Source of the DNA: a methanogenic archaeon
GTDB lineage: Archaea; Thermoplasmatota; Thermoplasmata; Methanomassiliicoccales; Methanomethylophilaceae
Reading direction: 5' to 3'
DNA length: 56,414 nt
Assembly: GCA_902763685.1 (NCBI GenBank)
Contig: CACWTF010000004.1
Location: forward strand, 1-56,414
Shown here in pieces: positions 1 to 56,414 of this stretch. Positions within the stretch are counted from its first letter, which is position 1. Every line of letters begins with the position of its first letter. Below the pieces are notes generated by a model. The model searched no databases. It was given only the letters and a program-made list of their open reading frames with translations, and was not told where the DNA came from. The position numbers and the translations under genes were made by a program.

Positions 1-627
1 CTTTCAGCGGCCAACGACAAGACCGGTGCCATGAAGGCCCTCAAGAAATCCGTGGAGGATTCGAGAGAGGTCCTTGGAAAAGAGGTGACCGAGGAAGGCC
101 TGATGTGGATGAGCCGCTGCTCAAGGGAATATGCGTTCGCATGCCACCAGGCCAACATGGGCAAGAGGAGCATGGAAGCCCTCAAGAACTCGATCAAATT
201 CTGCTCGGCCAGCAGGGACAGGTTCCCCAAGGCCTACGCCGAATCCCTTCTGGAAAGGGCGATGTTCGTCTGTGATTCCGGCATCGCCTTCCCCCCGTAC
301 CTCAGACAGGATCTGGATGAGGCGATCTCCATATTCGAGAACATCGAGTCGGAGAGATGCGACCCGCTCCTCCCCATCGCCTACTACTACCGTTCCCTCA
401 CGGGTGCGGACAAGGAGAAACTCGATACCGAGGATCTCGGCAAGGCATACGCACTGATCCGCGACGGTGCCGTGAAGGGCCACGTCCCCGATTCGGTGCT
501 CACTTCGGTGGTGGATACCTACGTCACCTACCTCGATGCCAACGACACCGGCAAAGCGGAACAGGTCCGCAGGGAGCTGGCCGAGATGGGGATCCCCGTC
601 CGTCCGATGATTAGGAAACAGGCCTGA
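1..627 (+). CDS. Helical-repeat (TPR/Sel1-like) protein, 5' end missing
   Basis: The reading frame is open from base 1 and ends at TGA 625-627. The first in-frame ATG is at 31, but LSAANDKTGA precedes it in the same frame, so the gene probably starts outside the window. The 208 visible residues are alternating amphipathic helices rich in Ala, Lys and Glu, with phrases such as GKAYALIRDGAVKGH and DTGKAEQVRRELAEMG that fit degenerate TPR or Sel1 repeats. No catalytic motif, signal peptide or membrane segment is visible. Repeats of this kind usually mediate protein-protein contact; the partner cannot be told from this fragment. Confidence 0.6.
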   Translation, partial: LSAANDKTGAMKALKKSVEDSREVLGKEVTEEGLMWMSRCSREYAFACHQANMGKRSMEALKNSIKFCSASRDRFPKAYAESLLERAMFVCDSGIAFPPYLRQDLDEAISIFENIESERCDPLLPIAYYYRSLTGADKEKLDTEDLGKAYALIRDGAVKGHVPDSVLTSVVDTYVTYLDANDTGKAEQVRRELAEMGIPVRPMIRKQA

Positions 628-680
628 ATCTGTCCGATACACATACACCGTGTCTGTTATCGAACATTTTTGCAATCATC

Positions 681-688
681 AATATATA
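681..688 (+). promoter_or_regulatory. TATA box for the ATPase/DUF4435 pair
   Basis: AATATATA lies in the short AT-rich gap after the preceding stop, about 35 bp before the ATG at 722. This is the usual archaeal spacing for a very short leader. It marks the pair as its own transcription unit. Confidence 0.45.
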
Positions 689-721
689 CTGCGATTCCGA
701 TTTCATCCGCAAGGGTTTGTC

Positions 722-1765
722 ATGCTTTCCAGGATAACCGTACAGGGACTTTTCGGCGAATTCGATTACGATCTCATACTCAAGGACGGTCCGCTGACCT
801 ATATCCACGCGCAGAACGGTAACGGCAAATCCACTCTGATGAGGCTGGTCTACAACCTCTTCCAGGGCAATCTCGAGGAGGTCAGGACCACTCCCTTCCA
901 GAGGCTCGTCCTGTACTTCGACAACGACAGCAAGCTCATAGTGCAGAACCGCAACCAGGAGCTCAGCGTACTCATGTGCCAGAACCGCCTTGAGGAGGAG
1001 CTCGACCAGGACGATATCTGCAACCTGCAGAACACGGTGTACATCGGCCCCGAGAGGCTCTACCACGTAAACGACGACGGCCGCATCGTGCCCGCCCTCG
1101 ACATCTACATGGACGAACTCTCCGCCGCGGTTCGCAGGGCGAACTCCGACAGCGAACTCAAACCCGGCAAGGATGACGGAGGCAAGTACACCGACGCAGA
1201 CCTAGATCAGATGTTCAAGAACATAGAAGCGAAGCTCGCATTCATCAGACAGGCGGGTTTCAGCCCCATCATCACCCCCGGACTCAGATTCCCGCCCACC
1301 AGGTACGAGATAGGCGAGAAGAGGGATGCCTACCGTGCCCTCGCCTTCGCTCTGAAGGACTACGTGGACAGGTACTACGAGTTCGCCGAGAGCATCGTGG
1401 TCTTCAAGGACATAGTCAACGCACTGTTCCTCAACAAGTCGGTTGACGTCAGCGAGAAGGGTATCCTCCAGGCCAGGATGGACAGGAGCGGTACCGTGAT
1501 CCCCATCAGCAAGTTCTCCTCCGGCGAGAAGCAGGTGCTCATCCTGTTCTACATACTCCTCTTCAGGACCAAGGCCCATTCCCTGGTCATCATCGACGAA
1601 CCCGAGGTCTCGCTCCATGTATCATGGCAGCAGCAGCTCGGGAAGTACATGAAGGATGTCGCAAGAGTAAGGGACCTGAGGCTGCTGGTCTCCACCCACT
1701 CCCCCTCCGTCATCCACGACGACTGGGACCTGGCGGTCGAACTCGGACAGACCAAGGCCGAATGA
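722..1765 (+). CDS. AAA/ABC-type ATPase, AriA-like (PARIS system)
   Basis: A 347-residue ATPase of the OLD/SMC-like AAA_15/AAA_21 group. Visible motifs are Walker A (QNGNGKST, residues 31-38), an ABC-type signature SSGEKQ (266-271), Walker B LVIIDEPE (288-295) and the switch histidine in STHSP (about 324-328). The middle part (about 60-250) is the insertion typical of overcoming-lysogenization-like ATPases. I chose ATG 722 because the protein then begins MLSRITVQGLFG, the usual first strand; an in-frame start at 650 would add a tail ahead of the TATA box. The stop overlaps the DUF4435 gene by ATGA. ATPase + DUF4435 is the composition of PARIS, in which AriA senses phage anti-restriction proteins and holds AriB. 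It is shorter than the AriA proteins I know of, so this is PARIS-like rather than proven. Confidence 0.75.
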   Translation: MLSRITVQGLFGEFDYDLILKDGPLTYIHAQNGNGKSTLMRLVYNLFQGNLEEVRTTPFQRLVLYFDNDSKLIVQNRNQELSVLMCQNRLEEELDQDDICNLQNTVYIGPERLYHVNDDGRIVPALDIYMDELSAAVRRANSDSELKPGKDDGGKYTDADLDQMFKNIEAKLAFIRQAGFSPIITPGLRFPPTRYEIGEKRDAYRALAFALKDYVDRYYEFAESIVVFKDIVNALFLNKSVDVSEKGILQARMDRSGTVIPISKFSSGEKQVLILFYILLFRTKAHSLVIIDEPEVSLHVSWQQQLGKYMKDVARVRDLRLLVSTHSPSVIHDDWDLAVELGQTKAE

Positions 1766-2625
1766 TGGACATGATAGAGAACATCAGTGCATCGGACATT
1801 TCCAACGAGATCTCCATGATGCGTTCCGCCTTCAGCGGGACGTTCGTCGTCGTGGAGGGAGCGACCGACAGCCGCCTCTATTCCAAATTCATCGATTCCG
1901 ATAAGGTGAGGATACTCGTCGCCCATTCCAAGAACAATGTGGTACAGTCCGTGAACGAGAGCCGCAACCGTAGGAAGGACATGAAGGTCATGGGTTTCAT
2001 CGACCGCGACATGGATCCCATGCTGGGGAGGAAACGTGCCCCGCCCATCTTCACCACGGACAAACGCGACATGGAATCCACTGTCATGGCATCCCCTGCC
2101 ATGAAGGACGTCCTGGCGGAATACGGTTCCCGCGAGAGGGTGGAATCCTTCGAGAACAGATTCGGCACCGTACAGGATGCGGTGGCGGATTCGGCCGCCC
2201 CGGTCGGGATGCTCATGTACGTATCGTACAAACGCGGTATGAACCTCTCCTTCAAGGACCTGGATTTCAGCCGTTTCATCGACAGCCGCGACATGAAGGT
2301 TGACATACACAGGATGGTGGCCGAGGTCTACAACTGCTCCATGCCCCAGTCCTACCCCAAATCCGCCATCGCGGAACTCGTGAAAGGGAGCCTGCAGGAC
2401 ATCCACGACAAATGGACGATCGCGAGGGGTCACGACGCGGTATCGGTGCTGAGGATAGGCCTCAGATCGGTCTTCGGGGAATACAACGCGAAGAACATCA
2501 CTTCCGGGGAACTCGGCGGGGCGTTACGCCTGGCCTACAGCAGGGAGTACTTCGAGAGGACCAAGCTCTTCAAGGACTCCTCGGAGTGGGCCAAAAACAA
2601 CGGCCTGGCACTTTGGTCTGCCTAA
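1762..2625 (+). CDS. DUF4435 TOPRIM-like protein, AriB-like (PARIS effector)
   Basis: A 287-residue protein starting at ATG 1762, which overlaps the ATPase stop (ATGA), so the two are translationally coupled. The N-terminal half has the DUF4435/TOPRIM layout: strand plus acidic residue in VVVEGATDSRLY (E32), then KVMGFIDRDMD (D81, D83), then a strand ending in TTDKRDMES. In characterised PARIS systems the DUF4435 subunit AriB is released by AriA and cleaves host tRNA to abort phage growth. The catalytic acidic residues expected of TOPRIM are present, so it could be active. The C-terminal 150 residues are helical with no clear motif. Alternative: the effector of another ATPase + TOPRIM anti-phage pair. 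Confidence 0.72.
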   Translation: MMDMIENISASDISNEISMMRSAFSGTFVVVEGATDSRLYSKFIDSDKVRILVAHSKNNVVQSVNESRNRRKDMKVMGFIDRDMDPMLGRKRAPPIFTTDKRDMESTVMASPAMKDVLAEYGSRERVESFENRFGTVQDAVADSAAPVGMLMYVSYKRGMNLSFKDLDFSRFIDSRDMKVDIHRMVAEVYNCSMPQSYPKSAIAELVKGSLQDIHDKWTIARGHDAVSVLRIGLRSVFGEYNAKNITSGELGGALRLAYSREYFERTKLFKDSSEWAKNNGLALWSA

Positions 2626-2667
2626 ACCTGCAATCGCTTTATTTACTTTCAGCGGGATGAGGAATAC

Positions 2668-2811
2668 ATGGCTGAACTCAACCCCAACTGCAACTGTCCG
2701 AACACCAAGTGCCCCAGGCACGGCAACTGCATGGAATGCGTAGAATTCCACAAGGCCGACGGGAAGAAGATCCCGTTCTGTCTGAGATTCATGGTCCAGG
2801 GACCGCAGTAA
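2668..2811 (+). CDS. Tiny Cys-rich putative metal-binding protein
   Basis: A 47-residue ORF (MAELNPNCNCPNTKC...MVQGPQ) ending in TAA. Its cysteines form C-x-C-x4-C-x6-C-x2-C plus a later FCLR, a pattern I associate with small cytosolic Cys-rich proteins shared by clostridia and methanogens. The pattern suggests a zinc or iron-sulfur site. It has a separate TATA-like element (CTTTATTTAC, about 2636-2645) and faces the convergent xseB gene. Its function is unknown. Confidence 0.65.
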   Translation: MAELNPNCNCPNTKCPRHGNCMECVEFHKADGKKIPFCLRFMVQGPQ

Positions 2812-2844
2812 ATCCCATTCCGGTGCCCCTAGGCACCGGGAAAA

Positions 2845-3099
2845 TCATTCCAGTTCCCTGAAATCCTCTTTCTTGAGACCGTTAGCGGTCTCCATGATGG
2901 ATTGGACCTTCCTCTCGCTCTCGTCGAGGATCTTCCTGCAGTGTTCCCTCAGAGCGACGGCATCCTCGTAGATCCTGAGACTCTCGTCCAGGTCCAGGTT
3001 CTCCTGCTCCAGCTTCTTGACGAGCTCCTCCAGACGGGTGATGCTCTCCTCGAAGGTCATGTTCTCCACATCGATCTTGGTCTGTTTCTCCTCACTCAT
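2845..3099 (-). CDS. xseB: Exodeoxyribonuclease VII small subunit
   Basis: 84 residues with the XseB signature: an N-terminal MTFEESITRLEELVKKLEQ stretch followed by LDESLRIYEDAVALREHCRKIL, which forms the two-helix hairpin that packs on the coiled coil of XseA. The length matches the family (about 70-90). The start overlaps the end of xseA by 8 bp, giving a coupled xseA-xseB operon. Together they make the enzyme that degrades single-stranded DNA to acid-soluble oligonucleotides. Confidence 0.92.
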   Translation of the reverse strand: MSEEKQTKIDVENMTFEESITRLEELVKKLEQENLDLDESLRIYEDAVALREHCRKILDESERKVQSIMETANGLKKEDFRELE

Positions 3100-4432
3100 G
3101 GTATTCCTCTTTGTCGGTGATGTCCGCCTGTATCCTTCCGTCCCTCATCCTGACGGTTATCTGCGAACCGACGGCGAGTCCTCTGACGGAGGTGACCGCA
3201 CGGCCGTCGGGACCGGCCACGAAGCTGTAGCCCCTGTCCAGGACGCTGTACGGGTTGAGGGCATCCAGCCTGGCGGAGAGGTTGGATTCCCTGTGTTCCT
3301 GTTTGGTGAGTATCGCCTTCATCCCGGGATCGACCCTGGTGAACAGCGAAGCTGATTCCGATCTCCTGCGGGATATGGATGCTTTCAATGCGAGTTCCGG
3401 CCTCTTCTCCGCGGCGGCGAAGCGGGACCTCATGCCCGATACCTTCGAATTCACCGCGGAGACCATCTTCAGCGACAGCTCGTCGATACGCATGCCCAGA
3501 TATTCGAGTCTCTCCAGTGCACGCTTGGGGGAGAGCTTCGCCTCGGCGGTGTTGAAACGTGCCCTCATCCTGTCGGTGACAGCGGACAGGGCCTTGTTGG
3601 ATCTGATGCGGAAGTCGTCTAGCTGTCTGAATATCTCCGCCTTGTCGCGGACAGCGAACTGTGCGGCGGCGGTAGGTGTGGGGGCACGCATGTCGGCGGC
3701 GAAATCCGCCAGGGTGAAATCGGTCTCGTGTCCCACCGATGAGATGACGGGGACCTCGGATGCCACTATGGCCCTGACCACGGGTTCCTCGTTGAATGCC
3801 CACAGGTCCTCCAGGGAACCGCCTCCGCGTCCCACGATGATGACGTCCACACCGACGCTGTTCAGCAATCTTATACCGTTCACGATGGACTGTGCGGCAC
3901 CCTCCCCCTGCACCTGTGCGGGTGCGAGCAGGATATCCGCGGGGTACAGCCTCTTGGTGGTGGTCAGAATATCATGGATGACCGCTCCCGTGGGGGAGGT
4001 GACCACGCCGATGGTCTTCGGGTACTGGGGGAGGGGACGCTTGCGTTCCTGTTTGAAAAGGCCCTCCGCCTCGAGCTTCTTCTTGAGTTCCTCGTACTTG
4101 AGGAACAGGTCGCCGATGCCGGATTTCTTCATGGATTCGACGATGAACTGATAGGAACCTCTCTCCACGTACATGTCGAGATGGCCGTACGCCTCGATCT
4201 TCATGGAATCCTTGGGATCGAAGTCGATACGCGATCTGGCACTCTTGAACATCACGGCACGGATCTCGCTCGAACTGTCCTTTATGGTGAAATAGCAGTG
4301 CCCGGAGGTGTACATCTTGAAATTGGAGATCTCACCGATTACCCATATCCCGTTGAGCCCAGGCGTGGCGCTGAACAGCTCCTTGACGCGGGTGTTGAGT
4401 TCGGTTACGGTAAGCCTCTCGGACATTGACAT
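3092..4432 (-). CDS. xseA: Exodeoxyribonuclease VII large subunit
   Basis: 446 residues from ATG 4432 (MSMSERLTVTELNTRVKEL); an in-frame start at 4516 would add 28 residues unlike the family. Domains in order: an N-terminal OB-fold binding single-stranded DNA (about 5-100, GIWVIGEISNF and GHCYFTIKD), the catalytic core (about 120-320) with VVTSPTGAVIHDI, VGRGGGSLEDLWAFNEE and SSVGHETDFTLAD, then a long charged coiled coil (about 300-400) for XseB, and a C-terminal tail (LDRGYSFV). This is a bacterial-type enzyme that is patchy in archaea, so horizontal acquisition is likely. Confidence 0.93.
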   Translation of the reverse strand: MSMSERLTVTELNTRVKELFSATPGLNGIWVIGEISNFKMYTSGHCYFTIKDSSSEIRAVMFKSARSRIDFDPKDSMKIEAYGHLDMYVERGSYQFIVESMKKSGIGDLFLKYEELKKKLEAEGLFKQERKRPLPQYPKTIGVVTSPTGAVIHDILTTTKRLYPADILLAPAQVQGEGAAQSIVNGIRLLNSVGVDVIIVGRGGGSLEDLWAFNEEPVVRAIVASEVPVISSVGHETDFTLADFAADMRAPTPTAAAQFAVRDKAEIFRQLDDFRIRSNKALSAVTDRMRARFNTAEAKLSPKRALERLEYLGMRIDELSLKMVSAVNSKVSGMRSRFAAAEKRPELALKASISRRRSESASLFTRVDPGMKAILTKQEHRESNLSARLDALNPYSVLDRGYSFVAGPDGRAVTSVRGLAVGSQITVRMRDGRIQADITDKEEYHE

Positions 4433-4873
4433 GGGGGAAGCGATACGGATAGATAAGGGCTGGCGCGTTATACTCTGCCATCGGCTGTTGAAGGGATTAG
4501 AGTCGGCATTATCCAAATACCTTGGATTTTGTCGACTGACAATTTACGAGGCGATAGAAATCGGAAATTAGTAAAGACCAAAATGGTTGGATTTTTGTCA
4601 AAATGGGGGGTCAAAAAGGTTGGATTTTTGTCAAAATGGGGGGTCAAAAAGGTTGGATTTTTGTCAAACGTAACATACCCAGACATGAATAATCCGACAC
4701 TGTTCAAGACATCAAAAATGATACGTCAAAACAAGGAATACAGGCGCGGAATTGTGAAAAATCTTATGCACTTATAGCCGGAAAAAACACATCAGGTCGG
4801 CTATAGATTAACACGTATTCGGATTTTTGACTAAGCCAAAAAATTCAAAACAAGAGCTGAGAATCCTCCCCTC
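4433..4873. other. 441-bp intergenic region, AT-rich with repeats
   Basis: This gap between divergently oriented xseA (minus) and the thioesterase gene (plus) is clearly more AT-rich than its surroundings. It holds the 33-bp tandem repeat at 4585-4668 and an inverted repeat TATAGCCG (4773-4780) / CGGCTATA (4798-4805) with a 17-bp spacer, which could be an operator or terminator near the thioesterase promoter. Open frames exist on both strands across the repeat because its period is a multiple of three; I do not regard either as a proven gene. Confidence 0.6.
4585..4668. repeat. 33-bp direct tandem repeat, about 2.5 copies
   Basis: The unit begins GGTTGGATTTTTGTC and ends GGGGGGTCAAAAA. Copies are 4585-4617 and 4618-4650 (identical), then a partial copy 4651-4668. 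Copies are adjacent with no unique spacer, so this is not CRISPR. Read on the minus strand it would encode an 11-residue repeat (FDKNPTFLTPH). Perfect identity between copies suggests recent expansion. Confidence 0.85.
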
Positions 4874-5302
4874 ATGGAAAAACCCGCCTTCGTTTCCGAC
4901 GACTGCCTCCCCTTCATGGACAACATCTCCGACATGCTCAGCGCACCGTACTTCGTGGAGAACAGGACGGAAGCCGTGAGCATCAGCAGGGATTCGGTGG
5001 AGATCAGGAAACCGATCCTTCCGAAGGACAGGAACAGCAACGGATTCTGGCACGGCGGCACCATCTACGGGGTCATGGATCACGCGTTCGCCATCATCTG
5101 CAACATCGAGGGTCACGCGGTGGGACAGAGCACCAACCTCAACTACTACCGCCCCGGCCGCGGAGATATGATAACAGCGAAGGCGAGGTTCATCAACACC
5201 TCCCGCTCCCTCTACTACGTGTACGTGGAGGCTTTCGACGGCGAGAAGCTCATCGCCTCCGGGATCTTCACCTCGTTCAGGCTGCAGGAAGTGCACGGCT
5301 GA
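4874..5302 (+). CDS. PaaI-type hotdog-fold thioesterase
   Basis: 142 residues with the single-hotdog fold of the PaaI/YbgC group. The FWHGGTIYGVMDHAFA stretch (about 59-73) holds the HGG turn and the acidic residue (D69) at the head of the central helix, followed by strands VGQSTNLNYYRPGRG and ITAKARFINTSR. Such enzymes hydrolyse acyl-CoA thioesters, often with aryl acyl groups, and work as dimers or tetramers in the cytosol. It stands alone, so the substrate cannot be inferred. Confidence 0.85.
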   Translation: MEKPAFVSDDCLPFMDNISDMLSAPYFVENRTEAVSISRDSVEIRKPILPKDRNSNGFWHGGTIYGVMDHAFAIICNIEGHAVGQSTNLNYYRPGRGDMITAKARFINTSRSLYYVYVEAFDGEKLIASGIFTSFRLQEVHG

Positions 5303-5337
5303 AGGGAATCCTCCCGGAACCCCATATATAGCAAACA

Positions 5338-5353
5338 CTCGAACATGTTCGAG
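5338..5353. promoter_or_regulatory. 16-bp perfect palindrome downstream of a TATA box
   Basis: CTCGAACATGTTCGAG is fully self-complementary. It lies 8 bp after the TATA-like CCATATATA (5322-5330), the place where a repressor would block transcription start on the plus strand. The next gene, galE, starts 170 bp further on, so the promoter would make either a long galE leader or a separate RNA. Confidence 0.45.
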
Positions 5354-5426
5354 GGGTTAGCCTTTTATTTATTGACCGATTACTTCGCCCATCGCCTGGG
5401 TTCTTTACCATTCGTACCAGGTGCTA

Positions 5427-5470
5427 GGCCGCCCCAGATGTTCTCAAGTCATCTGTATGTCGGGGCGGCC
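5427..5470 (+). other. GC-rich hairpin with nested stem in the galE upstream region
   Basis: GGCCGCCCC (5427-5435) pairs perfectly with GGGGCGGCC (5462-5470). Within the loop, AGATG (5436-5440) pairs with CATCT (5450-5454). The hairpin ends 52 bp before the galE start and is not followed by a T run, so it is not a simple terminator. It may be part of a structured leader or a small RNA transcribed from the TATA box near 5322. I recognise no known riboswitch. Confidence 0.4.
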
Positions 5471-5522
5471 GAACAAGTTTCTCGGCAAAAGCATTAACAA
5501 CCCGCTATCCATCCGTATCCTC

Positions 5523-6530
5523 ATGGCAATCCTGGTCACCGGAGGAGAAGGCTACATCGGTTCGCATTGCGTTATCGCACTCATGGACGCGGGTTACGAC
5601 ACCGTCGTGTTCGACAACGAGTCCACAGGCTTCGCCTCCACCGGGAGGATCCTCTCCGGGATCGGATCGAAAGGGAAGCTCCTGGGCATCATGAAGGGAG
5701 ACCTCCTAGAAAGGAAGGACCTCGATGCCGTCTTCTCCCGGTACGACATAGATGCGGCGATCCACTTCGCGGCGTTCTCGCAGGTGGCGGAATCCATGGG
5801 CGACCCCGCCAAGTACTACAGGAACAACGTCGGCGGCACCATGAACCTCCTCGACGCCATGAAGGACCACGGAGTGAAACGGATCGTGTTCTCCTCCACC
5901 GCCGCCACCTACGGCGAACCCGAATACGTTCCCATCGACGAGAAGCATCCCCAGAACCCCATCAACCCCTACGGCAGGACCAAGCTCGACATCGAGTACA
6001 TGATGGACGACTACGACCGTGCCTACGGTATAAAATCAGTGAGGCTGAGGTACTTCAACGTGGCCGGTGCGGACACCCTCGGAAGGGTTGGCGAATGCCA
6101 CGACCCCGAGACCCACCTCATCCCCAACATCCTCAAATCCACCTTCGGCGACGGAAGGACCTTCCGCATGTTCGGTACCGACTACCCCACCAGGGACGGC
6201 ACCTGCGTGAGGGACTACGTCAATGTGGAAGACCTCGCCGATGCACACATCCTCGCCCTGAAATACCTAGAGAACGGGGGAAAGACGGATTTCTTCAACC
6301 TCGGTACCAACGAGGGTTCCACCGTGAAGGAAGTGTTCGCCGTCTGCGAGAAGGTCACCGGGAAGAAGATCCCAGTATCCGAGGAAGGGAGACGTCCCGG
6401 CGACCCCGCCACGCTCGTCGCCGACAACAAGAAGGCCAGGGCCGTACTGGGCTGGGCCCCCTCGCGTACCCTTGAACATTCCGTAAAAACCGCATACGAC
6501 TGGGAAGTCCGCAGAAGAAGCGAATGTTAA
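5523..6530 (+). CDS. galE: UDP-glucose 4-epimerase
   Basis: 335 residues from ATG 5523 (MAILVTGGEGYIGSH); an in-frame start at 5421 lies inside the hairpin region and adds non-family residues. This is an extended short-chain dehydrogenase: NAD-binding GGEGYIG (7-13), active-site STAA (125-128) and the Y-x3-K pair in NPYGRTK (Y150, K154), then the RYFNVAGAD and VRDYVNVEDLADAH stretches that are diagnostic of GalE. It interconverts UDP-glucose and UDP-galactose for glycan synthesis. The length is normal for the family. Confidence 0.93.
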   Translation: MAILVTGGEGYIGSHCVIALMDAGYDTVVFDNESTGFASTGRILSGIGSKGKLLGIMKGDLLERKDLDAVFSRYDIDAAIHFAAFSQVAESMGDPAKYYRNNVGGTMNLLDAMKDHGVKRIVFSSTAATYGEPEYVPIDEKHPQNPINPYGRTKLDIEYMMDDYDRAYGIKSVRLRYFNVAGADTLGRVGECHDPETHLIPNILKSTFGDGRTFRMFGTDYPTRDGTCVRDYVNVEDLADAHILALKYLENGGKTDFFNLGTNEGSTVKEVFAVCEKVTGKKIPVSEEGRRPGDPATLVADNKKARAVLGWAPSRTLEHSVKTAYDWEVRRRSEC

Positions 6531-6641
6531 GAGGGATAAAACCTTCATTTCCTGCGGAATCCGCCTTTGTCTAAATCTTGTCGGCGAATCGGATTTATAC
6601 GGTGAGCCTGTGGGAGTCGTAATTAAAAGAGGTTCTAATTA

Positions 6642-7004
6642 ATGGCTAACGAAAAAGGACTCACAATGGCAGCTTCCGTAGGGAAGAACTTCGCCAATGT
6701 TTACGTCTCCGAATATTTCGAGGAAGTCGACCGTACCATCGTCACCGTCTTCTTCGAGGACAAAGGTGTGGAATACAAGCACTTCACGTTCGTCCTCGGA
6801 ACCGGCAAGACCCGTGTCACCCTCACCGACCTCGGAGCAGGCAAATACAACTGCTACGCGATCCAGTTCTCCGGCGAGGAGAAGATCGAATCCAGCATCT
6901 CGTTCAGGATCAGCGAGTACGACAACGTCGACACCGGACTCGACATCCAGGCTCTGAAGGAGAGCGTGGACGAGCTCAGGGAAGCTGTCGCAAAGAAACT
7001 CTGA
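6642..7004 (+). CDS. Hypothetical protein, beta-sandwich plus coiled coil
   Basis: 120 residues. Residues about 15-90 alternate short strands (TIVTVFFEDKG, KHFTFVLGTGKTRVTL, KYNCYAIQFSGEEK, SSISFRISEY) as in a fibronectin-like sandwich. The last 25 residues form a helix (LDIQALKESVDELREAVAKKL) likely to coil. There is no signal peptide. A GAGG element precedes ATG 6642 by about 9 nt and a terminator follows, so it is a single-gene unit. I do not recognise the family. Confidence 0.75.
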   Translation: MANEKGLTMAASVGKNFANVYVSEYFEEVDRTIVTVFFEDKGVEYKHFTFVLGTGKTRVTLTDLGAGKYNCYAIQFSGEEKIESSISFRISEYDNVDTGLDIQALKESVDELREAVAKKL

Positions 7005-7015
7005 AACCCTTCACC

Positions 7016-7037
7016 GGGCCTTCGGGCCCAATTTTTT
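7016..7037 (+). terminator. Intrinsic terminator
   Basis: The stem GGGCC-TTCG-GGCCC (7016-7029) with a UUCG-type tetraloop is followed by six T (7032-7037). It closes the hypothetical gene ending at 7004 and also separates it from the convergent antiporter gene. Confidence 0.8.
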
Positions 7038-7039
7038 CT

Positions 7040-7996
7040 TCAAGCCAACGAAGGCATGCAGGCGAGGACCGCTATGTATGCGACGTAAACGACCAGGAAC
7101 ATCATTCCCGCCGTACGGTTGATCTCGTTCTTCCTGTAGACGAAGGCGTACATCATCAGCGACAGGAGGATCATCACCGGCAGGTGGATCATCAGGACGT
7201 TGGATGCCACGGGGATGTCCACGAGGCAGGCTCCGGTACCCAGGACCACGGTCGCGTTGAACACGTTGCTCCCGACGATATTGCTAACCGCGAGGTCACT
7301 CTCACCGCGTTTGGCCGAAAGGGCACAGATGCAGATCTCAGGCAGGGAGGTGCCGATGGCGACGATGATCAGTCCCACCATGAAGTCGGAGATGCCGATC
7401 ATATGTGCGAGTTCGGTGGCACCGTCGACGAAGAAGGTCGCTCCGTAGTAAAGGAGCACGAGACCTATCGCGATGAGTGCTATGAGTACGGGGTAGGAGG
7501 TATCGTCGCCGGTCCCCTCGGCCTCCGAGGCGTAGGATTTCTGACCCTCTTTGTCGTTGACCTTGGTCCTGTAAACGATGTACACGAACGCGATCAGGAT
7601 GGCGATGAGCATGATTCCGAAAGGCAGTCCAATGGTCCCGGTGAACGCAAGTGCCAGCAGCAGGAATGCGGTACCGACCATGGTGACGATCTCGATCTTC
7701 ATCGCCTTGTATACCGCCGCTAAGGGACAGATTATCGCCGCCACACCGATGGCGACGCCCACGTTCACGATGTTACTACCGATCACATTCCCCAAAATTA
7801 TTCCCGGGGTCTTCGTGCTCACGATGGAGGTGATGATCTCGGGTGCGGACGAACCGAATGCGATGACGGTCAGTCCCACGACGAAGGGTGCGATACCGAG
7901 TTTCAGCGCGAGTTTCTTAGAACCGTCGACCAGCCAGTCGGAACCGAAATAGAGCATGACGATGCCGACAGGTATACCGAGAAGCACCCAATCCAT
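7040..7996 (-). CDS. Sodium/calcium exchanger family (CaCA) membrane antiporter
   Basis: 318 residues, about ten membrane segments in two inverted halves. Each half has the alpha-repeat signature: GLTVIAFGSSAPEI (41-54, with GSSAPE) and GLIIVAIGTSLPEI (208-221, with GTSLPE), plus the paired VIGSN and IVGSN stretches. A charged loop (about 143-168) separates the halves. This is the YrbG-like prokaryotic branch, which exchanges Na+ or H+ for Ca2+ or related cations across the cytoplasmic membrane. The gene is divergent from the ABC-F gene with a 74-bp shared promoter gap. Confidence 0.9.
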   Translation of the reverse strand: MDWVLLGIPVGIVMLYFGSDWLVDGSKKLALKLGIAPFVVGLTVIAFGSSAPEIITSIVSTKTPGIILGNVIGSNIVNVGVAIGVAAIICPLAAVYKAMKIEIVTMVGTAFLLLALAFTGTIGLPFGIMLIAILIAFVYIVYRTKVNDKEGQKSYASEAEGTGDDTSYPVLIALIAIGLVLLYYGATFFVDGATELAHMIGISDFMVGLIIVAIGTSLPEICICALSAKRGESDLAVSNIVGSNVFNATVVLGTGACLVDIPVASNVLMIHLPVMILLSLMMYAFVYRKNEINRTAGMMFLVVYVAYIAVLACMPSLA

Positions 7997-8070
7997 ACAT
8001 GGGACATATGGAACTACGATAAAAAACTGACATAATCGATTATTAACATGAGTGGTTTACCCCTAGCATC

Positions 8071-9828
8071 ATGCTTCTAAAAGCCCAGTCCGTCTCCAAA
8101 TCGTTCGGTCCCATGAAAGTCCTCGAGGACGTCAGTCTGCAGATCAACGAGGGGGACCGCATCGGACTGGTGGGATCCAACGGTGCCGGGAAATCCACCT
8201 TCCTCAAGATCCTCCTCGGGGAGGAGAAGGAGGATACGGGGGAGATCACCCGCAGGACCGAGAAGATCGGATACATGCAGCAGTTCGTGGACATCCCCGA
8301 GGACATGACCGTCCGCCAGGTTCTGGAGGCCTCGTTCTCCTACGCGGAACACATCAAGGTCCGCATGCAGGAGATCGACGACCTGTACAGCAGCGGAGGG
8401 GACATCGACTGGAACGCCCTGGCCGAGGAGCAGGGGGAGCTGGAGAACAAGCTGGAGACATTCAACAGGGAGATCGGCGGCAAGCTCCTGGACATACTTA
8501 AACAGGTGAACTTCCCCGAGGACTATCTCGACAGGGAGATGGGTTCGCTCTCCGGAGGCGAGAAATCCAAGGTCATGATGGCAAGGACCGTCGTGCAGGT
8601 CACCGACTGCGACGTCATATTCATGGACGAACCCACCTCGCATCTCGATATCAGCACCATCGAATGGATGGAGAGGCTGATCCTCTCCTCCGGCTGTGCG
8701 GTGGTGATCGTATCCCACGACAGGTACTTCCTCGACAGGATCGCCCTCAGGGTACTGGAGATCGAGAACGGGAAATCAACTGAGTACCGCGGGAACTACT
8801 CCGCCTACGTGGAGAAGAAGAACATCGCCCTCGAACGCCAGATGAAGGAGTACGAGAGGTATGCGGATGCCAAGAAGAAGCAGGACGCACTCATCGAAGC
8901 GATGTTCCATGACGCCCGCAGATATATGGGAACCTACAAGACCCGTCTCATGATGGCCTCCAAACTCGAGGAGAAGGAAAGGCCGGACGAGCAGAAGGAG
9001 ATCAACATCAGCATCAAGGCCGCCCAGAAATCGGGGAAGAACGTCCTCATCGCGGAGAACATGTCCATCGCCAGGGACGGGAGGACCATCCTCTCCGGGA
9101 TCAATCTCGACATACAGAAAGGTGACAAGGTGGGAATCTTCGGAGCCAACGGAGCCGGCAAATCCACGCTCCTCAAGGCCATCCTGGGGGAACTGCCGGT
9201 CACCGGGGAACTGTGGGTGGCTCCCGGAGCCAAGATCGGGTACTATTCGCAGCAGCACGAAGGACTTGACCTCAAACTCACCGCGGAGGAGCAGATGCTC
9301 CATGTCATCGGCCCTGACAAGAAGGCCGAGGCAAGGAACGCTCTGGCACAGTTCCTCCTGACCGGCGAGAACGTCACCAACAAGATGTCCTCACTGTCCG
9401 GCGGACAGAGGGCGAAGGTCGCACTGTGCATCATGATGCACGCGGAGACCAACCTACTTATCCTCGACGAGCCCACCAACTACGTGGACATCAACTCCAA
9501 GCACATGCTGGAGAAGGCCCTTGCGGAATACGACGGCGTCGTGATCACTGTCACCCACGACAGGTACTTCCTGGACAACGTGTGCAACAAGGTCATAGAG
9601 GTCGCGAACGGCAGAGCGGTATGCCACAACGGGAACTACAGCGACCTGAAGGGAGCACCGGAACCCGTGAAACAGGCCGAGAAAGGCCAGATGTACCGCG
9701 TAGTGGAACCGTTCACCAACTGGACCACCAGGAAGAAGTACGCCAAGGGCGACCGCGTGTCCATCACCCCCTCGGAGATGCCGGGATTCCAGGATGCACT
9801 GGACAAAGGGAAGATCCGCAAGTCGTAA
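8071..9828 (+). CDS. ABC-F family ATPase
   Basis: 585 residues with two complete ABC ATPase cassettes and no membrane segments. The first has Walker A GSNGAGKST (35-43), signature LSGGEKSK and Walker B DVIFMDEPTSHLD; the second has FGANGAGKST (about 355), signature LSGGQRAK and LLILDEPTNYVD. The linker (about 235-300) is the charged helical hairpin typical of ABC-F proteins that act in the ribosomal E site. A C-terminal extension of about 60 residues follows the second cassette. A TATA-like ATTATTAAC (8039-8047) lies 28 bp before ATG, implying a leaderless mRNA. The likely role is translation or stress ATPase. Confidence 0.9.
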   Translation: MLLKAQSVSKSFGPMKVLEDVSLQINEGDRIGLVGSNGAGKSTFLKILLGEEKEDTGEITRRTEKIGYMQQFVDIPEDMTVRQVLEASFSYAEHIKVRMQEIDDLYSSGGDIDWNALAEEQGELENKLETFNREIGGKLLDILKQVNFPEDYLDREMGSLSGGEKSKVMMARTVVQVTDCDVIFMDEPTSHLDISTIEWMERLILSSGCAVVIVSHDRYFLDRIALRVLEIENGKSTEYRGNYSAYVEKKNIALERQMKEYERYADAKKKQDALIEAMFHDARRYMGTYKTRLMMASKLEEKERPDEQKEINISIKAAQKSGKNVLIAENMSIARDGRTILSGINLDIQKGDKVGIFGANGAGKSTLLKAILGELPVTGELWVAPGAKIGYYSQQHEGLDLKLTAEEQMLHVIGPDKKAEARNALAQFLLTGENVTNKMSSLSGGQRAKVALCIMMHAETNLLILDEPTNYVDINSKHMLEKALAEYDGVVITVTHDRYFLDNVCNKVIEVANGRAVCHNGNYSDLKGAPEPVKQAEKGQMYRVVEPFTNWTTRKKYAKGDRVSITPSEMPGFQDALDKGKIRKS

Positions 9829-9864
9829 CCGCCTTATAACAACCTGACGATTGATGTGAAAGAT

Positions 9865-10440
9865 ATGTGGTACGTGGTCGACGGAATGGACGGATGCGGC
9901 AAATCGAGTGCCGCGGAATACATCAGGGAGCATCTGAAGGCGAAAGGCCGCAGGGTGCTTCTCATCACCCACCCCAACCGCGATACCAAAGTAGGCATGA
10001 AAGAGGCCGCGTGGCTTCTTAAGGAAGGCAAGTTCGCCAAGATCGTCGCCACCCAGTATTACATCCGCGACGTGTTGCATTCCGTCCGCGTCATGAAGAA
10101 GAACAAAAAGACCCAGGAGTACGACGATGTCATCTTCGTGAGATATATCATGGCCGTCTCCTACGTTCCTAAACCCCTCTGCAGACTCGCCTACGGATTC
10201 TTCAAACTCCTGCTCCCGGAACCAGACGAGAAGTTCTTCGTCGACGTCACCGCGGAGACCGCCATGTCCCGCATCTCCAGCCGCGGGGAGGAGATAGAAT
10301 CCTTCGAGAACATGGAGGACCTCACCAAGACCATGGAGAAGATGCACATGTTCCTCGGCGACAATTGGAAGACCGTCGACAACAACGGCACCCCGCAAGA
10401 GACGGAAGCCCAGATCGCCGGATACCTCTCGGAGGAATGA
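9865..10440 (+). CDS. Thymidylate-kinase-like P-loop kinase
   Basis: 191 residues from ATG 9865; an upstream in-frame GTG at 9856 is possible, but TTATAA (9834-9839) 26-30 bp before 9865 fits a leaderless start. The P-loop is DGMDGCGKSS (6-15). FVRYIMAVSYVP resembles the DRY...S loop of dTMP kinases, and FVDVTAETAMSRISSRGEE matches the LID region. The sequence is divergent, so it may phosphorylate another nucleotide or a non-nucleotide alcohol. It overlaps the next gene by ATGA, which links it to a membrane phosphatase-like protein. Confidence 0.75.
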   Translation: MWYVVDGMDGCGKSSAAEYIREHLKAKGRRVLLITHPNRDTKVGMKEAAWLLKEGKFAKIVATQYYIRDVLHSVRVMKKNKKTQEYDDVIFVRYIMAVSYVPKPLCRLAYGFFKLLLPEPDEKFFVDVTAETAMSRISSRGEEIESFENMEDLTKTMEKMHMFLGDNWKTVDNNGTPQETEAQIAGYLSEE

Positions 10441-11066
10441 CCACGGCCCTGCACGATCCCACCCATCTGTTCGAAGGCGAGATCTCGGAAAGGGCCCGCA
10501 GGACCGCGAAGATCATATCCTTCGTGACCCAGCCCCAGCTGTTCTCCATCGTCCTCTTCGCCATCCTGTGCACCGTGTGTTCGTCTATAATGGAATACGC
10601 GGTGGTCTACGGCCTGTGTCTGTTCTTCGGATGCATCTTCCCGATCTTCGAGGTCATGTACTATTCCAAGAAGTTCAAGAACGACGACGGGGACGTCGTG
10701 AGGAGGGAGGATCGTTTCGTCCCCCTGCTCCTCGGGGTGCTCTCCTACGTTCTGGGTATAGTCAGCCTCTGGCTCGTCGGTGCCCCTTGGATCGTCACCG
10801 TCCTCTTCATCTGCTACGCCGTGGTGACCTTCGCGATAACCATAGTCACCACCAGATGGAAGATCAGCATTCACGCCTGCGGTATGATAGGTCCCACCAT
10901 GGCCATCACCACCGTCTACTTCCCCTGGGGAGCCCTGCTGATCCTCCTGGTCCCGCCGATATGCTGGTCGAGGTACGTCCTCAGGAAGCATACCCCGGCC
11001 CAGATGGCGGGCGGGATCGCCGTGGGGTTCGCCCTCACCGCTATCATCTTCGCGCTGCTGCTCTAA
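10437..11066 (+). CDS. PAP2-like membrane protein
   Basis: 209 residues, about six membrane segments, start ATG 10437 after a GGAGGA ribosome site and overlapping the kinase stop. Parts of the PAP2 phosphatase motif survive: KISIHACGMIG stands where K...PSGH is expected, and CWSRYVLRKHTPAQMAGG matches SR-x5-H-x3-D/Q. The third-motif histidine is present but the classic PSGH serine and RP pair are not obvious. Family members remove phosphate from lipid carriers; this one may be altered or inactive. Its pairing with the kinase gene points to lipid phosphate metabolism. Confidence 0.7.
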   Translation: MTTALHDPTHLFEGEISERARRTAKIISFVTQPQLFSIVLFAILCTVCSSIMEYAVVYGLCLFFGCIFPIFEVMYYSKKFKNDDGDVVRREDRFVPLLLGVLSYVLGIVSLWLVGAPWIVTVLFICYAVVTFAITIVTTRWKISIHACGMIGPTMAITTVYFPWGALLILLVPPICWSRYVLRKHTPAQMAGGIAVGFALTAIIFALLL

Positions 11067-11135
11067 GTGGAAAACCGCATAATGCCAGATTGCCAAAAAC
11101 TAACAATTTTAACCCTAATTGGCATACACCCCCGT

Positions 11136-13754
11136 ATGACATCAGGAACTCCCCGTCCGGTCGTGACCCTGGATTCCTCGGAACTGGGTATCGGCCTGGT
11201 CGGAGGGAAAGGGATCAACATAGCCAAGATGATCTCCAACGGCTTCAGCGTGCCGCCCGCTTTCGCGGTGACCGTCGACGCCTACGAGATGTTCCTCGAC
11301 CGCAACGGCCTGAGGGAACAGATCAGGGGGATCCTCGACAGGACAGACTTCGACGACGATTCCTCGCTCACGGGATCCTCGGAGGAGATACGCTCCCTCT
11401 TCCTGAATGCGGACATCGGCGACGAAGAGCTCATCGACCTGAAGAAACAGCGCGGGGAGCTCGAAGGGGAATACTTCGCCGTCCGTTCCTCCGCCGTGGC
11501 GGAAGACCTCGCCGATGCTAGCTTCGCCGGACAGCAGGACACCTACCTCAACGTGAGGAGGGGGGATGTCGTCAAAATGATCCTCACCTGCTGGGCCTCC
11601 TACTGGAACGCCCGTGCCATGAAATACCGCCACGATGCCTCCAAGGACCATCTGTCCCAGGGTATGGCGGTCGTGGTGCAGAGGATGGTAAGATCGGACA
11701 TCAGCGGAGTCATGTTCACCGCCGATCCCGTGACCGGCGATGAGAAGGTGATCATCGAAGCATCCTGGGGATTGGGCGAATCGATCGTCTCTGGTACCGT
11801 CACCCCGGACAGCTACATCCTCGCCAAGGATTCCCTGAAGGTGCTGGACCTCACGGTGAACACCAAGGAACAGGGATACTACCTCGTCGACGGGAAGAAC
11901 GAACTCGTCTCCATCCCCAAGGAGAAGGCCGAGGCCCGCTGTGCCGATGACGATATCCTTAGGAAGATCGCCGAACAGGGTCTGAAACTGGAGAAGCACT
12001 TCGGCTGCCCCCAGGACATCGAGTGGGCGGTGGAGGACGGTAAGGTATACATCCTCCAGTCCAGGAACATCACCACCCTGCCCGATTCCTCCGAGAAGGA
12101 CGATATCCTCTGGTCAAGGGGTTACGGCGACGAATACTGGGCGGACGCCACCACCCCCATGTTCTATACGGTCATGGGAAGGATGCTCACCGACTACGTC
12201 AACCACGAGGGGGCACACATGATGGGTTACAAGGACCTCGAGTCCGGCCCGCTCACCAAACTACACAAATCGAGGGTGTACTTCTCCGCCACCGTCCTGG
12301 AGAGGATCTTCGCCCACTACCCCAAGTTCATCCGTTCGAGGGAACTCCTCGAGTACTTCCCCCAGAAGGAACAGCAGAGGATCTCCGAATACGGGAACGA
12401 TTACTACGGCACGATAAAATCGCAGATCTGCCTGGCATTCCGCGACAGGGACGGTATGATCTGGAAGACCGACAAGGTCTACAGGAAATGGGCGGAACGC
12501 TTCCTGGAGGTCTGCAGGGAATTCGATTCCGTCGATCTGGAGAACATAAGCGACGGGGACCTGGCGGACTGGTACTTCCGTATACAGAAGGAATCCACCA
12601 AACACTACCAGCTGATACGTTACGGTATGGTCTCCCATTCCATCATGACCAACCTCCTGGTGAAGAACTGGTGCTCCAAATGGCTGAAGGACGACGGTAC
12701 CGTCTACGCGGGACTCATGTCCGCCCCGGATGACAACAAGACGGTGGAGACCAACAAGGGATTCTCCGACATGGGGAAGGCCCTGAGGAACGACCCTGTG
12801 GCCAGGGAGAAGGCGGATTCCATGCCCGCTGCGGAGTTCTTGGAATGGCTCCGGACCTCCGATTCGCCGTTCAGGAAGGCTTACGACGATTTCATCAGGG
12901 AGTTCGGACACAGGTCCGGCACCAGGGAACTCAACGCCCCCAGGTGGGCGGAGGATCCCGATTACGTCATCGGAGTTGCGAAGCAGATGTGCGACGGCGA
13001 CTCCGACCTCAGGGAGGAATACGAACGCAGCGTGGAACGCAGGAAGCAGACCGAGGCGGAGGTCCGCTCCAGGCTCGGGTTCTTCAGGAGGGCACTGCTC
13101 TTCAAGGTGCTCCAATACGCACGCACATATCTCACCTTCAGGGAGAACCAGAGGTTCTACCTGGATCATATGATGTACAGGAACAGGCTGATCTTCCTGG
13201 AGGAGGGAAGGAGGCTGTGCGGGAAGGGACTGATCGATACGAAGGACGACATCTTCTTCCTGGAGGATACCGAGGCCATCGATATCCTCCGCGGGGGAGA
13301 CGCCTCGGATATAAGGGAAAAGATCGCCCCCCGCAAGGCGGAGTTCATGAAATACCGCGACAGGCTCCCGCCGAAGTTCCTGTACAACGGAGTGGACTTC
13401 GACGACGAACCCGTTTCCCACGGGGCCACCCTGGTCGGTGCCGCATCCAGTCCCGGCAGCTACAGGGGAAGGGTGAGGATCATCGCCGATGTCAGGGACC
13501 TCGGGCAGGTGGAGAAGGGGGAGATCCTGGTCACCAGCAACACCGACCCCGGATGGACCGTGGTCTTCTCCAAACTGGGAGGGCTCATCACCGAGACCGG
13601 GGGCATCCTCTGCCACGGTGCGGTAATATCACGCGAATACAGGATCCCCGCCGTCACGGCGGTGAAATCCGCAACAACCATCTTACACACAGGCGACCTC
13701 GTATCCGTCGACGGAAGCAAGGGAGAGGTCACCATCCTGGAGGAAGAACAATGA
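11136..13754 (+). CDS. PEP synthase / rifampin phosphotransferase-like dikinase
   Basis: 872 residues from ATG 11136. Domains: N-terminal PPDK-type ATP-grasp (about 10-310; GLVGGKGINIAKM, AVRSSAVAEDLADASFAGQQ, GLGESIVSG), a large helical middle domain (about 320-750), and a C-terminal swivelling phosphohistidine domain (about 765-872) with TETGGILCHGAVISREY, catalytic His about residue 827. The PEP/pyruvate-binding TIM barrel of true PEP synthase is absent, so order and length match rifampin phosphotransferase (about 870 residues, ATP-grasp + substrate + His domain). Rifampin is not an archaeal RNA polymerase inhibitor, so the natural acceptor is unknown. An in-frame start at 11067 would add 23 residues not seen in the family. 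It overlaps the next gene by ATGA. Confidence 0.82.
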   Translation: MTSGTPRPVVTLDSSELGIGLVGGKGINIAKMISNGFSVPPAFAVTVDAYEMFLDRNGLREQIRGILDRTDFDDDSSLTGSSEEIRSLFLNADIGDEELIDLKKQRGELEGEYFAVRSSAVAEDLADASFAGQQDTYLNVRRGDVVKMILTCWASYWNARAMKYRHDASKDHLSQGMAVVVQRMVRSDISGVMFTADPVTGDEKVIIEASWGLGESIVSGTVTPDSYILAKDSLKVLDLTVNTKEQGYYLVDGKNELVSIPKEKAEARCADDDILRKIAEQGLKLEKHFGCPQDIEWAVEDGKVYILQSRNITTLPDSSEKDDILWSRGYGDEYWADATTPMFYTVMGRMLTDYVNHEGAHMMGYKDLESGPLTKLHKSRVYFSATVLERIFAHYPKFIRSRELLEYFPQKEQQRISEYGNDYYGTIKSQICLAFRDRDGMIWKTDKVYRKWAERFLEVCREFDSVDLENISDGDLADWYFRIQKESTKHYQLIRYGMVSHSIMTNLLVKNWCSKWLKDDGTVYAGLMSAPDDNKTVETNKGFSDMGKALRNDPVAREKADSMPAAEFLEWLRTSDSPFRKAYDDFIREFGHRSGTRELNAPRWAEDPDYVIGVAKQMCDGDSDLREEYERSVERRKQTEAEVRSRLGFFRRALLFKVLQYARTYLTFRENQRFYLDHMMYRNRLIFLEEGRRLCGKGLIDTKDDIFFLEDTEAIDILRGGDASDIREKIAPRKAEFMKYRDRLPPKFLYNGVDFDDEPVSHGATLVGAASSPGSYRGRVRIIADVRDLGQVEKGEILVTSNTDPGWTVVFSKLGGLITETGGILCHGAVISREYRIPAVTAVKSATTILHTGDLVSVDGSKGEVTILEEEQ

Positions 13755-14626
13755 ATGACCACCCCGAATGGAACGAGAGCTACTACTTCAACCTGCACGA
13801 CCACTCCGAAGGCGTCACCGTCTTCATGAGGATCGGCAACAAGCCCAACAAGAACGAGAAGTCCGTCTTCCTGTTCGTCATCGAGAAGGACAGGATCTGC
13901 GGGATCAGGAACGCCGTACCCTGCGATAACGAGCACAAGGCATGCAGCGGACTCGTCTTCACCGACAATCCCGACGGCACCTGGCACATCTCTTACAAGG
14001 GCCCCCTCTTCGACGTCAGGGCGAAGGAGCCCGTACCGCTCATGTCCGCCATGGACATCGCTTGGAACCCTGTCAATCCCGTCATGGATTACCACGACTG
14101 CGTCGATGCGAAAGGCGAGGCCATGTCCGCACAGACCGCATCCGAGCACTTCGAGCAGTTCGGTATTGCCAAAGGGAAACTGACCGTCGGCGACAGGAAC
14201 TATGAAATTAATGCTACCGGTGAGAGGGACAAGAGCGAGGGCGTCCGCGACTGGGGAGCACCCAAGATGTGGATGTGGCTCAACTCGGTCTACGGCACCG
14301 ACACGGGATTCAACGCCACCAAGCTCTGCACCCAGATGGGCGATGTCGACGCGGGTTTCTACGGAACCGCCAAGGGCAACGACCCCGTCGTGAAGATCGA
14401 TATCGACGTGCAGTACGACAAGGGCATGCCCGCCGGTTACGATATGGTCATGCACGGCAAGAGCGGAAAGGAATACTCGGTCAAAGCGAAGATCATCGGC
14501 AAGGCTGTCCTCCCCATGCAGGGCAGCAAGGACATGATGCTGGTGGAGACCATCTCCGAGACCGTCATGGACGGACGCACCGGATACGGTATCGCGGAAT
14601 TCCTGGTACCCGCACCCAAACAGTGA
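13751..14626 (+). CDS. CrtC/AttH-like lipocalin-fold protein (DUF7064-like)
   Basis: 291 residues beginning MNDHPEWNESYYFNLHD, start overlapping the dikinase stop. The core GERDKSEGVRDWGAPKMW (about 157-175) corresponds to the rDHSwGxRdW signature of hydroxyneurosporene synthase (CrtC)/AttH and Svf1-like proteins, which are double lipocalin folds that bind or convert isoprenoid-like lipids. The usual His is replaced by Lys here. Relatives are found beside PEP-utilising phosphotransferase genes in actinobacteria, so the coupling to the dikinase is meaningful. Substrate unknown. Confidence 0.65.
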   Translation: MNDHPEWNESYYFNLHDHSEGVTVFMRIGNKPNKNEKSVFLFVIEKDRICGIRNAVPCDNEHKACSGLVFTDNPDGTWHISYKGPLFDVRAKEPVPLMSAMDIAWNPVNPVMDYHDCVDAKGEAMSAQTASEHFEQFGIAKGKLTVGDRNYEINATGERDKSEGVRDWGAPKMWMWLNSVYGTDTGFNATKLCTQMGDVDAGFYGTAKGNDPVVKIDIDVQYDKGMPAGYDMVMHGKSGKEYSVKAKIIGKAVLPMQGSKDMMLVETISETVMDGRTGYGIAEFLVPAPKQ

Positions 14627-14635
14627 ATTAATCCC

Positions 14636-14665
14636 GCCTGTCCCTTCGGGGGCAGGCATACTTTT
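14636..14665. terminator. Terminator between convergent genes
   Basis: GCCTGTCCC-TTCG-GGGGCAGGC (14636-14657) followed by CATACTTTTT. It ends the plus-strand dikinase/lipocalin unit and lies just before the stop of the minus-strand gene. Confidence 0.75.
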
Positions 14666-15385
14666 TCACATCCCCATCAGGATCATGGCCGCGAGGACGG
14701 TCATGGGGATGAGCAGATTGTCGATGTCACCGGGGCACACAGCCTCCACCACGGCGGCGAGAACGCCCGCTACGGCTGCGAAGGCGAGTCCGGGAATGAT
14801 GTCGACCGTCCTGCCTGCGAAAAGCCCCTGAGAGGCAAGGAAACCGTACAATGCGATGATGATCACGGAGCAGACGAAGGTAGCGACGAACACCGCACAG
14901 GTGCCTTCGAGGGACTTGCCGTTGATGATCTTGTGCTTCCCGTACCTCTTTCCCACGATGCTTCCGAATCCGTCTCCGCGGGTCATGGCGACGATACCGA
15001 GGGTGGCCGCGAGCCAGTGCTCGCCGCCGAGACAGTCGTCGTTGAAGAAGAACGCCACCATGATGTTGATGGTCACGACGTAGAGGAAGAGTCCGTAACG
15101 GTGGCCCATGTCGTTGGTGACCTCTCCGAGTTTGGAATCGGATACGGGGTTCCCGGGGAACATGGCGAAGAACAGCAGGATCGCGAACGGCACCGAGAAG
15201 AACACCAGCATGATCCAGTTGGCACTGAATGCCCACCATACGTAGATGAACGCCCCGACACCGATGTGGATGATCTTACGGTTATCCCAGTTGATCCCCT
15301 TCTTCTGTACGAAGAGACTGAGACCCAAAGCGGCCACGATGATGAGGTATACAGCGATCAGTGCGACGATGTCCTGAACATTCAT
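14666..15385 (-). CDS. Dolichol/phytol kinase-like CTP-dependent membrane kinase
   Basis: 239 residues from ATG 15385 (MNVQDIVALIAVYL), six to seven membrane segments. NRKIIHIGVGAF near residue 35 is the R-K-x2-H-x3-G motif of the SEC59/VTE5/DGK1 family. RGDGFGSIVGKRYGKHKI and NGKSLEGT (about 130-160) are the CTP-binding loops. These enzymes phosphorylate polyprenols, phytol or diacylglycerol with CTP. Given archaeal ether lipids, an isoprenoid alcohol is the likeliest substrate. It converges on the CrtC-like gene. Confidence 0.83.
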   Translation of the reverse strand: MNVQDIVALIAVYLIIVAALGLSLFVQKKGINWDNRKIIHIGVGAFIYVWWAFSANWIMLVFFSVPFAILLFFAMFPGNPVSDSKLGEVTNDMGHRYGLFLYVVTINIMVAFFFNDDCLGGEHWLAATLGIVAMTRGDGFGSIVGKRYGKHKIINGKSLEGTCAVFVATFVCSVIIIALYGFLASQGLFAGRTVDIIPGLAFAAVAGVLAAVVEAVCPGDIDNLLIPMTVLAAMILMGM

Positions 15386-15432
15386 CCGAAAACTTCCAGT
15401 TGGTGGGCGATGGCCCAACGGTTTAATAAGTG

Positions 15433-15461
15433 TTAGGAGGGGACCCTTGCGGGCCCCCTAA
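15433..15461 (-). terminator. Terminator hairpin downstream of the 89-residue membrane protein gene
   Basis: TTAGGAGGGGACCC-TTGC-GGGCCCCCTAA forms a long, slightly bulged stem just after the minus-strand stop at 15468. The T run is weak, so it may need other factors. Confidence 0.5.
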
Positions 15462-15467
15462 GGAATT

Positions 15468-15737
15468 TCACTGTTTCTCCATCTCGCGGTCGACTTCCTT
15501 GACATCGTCGAGGGTCATACCGCTGTCGTAATGGACCTGGTCTTTCTGCTTCACAGCATAGTAGACGCCGAACACGACGTAGAGGACCGTTCCGATGAGC
15601 AGGAGTGCGATGAGCACCGCTGCCGCGAGGAAGAAGTAGAGCTCTATCTGGTCGGTGACGAACATGTACACCGAGAACACGAGCAGTGCAACGAGTCCGA
15701 TGAAGATTATCGCTACGAAGGAGTCTTCCGATTTCAT
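15468..15737 (-). CDS. Small two-helix membrane protein
   Basis: 89 residues from ATG 15737 (MKSEDSFVAIIFIGLVALLV). Two hydrophobic segments (about 8-26 and 33-63) and a charged C-terminal tail (LDDVKEVDREMEK) predicted to lie in the cytoplasm. The start is 5 bp from the end of the upstream AIM24 gene, so they form an operon. I do not recognise a family. Confidence 0.7.
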   Translation of the reverse strand: MKSEDSFVAIIFIGLVALLVFSVYMFVTDQIELYFFLAAAVLIALLLIGTVLYVVFGVYYAVKQKDQVHYDSGMTLDDVKEVDREMEKQ

Positions 15738-15742
15738 CGTGA

Positions 15743-16420
15743 TCACGAGTTGTTGGTGGGCAGGTAGGGGATCAGGGACATGGCCAGATCGTTGAGGGTC
15801 ATGGACTGGATCACTACCTTTCCGGGTCCGGTGAGGGTGGTGATGAACAGACCCTCTCCGCTGAACAGTGCGTTCTTGATTCCGATGGATGCGATATCGT
15901 ACTTCACCCCGTCCTGCCATGCGACAGCGTTGGAGGTGGATACCTTGAGGACCTGTCCGGGTGCGAGGTCGATGACGTTGAAGTCTCCGCACGCGTGGAT
16001 GAAGGCCATACCGTTACCGGAGATCCTCTGGAGAACGAGTCCCTCTCCGCCGAAGAAGATGGAACCCAGCTTCTTCTGGAAGGCCATATCGAGCTGTACG
16101 GACTCCTCGCTGCAGAGGTATGCGGTCTTCTGGCAGATCCATGCACCCTTGGAGGTGTCGATATCCATGATCTTTCCGGGAGCCTTTCCCGCAAGACTGA
16201 CGGCTCCGGGGCTGCCGGATGCGGTATATTTCACGAGCATGAAGGAGGATCCGGAAATGGACCTCTTCAGACCCGCGAGGAAACCGCCTTCCATCTTGGA
16301 TTTCATGTCCACGTTTCCGGACATGTGCACCATGGAACCGGCCTGGGATTGCAGTACCTCTCCGGGCTGGAGTTCAACATTCACGAACTGAAGGTTACTT
16401 CCTGTGATGGTGTACTTCAT
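15743..16420 (-). CDS. AIM24/TIGR00266 family protein
   Basis: 225 residues starting MKYTITGSNLQFVNVELQPGE. It has the features of the TIGR00266/AIM24 beta-barrel family: VLQSQAGSMVHMSG near the start, GSPGAVSLAGKAPGKI, the central GEGLVLQRISGNGMAF, and NALFSGEGLFITTLTGPG near the end. The family forms trimers resembling tryptophan-RNA-binding attenuation protein rings, with no agreed biochemical role. TTTATATT on the minus strand (16443-16450) lies 25-30 bp before the ATG, suggesting a leaderless mRNA that continues into the small membrane protein gene. Confidence 0.88.
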   Translation of the reverse strand: MKYTITGSNLQFVNVELQPGEVLQSQAGSMVHMSGNVDMKSKMEGGFLAGLKRSISGSSFMLVKYTASGSPGAVSLAGKAPGKIMDIDTSKGAWICQKTAYLCSEESVQLDMAFQKKLGSIFFGGEGLVLQRISGNGMAFIHACGDFNVIDLAPGQVLKVSTSNAVAWQDGVKYDIASIGIKNALFSGEGLFITTLTGPGKVVIQSMTLNDLAMSLIPYLPTNNS

Positions 16421-16486
16421 GAGGAAGAAAACGAGAACTGAGAATATAAAGGATATTGCAAAAAAAAAGAGAAAAAGAAAAGGGTT

Positions 16487-16504
16487 GGTCCCCCGAAGGG
16501 GACC
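16487..16504 (-). terminator. Terminator of the 216-residue membrane protein gene
   Basis: GGTCCCC/GGGGACC hairpin; on the minus strand it is followed by a long T-rich tract (CCTTTTCTTTTTCTC). It lies 18 bp after the stop at 16522. Confidence 0.75.
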
Positions 16505-16521
16505 GGTTTAGTGTTTCAGTT

Positions 16522-17172
16522 TCACATTCCGAACTTGGTCTTTACATCGTTGTCAAGGAGTCCCATGAACATGAACACACCAATGATGATGGCGCAGATT
16601 CCGAGGGGGATTCCGATGATAGAGAGGCAAGCGAGGAGTCCGAAGATGATGTAGAGGAGGAAGACGATGAGGAGAATGACCCAAACGATCTTGTCGACAA
16701 GGCTGTCCTTTCCGTCGGTGATCTTCCTGTAGAGCCACATGACGATGAAGGCGATGATGATGTATACAACACCAGAGATGATGAGGGATACAGCTCCGCC
16801 CTCGACACCAGTGTCCTGGATGAACTCAACGATTCCACCGATGATCTTGAAGATTCCGGTTACGAGGGTTGCCATCGCGAACACGTGGACGAACTCGACG
16901 ATGATGTCGAATTTGTCGGTCAGTGCGCCACCAGAGACGCCGAATTTGTCGCTGAACTTGTTTGATCCGGTGTTTCCCCTGACCCTCTGAGCGAAGGCGA
17001 GATAAAGGAAACCACCCACAAGGGTACCAAGAGCAAAGATGATGTTGGCGATAATGATCTCGTCACCATCAATAATCTCCCAAATGATGGAAACGATTCC
17101 CATCAGAATGGAGACGATTGCCATGATAAGCAATGCGAGTCCGGCATGGTCCTGATTATCAAAGAATGCCAT
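16522..17172 (-). CDS. Multi-pass membrane protein of unknown function
   Basis: 216 residues, about six membrane segments rich in Ile, Gly and Val (for example ALLIMAIVSILMGIVSIIWE near residue 13 and IPLGICAIIIGVFMFMG near the end). A central polar stretch (NKFSDKFGVSGGALTDKFD, about 71-89) resembles the SSGLSKKFGIKP stretch of the next gene upstream, suggesting distant paralogy. Minus-strand ATTTATAACC (17191-17200) is a TATA box about 25 bp before the start. I cannot assign a family. Confidence 0.75.
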   Translation of the reverse strand: MAFFDNQDHAGLALLIMAIVSILMGIVSIIWEIIDGDEIIIANIIFALGTLVGGFLYLAFAQRVRGNTGSNKFSDKFGVSGGALTDKFDIIVEFVHVFAMATLVTGIFKIIGGIVEFIQDTGVEGGAVSLIISGVVYIIIAFIVMWLYRKITDGKDSLVDKIVWVILLIVFLLYIIFGLLACLSIIGIPLGICAIIIGVFMFMGLLDNDVKTKFGM

Positions 17173-17296
17173 ACATCCACATTTATCTTGGGTTATAAAT
17201 AAATAACGACCCAGCGACCGTTTTTCCCATTATTTTTGAAGATATTGGATGTATTATAGAGGGGAATTCCCGCATTTTTTGCGGGATAATGGGTTT

Positions 17297-17809
17297 TTAG
17301 CGAAGTGCCTTAGCGAGGTCGATGAGACCCACTACGAGAAGAACCAGACCGCCGATTCTGATGAGGATGTCAGCGATCCATCCGGTCGCTACGAAGTAGC
17401 CTGCGACGAGGCATACTCCGACTACGAGGAGGACTACGGTGAAGATCTTGTTGAGGGTCGAGCTGCCGCTGTCGAGGGGTTTGATGCCGAACTTCTTGGA
17501 AAGTCCGGAGGAGGTGCCCAGCACTGCGGGGAGGGCGGAAAGGATGAGGATGATTCCCGCACACATGGCGGCGAATCCAACAGCTACGATGACTAGGAAG
17601 ATTATACCGATGACTATGGTCACGATTCCGCCTTTCAGGTCAGTGGTCTTGGTCGCGATCTGGATTATACCCAGGATGATGTACAGGACACCTGCGAGCC
17701 AGAAGACCAGACTGATGGAGCCGTTACCGAGAGCGAGCATGATCAGTCCGACGAGTGCGAAGAGAATCGCGACGACGAGGGAATTGTCGAGCGAGGATTT
17801 CTTGGACAT
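17297..17809 (-). CDS. Multi-pass membrane protein of unknown function
   Basis: 170 residues, about five membrane segments: LVVAILFALVGLIMLALG, SLVFWLAGVLYIILGIIQIA, GIVTIVIGIIFLVIVAVG, then a polar loop with LSKKFGIKPLDSGSS, then two C-terminal helices. Its overall pattern (short hydrophobic hairpins with Gly) recalls DUF308/HdeD-type small membrane proteins, but I see no diagnostic motif. It is transcribed separately from the 216-residue relative downstream and ends in TAA. Confidence 0.72.
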   Translation of the reverse strand: MSKKSSLDNSLVVAILFALVGLIMLALGNGSISLVFWLAGVLYIILGIIQIATKTTDLKGGIVTIVIGIIFLVIVAVGFAAMCAGIILILSALPAVLGTSSGLSKKFGIKPLDSGSSTLNKIFTVVLLVVGVCLVAGYFVATGWIADILIRIGGLVLLVVGLIDLAKALR

Positions 17810-17886
17810 TTTATCACTCGTCCGGGATAACCTGGTGGCACTATTTATTACTTCATTCCTGGTATGAGCCAGATGGTAAAAAGATA

Positions 17887-17904
17887 CGGGAGGTTTGCCT
17901 CCCG
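17887..17904 (-). terminator. Intrinsic terminator of the small Lys-rich gene
   Basis: CGGGAGG-TTTG-CCTCCCG; on the minus strand it is followed by TATCTTTTTACC. It lies 7 bp after the TGA of the 47-residue ORF, which supports that ORF as a real transcription unit. Confidence 0.75.
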
Positions 17905-17911
17905 GAAAAAA

Positions 17912-18055
17912 TCATTTCTTCTTCATTTTCTTCTGCAGCTTCTCGAGCTTCCTCTTGGCCTCGGGATCGCCTGCGTCAGCCTTCTTCTGAAGTTCCGCAG
18001 CTTCGGCTTTGTCCTGCTGGGCCTTCTTGGTCAGCTGTTTCTTGCTCATGGGCAT
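17912..18055 (-). CDS. Small Lys-rich coiled-coil protein
   Basis: 47 residues, MPMSKKQLTKKAQQDKAEAA..., ending KLEKLQKKMKKK; an internal ATG at 18049 would give 45 residues. It is almost wholly helical and very basic, with DAGDPEAKRKLEKL resembling the start of a Sel1-type helix pair. It is followed at once by an intrinsic terminator. Possibly a nucleic-acid or ribosome-associated small protein; no family recognised. Confidence 0.6.
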   Translation of the reverse strand: MPMSKKQLTKKAQQDKAEAAELQKKADAGDPEAKRKLEKLQKKMKKK

Positions 18056-18185
18056 TTCATATCGCCTCGTACGACACTCCTATAACGGCTATTTACGGAT
18101 TACCCCCGCCGTTTTTTAAAACATCGGGAAAAAATAATAACAAACCAAAAATTTTATTGGCGGATTCTCTATATCCCCTGCTTTC

Positions 18186-18190
18186 GGAGG
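18186..18190 (+). promoter_or_regulatory. Strong Shine-Dalgarno that fixes the terB-like start
   Basis: GGAGG, five bases before ATG 18196. This is the only good ribosome site upstream of the TerB-N coding sequence, and its ATG is in the same frame as the long ORF but separated from it by TGA 18271-18273. Confidence 0.7.
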
Positions 18191-18195
18191 ATATC

Positions 18196-20406
18196 ATGCA
18201 TCACGCACCCGCGGACCACGGATTGTTACATGTTCCAGCGTCCGCTTTCCCCGGGACCGGGGAGGTGTTCTGAACGGACAAGTTCGAATCGCAGAGGAGG
18301 AAATTCGCCGACGAGATTGACGAATACTCCGGCCGCGAACCCTCCAAATGCAAGAGCGTGGGCATCACCCTCAAGTATCCGACCTACTCGGACCTCACCC
18401 CCGATCAGCTCAACTACTACACATATTGGAAGAACACACTCGGAACGAACGAGTTCAGGAAGGCCGCCGACGGGTACGTTTGGCTGTTCGTCTGCGAACT
18501 CCTCAACGATCCCGATACCGGATACGTCTCGGAGAGGCTCAACACCTTAGCAACGAGCGAGGCCTCCGACGGCTCCCCGCATTATCCCGAACTGTTAGGC
18601 ACCGCCGTCACCTACGCTACGGTCCGCGGTACCCCGTTCCCCCGTTATGCCGGATGGATGTACTCCCCCGAGAGGAGGTTCGTACTCTCCCCTCTGCTCG
18701 CATCCCCCGTATCGGACATCCCCGCTTCGGTCCTGCAGGACCTGGCGGGAGCGGCCGGCCCTGTCCTGAAGGATCCCGAACTGCCTGCGAAGACCGGCAG
18801 CATGCTCAGGGAACTCGACCGCAAGCTTTCGACCATGGGCACCGACCTCCGCAGCGAGTTCATGGTGCCCGTCAAACAATCCTGCCGCCCCTTCCGCGAT
18901 TACGCCCTCGTCGACGAACCGGAACCCGTCGAGATGATCGTATGGGAACCGAAACCGACGGGGGAACTCGGCGATCTCCTCTCTGCGGTGATATCATTGA
19001 TATCGGGCGGAAAACCCGATCCCAAATTCAGATATGCGGAGGAACTCTCCAGGATATTCAAAAGGCTCTCCGCATCCGGCTTCGTCCCGGGAACGGAGGA
19101 TCCGCTCACGAAACCCGAGGTGTTCCACTGCCGTCGTCTCGGCACACCATGCGGGGCATTCGGTCCCTCCCGTCTCTGCGACCCTACAGTGCAGGCGAGA
19201 TCCGGGAAAAGCATCACCCTCGGGGAGATCCTCACCTTCGCCGATTCGAAACCCAAGATGCCGGAGCCCTTCGTCCTCTCGGGATGGGAGCACCCCGTCT
19301 ACAAGGACCTCTCCAAAGGGAGCTTCGCGTACTACGTCTACTGGAGGGACTGCTTCAGGAAGGGGAGGTACCTCGATACGGACAACGGTTACGTCAACCT
19401 CCTCCTGACCGAGATCATAAACACCGAGTCCCCGGACGACGCACGCCGGGATCTGGAGACCCTCCTCGGAGTATACGGGGACGGTTCGCAGAACCTCATA
19501 GCACTCACTCTGATGGACCACACCCTCTGCAACCGGGGGAGGTTTACCGACTACAGATCATACGACGACAGGATGGTCACCAACTGCTGGATCGATGCCT
19601 TCCTGCACGGCGACCCCTCGCTCGAACTCGACCAGACCATGCTCGACAGGATGCGTTCGGGTTCGTTCAGCGTCACGTACATGGAATCCGCCGTCCCCCT
19701 GAGACCGTTCGGGAAGGCTTTGAGGAAGATCTTTGCCGAGATATCGAAGAAGAAGGATCTCAGAGCACTGCTGAATCCCCGTCCGGTATCCGCCGTACGC
19801 AGCGTGTACGTCTCCCTCGATTATTTCAGAGGGAAACGCGAGGTGAGGGTGGAATTCGACGACTATCTCGGATGCAGGAAGCTCAGCACCTTCATCGACA
19901 AGGCGGTGAAGTTCGCTTCCGCATATGCGAAGAACGGCAGCGGTCCCGCGTTCAGCTTCGCCGGGCTGAAGTGCTGCGATATCATCGCCGGATGCATCGA
20001 CGAGGACAGGATATCGGGACGGCGGGATGTACACATCAGACTGGACCCCGAGGCCGTGGCGGCCGCGGAATCCGATCTCAGGGCGGTCACCGAACTCATG
20101 AGGACCGAGGAGGAACCCGAAGAGACCCAGGTCACGGAAGAGACTCCCGTGCAGGAGACCGTCACAGCAAGCGGACCGTGGGAGATGTTCTTCGCCTCCC
20201 TCACCGGGACAGAGAAGGAATACATCAAAATCATAAGCAGGGAGCCGGCCGGTGCATCCGCCTTCCTGCGTTCGCATTCGCTCACCCGCATCGGTATGGA
20301 GGATGCGATCAACAACAAGGCCCTCGACACCGTGGGCGATACCGTCCTGGAGGACGGAACGGTGGTAGAGGATTACGTCGAAGACATGAAGAAGGGATTG
20401 GAATGA
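18196..20406 (+). CDS. TerB-N/TerB-C domain protein, interrupted by an in-frame TGA
   Basis: From ATG 18196 the frame reads 25 codons (ending GTGEVF), meets TGA at 18271-18273, then continues open to 20406. The bases just after the TGA (TDKFESQRRKFADEID) align with the F-x2-Q-x-k-m-e-d helix that opens TerB-N domains, so the domain begins before the only downstream candidate start (GTG 18358, 682 residues). Two TerB-N-like units are visible: PTYSDLTPDQLNYYTYWK (about 20 codons after that GTG) and HPVYKDLSKGSFAYYVYWR (near residue 315). The C-terminal 60 residues (EDAINNKALDTVGDTVLED) match TerB-C. TerB-N/C proteins accompany ATPases and helicases in predicted DNA-processing systems; here the ATPase follows with an ATGA overlap. 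The TGA may be a nonsense mutation of a Trp codon or a sequence error. Confidence 0.75.
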
Positions 20407-21686
20407 CCGAGAAGATACCGAAAAGGACGCTGAACACCCTGATGAACGCGATATCGTCTGGCGTGGTACCCCGCAGGGGATTGGAGTACATCGCGGTGGG
20501 AAGGAAGAAGGAGACCGAGACGTTCGTCGCCGATCTCGAGGAGACCGCCGAGGGAGGAGGGGTCTTCAGGTTCATCTCCGGCCGCTTCGGTAACGGTAAG
20601 AGCTTCATGACCCAGATGGTCAGGAATTATGCCATGGACCGGAACTTCGTGGTCATGGATGCCGACCTTGCGGTGAACCGCAGGCTCATCGGTTCCCGCG
20701 GCGAGGGACTCTCCACCTACCGCGAACTGCTGAAGAACACCGCCTACCGGGCACGTCCCGAGGGCGGGGCGTTGGAACCCATCCTGCAGGAATGGGCAGA
20801 GAGGATCCTGGCGGACATCGGTACCGACCGGGATTCCGTCACCTACGAGGCCGTCCTCTCGAAGGTGAGGAACGCCGCATCCGGACTCTCCAATCTCCAG
20901 CACTCCCATGATTTCCTTATCGCAATCGCCCGCTACCTCTCCGATTACCTGAAGGATGCGGAAGATTCCTCCGCCCTCAGATGGCTGAAGGGGGAATACG
21001 ATCTCAAATCCCAGGCCAGGAAGGACATCGGCATCAACACCCTGGTCACCGACGATAACTGGTACGACATAATCAAGCTCTGGGCCAGACTTTTCGCGGT
21101 CATCGGATACAAGGGACTCATCGTGTTCCTGGACGAGGCGGTGGTGCTGTACAAACTGTCAAGCAAGGTCTCCCGTTCCAAGAACTACGAACGCCTGCTG
21201 ACCATGCTCAACGACATCATGCAGGGCAAGTCCACGTACCTTTCCATGTACGTCTGCGGAACGCCGGAATTCATCCAGGATCCCAACCGCGGACTCTACA
21301 GCTACGAGGCCCTCAGGTCACGCCTGGTCTCCGGACGTTTCGAGAACGGTTTCGACAACTATCTGGGGCCGGTGATCAACCTGCGTCCCCTCTCCAACGA
21401 GGAGATCTTCGTCCTCCTGAAGACCATCCGCGACCTGCACGAGCAGAAGTACGGTTACGAATCCGAGGTGGACGATGCCAAACTGGAGGTGTATCTGAAG
21501 AAGGTGCTCACAGGTAACGTATCATCCTCCCTCGTCACCCCCAGGGAGATCACCAGGGACCTCATAAGTCTGCTCGACACGCTCCACCAGAACCCCCAGG
21601 CCAGATTCGCCAAGCTGGTGGAGAGCAGGTCGGTGGATGCCGACCGCGACCCCGACAACGATATCATCGAGGATCTAGACGTATGA
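20403..21686 (+). CDS. BrxD-like ATPase (DUF2791 family)
   Basis: 427 residues. The opening (ISSGVVPRRGLEYIAVGRKKE, about 17-37) and FRFISGRFGNGKSFM (55-69; G60-x4-GKS) are typical of the BrxC/BrxD P-loop family. Walker B is LIVFLDEA (239-246). C-terminal ITRDLISLLDTL fits the winged-helix part. In BREX type 2-like loci BrxD is encoded beside the helicase BrxHI, as here, but no BREX methylase, PglZ phosphatase or BrxC gene is present. It overlaps both neighbours by ATGA, so the three proteins are probably made in fixed ratio and form a complex. Confidence 0.85.
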   Translation: MTEKIPKRTLNTLMNAISSGVVPRRGLEYIAVGRKKETETFVADLEETAEGGGVFRFISGRFGNGKSFMTQMVRNYAMDRNFVVMDADLAVNRRLIGSRGEGLSTYRELLKNTAYRARPEGGALEPILQEWAERILADIGTDRDSVTYEAVLSKVRNAASGLSNLQHSHDFLIAIARYLSDYLKDAEDSSALRWLKGEYDLKSQARKDIGINTLVTDDNWYDIIKLWARLFAVIGYKGLIVFLDEAVVLYKLSSKVSRSKNYERLLTMLNDIMQGKSTYLSMYVCGTPEFIQDPNRGLYSYEALRSRLVSGRFENGFDNYLGPVINLRPLSNEEIFVLLKTIRDLHEQKYGYESEVDDAKLEVYLKKVLTGNVSSSLVTPREITRDLISLLDTLHQNPQARFAKLVESRSVDADRDPDNDIIEDLDV

Positions 21687-23821
21687 GCGACCTTTTCGCC
21701 GATCTGCCCTGGTTCCTCCAGGAGTATGTGCACAACAACCGGTGGACCTCCTTCAGGAACATACAGCTCGATACGTACGAGGCGTTCCTCAGGACCGAAG
21801 GGCACATCCTCATCTCCGCAGGCACCTCGAGCGGTAAGACGGAGGCCGCCATGTTCCCGATCATCGCATCGGTGTACGGACAGTCCCAGGAGGGTATTAC
21901 CGTACTATACGTGGGGCCGCTGAAGGCACTCATCGACGACCAGTTCGAGAGGATCGAACCCATCCTCCGCGACTCAGGTATCAAGATAACGGGATGGCAC
22001 GGCGACATCAGCCAATACAGGAAGAACAAGACGGTCAAAGACCCATCCGGCATACTCCAGATCACCCCCGAATCCCTTCAGAACATCGTCACCAACCGCA
22101 GGGACGACCTGCGGAGGCTGTTCGGTAATCTCAGATATGTGGTGATCGACGAGGTCCACGCATTCATGAACTCCGAGAGGGGACTGCAGCTGCTGTGCTG
22201 CCTCGAGGTCCTGGAAAGGATCGCGGGGTGCAGACCGAGACGTCTGGGTCTTTCAGCCACCATCTCCGATAAGGACTCCGCCCGCTCGTGGCTGTCGGCC
22301 AATACCGGGATGGATACCGAGGTGGTCAGCGACGACAGCATCGGCAGCAGGACCATCTGCATCCGCTACAACCTCTTTCCCTCGGACAAGGACGACGAGG
22401 ACAATTACAGACAGAAGGCGGTCACCAGGTACTACCGCGAACTGTACTCCGACATCTCGGGAAGGTCCTGTATCGTCTTCGCAAACAGCAGGGACTCCGC
22501 CGAGAAGACCGCACACGGCCTCTCCAAGATGGCCGAACTGGCCGGCCGCCCCGGCAACGTGTTCATCCACCACGGGAGCGTCTCCCGCGAGCTGAGGCAC
22601 AATGCGGAGGAGGCTCTCAAGAACCGCGAATCCAAGAACACGGTCGTATCCACCGTGACATTGGAATTAGGAATCGACATCGGCAACCTGGACCGCATCG
22701 TGCAGATCGGTCCCCCGTACACCTGCTCCAGCCTCGTGCAGAGGATGGGCCGTTCGGGAAGGAGGGGGGAGGCACAGAACCTGGTCCTCTACTGCAACGA
22801 CGACCTGACCCGCTACTGGACGGAGATCGACGGCATGTCCGTGGATCTCATCAGGAGCATCGCCATGACCGAACTGGTCCTGAAGGACAGATGGGTGGAA
22901 TCGCCCTCGGTCCGTACCCTCCCCTACGGTCTCCTCTACCACCAGACCCTGCAGTACCTCATACCCGGCACCGGGGCGAAGTTCGCCGAACTCGCGGATG
23001 AGGTGCTCTCGCTGTACCCGTTCAGGAACATCGGCAGGAACGATTACAAGACCCTTCTCAGGCATATGGTAAAAACAGGTCAGCTCGAAAGGATGGAGGA
23101 CGGCACCCTGCTCATAGGGGACAAGGGGGAACGCGTTGCTTTCAACAGGGAATTCTGCTCTGTGTTCTCGGCCGGGAAGGAATTCGACATCTCCTTCGAA
23201 GGGAAGATCATCGGTTCCGTCCAGGTGGTCCCCTCGGTCGGCACCCTCATACAGCTGGCGGGAAGGGTATGGGAGGTCACCGAACTGGAGGTGAAGGAAC
23301 ACCGTGCGAAGGTCATCGAATCCGACGGCACCGCCAACACCCCGTGGACCTCCGGCATCCCCGGCATCGACACCGCCGTTCTCAGGAAGATGAAGGAGGT
23401 GCTCATGAACTCCGTCGGTTACCCCTATCTCGACTCCGAGGCGAAGAAGTGTCTGGCCTTCTGCAGACAGCTGGGTTACGAACAGGAATGGACCAAGACC
23501 TTCGTGAAAAGGAGCGGCGGATTCCGCATCTACCCCTGGGTGGGTAGCAGGGAGTTCGATACCCTCAAAAGGGCTCTGCAGGCCATCCCCGATATCGATA
23601 AGATGAGGTGCAGGTCGCCGTACTACATCGACATCTCAACGGACCTCAGCGAGTCGCAGATCCGCTCTTGGGTGAACGACATTCTGGAGACGACCGACGG
23701 CAGGAACCTCGTGTCGGATACCGACGACCTGCAGATAGGAAAATATGACGAGTACGTCCCCGAATCCCTGCTGATAAAGCAGTTCCTCAGGGACGAACTC
23801 GATACTGATTTCGAGTGGTAA
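21683..23821 (+). CDS. BrxHI/Lhr-like superfamily 2 DEAD/DEAH helicase
   Basis: 712 residues. Motif I is SAGTSSGKTEAA (45-56), motif Ia GPLKALIDDQ, motif II DEVH (157-160), motif III LSAT (about 192), motif IV/V CIVFANSRDSAEKTA and TLELGIDIGNLD, motif VI QRMGRSGRRG. After the two RecA folds come about 330 residues with the winged-helix and beta-barrel regions seen in Lhr/BrxHI proteins. It is likely a 3'-5' DNA translocase. Last gene of the terB-brxD-brxHI-like operon, ending one base before the convergent gene. Confidence 0.88.
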   Translation: MSDLFADLPWFLQEYVHNNRWTSFRNIQLDTYEAFLRTEGHILISAGTSSGKTEAAMFPIIASVYGQSQEGITVLYVGPLKALIDDQFERIEPILRDSGIKITGWHGDISQYRKNKTVKDPSGILQITPESLQNIVTNRRDDLRRLFGNLRYVVIDEVHAFMNSERGLQLLCCLEVLERIAGCRPRRLGLSATISDKDSARSWLSANTGMDTEVVSDDSIGSRTICIRYNLFPSDKDDEDNYRQKAVTRYYRELYSDISGRSCIVFANSRDSAEKTAHGLSKMAELAGRPGNVFIHHGSVSRELRHNAEEALKNRESKNTVVSTVTLELGIDIGNLDRIVQIGPPYTCSSLVQRMGRSGRRGEAQNLVLYCNDDLTRYWTEIDGMSVDLIRSIAMTELVLKDRWVESPSVRTLPYGLLYHQTLQYLIPGTGAKFAELADEVLSLYPFRNIGRNDYKTLLRHMVKTGQLERMEDGTLLIGDKGERVAFNREFCSVFSAGKEFDISFEGKIIGSVQVVPSVGTLIQLAGRVWEVTELEVKEHRAKVIESDGTANTPWTSGIPGIDTAVLRKMKEVLMNSVGYPYLDSEAKKCLAFCRQLGYEQEWTKTFVKRSGGFRIYPWVGSREFDTLKRALQAIPDIDKMRCRSPYYIDISTDLSESQIRSWVNDILETTDGRNLVSDTDDLQIGKYDEYVPESLLIKQFLRDELDTDFEW

Positions 23822-24679
23822 TCATTCCATCTTAACGAAGATCTCGGCGAACTCGTCGACCTTGGCGTAGAGCACCTTGATGGTCCTCTTCCTGGAGATC
23901 TTGCCGCCCACGGAATTGATGGTGGCCTTGAGTCCTCCGACGAGGGTATCGAGACGGTCGCCGGGGTTGGAGAGACGGTACTCGGTGAGTGCGGCAATCT
24001 CTTCCTGGGACATGCTCTTGGCGACATCCCTGAGCTTGTTACAGAGGATGATGAAGAAATCATTGACGGACCTTATAAACACGGCTCCGTACTTGGGTCT
24101 GACGCGGCCCTTGTAGGGTCCGAGTTTGTGGTTGATGCACTTCTCCATGGCATACTGCCCGAACTTGGCGACCTCCTCGCACCTGTTGGCCGATTCGATG
24201 ATATCCGCGGAGAACCTGAGGTATCCCGCGATGGAATATGCCGCGCACAGATAGAGCAGGGTGACCTCCTCGGGACCTTCGGCCTCGTCGAGGTGCTCCT
24301 TGACGTAGTAGAAGATATCGTCGGCGAACATGGATCCGCGGATGTCGCTGCGGTGGAGACGTTCCGCTTCGTCCAGCTCGGCCAGGAGATGGGTGGGGAC
24401 GATCTTGCTGACGGCGATGTGCCCCTTCATGCAGGCGATTGTCTTATCAACGATGTCCTGGTGGAGTTTCGCATACAGCTGGGCATCGCCGTCGAAACGG
24501 ATGATGGCCTGCTTCCATTTGTCGATGGCATCGTACAGCCTGTTCTCGTCCATGTCTATGGCGGCCCTCTCCGCCCATGCGGTCCACACCGCATCGTCGG
24601 GAAGGGGCGGCCTCTCGTCGGCAACCGGGGGTGCCACGGACTTGGGCACATCATCTTTGGCTACTTTCAGGAATCCCAT
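23822..24679 (-). CDS. Helical hypothetical protein
   Basis: 285 residues, mainly alpha-helical and soluble, start ATG 24679. DENRLYDAIDKWKQAIIRF (about 44-62) looks like one TPR unit, and the rest (TLLYLCAAYSIAGYL, CEEVAKFGQYAMEKC) continues as helical pairs. A basic segment (GGKISRKRTIKVLYAK) is near the C-terminus. Only 8 bp separate it from the DEAD-box helicase gene upstream, so they are co-transcribed and may act together on RNA. Family not recognised. Confidence 0.7.
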   Translation of the reverse strand: MGFLKVAKDDVPKSVAPPVADERPPLPDDAVWTAWAERAAIDMDENRLYDAIDKWKQAIIRFDGDAQLYAKLHQDIVDKTIACMKGHIAVSKIVPTHLLAELDEAERLHRSDIRGSMFADDIFYYVKEHLDEAEGPEEVTLLYLCAAYSIAGYLRFSADIIESANRCEEVAKFGQYAMEKCINHKLGPYKGRVRPKYGAVFIRSVNDFFIILCNKLRDVAKSMSQEEIAALTEYRLSNPGDRLDTLVGGLKATINSVGGKISRKRTIKVLYAKVDEFAEIFVKME

Positions 24680-24687
24680 GTTATCAC

Positions 24688-26742
24688 TCAGTACTTGCCG
24701 CGGCGGCCTGTGCGGGGCTTATCGCGGTTGGAGGGATATCTCTTCTTGGGGGTATCGCGATTGGACGGATATCTCTTTGGTTTCTCGGACTCCTCCCTGC
24801 GGGGCCTGTCGCCGAAGTCCCTTGCGGGGTGTTCGCGGTCCCTGGGGCGGTCCCCGTAGTCCCTGCGGGGCCTTTCATCGCGATCCCTGCGGTCGGAATA
24901 CCTGGGCCTCTCCCCGTCATCGGAATCCCTGAAATCCCTGCGGACGTAATCCCTGTCGCCGAATCCCCTGCGGGGACGGTCTCCGTAACCGCGGCGGTCT
25001 CCGTAACCCCTGTCGCGGTATCCGCCCTCGCGGCGTCCGTATCCCCTGCCGGTCTTCCTCTCGTAACCGCGGCGGGGCGGCTGATGCTCCTCCTTCTCGG
25101 ACATGTCGTCGAATACCTCGAGCTCCTCGTCCTCCTGGGATTCGAGCCCCTCCTCGGCGGCTTCCTCGGCTTCTTTCTGGAGCCTCTTCTGATAGTTCTT
25201 GTAACGGTTCTCCCTGCGTCTGTCGAATCCCTCGGGATCCACCCTGGGGGACTGGAGGTCGGAATAGTTCTTCTCCTTGGCGGGAGCAGGTTTGATGCTT
25301 ACGGTCTTGCCTTCGAACTCGCATCCGTCGAGATTCTCGATGATGTAATCGACGTGGTCGAGGGAGACCTCCACGAAGGAACAGTCGTCCTTCAGGCCCA
25401 CTTTCCCAATGGCCTCGTCCTCCACGCCCGCACGCTGTTTGAGGAAGTCGGAGATGGCGGTGCGGTTGACGCCGTCGGCCTTGCCCAGACTGAGCTCCAG
25501 GGTGGCGAATCCCTCCCTCTCGCCCTCGCTCCTGTTCCTGCGATCGTTGTTCCTGTGCTTCTCGACCTTCATCTTCTTCTCCTTCCTGGCGGCCTGTTTC
25601 GGTATTGGTTCGTGGACTGCTTCTATGGGTTCGAGATCCTCCACGTCGATCTTCTCCATCTCGGTATCCGCTTCCTCCTCGCACATGCGGACGAGCTTCC
25701 TGTCGCGGGGGTTGACGATGGATACCGATATCCCTTCCTTCCCCGCCCTGCCGGTACGGCCGATCCTGTGCAGATAGGTCTCGGGATCGATGGGCAGGTC
25801 GAAGTTCACCACCAGGTCGACATCGGTGACGTCCAATCCCCTGGCGGCCACGTCGGTGGCGAGCAGGACCAGCAGGCGGTTGTCCCTGAAATCGCCGATG
25901 ACCCTCTCCCTGAGTTTCTGGGCCATGTCACCGTGGAGGGTGCCGACCTTGATGCCCTCGTCCTTGAGTTCCTGGTAGACGGTGTCGACCATCAGCTTGG
26001 TGGCGAAGAACACGATGGTCTTGGGGTTGCCCTTGGTGAGGAGCTCGTAGAGGATGTCCTTCTTCTCGTTCCTCTTGCAGGTGATGATGTACTGTTTGGT
26101 GAGTCCCGTGGTGGGGGTGTCGCCGGAGATGTCCACCTCGGCAGGATTGTCCAGCATCTCCTCCGCGAGCCTCCTGACCTCCCTGTCGAGGGTGGCGGAG
26201 AACAGCAGGGACTGGTGGACCTCGGGCACATTCTCCATTATGAAATCGATGTCGTCCTCGAAACCCATGTCCAGCATGCGGTCGGCCTCGTCGAAGACGA
26301 CCTCGCGGATCTGACTGAGATCGAGGGCTTCCCTCTCGATCATGTCCTTCAGCCTGCCGGGTGTTCCCACGATTATGTCCGCTCCGCGCCTGAGGGCGGT
26401 GATCTGCCTCTCTATGGGTGCTCCGCCGTAGACGGCCGTGCTCACGTGGCCTGAGAACTTTGAAAGCTTCCTGAGTTCGGTATCCACCTGCATGGCGAGT
26501 TCCCTGGTGGGGGTGATGACTATCGCGGAAGGGACCTTCTGGCCCTTGCCTATGCGGCTCATGACGATCATCGCGTATGCACCGGTCTTACCGGTCCCCG
26601 TCTGGGCCTTGGCGATGAGGTCGTTGCCCGCGATACCCACAGGTACTGCCTCGCATTGTATAGGGGTGGGTTCCTCCCATCCCATTTCGTTCATAGCGTC
26701 GATGAGTTTGGCGCTTATTCCAAGGTCCTCGAAAGAAGTCAT
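24688..26742 (-). CDS. DEAD-box RNA helicase with RRM-like and Arg/Gly-rich tail
   Basis: 684 residues from ATG 26742 (MTSFEDLGISAKLIDAMNEM, the standard Q-motif lead). Motifs: Q motif PTPIQ, I AQTGTGKT, Ia TPTRELA, II DEAD, III SAT, V ARGLDV, VI HRIGRTGRAG. A DbpA/CsdA-type RNA-binding domain lies at about 430-505 (VNRTAISDFLKQRAG, SFVEVSLDHVDYIIENLDG). The last 120 residues are low-complexity Arg/Gly/Asp/Tyr repeats (such as GYGDRRGYGDRPRRGFGDRD) and two RYPSNRD units. This fits a DeaD/CshA-like helicase in ribosome assembly or cold adaptation. A minus-strand TATA (GTTTAAATA, about 26810) precedes it. Confidence 0.93.
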   Translation of the reverse strand: MTSFEDLGISAKLIDAMNEMGWEEPTPIQCEAVPVGIAGNDLIAKAQTGTGKTGAYAMIVMSRIGKGQKVPSAIVITPTRELAMQVDTELRKLSKFSGHVSTAVYGGAPIERQITALRRGADIIVGTPGRLKDMIEREALDLSQIREVVFDEADRMLDMGFEDDIDFIMENVPEVHQSLLFSATLDREVRRLAEEMLDNPAEVDISGDTPTTGLTKQYIITCKRNEKKDILYELLTKGNPKTIVFFATKLMVDTVYQELKDEGIKVGTLHGDMAQKLRERVIGDFRDNRLLVLLATDVAARGLDVTDVDLVVNFDLPIDPETYLHRIGRTGRAGKEGISVSIVNPRDRKLVRMCEEEADTEMEKIDVEDLEPIEAVHEPIPKQAARKEKKMKVEKHRNNDRRNRSEGEREGFATLELSLGKADGVNRTAISDFLKQRAGVEDEAIGKVGLKDDCSFVEVSLDHVDYIIENLDGCEFEGKTVSIKPAPAKEKNYSDLQSPRVDPEGFDRRRENRYKNYQKRLQKEAEEAAEEGLESQEDEELEVFDDMSEKEEHQPPRRGYERKTGRGYGRREGGYRDRGYGDRRGYGDRPRRGFGDRDYVRRDFRDSDDGERPRYSDRRDRDERPRRDYGDRPRDREHPARDFGDRPRREESEKPKRYPSNRDTPKKRYPSNRDKPRTGRRGKY

Positions 26743-26838
26743 AAAGTTTTCAAATCCCAAACAGGCCTGAGGCACTGATGGGGGATGGTACTAATATCCC
26801 TATTTAAACGTGCGTACGCGCACGTCCCCTGGAAAGGA

Positions 26839-27171
26839 TCAGACCTCGTCGAAGTCGACGGAATTGCTGCCGCACTTCTTCGCCAGGCCCTTGGAAATCA
26901 TGCCCTCCTCCAGCCAGCAGGCGTTGAACACGGCCGGCATGGCAAGGCATTCATAGCACACGTTGCCGCGGACCTCAGGGGTCATGATCTTCCCGTTGTA
27001 GATGTCGAGGATGTCGTCGGAGGACACACCGTCCTTCAGGGCGTCGCCGAGCTGCTGGAGCTTGTCGCAGTTGGAAACGATTACTATATCGTCCCCGCCC
27101 TCGCGGTGTGTGGCGGTGATCCTGCAGGTCTTGTCGCAAACACGCATGTTGACATTGACAGTGGTGCTCAT
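26839..27171 (-). CDS. Small Cys-containing conserved protein (DUF6951-like)
   Basis: 110 residues from ATG 27171 (MSTTVNVNMRVCDKTCRITA). Six or more cysteines, including CDKTC near the start, NCDKL, CYECLAMP and FNACWLEEG, then LAKKCGS. The pattern resembles the small methanogen/anaerobe family DUF6951, but I recall it only loosely. A thiol or metal role is suggested by the cysteines; function unknown. Confidence 0.65.
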   Translation of the reverse strand: MSTTVNVNMRVCDKTCRITATHREGGDDIVIVSNCDKLQQLGDALKDGVSSDDILDIYNGKIMTPEVRGNVCYECLAMPAVFNACWLEEGMISKGLAKKCGSNSVDFDEV

Positions 27172-27438
27172 GAAAAACATATCGCACTGAACGCATATAT
27201 GCTGGATAGTTTCCGAGAGGAAACCGGCCGGTTACTGCAGACGACCTGAACCATGGCCGACGGGGTTTCGGCCCCCTGAAGCCCCCTGAAACGCACCATA
27301 GCATTTTTTGAACGATTCTACGATGAATTCATCGTGAAAAAACGATGTGCCAGATTACAGAAATCTTTCGTAAATTTCGATTACTGGTATTTTTCATAAT
27401 TTCGTATAATATAATATATCTGGCACATCTGTTATTTA
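27172..27438. other. AT-rich 267-bp gap with palindromes
   Basis: Between the Cys protein gene and the broken antitoxin. It contains a direct repeat GCCCCCTGAA (27271-27280 and 27281-27290), a perfect 16-bp palindrome ACGATGAATTCATCGT (27320-27335) and the inverted-repeat element below. No protein gene is convincing here; the toxin partner expected next to a RelB antitoxin is absent. Confidence 0.6.
27344..27429. repeat. 86-bp AT-rich element bounded by 12-bp perfect inverted repeats
   Basis: GATGTGCCAGAT (27344-27355) and ATCTGGCACATC (27418-27429) are exact reverse complements. The 62-bp interior is almost all A/T, in sharp contrast to the GC-rich genes around it. Size and form recall a MITE or an excision scar, but I see no target-site duplication and no second copy in the window. 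Confidence 0.55.
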
Positions 27439-27722
27439 TCAGGATTTGGCAGAGGGTTCGAATTTACTGTCCGTGGTCTCCAATTTCTCCAAAAGTATCT
27501 CCAAAGCCTTCTCTTTGGACAGTTTCGCTCCCGGGGCCCTGACCTCGAAAGGAAGACCTCCGACGTTCAGGGATTGCTGAATGAACAGGTTGACCGCTCG
27601 GTAAGAGTGAGACCGCATGAAGCGAACAGGTCCTCCGCAGCCGATTTAACCTCCTGATTAAGACGGATCTGGAATACGGCGTTCTTCGGGGAGGTAACTG
27701 TGTTGTCATTACCGACTGTCAT
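27439..27722 (-). pseudogene. RelB/DinJ-family antitoxin with a frameshift
   Basis: From ATG 27722 the frame gives KNAVFQIRLNQEVKSAAEDL then FASCGLTLTE, the ribbon-helix-helix lead of RelB/DinJ antitoxins, then hits a stop after RSTCSFSNP. One base is missing near 27599-27600: in the other frame the protein continues VNLFIQQSLNVGGLPFEV, then RAPGAKLSKEKALEILLEKL, ending at TGA 27439-27441, exactly as in the family. A TATA box sits in the right place. No RelE/YafQ toxin gene is adjacent. Either a decaying orphan antitoxin or a single-base sequence error. Confidence 0.8.
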
Positions 27723-27740
27723 GCTTTTGTAATAGTGTTA

Positions 27741-27750
27741 TCATATATTT
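27741..27750 (-). promoter_or_regulatory. TATA box of the antitoxin gene
   Basis: Minus-strand AAATATATGA, centred 25 bp before ATG 27722, so the transcript would be leaderless. The intact promoter shows the gene was recently expressed or still is. Confidence 0.5.
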
Positions 27751-27905
27751 GTACATATTGAATCATTACAAATCGTCGATTTACATAGATGAAGGACCTG
27801 ATATAGATAGGTGAAGAAGAACAGTAATCTGCCCTAAAATGGGGCGTTTGTGAGGCACAGCGCTTACGCTGATCCGCTAGTTATGATGATAATCCGACCG
27901 GACCT

Positions 27906-28592
27906 TCAGTTGTTGCCGACAGTCTCTTCAGCGGACTGAATGCACTTGGTGAGCACGGAGTACGCGTTGATCATATCCGGCTCGTTCACGATGAAGATGG
28001 TATCCGTGTGGCAGCTGACGGTCTCCTCAAGGTTGATTCCCGCATCGGAGAGGTTGGTGATGAGGTAGGCGATGACACCTGCGGTATCGACAATCTTCTC
28101 CGGGGACTTGACGACGATCTCCACCAGGTTCTCCCTGATCTTGATGAGGTTGAACCTTCCGACGGTGTCGATGACCCTGTCCTTGAGCATCCTGTCGGCA
28201 ATGATGGTGACGGCGGATGCCGACTGCACGCACTGCATGATTGAGTTCTCGTTCCACATGTCCTTGAACAGGTTGTCCATCTTGTGCAGGACGGTCCAGT
28301 CGTTCTTGGCGGTGACGATGCAGGTCTTGGTCCTCATCTCGAGTCTGCTGTCCTTGAGGATGGAGAGGATGCTGAGCTCGTGATCGGTGGTCACGCTGAG
28401 CTTGGAGGCATAACGCCTGCAGGCGATCATGACCGCTTCCTCGTTCTCCAGCTCCAGATCCTTCATGATCATGCGTGCGAGCGAAGAATAGTTGATCAAT
28501 CCCTTGGCAACGCAGTCCTTGATACTGGGGTGTGCGTCGATATAGATTCTGGTCTTCTCTGCGAGACTTTCCCTGGAAGCGGACTCAGCCAT
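27906..28592 (-). CDS. ACT-domain protein, possible amino-acid-responsive regulator
   Basis: 228 residues from ATG 28592. The N-terminal part (about 1-65; AKGLINYSSLARMIMKDLEL, EEAVMIACRRYASKL) looks like a small helical DNA-binding-type domain. The C-terminal half holds a regulatory ACT fold (about 150-228: RENLVEIVVKSPEKIVDTAG, then TNLSDAGINLEETVSC). ACT domains bind amino acids. It lies just downstream of the argCJBD operon on the same strand and has two dyad elements in its own promoter, so control of amino-acid genes, perhaps including itself, is a reasonable guess. Confidence 0.72.
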   Translation of the reverse strand: MAESASRESLAEKTRIYIDAHPSIKDCVAKGLINYSSLARMIMKDLELENEEAVMIACRRYASKLSVTTDHELSILSILKDSRLEMRTKTCIVTAKNDWTVLHKMDNLFKDMWNENSIMQCVQSASAVTIIADRMLKDRVIDTVGRFNLIKIRENLVEIVVKSPEKIVDTAGVIAYLITNLSDAGINLEETVSCHTDTIFIVNEPDMINAYSVLTKCIQSAEETVGNN

Positions 28593-28602
28593 AGAACAAG
28601 AT

Positions 28603-28652
28603 ATACGAAAAAACGTATTTATGTCTTTTTTCAGACATAAATGCTTTAAAAA
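28603..28652 (-). promoter_or_regulatory. TATA box and two dyads before the ACT-domain gene
   Basis: TATA-like CTTTTTAAAGC (minus strand, about 28642-28652) is followed by TTTATGTCT (28618-28626) / AGACATAAA (28633-28641) and by ATACG (28603-28607) / CGTAT (28614-28618), both perfect with T- or A-rich 6-nt spacers. The first dyad could also end argD transcripts. Position between TATA and start suits operator sites. Confidence 0.55.
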
Positions 28653-28678
28653 GTTTGGGAAGGGGTTTGAGTGTCGGA

Positions 28679-29854
28679 TTACTCCAACGCGAGCTTGAAG
28701 TTGACCATGAACACGTCCTTCTGCTCCATCGAGAAGATGAGCGGAGGGATGAGACGCACGGTCTTTCCGTGGGCCACGTTGATCAGGATGTTGTGGTCGA
28801 ACATGAACTTCTTCACGGCTGCCGCAGTGGCCTCGTCCTGGAGTTCCACGCCGATAAGGAATCCCATTCCGCGGACTTCCTTGATCTTGGGGGATTTGAG
28901 GGCCTTTAGCTCTTTCATCCACTGCTCGGATACGCGGTTGACGTTGTCCAGGATGCGGCTGCGGTTGATGATGTCGATGACCGAACATGCGGAAGCGCAC
29001 ACCAGGGGGTTTCCGCCGAAGGTGGTACCGTGGGTGCCGGGGGTCATCACGGATGCGATCTCGTCGGTGGTCATGACAGCCCCGATGGGCATTCCCGCCG
29101 CGAGTCCCTTGGCGGTAGTGATGATGTCGGGGATCACGTCGTAGTGCTCCATACACCACCATTTGCCGGTACGTCCGACTCCGGTCTGGACCTCGTCCAC
29201 GATCATCAGTGCGCCGTAATCGGTACAGAGGTCGCGGACACCCTTGACGAACTCAGGGGTGGCGACGATGACTCCGCCCTCTCCCTGGATGCCCTCGAGC
29301 ATGACGGCCGCGGTATCGCGGTCCATCTGCTCCTTGACGGACTCGAGGTCGTTGTAGGTGTAGTAGTGGAACGCATCGCTGATGAGGGGTTCGAACGAGG
29401 CTTGGTACTTGGTCTGTCCGGTTGCCCCCAGCGAAGCGGAGGTACGTCCGTGGAATCCGTTGAGTGCGGAGAGCACCTTCTTGCGTTTGGTGTAACGGAC
29501 GGCGGTCTTGAGGGCACCTTCGTTCGCCTCGGCTCCGCTGTTGCAGAAGAGACTGCGGGTGATGGAGTCGGGAGTGATGGTGTTAAGGCGCTGTGCCAGC
29601 ATGGCCTGTTCCTCGATGTGGTAGAGGTTGGAAACGTGCACCAGGTGGGAGACCTGGTCACGCATCGCCTTAACCCACTCGGGGTGGGAATGGCCGAGGG
29701 AATTGACCGCTATGCCGGCCACGGTATCGAGGTACTGCTTGCCGTTGGTATCGTAGAGGTAGCAGTTCTCCCCGCGTTCGAAGGCCACGTCCATGCGGCC
29801 GTAGTTGGGGAACAGATACTTTTCTGTAAGGTTCTTGACTGTGTTGAAATCCAT
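28679..29854 (-). CDS. argD: Acetylornithine aminotransferase
   Basis: 391 residues, class III PLP aminotransferase. NSGAEANEGALKTAVRYT (about 105-122) binds the PLP phosphate, LIVDEVQTGVGRTG-type stretch (217-230) holds the ring-stacking acid, and the Schiff-base lysine is K249 in ITTAKGLAAG. HGRTSASLGATGQ is typical of ArgD rather than GABA aminotransferases. It converts N-acetylglutamate semialdehyde to N-acetylornithine using glutamate. Last gene of the argC-J-B-D operon, 4 bp after argB. Confidence 0.92.
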   Translation of the reverse strand: MDFNTVKNLTEKYLFPNYGRMDVAFERGENCYLYDTNGKQYLDTVAGIAVNSLGHSHPEWVKAMRDQVSHLVHVSNLYHIEEQAMLAQRLNTITPDSITRSLFCNSGAEANEGALKTAVRYTKRKKVLSALNGFHGRTSASLGATGQTKYQASFEPLISDAFHYYTYNDLESVKEQMDRDTAAVMLEGIQGEGGVIVATPEFVKGVRDLCTDYGALMIVDEVQTGVGRTGKWWCMEHYDVIPDIITTAKGLAAGMPIGAVMTTDEIASVMTPGTHGTTFGGNPLVCASACSVIDIINRSRILDNVNRVSEQWMKELKALKSPKIKEVRGMGFLIGVELQDEATAAAVKKFMFDHNILINVAHGKTVRLIPPLIFSMEQKDVFMVNFKLALE

Positions 29855-29858
29855 TTTC

Positions 29859-30686
29859 TCACTCTTTCACTATGAGGGTGCCCTTGGGGGCTCCCATTAT
29901 GACATCTTTCACTATGCTCTCGGGGTCGCGTCCGTTCACCATACGGACGGCCTCCGCTCCGGCCAGCACCGCCTTGCGGCAGGCCTCCACCTTGGGGACC
30001 ATGCCGCCGGAAATGGTTCCGTCGGCCAGCAGCTGGTCTATCTCCTTGAATGTGACCCTGTCGATCTTCGACGAGGGGTCGTGGACGTTCTCGAGGATAC
30101 CGGGGACGTCGGTGATGGCGATCATCTCCTTGCAGTGCACTCCGGCGGCGATCCCCGCGGCCATCGTGTCCGCGTTGACGTTCAGGTGCTGCACCTTGTC
30201 TCCCACCGCCTCGGCCCCGATGGGGTAGACGACGGGGATGATGTTCTGGTCCAGCAGGTCGAAGATGGTCTGCTCGTCCACTGATACGACCTCTCCCACG
30301 AGGCCGGGGTCCACGGTGAGTTCCTTACCGTTCTCGACCGCCTTGTAGGGTTTCTTCCTCTCGCATTCGGTACAGAAGTAACCGGGCATGCCGACCGCGA
30401 CCGCTCCCGCGTCGAGGAGGCAGTCCACCAGGTCGGTGTTGATCTTCTTGAGTACCTTCTCGGCAACCTCGAGGCCCGCCTCGTCGGTGATGCGGACGCC
30501 GGCGACCTTCATCGGCTTCATGCCGAGCCTTTCCATCTCCGCGGAGATCTCGGGGCCCCCGCCGTGCACCAGCACGATGGAGTATCCCTCGCGGACGAGG
30601 TCTGCCACCTCATGTGCCAGCTGCCTCATTCCGCCCTTTCCGTCAAGGGCGTTGCCTCCGAATTTGATCAGGTAGATGTTACGCAT
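29859..30686 (-). CDS. argB: Acetylglutamate kinase
   Basis: 275 residues from ATG 30686 (MRNIYLIKFGGNALDGKGG). Amino-acid kinase fold: KFGGNAL at the N-terminus binds ATP phosphate, VLVHGGGPEISAEMERLG (about 49-66) is the substrate glycine loop, and GGMVPKVEACRKAVLAGAE near the C-terminus closes the site. An earlier in-frame start (30728) overlaps argJ and is unlikely. It phosphorylates N-acetylglutamate, the second step of arginine synthesis. Confidence 0.93.
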   Translation of the reverse strand: MRNIYLIKFGGNALDGKGGMRQLAHEVADLVREGYSIVLVHGGGPEISAEMERLGMKPMKVAGVRITDEAGLEVAEKVLKKINTDLVDCLLDAGAVAVGMPGYFCTECERKKPYKAVENGKELTVDPGLVGEVVSVDEQTIFDLLDQNIIPVVYPIGAEAVGDKVQHLNVNADTMAAGIAAGVHCKEMIAITDVPGILENVHDPSSKIDRVTFKEIDQLLADGTISGGMVPKVEACRKAVLAGAEAVRMVNGRDPESIVKDVIMGAPKGTLIVKE

Positions 30687-30696
30687 CTCTACCAAC

Positions 30697-31923
30697 TCAG
30701 GTTGCGTACTCAGCGTTGATGCGGACATAGTCGTAGGTCAGGTCGCATCCCCATCCGACGGCGGATGCGTTGCCTACGCCGAGGTCGAGCTGGAGGATGA
30801 CCTCCTTGTTCTCCATGGCCATCCTTACGACCTCCACGGAGCGCTCGTCCTGGAACACGGGTGCTCCGGAATCCAGGATGTCGACGACCATGTCCCCTCC
30901 CTTGATGGTGAGGTGGACATCGTTGATGCTGAACTTCGCCCCGCTGTTTCCGAGTGCCATCATCACACGTCCGTAGTTGGGGTCGGATCCGAAGATGGCG
31001 GATTTCACCAGGGGGGAGTTGATGACGGTGTGGATGACCTTCTTGGCATCCTCCTTGGTCTCGGCTCCCTTGACCTCGACGGTGATGAGCTTGCTGGCTC
31101 CCTCTCCGTCCATGGCGATGGTGCGGGCGATCTTGGTCACCAGCACGCGCATGGCGTCGATGAAGTTGGGATCCTCGTCGGCGGGCTTACCTCCGGCCAG
31201 ACCGTTGGCCATCATGATGCAGGTGTCGTTGGTGGACTGGTCGCCGTCGACGGAGACCATGTTCATCGTATCGTCCAATACCGCCTGGAAGGTGGGGTAG
31301 AAGGCGGGGGTGAGCACCGCATCGGTGGTGATCATGGAGAGGGTGGTACCGTGGAGGGCCTTAAGGTGGGGGGAGATCATTCCGCTTCCCTTGGAGATCA
31401 TGGAGATGTTCACCAGGGTACCGTCCTCGAGGCGGACGCGGACCGCACATTCCTTCTTGATGGTGTCGGTGGTCATGATGGCCTCGCACATCAGGTTGTC
31501 GAACTCGCGTCCGACGCCGAGGGACTTGCAGGCCTTGCTGATACCGAACTTGATCTTCGGCATGTCCATGAAGCGTCCGATGAGTCCGGTTGACATCACT
31601 CCGACGGTCTTGGGGTCGAGGTTGAGCTCAGCGGCCACGGCTTTCTGCATGGTCTGTGCATCCTCGTATCCGCGGCGTCCGGTGAGGGCGTTGGCGTTTC
31701 CGCTGTTCACGATGACAGCGGAGATCTTCTCCGAGTGGTCGTTCATCATCAGCTGTACGGGTGCGGCCTTCACGTTGTTCGAGGTGAACGCCATGAAAGC
31801 GGTCGCGGGTACCTCCGAGTACAGGAGTCCCATGTCGAGCGAGCGGTATTTCACACCGGAGTGCACACCGGTCGCCTTGAATCCCTGAGGAGTGGTTATT
31901 CCTCCGTCTATTATCTCTACCAT
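30697..31923 (-). CDS. argJ: Glutamate N-acetyltransferase / amino-acid acetyltransferase
   Basis: 408 residues from ATG 31923 (MVEIIDGGITTPQGFKATG). ArgJ is an Ntn-type enzyme that cuts itself into two chains before a Thr nucleophile; the corresponding region is KGSGMISPHLKALHGTTLSM, with the TTxSMITTDA stretch as the new N-terminus candidate. NSGNANALTGRRG and GDQSTNDT are further ArgJ signatures. It recycles the acetyl group from N-acetylornithine to glutamate, so no separate ArgE is needed. Five bp follow argC. Confidence 0.93.
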   Translation of the reverse strand: MVEIIDGGITTPQGFKATGVHSGVKYRSLDMGLLYSEVPATAFMAFTSNNVKAAPVQLMMNDHSEKISAVIVNSGNANALTGRRGYEDAQTMQKAVAAELNLDPKTVGVMSTGLIGRFMDMPKIKFGISKACKSLGVGREFDNLMCEAIMTTDTIKKECAVRVRLEDGTLVNISMISKGSGMISPHLKALHGTTLSMITTDAVLTPAFYPTFQAVLDDTMNMVSVDGDQSTNDTCIMMANGLAGGKPADEDPNFIDAMRVLVTKIARTIAMDGEGASKLITVEVKGAETKEDAKKVIHTVINSPLVKSAIFGSDPNYGRVMMALGNSGAKFSINDVHLTIKGGDMVVDILDSGAPVFQDERSVEVVRMAMENKEVILQLDLGVGNASAVGWGCDLTYDYVRINAEYAT

Positions 31924-31928
31924 TGATC

Positions 31929-32948
31929 TCACACTCCCAGTCCGGGGAAGTCGAGGCCTGCAGCCTCGTCGAGCCCCAGCATCAGGTTCATGTTCTGGAC
32001 GGCCTGTCCGGAGGCACCCTTCATGAGGTTGTCTATCACTCCGAACGCGACGGCGCGTCCGCCGTATGCCTTCGCTCCGACCTGTGCGTGGTTGGATCCC
32101 ACGACGGCACGGATGGAGGGCTCCGGCACGTACTGTACGAAGCGTTCCGCCCCGTACTGTTTCTCGTATACACTGTCGATCTCCTCCTGGGAGACCTCCT
32201 TCTTCATGCGGAAGTAGCAGGAGGATATGATACCGCGGACTATGGGTACCAGATGCGGCACGAACATTATGTCCGATTTGCCGCCTGCGAACATATCGGT
32301 CACCATGGCGATCTCGGGCTGGTGGCGGTGGGTAGCCACGCTGTACGGGATCACCGATTCCCCGCAGGTGGGGTGATGGAGACGCTCCGAGGGCTTCATT
32401 CCCGCCCCGGAAGTACCGCTCTTCCCGTCCACGAACACGTCGGGGTACGCCAGACCGGATTTCATCAGCGGTGCGACCGCCAGGATGGCGGAGGTCGCGT
32501 AGCATCCGGGGTTGGCCACCAGGTCCGCTCCCCTTATCTTGTCACGGAACAGCTCGGGGAGTCCGAACACAGCCTTCTTGAGCCCTTCCGTATCGGTGTG
32601 GGCGGTACCGTACCACTTCTCGTACTCCGCGGGGTCCTTGAGGCGGTAATCCCCGGAGAGGTCGATGCACTTGATGCCCTGTTCGGTGAGTGCAGGGACC
32701 TCGTTCATGGCCACTCCGCGGGGAGTCGCCACCATCACGAAGTCCAGGTCCTTGGTGTCGGAGATCTTCTCGGTGAACTCGATGTCGGTGTATCCTTTGA
32801 GGAAGGTATTCACTGAGGAAACCTTCTTACCGGCGTTGGTACGGGAGGTAAGGGCCGCAAGCTCCACGTCAGGGTGCCTGCACAGGATGCGGGATAGCTC
32901 GCTGCCTGTGTAACCTGTTCCTCCGATGATGCCTACTCTGTATGTCAT
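31929..32948 (-). CDS. argC: N-acetyl-gamma-glutamyl-phosphate reductase
   Basis: 339 residues from ATG 32948 (MTYRVGIIGGTGYTGSEL). NADP-binding GGTGYTG (9-15), catalytic cysteine C149 in LVANPGCYATSA, and the HRHQPEI histidine stretch near 215 match ArgC. It reduces the acyl-phosphate made by ArgB. First gene of the operon, downstream of a TATA box overlapped by an inverted repeat. Confidence 0.94.
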   Translation of the reverse strand: MTYRVGIIGGTGYTGSELSRILCRHPDVELAALTSRTNAGKKVSSVNTFLKGYTDIEFTEKISDTKDLDFVMVATPRGVAMNEVPALTEQGIKCIDLSGDYRLKDPAEYEKWYGTAHTDTEGLKKAVFGLPELFRDKIRGADLVANPGCYATSAILAVAPLMKSGLAYPDVFVDGKSGTSGAGMKPSERLHHPTCGESVIPYSVATHRHQPEIAMVTDMFAGGKSDIMFVPHLVPIVRGIISSCYFRMKKEVSQEEIDSVYEKQYGAERFVQYVPEPSIRAVVGSNHAQVGAKAYGGRAVAFGVIDNLMKGASGQAVQNMNLMLGLDEAAGLDFPGLGV

Positions 32949-32969
32949 TAGATACACCTTTTTTGTGTG

Positions 32970-32999
32970 AACGCCCCAAACTCAGGGGCGTTATAAAGG
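32970..32999 (-). promoter_or_regulatory. argC promoter with overlapping operator-like dyad
   Basis: Minus-strand TATA CCTTTATAA (32991-32999) overlaps the right arm of a perfect inverted repeat, AACGCCCC (32970-32977) / GGGGCGTT (32985-32992), 7-bp spacer. Binding there would block TBP or polymerase, so the arg operon is probably repressed from this site. It does not resemble the bacterial ARG box. Confidence 0.65.
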
Positions 33000-33093
33000 T
33001 GTTGTCTGATTCTAGACACATATTGTCGGATTCGTTACACCGTCTACAGAATTGACCGACTGGCAACGGTTGTACCGCTTACGGACAGAACCG

Positions 33094-33447
33094 TCAGGAT
33101 TCGGATGCGGGGGCCCTGTCCTCTTCCAGATTCATCCCTGCGACACCTCCGAATATGAGGGCCAGGAACAGATAGGAGAAGATCGGCATCGTCGCATCGA
33201 AGAACAGTACGTCAGCTAAAGCGGTACCGCCGACACCGAGACCGATCCACACAGCGTAGCTCGCTCCCACCATCAGTCCCCTGCGGAGACCCATGTTCAG
33301 GGCGAGCGTGGCAACGATACTAAAGAACAGTGCCAGCACCCCGTAGACCATATCGCTCATACCGCTGGAGAGCTTCATGAGGCAGGGCCACAGGGCCTCG
33401 ATGAATCCTCCGAACAGAACCCAGAGCCAACCGCGGTTGAACGCCAA
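33094..33447 (-). CDS. Small multidrug resistance (SMR) transporter, second subunit
   Basis: 117 residues if it starts at TTG 33447, which has GGAGG 8 nt upstream; a GTG at 33459 is an alternative. Four membrane helices: the first has GGFIEALWPCLMKLSSG with the essential glutamate, then YGVLALFFSIVATLALNMGL, SYAVWIGLGVGGTALAD and the fourth. The gene overlaps its SMR neighbour by up to 11 bp. Paired SMR genes usually make heterodimers of opposite topology that export cationic compounds using protons. Confidence 0.85.
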   Translation of the reverse strand: MAFNRGWLWVLFGGFIEALWPCLMKLSSGMSDMVYGVLALFFSIVATLALNMGLRRGLMVGASYAVWIGLGVGGTALADVLFFDATMPIFSYLFLALIFGGVAGMNLEEDRAPASES

Positions 33448-33448
33448 C

Positions 33449-33778
33449 TCAGGCACCTCCCCAGAACTGGAGCCCCACGACACCGACCAGGATCATGAAG
33501 ATGTAGATCACCTTCCGGCGGTTCAGCGAGTCCTTGAAGATATAGTAACCTGTCAGTCCCGTGGTGACAGTACCTATACTGACCCAGACGGAGTAAGCGA
33601 CACTCACGGGGACACCGGCGTCGGTGGCCCATGAGAGGCACATCGGATCGAAGACCATGAAGAAAAGTACCGGGATGCCCCAAAGCAGATTGCCGCTGCT
33701 GTTGTATTTCTTGAGGGCAGCGACCCACACGGGCTCGGTGAGCCCGGCCAATACCATCCACAGAATGGCAAGTTCCAT
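33449..33778 (-). CDS. Small multidrug resistance (SMR) transporter, first subunit
   Basis: 109 residues, four helices. GLTEPVWVAALKKYNSSG (12-29) carries the conserved membrane glutamate E15, and PVSVAYSVWVSIGTVTTG is the third-helix Y-W motif of the SMR family. It is divergent from argG and overlaps the second subunit. No guanidine riboswitch-like structure is visible upstream, so guanidinium export is not supported. Confidence 0.87.
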   Translation of the reverse strand: MELAILWMVLAGLTEPVWVAALKKYNSSGNLLWGIPVLFFMVFDPMCLSWATDAGVPVSVAYSVWVSIGTVTTGLTGYYIFKDSLNRRKVIYIFMILVGVVGLQFWGGA

Positions 33779-33883
33779 GAACGCTCATCCTGGCACTAGT
33801 AATTAAAACTGTCCCGACACTTAATGGCCGTGGATGTTTAACAATTGACAAGATGCCACCTGACCCTCGCGCAGGCGTGGTTA

Positions 33884-33892
33884 TCTATAAAA
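33884..33892 (+). promoter_or_regulatory. TATA box of argG-argH
   Basis: TCTATAAAA, about 28 bp before ATG 33916, giving a nearly leaderless transcript. It shares the 137-bp gap with the divergent SMR pair. Confidence 0.55.
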
Positions 33893-33915
33893 TACTGGAC
33901 GGAATGGGGTAGTGC

Positions 33916-35161
33916 ATGGCTAGCAAAACCGCATCGAAGAAAACCGCCGAGAAGAACGGACGCGACAAGGTCGTCCTCGCATACTCCGGCGGACTCGACA
34001 CATCCGTGGACATCCACTGGCTGAAAGAGAACTACAACGTCGACGTCATCGCCATCTCCGTCAACGTCGGACAGCCCCCCAACGAGGACGACATCGTGGC
34101 CCGCGCCATCAGGAACGGAGCCATCAAGGCAGACTTCTTCGATGTCAGGAAGGAATTCGTCGAGGAGTACGTCTGGCCCCTCGTCAAGGCCAACGGACTC
34201 TACCAGGACATCTACCCCCTCTCCACCGCCATCGCGAGGCCCCTCATGGCCAAGACCCTGGTCAAGATCGCGAAACAGGAAGGAGCGAAGTACATCGCCC
34301 ACGGCTGCACCGGAAAGGGAAACGACCAGGTCAGGTTCGATGCGGGAATCGTCGCCCAGGACCCCGACCTCAAGATCCTCGCACCCCAGCGCGAGTGGGT
34401 CACCTCCAGGGACGAGGAGATCGACTACGCCGCCGAGCACGGCATCGAGATCAAGGCGAAGAAGAGCAGCCCCTTCTCCAGGGACGAGAACCTCTGGGGA
34501 TCCTCCTGCGAATGCGGAGAGCTCGAGGACGCATGGGCCAAACCCCCGGCAGGCGTCTGGATCCACACCGTGGACCCCGAGAAGGCACCCAACACCCCCA
34601 CCTACGTCGAGATCGGATTCGAGCACGGTATCCCCGTCTGCCTCGACGGAAAGAGGATGGACGGAGTGGAACTCATCGAGAAACTCAACAAGCTCGCCGG
34701 AGACAACGGTGTCGGAAGGATCGACCACGTCGAGGACAGGCTCGTCGGTATCAAGAGCCGCGAGACCTACGAGTGTCCCGCAGCAGTCACCATCATCACC
34801 GCCCACAAGGCACTCGAGGCCATGACCCTCCAGAGGGAGGTCCTCGATTTCAAGAGGGGCATCGAGCAGAAGTTCACCAGGATCGTCTACGACGGTCAGT
34901 GGTTCGGCGGACTCAGGGAGCCCATCAACGCATTCATCGACGAGACCCAGAAGTTCGTCAACGGTATCGTCCGCGTCAAGCTCTACAAAGGAAGCGTCAC
35001 CGTCGAGGGAAGGAAATCCCCCACCTCACTGTACGACACCGGCCTCGACCTTCGACCACAAGGCGGCCATGGGATTCATCTACGTGTGGGGACTCCCCGA
35101 CCAGACCGCTGCCAGGGCCCACTCTGGAAAGAAGAAGACCGGCAAATCCAAGAAACAGTGA
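33916..35161 (+). CDS. argG: Argininosuccinate synthase, frameshifted near its 3' end
   Basis: Starts MASKTASKKTAEKNGRD, then VVLAYSGGLDTSVDIHWL (PP-loop motif SGGLDTS). Residues up to SPTSLYDTGL (35046) follow ArgG closely. The original frame then gives DLRPQGGHG and runs on without a stop into argH. Reading from 35048 restores TFDHKAAMGFIYVWGLPDQT, then ends GKKKTGKSKKQ at TGA 35159-35161, the expected ArgG C-terminus. So one extra base or two missing bases lie near 35047. It joins citrulline and aspartate with ATP. The loss of about 39 C-terminal residues would harm tetramer formation if real. Confidence 0.88.
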
Positions 35162-36615
35162 TGGAAATGGCTGGCAAGGCACTCTGGTCCGGAAGGTTCG
35201 AACAGGGAATGGACGAGGGCACCCTCCACTTCACATCCTCGCTAGATGTGGACTCGAGGATGGCCTTCTACGACATCATGGGCTCGCTGGCCCACGTCCG
35301 CATGCTCAGGTCCTGCAAGATCATCCCCGAGGAGGATGCCGACGCCATCACCGAAGGACTGAGGAAACTGGCGGGCATGCTCGAGGAGGGCAAGCTCGAC
35401 CTCGACTACAGTCTGGAGGACATCCACACCAACATCGAGGTAAAACTAACTGCGATGATCGGTCCCGCCGGAGGCAAACTCCACACCGGGAGGAGCAGGA
35501 ACGACCAGGTCGCCACCGATTTCAAGATGTACCTGAGGGATGCCGCACTCAACTGCGTGGAGGCGGTCGACAGGCTCATCGCCTCCCTGCAGGATGTGGC
35601 CAAGGACCACCGCGACACCATCCTCCCCGGATTCACCCACATGCAGCACGCCCAGCCCGTCACGCTCGCGCAGCACATGCTCGCCCACGCGTTCAGGATG
35701 GGAAGGGATGCGGACAGGTTCATGGACGCCATCGAGAGGATGAACAAGTGCCCCCTCGGATCCGCCGCCCTTGCCGGTACCACCTACCGCATCGACAGGA
35801 AGCTCACCGCCGACCTCCTTGGGTTCAAGGATCCCACCGAGAACTCCATGGACACCGTCGGCAGCAGGGACTACGTCACCGAACTCGCATTCGATGCTTC
35901 GATGGCCGCCATCAGCCTCTCCTCCCTCTGCGAGGAACTGGTCCTGTGGTCGTCCCAGGAATTCGGATTCGTCACCATGGACGACAGGTACTCCACCGGC
36001 TCGTCCATCATGCCCCAGAAGAAGAATCCCGACATCTGCGAACTCACCAGGGGTAAGACCGGAGGCGTCATCGGAAGCCTCGTGACCATGCTGGTCACCA
36101 CCAAGAGCCTCCCTCTGTCCTACAACCGCGATCTCCAGGAGGACAAGAAACCCGTGATGGAATCGCTGCAGACCGTCACCGACTGTGCGAACATCATGGC
36201 CAAGGTCGTATCCACCATGAAAATCAACGAGGACAGGATGATGGAAGCCACCAAGAAAGGCTTTATCAATGCCACCGATCTCGCCGATTACCTGGTGACC
36301 AAAGGCGTTCCCTTCAGGGAGGCACACGGCATCGTCGGCGAGGCGGTCAGGTTCTGCGAGAGCAGACAGATCTACCTCGACGACCTTACCCTGGAGCAGT
36401 TCAAATCCTACTCCCCGCTCATCGAGGAGGATGTGTTCAATGCGATCTCCGTGAAGACCTGCGTCGAGAAGAGGGACTCCTACGGAGGCACCTCCCCCGC
36501 TTCCGCGGATGTACAGCTGGCACTCTCCCTGCAGGAGCTCTTCGACCGCGAGACCGCGGTAAGGCAGAAGGACATGCTCTACAAGAACTGCTGGGAGATC
36601 CTTCTCAAACAGTAA
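35161..36615 (+). CDS. argH: Argininosuccinate lyase
   Basis: 484 residues, ATG at 35161 sharing one base with the argG TGA (TGATG), though ATG 35167 (MAGKALWSGRFEQ) is also possible. Signatures: HTNIEVKL, GKLHTGRSRNDQVATD, TLPGFTHMQHAQPVT-type stretch, and the mobile loop GSSIMPQKKNPDICEL. It belongs to the fumarase/aspartase fold, cleaving argininosuccinate to arginine and fumarate. The length is normal for the family (about 460-490), which argues against a real fusion with argG. Confidence 0.94.
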   Translation: MEMAGKALWSGRFEQGMDEGTLHFTSSLDVDSRMAFYDIMGSLAHVRMLRSCKIIPEEDADAITEGLRKLAGMLEEGKLDLDYSLEDIHTNIEVKLTAMIGPAGGKLHTGRSRNDQVATDFKMYLRDAALNCVEAVDRLIASLQDVAKDHRDTILPGFTHMQHAQPVTLAQHMLAHAFRMGRDADRFMDAIERMNKCPLGSAALAGTTYRIDRKLTADLLGFKDPTENSMDTVGSRDYVTELAFDASMAAISLSSLCEELVLWSSQEFGFVTMDDRYSTGSSIMPQKKNPDICELTRGKTGGVIGSLVTMLVTTKSLPLSYNRDLQEDKKPVMESLQTVTDCANIMAKVVSTMKINEDRMMEATKKGFINATDLADYLVTKGVPFREAHGIVGEAVRFCESRQIYLDDLTLEQFKSYSPLIEEDVFNAISVKTCVEKRDSYGGTSPASADVQLALSLQELFDRETAVRQKDMLYKNCWEILLKQ

Positions 36616-36624
36616 AACCGCCCC

Positions 36625-36654
36625 GGGGGACCATCCCCCTAGGCATCATTTTTT
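36625..36654 (+). terminator. Terminator of argG-argH
   Basis: GGGGGA (36625-36630) / TCCCCC (36634-36639) hairpin with TAGGCATCATTTTTT following. It closes the operon 10 bp after the argH stop. Confidence 0.7.
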
Positions 36655-36772
36655 CTACATTTTTATTCCGACTCCCGATTTCGATTCAGCGTTCCTGGCA
36701 CTTGTTTTAATCTTGTGTATTCTATTTGCTAAAATATATTTTGCAATTAATTGCTAAAAGATTATTAGCAAA

Positions 36773-36781
36773 CTTTATAAA
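36773..36781 (+). promoter_or_regulatory. TATA box of the candidate small RNA
   Basis: CTTTATAAA; transcription would start near 36803, exactly where the first hairpin of the RNA begins (AAGAC, 36803-36808). Confidence 0.6.
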
Positions 36782-36802
36782 CCATGAACGCCTTCAAGTA
36801 TA

Positions 36803-36941
36803 CAAGACGAGGAAACCCACACATCCATCCTATCCAGTTTTCCGAGTCTTACGACCAGTAGTCAGGAGATGGGACCTGACCCTGGCCGCCTCCCTGCCAG
36901 CGAGTCAGAAGCGATGGGACCTCTGATTCGCTGGCTTTTTT
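36803..36941 (+). ncRNA. Candidate small RNA with three hairpins and intrinsic terminator
   Basis: About 139 nt between a good TATA box and a terminator. Hairpin 1: AAGAC...GGAAAC pairs with GTTTTCC...GTCTT (36846-36850), with a C-rich loop containing CATCCATCC. Hairpin 2: CCAG-TA-GTCAGG (36855-36866), loop AGATGGGA, CCTGAC-C-CTGG (36875-36885). Hairpin 3: CCAGCGAGTCAGA (36897-36909), loop AGCGATGGGACC, TCTGATTCGCTGG (36922-36934), then T6. Loops 2 and 3 share GATGGGA, complementary to CCATC in loop 1. No ORF in it looks real. It could be a trans-acting RNA or an upstream control element for the symporter. Confidence 0.55.
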
Positions 36942-37032
36942 ATCTAAAAAATCGGATCGACATTGCTATCAGCCGGATTCTGGGTGAACCATTATATCAG
37001 AGTCCCAGATACCCGTTAAGTATAGTGTTCCA

Positions 37033-38454
37033 ATGTCTTTCGATTCGTTCATTGACTCGGTATGGGAGTTCGACGATGTATTCTGGAATGTACCGTTCGC
37101 TCTCATCATTGCCTTAGGCATCTATGCCACGATAAAGTTCAGAGGTGTACAGTTCACCTACCTGAAGGAGATGTGCAGGGTCACGTTCACCCTGGAGAAG
37201 GATGCCAAGGGCAAGATCACCCCCCTGCACGTATTCTGCGTGAGCATGGGCAACCGTATCGGCGTTGGGAACATCGCCGGACCCATCACCGCACTGATCA
37301 TGGGAGGCCCCGGAGCCATCTTCTGGATGTGGATCTTCGCCACCCTCGGCGGGGCCACCAGCTTCGTGGAGACCACGGTCGGTCAGATCTTCAAGAGCAA
37401 GGACGAGAACGGAGAATACATCGGAGGCCCCGCCCACAACGTGGCCAAGGGTCTGAAATCAAAGAAATTCGGAATGCTCATGGCAGTCCTCATGATCATG
37501 GTGTATATCGGAGGATACGTCCTCTCCGAGATCTCCACTATTTCAACATCTTTCACCGGAGCTTACGAATTCGAGTACAACAACCTCGTCATAGCATTCA
37601 TCCTCTGCGTATTCGCTTTCATGGTCGCCCTCGGAGGATTCACACGCGTGGCCCAGGCATCCATCATCGTGGTCCCCGCCATGGCCATCGGATGGGTCAT
37701 CCTGACAGTAGCGGTAATCCTGATGAACGCCGGGGGAATCCCCGATGCGATCGAGGCCATATTCACCTGTGCGTTCAACGTCCCCGCCGCCGTAGGAGGA
37801 GGTGTGGGTTCCATGCTCACCATAGCATTGAGGAGGGGGATCTGGTCCAACGAGGCGGGAGAGGGTACCATCACCAACATCTCCTCCTCCGCGGATGTCT
37901 CCCATCCTGCCAAACAGGGACTGTCCCAGTCGGTAGGAGTGCTGTTCGACACGATCATCAGCACCCTCAGCGCACTTGTCATCCTGAGCTTCTTCCACGG
38001 CGACTACGATGCCATGATGGGTCTCGGGATCGAGGATTCCATGCCCCTGCTCGAACACGTCCTGAGCGAGAGCCTCGGCGGCATCGCACCAACGCTCGTG
38101 TTCTTCTTCATGTTCCTGTTCGCGATCACCTGCTTCATGGGAGACTACGTGATCGGGGAGAACAACCTGAAATTCATCACCAAGGATGTCAGGGCCAAGG
38201 TAGGGCTTGTGCTGCTGACCGTGGGCGTGGTGTTCTTCGCGGCCTACTTCGGATCGGACGGTCTCTATGCCATCATGGACGTGCTGCTGGCGATATGCGG
38301 TATCGTCAACTGTATCGTGATGTTCAAATTGGGTAAGTACGCCTACGAGGCATTCACCGATTACGTGAAACAGAAAAGGGCAGGGATCAAGGAGCCTGTG
38401 TTTCACAAAAGTGCACTCTCCGATCCCTCGGGCGTAACCGAATGGGACGACTGA
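37033..38454 (+). CDS. AGCS-family alanine/glycine:cation symporter
   Basis: 473 residues, about eleven membrane helices. Family marks are FCVSMGNRIGVGNIAGPITA (about 73-92), GGPGAIFWMWIFATLGGATSF and GIWSNEAGEGTITNISSSA (about 272-290). AGCS (DAACS) carriers import D/L-alanine or glycine with Na+ or H+. It has its own TATA-like element about 35-40 bp upstream, separate from the small RNA ahead of it. Confidence 0.92.
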   Translation: MSFDSFIDSVWEFDDVFWNVPFALIIALGIYATIKFRGVQFTYLKEMCRVTFTLEKDAKGKITPLHVFCVSMGNRIGVGNIAGPITALIMGGPGAIFWMWIFATLGGATSFVETTVGQIFKSKDENGEYIGGPAHNVAKGLKSKKFGMLMAVLMIMVYIGGYVLSEISTISTSFTGAYEFEYNNLVIAFILCVFAFMVALGGFTRVAQASIIVVPAMAIGWVILTVAVILMNAGGIPDAIEAIFTCAFNVPAAVGGGVGSMLTIALRRGIWSNEAGEGTITNISSSADVSHPAKQGLSQSVGVLFDTIISTLSALVILSFFHGDYDAMMGLGIEDSMPLLEHVLSESLGGIAPTLVFFFMFLFAITCFMGDYVIGENNLKFITKDVRAKVGLVLLTVGVVFFAAYFGSDGLYAIMDVLLAICGIVNCIVMFKLGKYAYEAFTDYVKQKRAGIKEPVFHKSALSDPSGVTEWDD

Positions 38455-38477
38455 ACCGAATATCTTTTCACACCTCT

Positions 38478-38505
38478 GGGCCTTCCTTTCGGAAGGCCCC
38501 CTTAT
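38478..38505 (+). terminator. Terminator of the symporter gene
   Basis: GGGCCTTCC-TTTC-GGAAGGCCC (38478-38499), 24 bp after the stop. The downstream T content is low (CCTTATG), so efficiency is uncertain. Confidence 0.6.
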
Positions 38506-38520
38506 GAGTTAGGGACTTAG

Positions 38521-38538
38521 GGGGGGTGGGCACCCCCC
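38521..38538 (-). terminator. GC-only hairpin after hcp
   Basis: GGGGGGTG-GG-CACCCCCC, an 8-bp perfect stem just after the minus-strand stop at 38549. No T run follows on the minus strand, so it may stabilise the mRNA 3' end rather than terminate. Confidence 0.4.
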
Positions 38539-38548
38539 GATTATCCGC

Positions 38549-40078
38549 TCACTGGTCCGTGATGTTCAGGATGACCATGTCTTCCCTGACGGTCGAGTTG
38601 CCCTTGATACCGAAGTTCTTTACCAGGACATCCAGGATTCCGGGGCTTATGAACTTGGGGAGTCTAGGACCCAGCATGATATCCTTCACGCCTAGGCTGA
38701 GCAGGGTGAGCAGGACGAGGACTGCCTTCTGCTCGTACCAGGAGATGTTGAAGGACAGGGGCAGACCGTTAACGTCGGTCCCGAAGACCTCGGCCAGCTT
38801 AAGAGCGATGACGACCAGCGAATAACAGTCGTTGCACTGTCCGGCATCGATCAGGCGGGGGATTCCGCCTATGTCGCCCAGATCGAGCCTGTTCAGTCTG
38901 TACTTGGCACAGCCTGCCGTAAGGATCACGGTGTCCTTAGGCAGTGATTCGGCAAAATCGGTGTAATATGACCTCTTCCCGAAATGCCCGTCGCATCCCG
39001 CCATGACCACAAACCTGCTGATGGCCCCCGACTTCACGGCTCCGACGATGGTGTCTGCGAGAGACAGCACCTGACTGTGTCCGAATCCGATGGTGATCTC
39101 CCTGTCATCGATCTGCTCGGGCGGCATACACCTCTTGGCCTGCTCGATGACCTTGCTGAAATCCTTCTTTCCGTCAACTGATGGGATATTGCATGCCCCG
39201 GGTATGCCTGCGGTACCGGTTGTGTAGAGTCTGTCGGCGTAGGATTCCTTGGGAATCAGGACACAGTTGGTGGTGGCGATGATAGGTCCGTTGAATCTCG
39301 CGAACTCCTCCTTCTGTGCATACCAGGCACCGCCGTAGTTGCCTACGAGATTCTTGTACTTCTTGAAAGCGGGATAGGAAGACGCAGAGAGCATCTCGCC
39401 GTGTGTGTAGACGTCCACTCCGGTGCCCTGGGTCTGTTCGAGGAGCTGCTCCAGGTCCCTGAGGTCGTGACCCGTGATGAGGATGCCGGGATTCTTACCG
39501 ACACCGGTGCGTACCTTGGTTATCTCGGGGGTCCCGTAGGTCTCGGTGTTAGCCTTATCCAAAAGTGCCAGAACGGTAGCTCCGACAGAACCGCATTCCA
39601 TGTTGAGGGCGACGAGTTCATCTGCCGAGAGGGACTTTGCGAGAGAGGCGAGGGCCTTCCTCATGAATGCGGTGACGGTATCGTCGCAGTATCCGAGGAC
39701 GCGTGCGTGATGGTAGTATGCCGCCATTCCCTTGAGTCCGAACAGCAGGAGCTCCTTGAGGGACCTAAGGTCTTCGTCGGCATCTAGTGAAACGATGTCG
39801 GGAACACGTATATCGACAGGCGCCCCGATGAGTTCGCGGGCAGCCTCAGTGAGCGAAACGATCCTCGATTCGTCGAAATTCGTGTTGCTGAGGGTCATGA
39901 AGAGACCGTCGACGATCACCTCGTCCGTGTGAGTGTCGTTCTTTCCCGAAGCGGCCAGTTCGATCAGGGTCCCTATGAGGGTATCCATGGCGGCAGAAAG
40001 ATCCTCGGTCTTTCCGCATATTCCGATCTTAGTACATCCTGCGGGGGCACAGGCCTCTTCACACTGTCTGCAAAGCAT
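38549..40078 (-). CDS. hcp: Hybrid cluster protein (hydroxylamine reductase)
   Basis: 509 residues. The N-terminal cluster ligands are C3, C6, C15 and C21 in [20 protein letters not shown]. Hybrid-cluster ligands appear in order: NMECGS (about 160), [16 protein letters not shown] with the family Glu/His, [25 protein letters not shown] and [10 protein letters not shown]. Hcp is a cytosolic Fe-S enzyme acting on hydroxylamine or nitric oxide, common in strict anaerobes under nitrosative stress. An AGGAG element precedes ATG 40078, and the promoter holds a dyad operator. Confidence 0.94.
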
Positions 40079-40093
40079 CTTGATTTCACTCCT

Positions 40094-40139
40094 AATATCT
40101 TTTTGATATTTGATATAGATAAGATACTATGATATAAAT
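40094..40139 (-). promoter_or_regulatory. hcp promoter with AATATC-T5-GATATT dyad
   Basis: Minus-strand TATA ATTTATATC lies at about 40131-40139. The perfect inverted repeat AATATC (40094-40099), TTTTT, GATATT (40105-40110) covers the expected transcription start 25 bp downstream. A nitrosative-stress or redox repressor could act here, since hcp is normally induced by NO or hydroxylamine. Confidence 0.6.
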
Positions 40140-40311
40140 ACGGAAAGTTTCTGAAAGGAAACCGCAAATCATACCTGCGGATTATCAAAAACCGGGGCAT
40201 CGAACGAAGAAATGGTGACGATGTATCCGCCCGACGGAATGACAGACGGCAGAAAGTACCGGAATAATAAAGGAAAAGGCGGGAAGACCCGCCTGTGGAT
40301 TTGGGAAAATC

Positions 40312-40683
40312 TCACTTGAGATCGAACTTGATGTCGTCATCCTCGGTGACATCGAACTTGACGGATGCACCGGAGAGGAGTGAGGACACGGATGTCTTGA
40401 CCTTGTCGAGATCCACGTGCTTGGGGCTGTAGCTCTGGACGTAGAACTCCTTGCGGTCCATGGGGAAGACGATCCTCACCCTGGCCTTCCTGATGTATCC
40501 CTCGGGTTTGCGGTTCTGTTCCAGATCGTCCATATTGAGGTTGAGGATCATGGTGAATTCCTCCTCCTCGGGCACCTGGTCAGCCTGGATGAGCACGGAC
40601 TTGAGGATGTCGGGGAAGACAGGTGCGAGGTCCTTGTAGTCGCTTCCGTCCTTGAGAATGAAGTGGACGCTGGATTTTGCCAT
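40312..40683 (-). CDS. Conserved hypothetical protein
   Basis: 123 residues, soluble, beginning MAKSSVHFILKDGSDYKDLA. It mixes strands (TMILNLNMDD, ARVRIVFPMDRKEFYVQSYS) with acidic loops and ends VTEDDDIKFDLK. No cysteine, membrane segment or catalytic motif is evident. It is divergent from the thiD-thiN gene with about 100 bp between starts. I do not recognise the family. Confidence 0.7.
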   Translation of the reverse strand: MAKSSVHFILKDGSDYKDLAPVFPDILKSVLIQADQVPEEEEFTMILNLNMDDLEQNRKPEGYIRKARVRIVFPMDRKEFYVQSYSPKHVDLDKVKTSVSSLLSGASVKFDVTEDDDIKFDLK

Positions 40684-40781
40684 GATTCCGCAATAGCGTG
40701 ACGATATATTTTATCTTCGGACTCGGCGTCCGCCGCCATAGCAAAAATAGATTTTTCTACACCCGCGCAATAGGGATATCG

Positions 40782-42074
40782 ATGAGAACCGCTCTTACCG
40801 TAGCGGGCTCGGATTCCGTCGGAGGAGCCGGCATTCAGGCCGACATCAAGGCAATGTCCTCCGTGGGTGTCCACGCCGCTACCGTCATCACCGCTGTTAC
40901 CGCTCAGAATACCTGCAGCGTCAGCGAGATCTATCCTTTACCGGCTGATGCGGTACAGGCACAACTCGATGCCGTACTCTCGGACTGTGATATCAAAGCA
41001 GTCAAAACCGGTATGCTTTACAGTGCGGAGATAGTCAACGTGGTCGCCGATGCCTTCGAGGACCACAGTGCTCCCCTCGTCGTAGACCCGGTGATGATCG
41101 CCACCGTAGGCGACAAGCTGTACGACAGGAGCTATCTCCGTGCACTGAAGGAGAAACTGCTTCCCATATGCGAACTGGTGACCCCGAACAAACACGAGGC
41201 CGAACAGCTCGCGGGCATAAAGATCGATTCCGAGGACGATGCGATCTACGCATGCGAACTCATCGGCAGGGAGGGATCCTCCGTCCTGCTGAAGGGAGGA
41301 CACATGATGGGTAACAACGTGATAGATTACCTCTATCTCTCCTCCGGGATCAACAAGATAACCAACCCCCGCCTGAAGAAGGCCGGGCACGGATCCGGAT
41401 GCACCCTGTCCTCGTTCATCACCGCCAACATGGCCAACGGTCTCGACCTGGTCACCGCGGTGTTCGAATCCAGGAAGATGATCCAGACCTCCATACAGAC
41501 CCAGTACTCCATCGGAAAGGGTGTGCCGGTGGTCAACCCCATCGTCAAGCTCGCCAAGAAGGAGGACAACGCCAAGGTGGAGATCCTCCGCGAACTGGAT
41601 TCCGCCGCGGACATCCTCGGTGAGACCATCCCGCTGGAGCTCGTCCCCGCCAAGGGAATGAACATTGCTTACGCCGTGAAGAACGCCAAGGGCCCTGAGG
41701 AGATCGCTGCCGTGGACGGACGCATGAGCGTCCACAACGGCAACGTGAAGAAAGGCGGACAGATCAAATACGGTGCCGCCGAGCACCTGTCCTATGTCCT
41801 TCTCGAGGTCATGAAGACCAATCCCGAGATCAGGTGCGTCCTGGAGATCAAGGCCGACAAGCCCCTGGTCAGGGACCTGGAAGCCGCCGGACTGAAAGCT
41901 GTTCCCGCTGTCAGGCAGAACGGCGAGTCCATCGGGAAGACCATCCGCGGAAGCGTCGAGGGATGCAAGACCTTCCCCGATGCCATCTACGAACTGGACG
42001 GCAGGAACCCCAAGGCCACCATCTTCGGAACGAACCCCAAGAACGTTCTTTCGAAGTTCGACAAACTCTTCTGA
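40782..42074 (+). CDS. thiDN: Bifunctional HMP-phosphate kinase / thiamin-phosphate synthase (ThiD-ThiN fusion)
   Basis: 430 residues from ATG 40782 (MRTALTVAGSDSVGGAGIQ). Residues 1 to about 255 are ThiD, a ribokinase-fold enzyme with AGSDSVGGAGIQAD at the start, PLVVDPVMIA (substrate) and GHGSGCTLSSFITAN (anion hole and catalytic GSGCT). From about 265 on lies ThiN (VKLAKKEDNAKVEILRELDSA and KTIRGSVEGCKTFPDAIYEL), the archaeal thiamin-phosphate synthase. It makes HMP-PP and couples it with the thiazole. An upstream in-frame start (40698) would add 28 residues foreign to ThiD. Confidence 0.93.
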   Translation: MRTALTVAGSDSVGGAGIQADIKAMSSVGVHAATVITAVTAQNTCSVSEIYPLPADAVQAQLDAVLSDCDIKAVKTGMLYSAEIVNVVADAFEDHSAPLVVDPVMIATVGDKLYDRSYLRALKEKLLPICELVTPNKHEAEQLAGIKIDSEDDAIYACELIGREGSSVLLKGGHMMGNNVIDYLYLSSGINKITNPRLKKAGHGSGCTLSSFITANMANGLDLVTAVFESRKMIQTSIQTQYSIGKGVPVVNPIVKLAKKEDNAKVEILRELDSAADILGETIPLELVPAKGMNIAYAVKNAKGPEEIAAVDGRMSVHNGNVKKGGQIKYGAAEHLSYVLLEVMKTNPEIRCVLEIKADKPLVRDLEAAGLKAVPAVRQNGESIGKTIRGSVEGCKTFPDAIYELDGRNPKATIFGTNPKNVLSKFDKLF

Positions 42075-42107
42075 GAGGACGGCCGAAAGGCCGTTCTCAT
42101 TACTTTT
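42075..42107 (+). terminator. Terminator of thiDN
   Basis: GAGGACGGCC-GAAA-GGCCGTTCTC (42075-42098) with one G-T pair, followed by ATTACTTTTT. It begins right after the TGA. Confidence 0.8.
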
Positions 42108-42130
42108 TAATTAATTAGGAAGAAAGGGAA

Positions 42131-42149
42131 CCGGGGCTGTTTGCCCCGG
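42131..42149 (-). terminator. Terminator of the FKBP gene
   Basis: CCGGGGC-TGTTT-GCCCCGG, 14 bp after the minus-strand stop at 42163; downstream minus-strand TTCCCTTTCTTCC is pyrimidine-rich. Confidence 0.65.
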
Positions 42150-42162
42150 TATGGAATGTGTT

Positions 42163-43134
42163 TCAGTTCTTGGAGACGATCTTCACGACGAAGTACAGAT
42201 CAATTCCAGAAATGATGGCAGTACTATCAGTAACTGCGTTGTAAATGATATTGGAACCGTCTACTCCAACAATGTTGCAGATAACCTTGGGGAACATCTT
42301 GAGTCCAATCATTTCGATGGCATTGTACTCAGTAGTGCCAACCTTGACTTTTGCAGGATCGCCTTCAGCATCCTTAGCATCAATCTTGGGGTCGACAGTC
42401 AGAGTGTATGCGAGATCATATCCTGCTGTATCTACGTGGAGCATCACTTTTCCGAGTGCGGTGTTGTATACCTCATAATCCTTACCAGCAACAAGGTTGT
42501 AACTTACCTGATAACTGTTCCCGTTGGGTATTGCGCGTATTACAACAGGATCGCCTGACACAGACTCTTTCATTCCATCATAAGTGAATTCGACAAGAGC
42601 AGATATGGTTCCATCGTATCCGAAGAAAGACTTTATTTCGCTAAGGGACATATTGAACGAATTAATTTGTGTGAAGGAACCACTAGTCGCCAATTTGTTT
42701 TCAACTGCGGCATGATAACCAATGAATGCAGGGACTCTAACGGTATCTCCGACTTTTTTGCCCATGAGTGCCTCTTCAAACTGGGAAAGGAACTTTCCAG
42801 CACCCAGAGTGATAGCGGTACTGCCAAAGCTAGTCTTGTTGAAAGATGAGACAAACAAATTGTTACTATTCTTGCCAACACTGCTGAGGGTGGTATCAAA
42901 AATGACGGGTTTTACCTCATCGGTACCCTGATCATAATAAGCGTATAACGAACCGGTATAGTCGATTGTGACGGAATCCCCGTACTGTACAGTCTCTGAA
43001 CTATCACCGGAAATCTGGTCGCTCGCCCATGTCCCGATGACGATTGCACACGCCAAAAGGAGTACGACGAAGCACACCATGGTGATGGGCTCGTGTTCCC
43101 TTTTCATACCTTTACTCTCTTCGGCACCAGCCAT
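42163..43134 (-). CDS. Membrane-anchored FKBP-type peptidyl-prolyl isomerase
   Basis: 323 residues from ATG 43134. One membrane anchor (TMVCFVVLLLACAIVIGTWA, about 19-38) then an exported domain. The FKBP core is VQYGDSVTIDYTGSL (about 49-63), VIFDTT, then GKFLSQFEEALMGKKVGDTV with insertions that suit the archaeal SlyD-like or long-FKBP layout. The rest (about 150-323) is unassigned beta-rich sequence. It probably assists folding outside the membrane. Base composition is visibly more AT-rich than the thiamin genes on both sides, and minus-strand CTTTTATAGG (43163-43172) gives a TATA 30 bp upstream. Confidence 0.8.
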   Translation of the reverse strand: MAGAEESKGMKREHEPITMVCFVVLLLACAIVIGTWASDQISGDSSETVQYGDSVTIDYTGSLYAYYDQGTDEVKPVIFDTTLSSVGKNSNNLFVSSFNKTSFGSTAITLGAGKFLSQFEEALMGKKVGDTVRVPAFIGYHAAVENKLATSGSFTQINSFNMSLSEIKSFFGYDGTISALVEFTYDGMKESVSGDPVVIRAIPNGNSYQVSYNLVAGKDYEVYNTALGKVMLHVDTAGYDLAYTLTVDPKIDAKDAEGDPAKVKVGTTEYNAIEMIGLKMFPKVICNIVGVDGSNIIYNAVTDSTAIISGIDLYFVVKIVSKN

Positions 43135-43162
43135 TATAATCGGGACTCGCATCCTGCTATTC

Positions 43163-43198
43163 CTATAAAAGAACATCGCGGGCGCGTTTATAAAGTCC
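43163..43198. promoter_or_regulatory. Divergent TATA elements between FKBP and the thi operon
   Basis: CCTATAAAAG (43163-43172) serves the minus strand, at about 30 bp from the FKBP ATG. GTTTATAAAG (43189-43198) is oriented for the thi operon, but a nearer ATTTTAACC (about 43241-43249) fits a leaderless thiM start. No THI-box riboswitch is recognisable here. Confidence 0.45.
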
Positions 43199-43266
43199 GA
43201 TATTCCATTGCCATAATCATCCATCTTACCCATCAGGATTTTAACCCGCACACGGATACGCAAAGG

Positions 43267-44061
43267 ATGACCACCGCTTCCGATATGATGGAGAAGGTCC
43301 GCAGGACCTGTCCGCTCGTGCACCACATCACGAACTATGTCACTGTAAACGACTGTGCCAACATGTGCATATGTGCCGGCGGATCACCCGTGATGACCGA
43401 TGCCGAGAAAGATGTGCCAGATATGGTGAAACTCGCATCCGCGGTGGTATTGAACATAGGTACCCTGAACGACCGTACGATCGGATCCATGCTGCTAGCC
43501 GGGAAGACCGCCAACAGCCTCGGCATACCCGTCATCCTCGACCCCGTGGGAGTGGGTGCCACCCCCTACCGCACCGAGACCGCCTGGAGGATCCTGGACG
43601 AGGTCAAGATTGCGGTAATCAAGGGGAACCACGGGGAGATCTCCGTCCTGGCAGGTTCCGGCGGGAAGGTCCGCGGCGTGGATTCGGTATCCAGTTCCGA
43701 CGACATCGCATCCTCGGCCAGGGAACTCGCCCTGAGGACCGGTGCGATAGTCGCCGCCACCGGGCCCGTCGATTACGTCTCTGACGGGAAGGCCGTCATC
43801 ACGCTGAGGAACGGTTCTAAGTTCATGGGCACCGTCTCCGGCACCGGGTGCATGCTGTCCTCCGTCACGGGAGCGTACATCGGGGCATGCGGGGTCTCCC
43901 TGGAATCCGTGGCGTCCGCGGTCTCCGTGTTCACCATCGCATCGGAGGTCGCGGTCAGGGACGGGAAGGTCTTCGGTCCCGGTTCCTTCAGGACCAAACT
44001 CTTCGATTCACTGTACAACTTAAAAACCGAGGATGTGGATACCCTGCTCAAGAGGGACTGA
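43267..44061 (+). CDS. thiM: Hydroxyethylthiazole kinase
   Basis: 264 residues from ATG 43267 (MTTASDMMEKVRRTCPLVHH). The ribokinase-like ThiM marks are PLVHHITNYVTVNDCANMCI (about 16-35), GIPVILDPVGVGATPYR (about 86-102) and the catalytic GTVSGTGCMLSSVTGAYIG (about 189-207). It phosphorylates salvaged thiazole alcohol, feeding the thiamin-phosphate synthases encoded downstream and in thiDN. First gene of a seven-gene thi run. Confidence 0.93.
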   Translation: MTTASDMMEKVRRTCPLVHHITNYVTVNDCANMCICAGGSPVMTDAEKDVPDMVKLASAVVLNIGTLNDRTIGSMLLAGKTANSLGIPVILDPVGVGATPYRTETAWRILDEVKIAVIKGNHGEISVLAGSGGKVRGVDSVSSSDDIASSARELALRTGAIVAATGPVDYVSDGKAVITLRNGSKFMGTVSGTGCMLSSVTGAYIGACGVSLESVASAVSVFTIASEVAVRDGKVFGPGSFRTKLFDSLYNLKTEDVDTLLKRD

Positions 44062-44062
44062 G

Positions 44063-44695
44063 ATGTTCGAGCTATACGCGATCACTGACAGGAAGATGCT
44101 CGGAGACAGGAGCGAGGTCGAGGCCGCCAGACTCTGCTACGAGGGAGGTGCGGACGTAGTCCAGCTCAGGATGAAGGATACCGACGGCGGGGAGATGCTC
44201 CGTGTCGCGAAGGAAATCCAGGCCCTTGCCAACCAGTACAACAGGTTCTTCATAGTCAACGACAGGATCGACGTGGCCATCCTCGCCAGTGCCGACGGCA
44301 TTCATCTGGGACAGAGCGACATACCAATCACCGAGGCACGCAGACTGGTCGGCGACGAGATGATCATCGGTGCCAGCGTCCACAACGTTGAACAGGCGGT
44401 CAAGGCCGTCGAGGACGGTGCCGATTACCTGGGTGTGGGATCGATCTTCACGACCTCCACCAAACCGGATGCCGAACAGGGTCTGGGCATCGATGTCATC
44501 ATGGATATCAAAGAGGCGGTTGACGTCCCCGTGGTCGCCATCGGCGGCATCAACAAAGGGAACATCCTCGACGTGATGCGTGCCGGTGCCGACGGTGCCG
44601 CGGTGGTCTCCGCCATCATGGCCAAGGAGGACATCAAATCGGCCGCCCACGAGCTCAAGGTGATGATCCTCAACGACAGAAGGAACCGCCAATGA
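44063..44695 (+). CDS. thiE: Thiamin-phosphate synthase
   Basis: 210 residues from ATG 44063, one base after the thiM stop. It has the TIM-barrel ThiE signatures [81 protein letters not shown] and [11 protein letters not shown]. It condenses HMP-PP with thiazole phosphate. The organism also carries ThiN and a second ThiE-like protein, so this step is triply represented. Confidence 0.94.
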
Positions 44696-44886
44696 AGGCC
44701 AACGGCGAGGAATACACCGTCGCGGACGGTACCGTCCTCTCGGACTGGCTGGTCTCCCAGGGTTACGTACTGGAGAAGACGGCCGTCCTCCTCAACGGGA
44801 ACGTCGTCCCGCGTGCATCGCTTAATTCCACCACCATTTCTGACACCGACTGCCTGGAAATCGTGAGCTTCGTCGGCGGCGGATGA
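44692..44886 (+). CDS. thiS: Sulfur carrier protein ThiS
   Basis: 64 residues, ubiquitin-like beta-grasp, ending VSFVGGG; the C-terminal Gly-Gly is adenylated and thiocarboxylated to donate sulfur for the thiazole ring. The start overlaps thiE by [24 protein letters not shown] is a standard ThiS lead. Confidence 0.92.
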
Positions 44887-44926
44887 GGACATAATCTAAA
44901 TCGTAGGGAACGGTTCTCCGTCACCG

Positions 44927-45706
44927 ATGATAATAGTCCTGAACGGCGAACTTACCGATGTCACCGAGGAGACCACCGAGGAACTCAGACAGAACAGGTT
45001 CCCCGACGCGGATACCGTGATCGTCGACGGCGAACCCGTCACCACGGATACCGGACTCGAGGAGTATTCTAGAGTATACATCTGCAGCATGCCCGAGGGA
45101 CTGACCGGTGCGATAACCAGGAGATGCACCGAAGGCGTTGCCTCCGCATTGGGGAAGGCGACCGTCGGCATCGCAGGAGCCGGTGGACTGGGATCCAACA
45201 TCGCAACCTATCTCGCCCGTTCGGGAGTGGGTCGCATAATCATCGCGGATTTCGACCGCGTCGAACCCAGCAACCTGAACCGCCAGAACTACGGCCTGCA
45301 GCATCTGGGTCTTTTCAAGGTCGATGCGATTTCGGAGGTGATCTCATCGATTAATCCCAACATCGAGGTCATAACGCACGCCGTCAGGATAGACCGTGAC
45401 AACGTCGCGGAGATCTTCAAAGGATGCAATGTAATCTGCGAAGCGTTCGATGTCGCCAGCGAGAAGACCAAGCTCGTGGAGGCGGTGTCATCCCTATTAC
45501 CCGGCGTACCCATGGTATGCGGGAGCGGGATGGCGGGGATTGGCGATACCGATACCATGAACGTCCGCAGGCTCTCCGATACCCTCTACCTCTGCGGGGA
45601 CGGCATCTCCGAGGCATGGGAGGAAGGGATTATGGCCCCCCGCGTGGCTGTATGCGCGGGTATGATGGCCAACAAGGTAATACAGCTTATTTCAAAGAAG
45701 GCATGA
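44927..45706 (+). CDS. thiF: ThiF-family adenylyltransferase with N-terminal ThiS-like domain
   Basis: 259 residues. Residues 1-57 (MIIVLNGELTDVTEETTEEL) form a degenerate ThiS-like beta-grasp lacking the GG tail. The E1-type Rossmann core has GIAGAGGLGSNIATYLARSG (81-100), DFDRVEPSNLNRQNYG (ATP and Arg finger) and CEAFDVASEKTK. It belongs to the clostridial-type ThiF family 2. It activates ThiS. The usual zinc CxxC pairs are not evident. A 40-bp gap after thiS contains an AT-rich TATA-like element. Confidence 0.88.
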   Translation: MIIVLNGELTDVTEETTEELRQNRFPDADTVIVDGEPVTTDTGLEEYSRVYICSMPEGLTGAITRRCTEGVASALGKATVGIAGAGGLGSNIATYLARSGVGRIIIADFDRVEPSNLNRQNYGLQHLGLFKVDAISEVISSINPNIEVITHAVRIDRDNVAEIFKGCNVICEAFDVASEKTKLVEAVSSLLPGVPMVCGSGMAGIGDTDTMNVRRLSDTLYLCGDGISEAWEEGIMAPRVAVCAGMMANKVIQLISKKA

Positions 45707-46476
45707 AAATGAACGACGATCTGGTCATAGGGAACAAGCGTTTCAAATCAAGATTCATACTCGGATCGGGCAAATTCTCGCTGGAGATGACCGATAAGGT
45801 CATCCGGAACGGGGGTGTGGAGATAGCGACCCTCGCCGTCCGCCGCGTGAACAAGGGCGGACAGGAGAACGTGCTCGACTACATGCCCAAGAACGTCACC
45901 CTCCTCCCCAACACCTCTGGGGCCAGGACCGCAGAGGAGGCACTCACCATCGCCCGCCTCGCCCGCGAACTGGGATGCGGCGACATGATCAAGATCGAGA
46001 TCGTCCGCGACACCCGCTACCTTCTCCCCGACAATGCGGAGACCGTGAAGGCGATCGAGCTCCTGGTGGACGACGGATTCACCGCCCTCCCCTACATGAT
46101 GCCCGATCTCACGGCCGCCAAACATATGGCTGATGCTGGTGCGGCGGCAATCATGCCGTTGGCAGCCCCCATCGGAAGCAACCGCGGACTGCTCACCAGG
46201 GATTTCATCAAGATGATGGTCGACGAGATCGACCTCCCCATCATAGTCGATGCGGGTATCGGACGTCCCTCCCAAGCCTGCGAGGCCATGGAACTCGGCT
46301 GTGCGGCGGTCATGGCCAACACCGCCATCGCCACCGCTTCCGATGTGCCCGAGATGGCAACCGCTTTCAGAATGGCCATCGAGGCCGGACGCAAGGCATA
46401 TCTCGCGGGCCCCGGAAGGGTCCTCAGCGACCGCGGGGAGGCCTCGTCCCCCCTGACCGGTTTCCTCGGTGAGTGA
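45703..46476 (+). CDS. thiG: Thiazole synthase
   Basis: 257 residues from ATG 45703 (MKMNDDLVIGNKRFKSRFIL), overlapping thiF by ATGA. TIM barrel with GSGKFS near the start, the Schiff-base lysine K97 in GDMIKIEIVRD, and the phosphate site in MPLAAPIGSNRGL and IIVDAGIGRPSQACEAMELG. It builds the thiazole ring from DXP, ThiS-thiocarboxylate and dehydroglycine. Bacterial route; many archaea use Thi4 instead. Confidence 0.94.
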   Translation: MKMNDDLVIGNKRFKSRFILGSGKFSLEMTDKVIRNGGVEIATLAVRRVNKGGQENVLDYMPKNVTLLPNTSGARTAEEALTIARLARELGCGDMIKIEIVRDTRYLLPDNAETVKAIELLVDDGFTALPYMMPDLTAAKHMADAGAAAIMPLAAPIGSNRGLLTRDFIKMMVDEIDLPIIVDAGIGRPSQACEAMELGCAAVMANTAIATASDVPEMATAFRMAIEAGRKAYLAGPGRVLSDRGEASSPLTGFLGE

Positions 46477-46477
46477 G

Positions 46478-47641
46478 ATGACGTTCAGAACCGGGGTCGA
46501 TGCCTGCGATTATCTCCCGTACATGGAGAACATCGGTACGGATATCCTAGATAAGGTGCTGGATGCCGAGAAGGGATTCGATCCCGATTCCTACACAGCG
46601 GCCGATGTGAAGAGGGCAATCGCCAAGGACAGACTGGACCTGTACGATTTCGGTGCCCTCCTGTCACCGGCCGCCGTCCCTTTCATGGAAGACATCGCGA
46701 AAAGAGCCAGACAGGTCACCCGCGACCACTTCGGGAATTCCGTCTGCATGTTCACCCCCATATACACCTCCAACTACTGCGAGAACCGCTGCCAGTACTG
46801 CGGATTCAACCACGACAACAGGATCGCAAGGGCCAAACTCACCGAGGAGGAGGTCGAGACCGAGATGAAGGCCATCGCCTCCAGCGGACTCACCGACATC
46901 CTCATCCTCACCGGGGAATCCAGGAAGTATTCGGACCTGGAGTACATCGGGATGTGTGTGAAGGTCGCCAAGAAATACTTCACCAGCATCAGCATGGAAG
47001 TTTACCCCGTCAACAGCGAAGATTACAGATATCTCCACGAGTGCGGTGCGGATTATGTCATCGTATTCCAGGAGACCTACGACCCGGAGACATATGCACA
47101 GTACCACCTCGGAGGGCCCAAGAGGATCATGTCCTACCGGTTCAACGCACAGGAGAGGGCCATCCTGGGAGGTATGAGGGGTGTGGGCTTCGCCGCTCTT
47201 CTGGGACTCCGCAAGGACTGGAGAAAGGATGCGTTCTGCTGCGGTGCCCACGGGTACTTCCTGCAGAGGAAATACCCCTACGCGGAGATAGCGTTCTCGC
47301 TCCCCCGTCTCAGACCCACCAACGTCCACACGGAGGACGACGTGGCCGTGTCCGAGAGGGACCTGCTGCAGGTCGCCATGGCCTACAGACTGTTCATGCC
47401 CTTCGCCGCGGAGACCATCTCCACCAGGGAGGTCCCCCGCTTCAGGGACGGCATCGTCAACATCTGTGCCACCAAGATATCCGCCGGCTCCTCCGTGGAG
47501 ATAGGCGGGCACAGCGAGGTAAAGGACAAGGGCGACGGCCAGTTCTGCCTCTCCGACACCCGCGGCGTGAAGGAGGTCAGGGATACCCTGGTCAGTCTGG
47601 GTCTCCAGCCGGTGTTCAACGATTACGTGAGGTCCGACTGA
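46478..47641 (+). CDS. thiH: 2-iminoacetate (dehydroglycine) synthase, radical SAM
   Basis: 387 residues from ATG 46478, with GTG 46469 as an alternative overlapping thiG. The radical SAM cluster motif is C101-x3-C105-x2-C108 in SNYCENRCQYCGFNH. LILTGESRKYSDLEY and GLRKDWRKDAF match ThiH. It cleaves tyrosine to p-cresol and iminoacetate, an oxygen-sensitive route, consistent with an anaerobe. The C-terminal BATS domain is present. Confidence 0.94.
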   Translation: MTFRTGVDACDYLPYMENIGTDILDKVLDAEKGFDPDSYTAADVKRAIAKDRLDLYDFGALLSPAAVPFMEDIAKRARQVTRDHFGNSVCMFTPIYTSNYCENRCQYCGFNHDNRIARAKLTEEEVETEMKAIASSGLTDILILTGESRKYSDLEYIGMCVKVAKKYFTSISMEVYPVNSEDYRYLHECGADYVIVFQETYDPETYAQYHLGGPKRIMSYRFNAQERAILGGMRGVGFAALLGLRKDWRKDAFCCGAHGYFLQRKYPYAEIAFSLPRLRPTNVHTEDDVAVSERDLLQVAMAYRLFMPFAAETISTREVPRFRDGIVNICATKISAGSSVEIGGHSEVKDKGDGQFCLSDTRGVKEVRDTLVSLGLQPVFNDYVRSD

Positions 47642-48231
47642 TGGAGATCGTGGCGGTCACCGAAAGGAGGCTCTGCGGAAGACCGTTCCTAGAACAGATA
47701 GAACTGATCGCCTCGTCCGGTGCGGACATGATCGTACTCCGCGAGAAGGACCTCGGATATGCCGAATACAGAGAACTGGCGGCCGAGGTCATGAGGATCT
47801 GCGGAGAACATGACATGAAATTCTGCGTCAACACCTTCGCGGACATCGCTTCCGAGATAGGTGCGGATACCGTTTGGATCCCCTATGCGATGCTCATCGA
47901 AAAAGGAAGACCCAGACTTCATGATGTGGGCGTATCCGTACACTCCATCGACGAAGCTGTGGAGGCGGAATCCGCGGGTGCGGACTTCCTGATCTACGGC
48001 AACGTCTTCGAGACCTCCTGCAAACCGGGAAAGGAGGCGAAGGGATTCTCCGAACTTGACAGGATCGCGGAATCGGTGAAGATACCCGTTTACGCCGTCG
48101 GCGGCATCGGCTGCGGCAATGCCTCCCTTCTGAAATCGCATAAAATACAGGGAATCTGCCTGAGGTCCGCCTTCATGACCTCCGACGATCCCGAAGAACT
48201 GGTATCCGCACTCAGGGTCAGTACATCTTGA
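47641..48231 (+). CDS. ThiE/TenI-like protein
   Basis: 196 residues from ATG 47641, sharing a base with the thiH stop. ThiE superfamily barrel: EIVAVTERRLCGRPFLEQIE, MIVLREKDLGYAEYRELA, then GVSVHSIDEAVEAESAGADF, GNVFETSCKPGKEAKG and VYAVGGIGCGN. It lacks some HMP-PP ligands seen in thiE above, so it may act as TenI thiazole tautomerase rather than a synthase. Last gene of the thi operon; its 3' end overlaps the convergent pth2 gene by 14 bp. Confidence 0.85.
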   Translation: MEIVAVTERRLCGRPFLEQIELIASSGADMIVLREKDLGYAEYRELAAEVMRICGEHDMKFCVNTFADIASEIGADTVWIPYAMLIEKGRPRLHDVGVSVHSIDEAVEAESAGADFLIYGNVFETSCKPGKEAKGFSELDRIAESVKIPVYAVGGIGCGNASLLKSHKIQGICLRSAFMTSDDPEELVSALRVSTS

Positions 48232-48592
48232 GGTCGCCGGTGATCTTGTCGAGGACCGACTGCTTCTCGGGGCCTATACCGAGACACGTATATGTCCCCG
48301 GATCCACCTCGGTCCTGCCCGCATCGCATACGATGGAACAGGTTATCCCCTGGGTCTCCGCGATGGCCTTGAACTCGAAGAGATCCTTCTGGGACTCCAC
48401 CTTCAGCACGGACACCTTCTGTCCCGCGGAATTCCAGGATGTGAACTCGGAAGGATGCTTCTTCTGTGCCGCCAGGGCACAGGATACGGCCGCGTGGCAG
48501 GCCTGTGCGGCAGCCTTGCCCTTGGACATCTTGAGGTCGTTCCTGACGAGAACCACCACCTTGTACTCGGAATCGCGGTCGAATATGGACAT
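48218..48592 (-). CDS. pth2: Peptidyl-tRNA hydrolase 2
   Basis: 124 residues from ATG 48592 (MSIFDRDSEYKVVVLVRNDL). The archaeal/eukaryotic Pth2 signature is LKMSKGKAAAQACHAAVSC (about 20-38), followed by SWNSAGQKVSVLKVES and DAGRTEVDPGTYTCLGIGP near the end. It frees tRNA from stalled peptidyl-tRNAs. It is convergent with the thi operon. Confidence 0.94.
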   Translation of the reverse strand: MSIFDRDSEYKVVVLVRNDLKMSKGKAAAQACHAAVSCALAAQKKHPSEFTSWNSAGQKVSVLKVESQKDLFEFKAIAETQGITCSIVCDAGRTEVDPGTYTCLGIGPEKQSVLDKITGDLKMY

Positions 48593-48676
48593 CGCTGTGC
48601 GATTGGCAGACCCATATATAAGCAGTGCCCGAAGGCCCACCGTGAACCTTTATCATTGAATCGCTTTATCCCATCC

Positions 48677-50020
48677 ATGTTCGGACGCCAGAGCGAGCCC
48701 AAGTCCCCAGAGGAACTTGTGCGCCGCGGAGATGATTTCCGTGTCGGTGAAAGGGAGGAACAGTCCTTCGAACAGGCCCTCCTGTACTACCGCAAGGCGG
48801 CGTCCAAAGGCTATCCCTACGCCCAGTACCTGGTCGGCACCATGTACGAGAGCGGACACGGCGTCCCACAGAGTTACAAGGAGGCCGCCAAGTGGTACGA
48901 GAAATCCATGCTGGGCGGATGCAAGGAAGGGATCTGCTCCTGGGCCTTCATGGAGGAGACTGGGCTGGGGACCAAACGCTCCCGTGCCCTGGCCATCGAG
49001 CATTACGGTACCGCCTCGCAGGCGGGAGACGTGCGTGCCACCAACAACCTCGGCCTGATCTACAAGGACAAACGCGGTTCCGAGCACAGCGATCACGCCG
49101 CGGTCGTGCTTTTCCAAAAAGGCAACCTGTCGCAGTACTACCCCTGCCAGAACAACCTCGCCTGCATGTACGAGAAGGGTCTCGACGTCAAACGTTCCTG
49201 CGACGTGGCCGCCAACATCTTCAAGAAGGCGGCGAGACAGGGGAGCCTGAGCGCGAAGAAGGCCCTGGCGGAGATGTACAGCTTCGGCCTCGGTCTCCCC
49301 CGCTCGGATACCATCGCACACCACCTGTTCCTGGAATGTGCCAGATGGGGGGATCCCGAATGCATTGCGGCATTGAAGGGCGATGACTGCGAAGGCCCGG
49401 AATACGAATACGCCCCGGCCAAGGCGACCACTCCCATGGAACAGCTCGCCCTGGGACTCAGATATCTGGACGGGTGCACCCTCGGACTGTCGGTACCGTC
49501 CGCCCTGTATTGGATAGAGAGTGCAGCGAAGGCCGGGAGCACGGCGGCCATGTTCGCACTGGGACAGATGTACGAGAACGGTTACGGGGTGGAGAGATCG
49601 TACAACGTCGCCCTCAAATGGTACAAGTGGGGTGCGGAGAAGGGCAACGGGGCCTGTGCCTACTGCCTCGCGTTCCTGTACGAGAACAGCGAGGTGGAGA
49701 ACGCGGATGAGAACGCTTTCACACTTTACAGACAGGCCGTGGATTCGGAATGCGACGAGGACATCAGATCGGATGCCTATTACTCCCTGGGCCTGCTGTA
49801 TCTTGACGGCAGGGGGACCGGGCTTTCCGCCGCAGATGCCCTGAGGTGTATGGAGGAATCCGCGGAGCTCGGGAATGCCGGTGCACAGTTCATGGCCGGC
49901 AAGATGTACCTGGAAGGGGCCGGCGCCGCTGTTTCCGAGGAGAAGGCCTCAAGATACCTCAAGATGGCAGCTGAACAGGGAGATACCCGCGCGGAAGAAC
50001 TCCTCCTGTCCATCAGCTGA
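48677..50020 (+). CDS. Sel1-repeat protein
   Basis: 447 residues from ATG 48677, with CTTTATCAT 21-29 bp upstream as TATA. At least eight Sel1-like repeats of about 36 residues cover the protein, for example AQYLVGTMYESGHGVPQSYK, FALGQMYENGYGVERSYN, YYSLGLLYLDGRGTGLSAAD and AQFMAGKMYLEGAGAAVSEE. No signal peptide is seen, so it is a cytosolic scaffold. The function of the assembly it holds is unknown. Confidence 0.85.
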   Translation: MFGRQSEPKSPEELVRRGDDFRVGEREEQSFEQALLYYRKAASKGYPYAQYLVGTMYESGHGVPQSYKEAAKWYEKSMLGGCKEGICSWAFMEETGLGTKRSRALAIEHYGTASQAGDVRATNNLGLIYKDKRGSEHSDHAAVVLFQKGNLSQYYPCQNNLACMYEKGLDVKRSCDVAANIFKKAARQGSLSAKKALAEMYSFGLGLPRSDTIAHHLFLECARWGDPECIAALKGDDCEGPEYEYAPAKATTPMEQLALGLRYLDGCTLGLSVPSALYWIESAAKAGSTAAMFALGQMYENGYGVERSYNVALKWYKWGAEKGNGACAYCLAFLYENSEVENADENAFTLYRQAVDSECDEDIRSDAYYSLGLLYLDGRGTGLSAADALRCMEESAELGNAGAQFMAGKMYLEGAGAAVSEEKASRYLKMAAEQGDTRAEELLLSIS

Positions 50021-50059
50021 GCATCGTGTTTTTTATCTCCCCATATCCATCCCCGTCCC

Positions 50060-50464
50060 ATGGCATTGGTAAACATCGTGTACGTCCACTCCAAGGAACC
50101 CGAAGGAACCGACCTCCGGCGCTCCAGCATCGCATCCATGGTCGAATACATGGAAAGACTGGTCTTCGAGATGAAATTCGCCGGAGTGTCCACCGATTTC
50201 AAATCCGAACACAGGGACGGGGCGAAGAACGATGTCATCGTCAACGGCAGGACCGTGGCGGAGATCCTCGACGGACTCCAGATCGTCAAACCGGAACTGG
50301 ATTCCGAAGGGAGGCCCGCATCCATCGTCACCTTCGAGAGGGCACCCGACGACTGGCAGGAGGACATCATCGAGGACATCCCCGACCTTCTGATGAAGAA
50401 TGCACTGTCGAAGGCTTACGCCGATGCGGACAAACTCCGCATAAAAGATCTGCTGAACAACTGA
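50060..50464 (+). CDS. Hypothetical protein, DUF2703-like
   Basis: 134 residues starting MALVNIVYVHSKEPEGTDLR. The stretch KNDVIVNGRTVAEILDGLQI (about 56-75) resembles the sN-x-I-x-iNG-x2-lEelL signature of DUF2703, a thioredoxin-like family, but the cysteines of that family are missing. Likely a small alpha/beta protein without redox activity. It follows the Sel1 protein gene by 39 bp and is closed by a hairpin. Confidence 0.6.
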   Translation: MALVNIVYVHSKEPEGTDLRRSSIASMVEYMERLVFEMKFAGVSTDFKSEHRDGAKNDVIVNGRTVAEILDGLQIVKPELDSEGRPASIVTFERAPDDWQEDIIEDIPDLLMKNALSKAYADADKLRIKDLLNN

Positions 50465-50473
50465 ACTTTCTTC

Positions 50474-50491
50474 CTGGGCCGAATGGCCCAG
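50474..50491. terminator. Terminator between convergent genes
   Basis: CTGGGCC-GAAT-GGCCCAG. It lies between the DUF2703-like gene and the minus-strand duplicated nuclease module and can serve either. Confidence 0.6.
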
Positions 50492-50502
50492 ATAAATGCT
50501 TG

Positions 50503-50793
50503 TCAGGATGAGACCTGGAGTTCCTCGACGAGTTCGAGAACAGTATCTCTGTCCGATTCTGCAACTTTCGTTACTTCGAGAGCTTTTTCTAGAGTGCAAC
50601 CGAACTCATTCATCATACCGATGACCGCCTCAGCTGCTTTTCTGTTCCTGCCTTCTTTGATCCCGTCAACCTTGCCCTCGCCGTACCAATCCGTCATCTT
50701 TACCCTCTCGAGTGAAGATAGGTCTATGTCGATTTTATACTTCGCATCGAGGATCTCCTGGCATCTTTCGTTCTCCAATCCTTTGGAGAACAC
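50503..50793 (-). CDS. Free-standing copy of the nuclease C-terminal module
   Basis: 96 residues from GTG 50793, starting MFSKGLENERCQEILDAKYK, and nearly the same as the last part of the upstream Rpn-type nuclease, except for a shorter DGIKEGRNRK linker and VSS instead of KTS at the end. GTG lies 5 nt after the stop of the nuclease gene, so it may be made by reinitiation. It lacks the catalytic domain. In E. coli Rpn genes, a small protein made from the 3' part of the gene blocks the toxic full-length nuclease; this copy could do that in trans. It could also be a useless duplication. Confidence 0.6.
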   Translation of the reverse strand: MFSKGLENERCQEILDAKYKIDIDLSSLERVKMTDWYGEGKVDGIKEGRNRKAAEAVIGMMNEFGCTLEKALEVTKVAESDRDTVLELVEELQVSS

Positions 50794-51114
50794 CTTGATC
50801 AGGAGGTCTTCTGGAGTTCCTCGACGAGTTCGAGAACAGTATCTCTGTCCGATTCTGCAACGTTCACTGCGTCGAGAGCCTCATCAATGGAGCATCCGAA
50901 TTTGTTCATCACACCGATGACTGCCTCGGCGGATTTCCTGTTCCTGCCTTCTTTGATTCCTTCAGCCTTGCCTTCTTTGATCCCGTCAGCCTTTATCTCC
51001 GCAACCCAATCCGTCATCTTTACCCTCTCGAGTGAAGATAGGTCTATGTCGATTTTATACTTCGCATCGAGGATCTCCTGGCATCTCTCGTTCTCCAATC
51101 CTTTGGAGAACACC
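50515..51114 (-). repeat. Tandem duplication of the nuclease 3' module
   Basis: Copy A 50515-50794 and copy B 50811-51114. The offset is 296 bp at the left end and 320 bp at the right end because copy B has one extra 24-bp unit: two tandem copies (50946-50969 and 50970-50993, GCCTTCTTTGATYCCKTCAG...) encode the GIKEGKAEGIKEG linker. Point differences show the copies have diverged. Confidence 0.8.
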
Positions 51115-51713
51115 AGACTCAGCATGTCGGTGACCGATCTTTCCTTCCTGTCCTCGGACCTTCCGGGATACACCATCACGATGTCCAGCAGACTGCCGAA
51201 TCCGGGACCTGTCTCGTACTCTGAAACCGGGAGCATGCGGTAGGCGAACACCTTCCCGTCCAGATCGCCGGATGATATCGGACAGACCCATACGGAATAG
51301 CACCTCTTCAGGTTCTGGTACTTGTCCCCGCCGACGGATTCCTTGTTCTGTGTGGCCAGCATCATGGCCGCATACATCTGTGCACGGTCGGTCAGACGGT
51401 ATCCCATATCGGTGCGGGCCTGCATCTCAAGGTTGAAACGGATCCTCACGCGGTCGTCGGTACCTGGTACCACCGCTTCGGCGATGGTATCGAGCCTGAC
51501 ACTGCCGGTGTTTGGATCGAAGAGCTCGGTGTTGAAGTCCACGGGTACCCCGTGTTCGTCGGTCACGATGCATCTCTCTATCTCGTCGGCATCGATCCCC
51601 CTGAACTCCTCGGTCAGATAACCGAAGAGTTCGGCGAGAAGACGCCTGTTGCGGAACACCGTCTTGGCACCGAGGTCCGTGACGGTATCCCTTTCTTCAT
51701 TTCTTTTGGTCAT
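50799..51713 (-). CDS. Rpn/PD-(D/E)XK nuclease family transposase-like protein
   Basis: 304 residues from ATG 51713. The nuclease core fits PDDEXK_2: RNRRLLAELFGYL near the start, then D75 in SVRLDTIAEAV and E96-x-Q98 in RFNLEMQART, and LTDRAQMYAAMM. The C-terminal part has a charged repeat linker and helices (SLERVKMTDWVAEIKADGIK). Members (RpnA-E, formerly transposase_31) promote recombination and some act against phage as toxic nucleases. Catalytic residues look intact. No inverted ends or transposition partner are seen. Confidence 0.85.
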   Translation of the reverse strand: MTKRNEERDTVTDLGAKTVFRNRRLLAELFGYLTEEFRGIDADEIERCIVTDEHGVPVDFNTELFDPNTGSVRLDTIAEAVVPGTDDRVRIRFNLEMQARTDMGYRLTDRAQMYAAMMLATQNKESVGGDKYQNLKRCYSVWVCPISSGDLDGKVFAYRMLPVSEYETGPGFGSLLDIVMVYPGRSEDRKERSVTDMLSLVFSKGLENERCQEILDAKYKIDIDLSSLERVKMTDWVAEIKADGIKEGKAEGIKEGRNRKSAEAVIGVMNKFGCSIDEALDAVNVAESDRDTVLELVEELQKTS

Positions 51714-51840
51714 TTGCTGTCACTTGCGGATGTATGTCCGCATGACGTGTTTCGCATCTGAGGATAAAAAGCGGGGACTGTACAGTTAGCACCGTACAGC
51801 CCGATAAGAATCCTTTAAAAACAGAAGCCGATGAACCCTC

Positions 51841-53778
51841 ATGTTTGAGATTCTCAGAAGGGACGGAATGGCCCGTATCGGCAAATTCACGACCACCTCC
51901 GGCCGTTCCATCGAGACCCCCACCCTTCTTCCTGTCATCAACCCCAAGATCAAGACGGTGACCCCCCGCGAACTGTACGACGAGTTCGGATTCGGAGCCA
52001 TCATCACCAACTCCTATATCATCAAGAACACCCCCGCACTGAACGAGGAGGCCAGGGCCAAAGGGCTGCACGAGATGCTAGACTTCCCCGGCGTCATCAT
52101 GACCGACTCGGGAACCTTCCAGAGCCATATGTACGGCGAGGTGGAGATGACCAACAAGGAGATCGTGGAGTTCCAGAGGGCCATCGGTACCGACATCGGT
52201 ACCGTCCTCGACATCTTCACCGAACCCTTCTGGACCGAGCAGCAGACCGCGGACTCCATCGTCGAGACCCTGAAGAGGACCGAGGAAGCGGTCTCTCTCA
52301 AGGGAGAGATGATGATCAACGGCGTCGTGCAGGGTTCCGTATATCCGAATCTCAGGAAGGACTGTGCCGAGAAGATGGCGAAGATGGATATCGACGTGCA
52401 CCCCATCGGAGGCGTGGTGCCCCTCATGGAACAGTACCGCTACGCGGAGCTGGTGGATGTCATCATGTCCTCCAAGATGGGGCTCAACCCCAACCGTCCC
52501 GTCCACCTCTTCGGTGCCGGGCACCCCATGATCCTCGCGTTCGCCACCCTCATGGGATGCGACCTCTTCGATTCCGCCTCCTATGCCAAATTCGCCAAGG
52601 ACGACAGGATGATGTTCATCGACGGTTCCTTCAGGCTGGCCGAGATGCAGTCCCTCGACTGCAACTGCCCCGCCTGCCGCGGCATCACCCTCGAGGCCCT
52701 GAAGAAGACCACCAAGAACGAGAGGATCAAGATACTCTCCAGGCACAACCTGTTCGCCATAAAGAACGAGCTGGCACTTGTGAGGAGATACCTCCGGGAA
52801 GGCCGTCTCTGGGAACTCGCCGAGCTCAGGTGCAGGGCACATCCCGCCATGCTCGACGGACTCAGGAGGCTCCGCGACTACCAGGAGTTCATGGAGAAAT
52901 TCGACCCCATCTCCAGGGATGGAGCGATCTTCTACACCGGCATCGAGACCCGCGGCAGACCTGTGTTCAAGAGGTACGCCGACAGGATCATGACCCGCTA
53001 CGTCCCCCCTACCAAGAAGGCCGCCATCTTCTACGGCGAGCAGAACAAACCCTACAGCAGGCACTTCACGGAGGAGTTCGCCAATGCCAGGAGGCAGGGC
53101 TACACCCCCATAATCCTCTGTCCGTGGGGCCCCGTTCCCGCGGAACTGGACGAGATGTATCCCCTGGCCCAATCCCTCTTCCCCGCCATCGAGGACACCG
53201 ACACCACCAACGAGAGCGAGGAACTCACCCTCGACTTCCTGGAGACCATGTTCGACGAGACCGTCAACGGTTCCGAACTGGAGATGAAGGAAGGGGAGGA
53301 CGTCCCCGAGGAACAGCTTGACCTCGAGAGGGCCAAGGCCGTCTCCAGATACCAGTTCGGCATCGAGGCCACCGATGCACTGTTCCGCGGCACCATCGAA
53401 CTCAGGAAGAGCAAGAAGACCGGCAAGATCAGGAACGTCATCTCGGACGGGGAGCACGTGCTCTCCATGAGGGCGGGCGACGGGTTCTACACCCTCAGGC
53501 TCGAAGGTGCCAGGAGGATCCTGGAAGCCGTGCCGGCACCCCACATGAGAATGGCCGTCACCGACGATTCGGTACCCTTCGTGTCCAACGGCAGGAACGC
53601 CATGTGCCAATTCACCACCGCCTGCGACGAGAACCTGGTCCCCATGGACGAGGTCATCGTGGTGGACAAGGATGACAACGCGGTCGCCACCGGCAGGATG
53701 CTGCTCGTGGCGAACGAGATATTCAGCATGAAGAAGGGAATCGCGGTCAAGATCCGCAACGGAAGCGAAGAGGACTGA
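51841..53778 (+). CDS. tgtA: Archaeosine tRNA-guanine transglycosylase
   Basis: 645 residues. N-terminal TIM barrel: GVIMTDSGTFQSHMYGE (D89 region), GVVQGSVYPNLRKD, GAGHPMILAF, and the zinc site CNCPACRG (about 278-285) with a later His. Middle region (about 380-480) and C-terminal PUA domain (about 570-645: DEVIVVDKDDNAVATGRMLL) complete the archaeal layout. It swaps guanine 15 of tRNA for preQ0, on the way to archaeosine. CCTTTAAAAAC (51811-51821) gives a TATA 25 bp before the ATG. Confidence 0.95.
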   Translation: MFEILRRDGMARIGKFTTTSGRSIETPTLLPVINPKIKTVTPRELYDEFGFGAIITNSYIIKNTPALNEEARAKGLHEMLDFPGVIMTDSGTFQSHMYGEVEMTNKEIVEFQRAIGTDIGTVLDIFTEPFWTEQQTADSIVETLKRTEEAVSLKGEMMINGVVQGSVYPNLRKDCAEKMAKMDIDVHPIGGVVPLMEQYRYAELVDVIMSSKMGLNPNRPVHLFGAGHPMILAFATLMGCDLFDSASYAKFAKDDRMMFIDGSFRLAEMQSLDCNCPACRGITLEALKKTTKNERIKILSRHNLFAIKNELALVRRYLREGRLWELAELRCRAHPAMLDGLRRLRDYQEFMEKFDPISRDGAIFYTGIETRGRPVFKRYADRIMTRYVPPTKKAAIFYGEQNKPYSRHFTEEFANARRQGYTPIILCPWGPVPAELDEMYPLAQSLFPAIEDTDTTNESEELTLDFLETMFDETVNGSELEMKEGEDVPEEQLDLERAKAVSRYQFGIEATDALFRGTIELRKSKKTGKIRNVISDGEHVLSMRAGDGFYTLRLEGARRILEAVPAPHMRMAVTDDSVPFVSNGRNAMCQFTTACDENLVPMDEVIVVDKDDNAVATGRMLLVANEIFSMKKGIAVKIRNGSEED

Positions 53779-53792
53779 ATCCCGGAGGAACG

Positions 53793-54347
53793 ATGGAAGA
53801 GATCGATATCCTTTACGACCTCCACGACGCACTCGGCGGCGGGATGATGGATTCCTTCTCCCTTGCCGTCGATTTCCTGTTCAAGGCGGAGATCCTCTGG
53901 GGGCTCGCCGCACTCATCCTCCTCGCGTTCTCCAGGACACGCTCGGCGGGTGCCGTCCTGCTGTTCGCACTGATCCTGGAGGTGTGCTTCGTCTACGGTC
54001 TGAAGATGGGGGTCGGAAGGGTGAGACCGGTGACAGAATACGATATCGATGCACTGATTGTATCGTACAATACCTCCTCATTCCCTTCGGGCCACACCGC
54101 CCAGTGGTTCTGTGCTGCCACCGTGACGGCGGTGTTCTGCAGGGCTGCCGCCCCGTTCATGTTCACCTTCGCGACCCTGGTGGGTGTCACCAGGCTGTAT
54201 CTTTTCGCCCACTATCCCACCGATGTGCTGGCCGGGGCCGTCATCGGTACGGTCTGCGCCCTGGTGTCCGTATTCATCCTCCTGAGGATGTATCCCAGGA
54301 CGGTATTCGTCAAGAATCCGATGCCACCGGACGAGGAATCAGAGTGA
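53793..54347 (+). CDS. PAP2-family membrane phosphatase
   Basis: 184 residues, about five membrane helices. All three PAP2 motifs are present: K71-x6-RP in LKMGVGRVRP, PSGH (98-101) and TRLYLFAHYPTDVLAG (R134, H140, D144). GGAGG precedes ATG 53793, 14 bp after tgtA, so it is in that operon. It probably recycles an undecaprenyl/dolichyl-type pyrophosphate or dephosphorylates another lipid at the membrane face. Its 3' end overlaps the convergent gene by 9 bp. Confidence 0.9.
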   Translation: MEEIDILYDLHDALGGGMMDSFSLAVDFLFKAEILWGLAALILLAFSRTRSAGAVLLFALILEVCFVYGLKMGVGRVRPVTEYDIDALIVSYNTSSFPSGHTAQWFCAATVTAVFCRAAAPFMFTFATLVGVTRLYLFAHYPTDVLAGAVIGTVCALVSVFILLRMYPRTVFVKNPMPPDEESE

Positions 54348-54872
54348 CTTTCCCATCCGGTAGGCTTCCTCGAGGAATCCCGTATCCCCGATGTCTTTGT
54401 CCACGGGAAGACCGGTGGCACAGAGGGTGCCGGCGATCCTGGTCCCGGGGAGACAGTCCACCCAACCCTGCACGCCTTTGACGACGCCGTCGATGGCATC
54501 GGGGGATTCGTCGGCACAAGTGGCTAGGATATAAACGTCCTTAAGGTTGTAATCGGAAACGTAGAGGGGGTTGCTGCGGTCGATCAGGACCTTCATCTGC
54601 CCGCTCATAGAATAGTAGTAAACTGGGGTGACCCAGACCACGGCATCGCAGAGACGGATCTTCTCCACGATGGCGGGAGCGGAATCGTTGAGCATGCATC
54701 TTTTCGTCGTCTGGCACCTTACGCATCCGGTGCAGAATCTGAGGGGTTTGCCCTTCAGTGATGCGAATTCCACATCATGTCCCGCATCCCTCGCACCCTC
54801 CACGAAACTCATCCCCAGTCTCTCGGAGAAACTGCCCGGACGGAGACTGGTGGAGATCACCAGGACCCTCAA
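54339..54872 (-). CDS. Iron-sulfur flavoprotein / NADPH-dependent FMN reductase family
   Basis: 177 residues. Flavodoxin-like fold: LVISTSLRPGSFSERLG binds FMN phosphate, then the compact cysteine motif C47-x2-C50-x2-C53-x5-C59 in FCTGCVRCQTTKRC, the [4Fe-4S] site of archaeal iron-sulfur flavoproteins, and VWVTPVYYYSMSGQMKVLIDR. Such proteins shuttle electrons or detoxify oxygen species in methanogens. ATGA overlap with pcc1 upstream. Confidence 0.9.
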   Translation of the reverse strand: MRVLVISTSLRPGSFSERLGMSFVEGARDAGHDVEFASLKGKPLRFCTGCVRCQTTKRCMLNDSAPAIVEKIRLCDAVVWVTPVYYYSMSGQMKVLIDRSNPLYVSDYNLKDVYILATCADESPDAIDGVVKGVQGWVDCLPGTRIAGTLCATGLPVDKDIGDTGFLEEAYRMGKSL

Positions 54873-55126
54873 TCCTCTTCCTCCTCGGAGATGTGCTCAG
54901 AGACGATACCGATGGCATCCTCCGCGATCTTGATGCAGGCGAGAAGGTCGTCCGCCGTGTTCCTGAGGGTACCGGCGTTCTCCGCGCTCATCGTATAATG
55001 GATGGAGGTGCCGTCGAGTTCCGTGGAAACATAATTCCCGTTCTCCGGCCCCACGGAACTGAGGATGGTCTCCGCGGTGCGGACATCCTTGTATGTGAAT
55101 GTGAGTCTGAGGGTGAGCATGTTCAT
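54869..55126 (-). CDS. pcc1: KEOPS complex subunit Pcc1
   Basis: 85 residues. Small alpha/beta protein with the Pcc1 pattern: LRLTFTYKDVRTAETILSSV, VSTELDGTSIHYTMSAENAG, LRNTADDLLACIKIAEDAIG. It is the dimerising subunit of KEOPS, which makes threonylcarbamoyl-adenosine 37 in tRNA. It overlaps both neighbours by 4 bp. Confidence 0.85.
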   Translation of the reverse strand: MNMLTLRLTFTYKDVRTAETILSSVGPENGNYVSTELDGTSIHYTMSAENAGTLRNTADDLLACIKIAEDAIGIVSEHISEEEED

Positions 55127-56414
55127 CCCCTCTTGGGCTTCATGCGGGCGAAGTCCTTGTTGATGGCGGACATGGTGGCTTCCACTGAAGCCTCGACCAC
55201 GTCGGTTCCGATGGCCCTGCCGTAGGTCATATCCCCGTCACTCTGAACGTTCTTGAGGGTGACCGCCACCTGACAGATGGAGTCGGACTGACCGGTGATG
55301 GCAGACATCCTGTACTCCTCCATGGTCATGTCCTCGTTCACCGCCTTCCTGATGGCGTTGACAGCGGCGTTAACGGGTCCGACGCCGATGTCCGACACGG
55401 TGACCTGTGTACCGTCGACGCGGGTGATCTTCACGGTGGCGGTGGGGGTGGTGGACTTGCCGGTGATGACGGTGAGTTCGTCGAGGATGCATTCCTTCCT
55501 CTGATCGGACTTCTTCCACATCACGTCGTCGGCGATGGCGATGAGTTCTGGGTCTGTGATGGTCTTACCGCCTACGGCGATCTTCTTGATGGTCGCCATC
55601 AGCTCGTCCATGCACTGCGGCGGGAAGTCGATGCCGAGCTCCTCCAGCCTGTTCTCGATGGAATGGGCACCGGACAGCTTGCCGATGACGAAATGCCTCT
55701 GTGCCCCGATGGCCTCGGGTCTGAACGGTTCGTAGGTGAGGGCATTCTCCATCACACCGTGCACATGGATGCCGGAGGAATGGGCGAAGGCGTTGGTACC
55801 GACGAGTGCCTTGTTGACGGACATCTGCACGCCGGTGAGCCTCTGGACCAGGTCCGAGGTCTCGGTGATCTTGGAAAGGCGGATGCAGTCGCATCCGTAA
55901 TGCGAACTGAGGTTAACGGCCACCTCCTCAAGGGATGCGTTGCCGGCCCTCTCGCCGATACCGTTGACCGTGACATGGCAGATCGATGCCCCCGCTTCCA
56001 GTGCGGAGAGGGTGTTGGCGACCGCCAGGCCCATGTCGTTGTGGCAGTGGACGGCGATTGGGATTCTGATATCTTTCTTCAGCTCCCTGACCAGGTAGGC
56101 CATCGCCTGGGGAAGGATCACGCCCACCGTATCGGCAATGTTGACGGAACACGCTCCGGCCTCCTGGGCGGCGAGGTACATCTCCTTCAGGAAACCGAAG
56201 TCGGTACGGGTGGCGTCCTCACACGAGAAGTGGACCTTCAGCCCGTGCTCCCTGGCGTATTCTATGGTCTCGACCGCACGGAGCTTCACCTCCTCGGGGG
56301 TCATCCGGAGTTTGTATTTCATGTGGAGGTCCGAAGTGGCGATGAACGTGTGGACGCTGTCGCATCCGCTGTCGATGACGATCTGCATTCCGCAGAACGA
56401 AGACAGCAGGATGA
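55123..56414 (-). CDS. LeuA-family acyltransferase (isopropylmalate/citramalate synthase), 5' end missing
   Basis: Open from the right edge; the visible 429 residues begin [50 protein letters not shown], then metal-site [14 protein letters not shown] and [14 protein letters not shown] are LeuA/CimA/homocitrate marks. The C-terminal regulatory LeuA-dimer domain (about 300-429: [20 protein letters not shown]) shows it is feedback-controlled. The N-terminal catalytic Arg is outside the window, so isopropylmalate, citramalate and homocitrate synthase cannot be told apart. First gene of the operon with pcc1. Confidence 0.88.

Follow-up and report, generated by a model that had tools for sequence, protein, structure and literature searches.

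What is the three-gene operon that couples a TerB-domain protein to a BREX-related ATPase and helicase on the chromosome of a methanogenic archaeon of the Methanomethylophilaceae, and against what, if anything, is it directed? The window analyzed here, a stretch of 56,414 nucleotides, carries the genes on its + strand, joined by ATGA overlaps at 20403-20406 and 21683-21686, as a sequence-only reading of this DNA had noticed. The same reading had recognized a TerB_N/TerB_C protein followed by an ATPase/helicase pair related to that of BREX, and all three proteins indeed have Pfam matches: to TerB_N (7.8e-11) and TerB_C (2.2e-9), both above their cut-offs, in the first protein, to BrxC_BrxD (PF10923; 1.6e-131) in the ATPase, and to DEAD (6e-28) and Helicase_C (2.5e-18) in the helicase. 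None of the three frames, which together span 1,849 codons, is interrupted; their length, their homology to known families and their synteny in relatives put them far beyond what chance would produce (Table 1). The PADLOC profiles for SngA (4.8e-40), SngB (1.4e-147) and SngC (2.8e-200) match the products in the order of the Shango genes, and the similarity of the sequences makes it almost certain that the three genes form a chromosomal Shango (sngA-sngB-sngC) operon.

Table 1. Features of the Shango operon and of its insertion site, in window coordinates
Feature	Position	Strand	Size or detail	Basis
Left edge gene of the site, Lys-rich ORF, outside the system	17912..18055	-	47 aa	relatives with and without Shango
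Short leader ORF	18196..18273	+	25 aa; GGAGG ribosome site	in-frame TGA 18271-18273
Ribosome-binding-site-like GGGAGGTG	18260..18267	+	six bases before ACG 18274	sequence
sngA-like gene (TerB_N - TerB_N - TerB_C)	18274..20406	+	710 codons	Pfam, PADLOC, start alignment
sngB-like gene, BrxD-type AAA+ ATPase	20403..21686	+	427 aa	PF10923, PADLOC, motifs
sngC-like gene, BrxHI/Lhr-type SF2 helicase	21683..23821	+	712 aa	PADLOC, SF2 motifs, structure model
Right edge gene, protein without Pfam match, outside the system	23822..24679	-		homologues in 12/14 genomes of the genus
DbpA-like helicase after the right edge gene, outside the system	24688-26775			

The view that no function is established for such an operon is out of date. 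Shango, described by Millman 2022 (as cited in PMC10952713), has published anti-phage activity: a TerB-ATPase-helicase operon of Pseudomonas aeruginosa PA14 lowers the plating of many phages 10-100-fold when present in PAO1 (Johnson 2023; PMC10250203), and an earlier report of phage protection by Shango in E. coli is cited in the same paper. Surveys of Asgard archaea (PMC11291487) and of rumen microbiomes (PMC13356809) also include Shango in their counts. In our search of the literature, we came across no archaeal Shango with reported activity, no description of Shango in a host group of the Methanomethylophilaceae type, and neither biochemistry nor a mechanism of Shango. The window operon shares with the described system the order of its genes (TerB protein, BrxD-like ATPase, BrxHI-like helicase) and the match to all three profiles; it differs in having two TerB_N units in SngA, with 710 codons against a profile of 528 positions, in its archaeal host, in an ACG as first start codon, and in the presence of two sngA genes in some relatives. 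Thus, while Shango itself was already described, the locus represents a new architectural variant of it. The best overall explanation, which we consider probable, is an antiviral Shango operon of a family-specific subtype with two TerB_N units in its TerB protein; the evidence obtained here consists of homology, gene order, intact motifs, domain duplication, the pattern of divergence and an empty site. The rival explanations are, in descending order, a decaying Shango, a plasmid-directed system, a repair complex and a new BREX-derived system.

A departure from known Shango lies in SngA. A profile search of the window protein found two TerB_N units (iE 8.2e-28 and 1.5e-27) and one TerB_C (7.3e-30); when the two halves of the protein are compared, the best ungapped stretch reaches a score of 89, whereas 300 shuffles gave at most 59. 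In an AlphaFold2 model (pLDDT 80, pTM 0.62), helices and a beta hairpin follow one another in a similar order in both halves. Two units are found in most methanogen-family loci, with one unit in L099 and L101, and with the first unit interrupted by a stop codon in L096, L097 and L016. The bacterial loci with a detected TerB_N have a single unit (none was detected in an Aeromonas copy), as do the second archaeal lineage, of genomes G005 and G011, and the halophile and Mesorhizobium plasmid copies. PF05099, the central TerB domain named for Shango (PMC10952713), was not called in the window SngA, but neither was it in the other SngA proteins scanned, so that its absence does not set the window protein apart. 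Neither sequence nor fold comparison matched SngA to a solved structure, and thus no hidden nuclease was found in it. Tandem sngA genes occur in G008 and G012, both of the genus, and in L100, and in the SngA tree the window protein groups with the product of the second sngA of G008 and G012 (100/100).

Moreover, SngA has diverged much further than SngB and SngC in each lineage compared. Mean pairwise identities for SngA and SngB are 33 and 71% in the methanogens, 48 and 82% in Paenibacillus, and 38 and 72% in Clostridia, and SngA identity is the lower in 100% of the pairs of the three lineages. Such divergence is the pattern expected of a recognition subunit, although it may reflect relaxed constraint instead of an arms race. 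The doubled TerB_N of most methanogen-family SngA proteins, the tandem sngA genes and the much higher divergence of SngA are the features that appear to be new here. In L016 (7296-7298) and L096 (5889-5891) the first TerB_N unit of SngA has an in-frame TAG at an identical position, and reading through it restores the TerB_N match; since the genome of L016 (G028) encodes PylS, insertion of pyrrolysine at the TAG is possible. We can only tentatively suggest, with more doubt than confidence, a fuller picture of the subtype in Methanomethylophilaceae-type methanogens, in which the two-unit (tandem TerB_N) SngA would be a rapidly diversifying receptor, sngA would have undergone tandem duplication and loss, and an amber codon may insert pyrrolysine in the first TerB_N in two species. 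Separately, in L111, L116, L117, L122, L128, L130 and L146 the SngA ORF carries a large extension at its N-terminus and reaches about 1190-1500 aa; the four that were scanned (L122, L128, L130 and L146) have no Pfam match outside TerB_N/TerB_C.

The 5' end of the operon requires a correction. Position 18196 had been taken as its start, but the ATG there opens an ORF of 25 codons (MHHAPADHGLLHVPASAFPGTGEVF) that is closed by a TGA in the same frame (18271-18273) and is thereby cut off from the TerB gene, whose frame opens downstream of this stop. The ACG at 18274 stands six bases after GGGGAGGTG, and aligned relatives have an ATG at exactly this position (their SngA starts are MDKFSTQR in G004 and MDIFSGQR in G008). 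The first canonical start codon in the TerB frame is GTG 18358, so either ACG 18274 or GTG 18358 is the start of sngA, or the assembly is in error at this point. The leader ORF holds the position of the first sngA (A1) of G008 and G012, in a TTTCGGAGG context similar to that of G012 and with an abutting stop. The DNA similarity is marginal (a score of 48, with shuffles reaching at most 44), and G004 has a comparable short ORF at this position. The leader ORF is probably the scar of a deletion of the first sngA, or else it may encode a leader peptide.

These features could mean decay, and they count against the best explanation: following deletion of the first sngA, and with the second no longer starting at an ATG, the function of the system would be on its way out, as suggested by the ACG found in place of the relatives' ATG and by the leader ORF found in place of the first sngA. 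However, all 1,849 codons remain open, the ATPase and helicase motifs are intact, and a strong ribosome site is kept before the ACG. Moreover, a start at GTG 18358 would preserve both TerB_N motifs, and G004 likewise has a single sngA, yet retains an ATG start. Decay is therefore an unlikely account of the locus.

An active antiviral Shango, the explanation that we favor, agrees with the chromosomal context. Of the 14 genomes of the genus, 8 carry SngB: six belong to the two-unit type, and the other two are divergent. In the window genome (G000), G004, G008 and G012, Shango occupies the same chromosomal site, between the two edge genes of Table 1; the left edge ORF is 100% identical in G004 and 96% identical in G012, and the interval from edge to edge holds three extra genes in G004 and one in G008. 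The site is empty in G011 and G001, where the edge genes lie about 49-64 bp apart (L051 8502/8552; L052 257/322), and in G005 the place of Shango is taken by an SF1 helicase of about 700 aa, while G008 has this helicase and Shango together. Patchy presence, an empty site and another helicase at the site support a context of mobile defence. The sequence-only reading had held that a defensive role would be doubtful if conserved neighbours in other genomes were housekeeping genes only; this is not what is found, the site being empty or holding another helicase or Shango in relatives, although the wider window is mostly housekeeping (arginine biosynthesis, a PPDK-type enzyme, a prismane protein). 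An Rfam search around the operon gave no match, and no mobile-element ends were seen among the repeats around it. A further neighbour in the window, at 8071-9828, was considered as mad3 and rejected, the PADLOC hits being cross-hits of an ATPase with ABC-F-like architecture. The SF1 helicase of the variable site (L013:2762-4891; L047:9314-11323; L050:5504-7561) is partly like MkoA of Mokosh and is a candidate defence gene. In G009, Shango lies on another contig and is directly followed by two AbiLi-type ATPase genes (L015:3759-6224).

Whether a system of this type is directed mainly at plasmids or other mobile elements, and not at viruses, is a separate issue. In E. coli, Shango can occur beside ApsAB in antiplasmid islands of the Gao type (PMC11096173), and no archaeal virus target is known for the window operon. 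Co-location with ApsAB says nothing, however, about the target of Shango itself, and the published tests of bacterial Shango used phages (PMC10250203), making a mainly plasmid-directed role quite improbable.

The two enzymes of the operon keep their motifs. In SngB, which has no PDB relative by sequence, both Walker A (residues 59-67) and Walker B (residues 242-246) are intact, and the SF2 motifs of SngC are invariant across 22 members. A model of SngC (pLDDT 86.5) resembles Lhr (5v9x; Foldseek TM 0.72 over 800 columns) and then MrfA (TM about 0.6); WH_Lhr falls below its cut-off by sequence. The model suggests that SngC has an SF2 core with Lhr-like accessory domains. Lhr and MrfA are SF2 repair helicases, and this likeness of SngC, together with the housekeeping genes found further out, could be taken to indicate a complex for DNA repair or chromosome maintenance built on an Lhr-like helicase, with no part in defence. 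SngC differs from the repair helicases, nevertheless, in being operonic with SngA and SngB, in its patchy distribution in the genus and in an identity of only about 20%. The empty sites, the divergence of SngA and the action of the homologous system against phages (PMC10250203) also argue against a repair complex, as does the presence of the family on conjugative plasmids (542 of the 696 plasmid records of the SngB family); altogether, a repair complex is very improbable. Relatives of SngB are present in many bacteria, and none was found on phage records or viral contigs.

In the SngB tree, the methanogen lineage forms one clade (100/100) that adjoins the bacterial Shango of Paenibacillaceae (97/90), and the G005 and G011 copies fall inside a Clostridia-type clade. 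This second Shango of the genus, which has a single TerB_N and groups with Clostridia (L018:6383-11752; L019:1123-6501), represents a separate transfer, of bacterial type, into the same genus.

The likeness to BREX is real but does not make the operon a BREX system. The ATPase-helicase dyad is homologous to the BrxD-BrxHI pair of BREX type 2 (Pgl), through PF10923 and the BrxHI profile (3e-123), yet the PADLOC profiles of BREX are much weaker on these proteins (1e-44 for BrxD) than those of Shango, and SngB scores 150 bits against the BrxD equivalog NF033438, below its cut-off of 350. PglZ has no match in the whole genome, which is 94% complete (two control genomes were positive), and no BREX methylase/PglX, BrxC or PglW was seen among the 25 best families of a PADLOC scan of 26 neighbouring window proteins. 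It is because PglZ is missing from the genome and the equivalog cut-off is missed that the operon cannot be called BREX, and the earlier observation that no BREX core lies nearby holds. The proposal built upon it, with TerB in the place of the BREX core, is reasonable as an analogy, but with a known Shango no new system is needed: a stand-alone BREX-derived system distinct from Shango, suggested by BrxD/BrxHI-type homologues without that core, was rejected as scarcely credible, given that the three Shango profiles all outscore those of BREX by far and match in the expected gene order, and that SngB sits in its tree beside the bacterial Shango of Paenibacillaceae. TerB domains are likewise found in the defence systems Bunzi and Dionysus (PMC10952713; PMC12926258), which their descriptions set apart from Shango.

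How an antiviral Shango of this kind would work can be outlined with some reservation. Because its first domain is doubled and it evolves very fast, SngA is likely the virus-sensing part; it would act as a hypervariable sensor or adaptor, its TerB_N units recognizing some feature of the invading DNA or of its replication. The literature describes BrxD as an AAA+ ATPase of the ORC/Cdc6 type and proposes that it loads BrxHI (PMC12839542). Possibly, SngB, as an ORC/Cdc6-like ATPase of the BrxD kind, loads or activates SngC, and SngC, as an Lhr-like ssDNA translocase, moves on the foreign DNA, disrupting its replication or exposing it to host nucleases. Sensing, loading, target and outcome are all inferred, and the scheme as a whole, in which SngA senses, SngB loads and SngC translocates, may well prove wrong. 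In any event, the comparison points to SngA as a fast-evolving recognition subunit and to SngB and SngC as a conserved loader/translocase engine, and it adds gut-type methanogens to the hosts of Shango, where the sensor architecture is distinct and the insertion site has been mapped in its occupied and empty states. The operon encodes no nuclease. The surroundings of about 80 related loci were also compared, and the gene families that recur there, judged by sequence and position and not by annotation of each family, include no evident nuclease partner. In the halophile and Phaeobacter plasmid loci, metallophosphoesterase/SMC or DUF4297/ATPase/exonuclease genes lie downstream of Shango (L166:9736-13260; L171:9470-13248), and these are possible accessory nucleases of another branch of the system.
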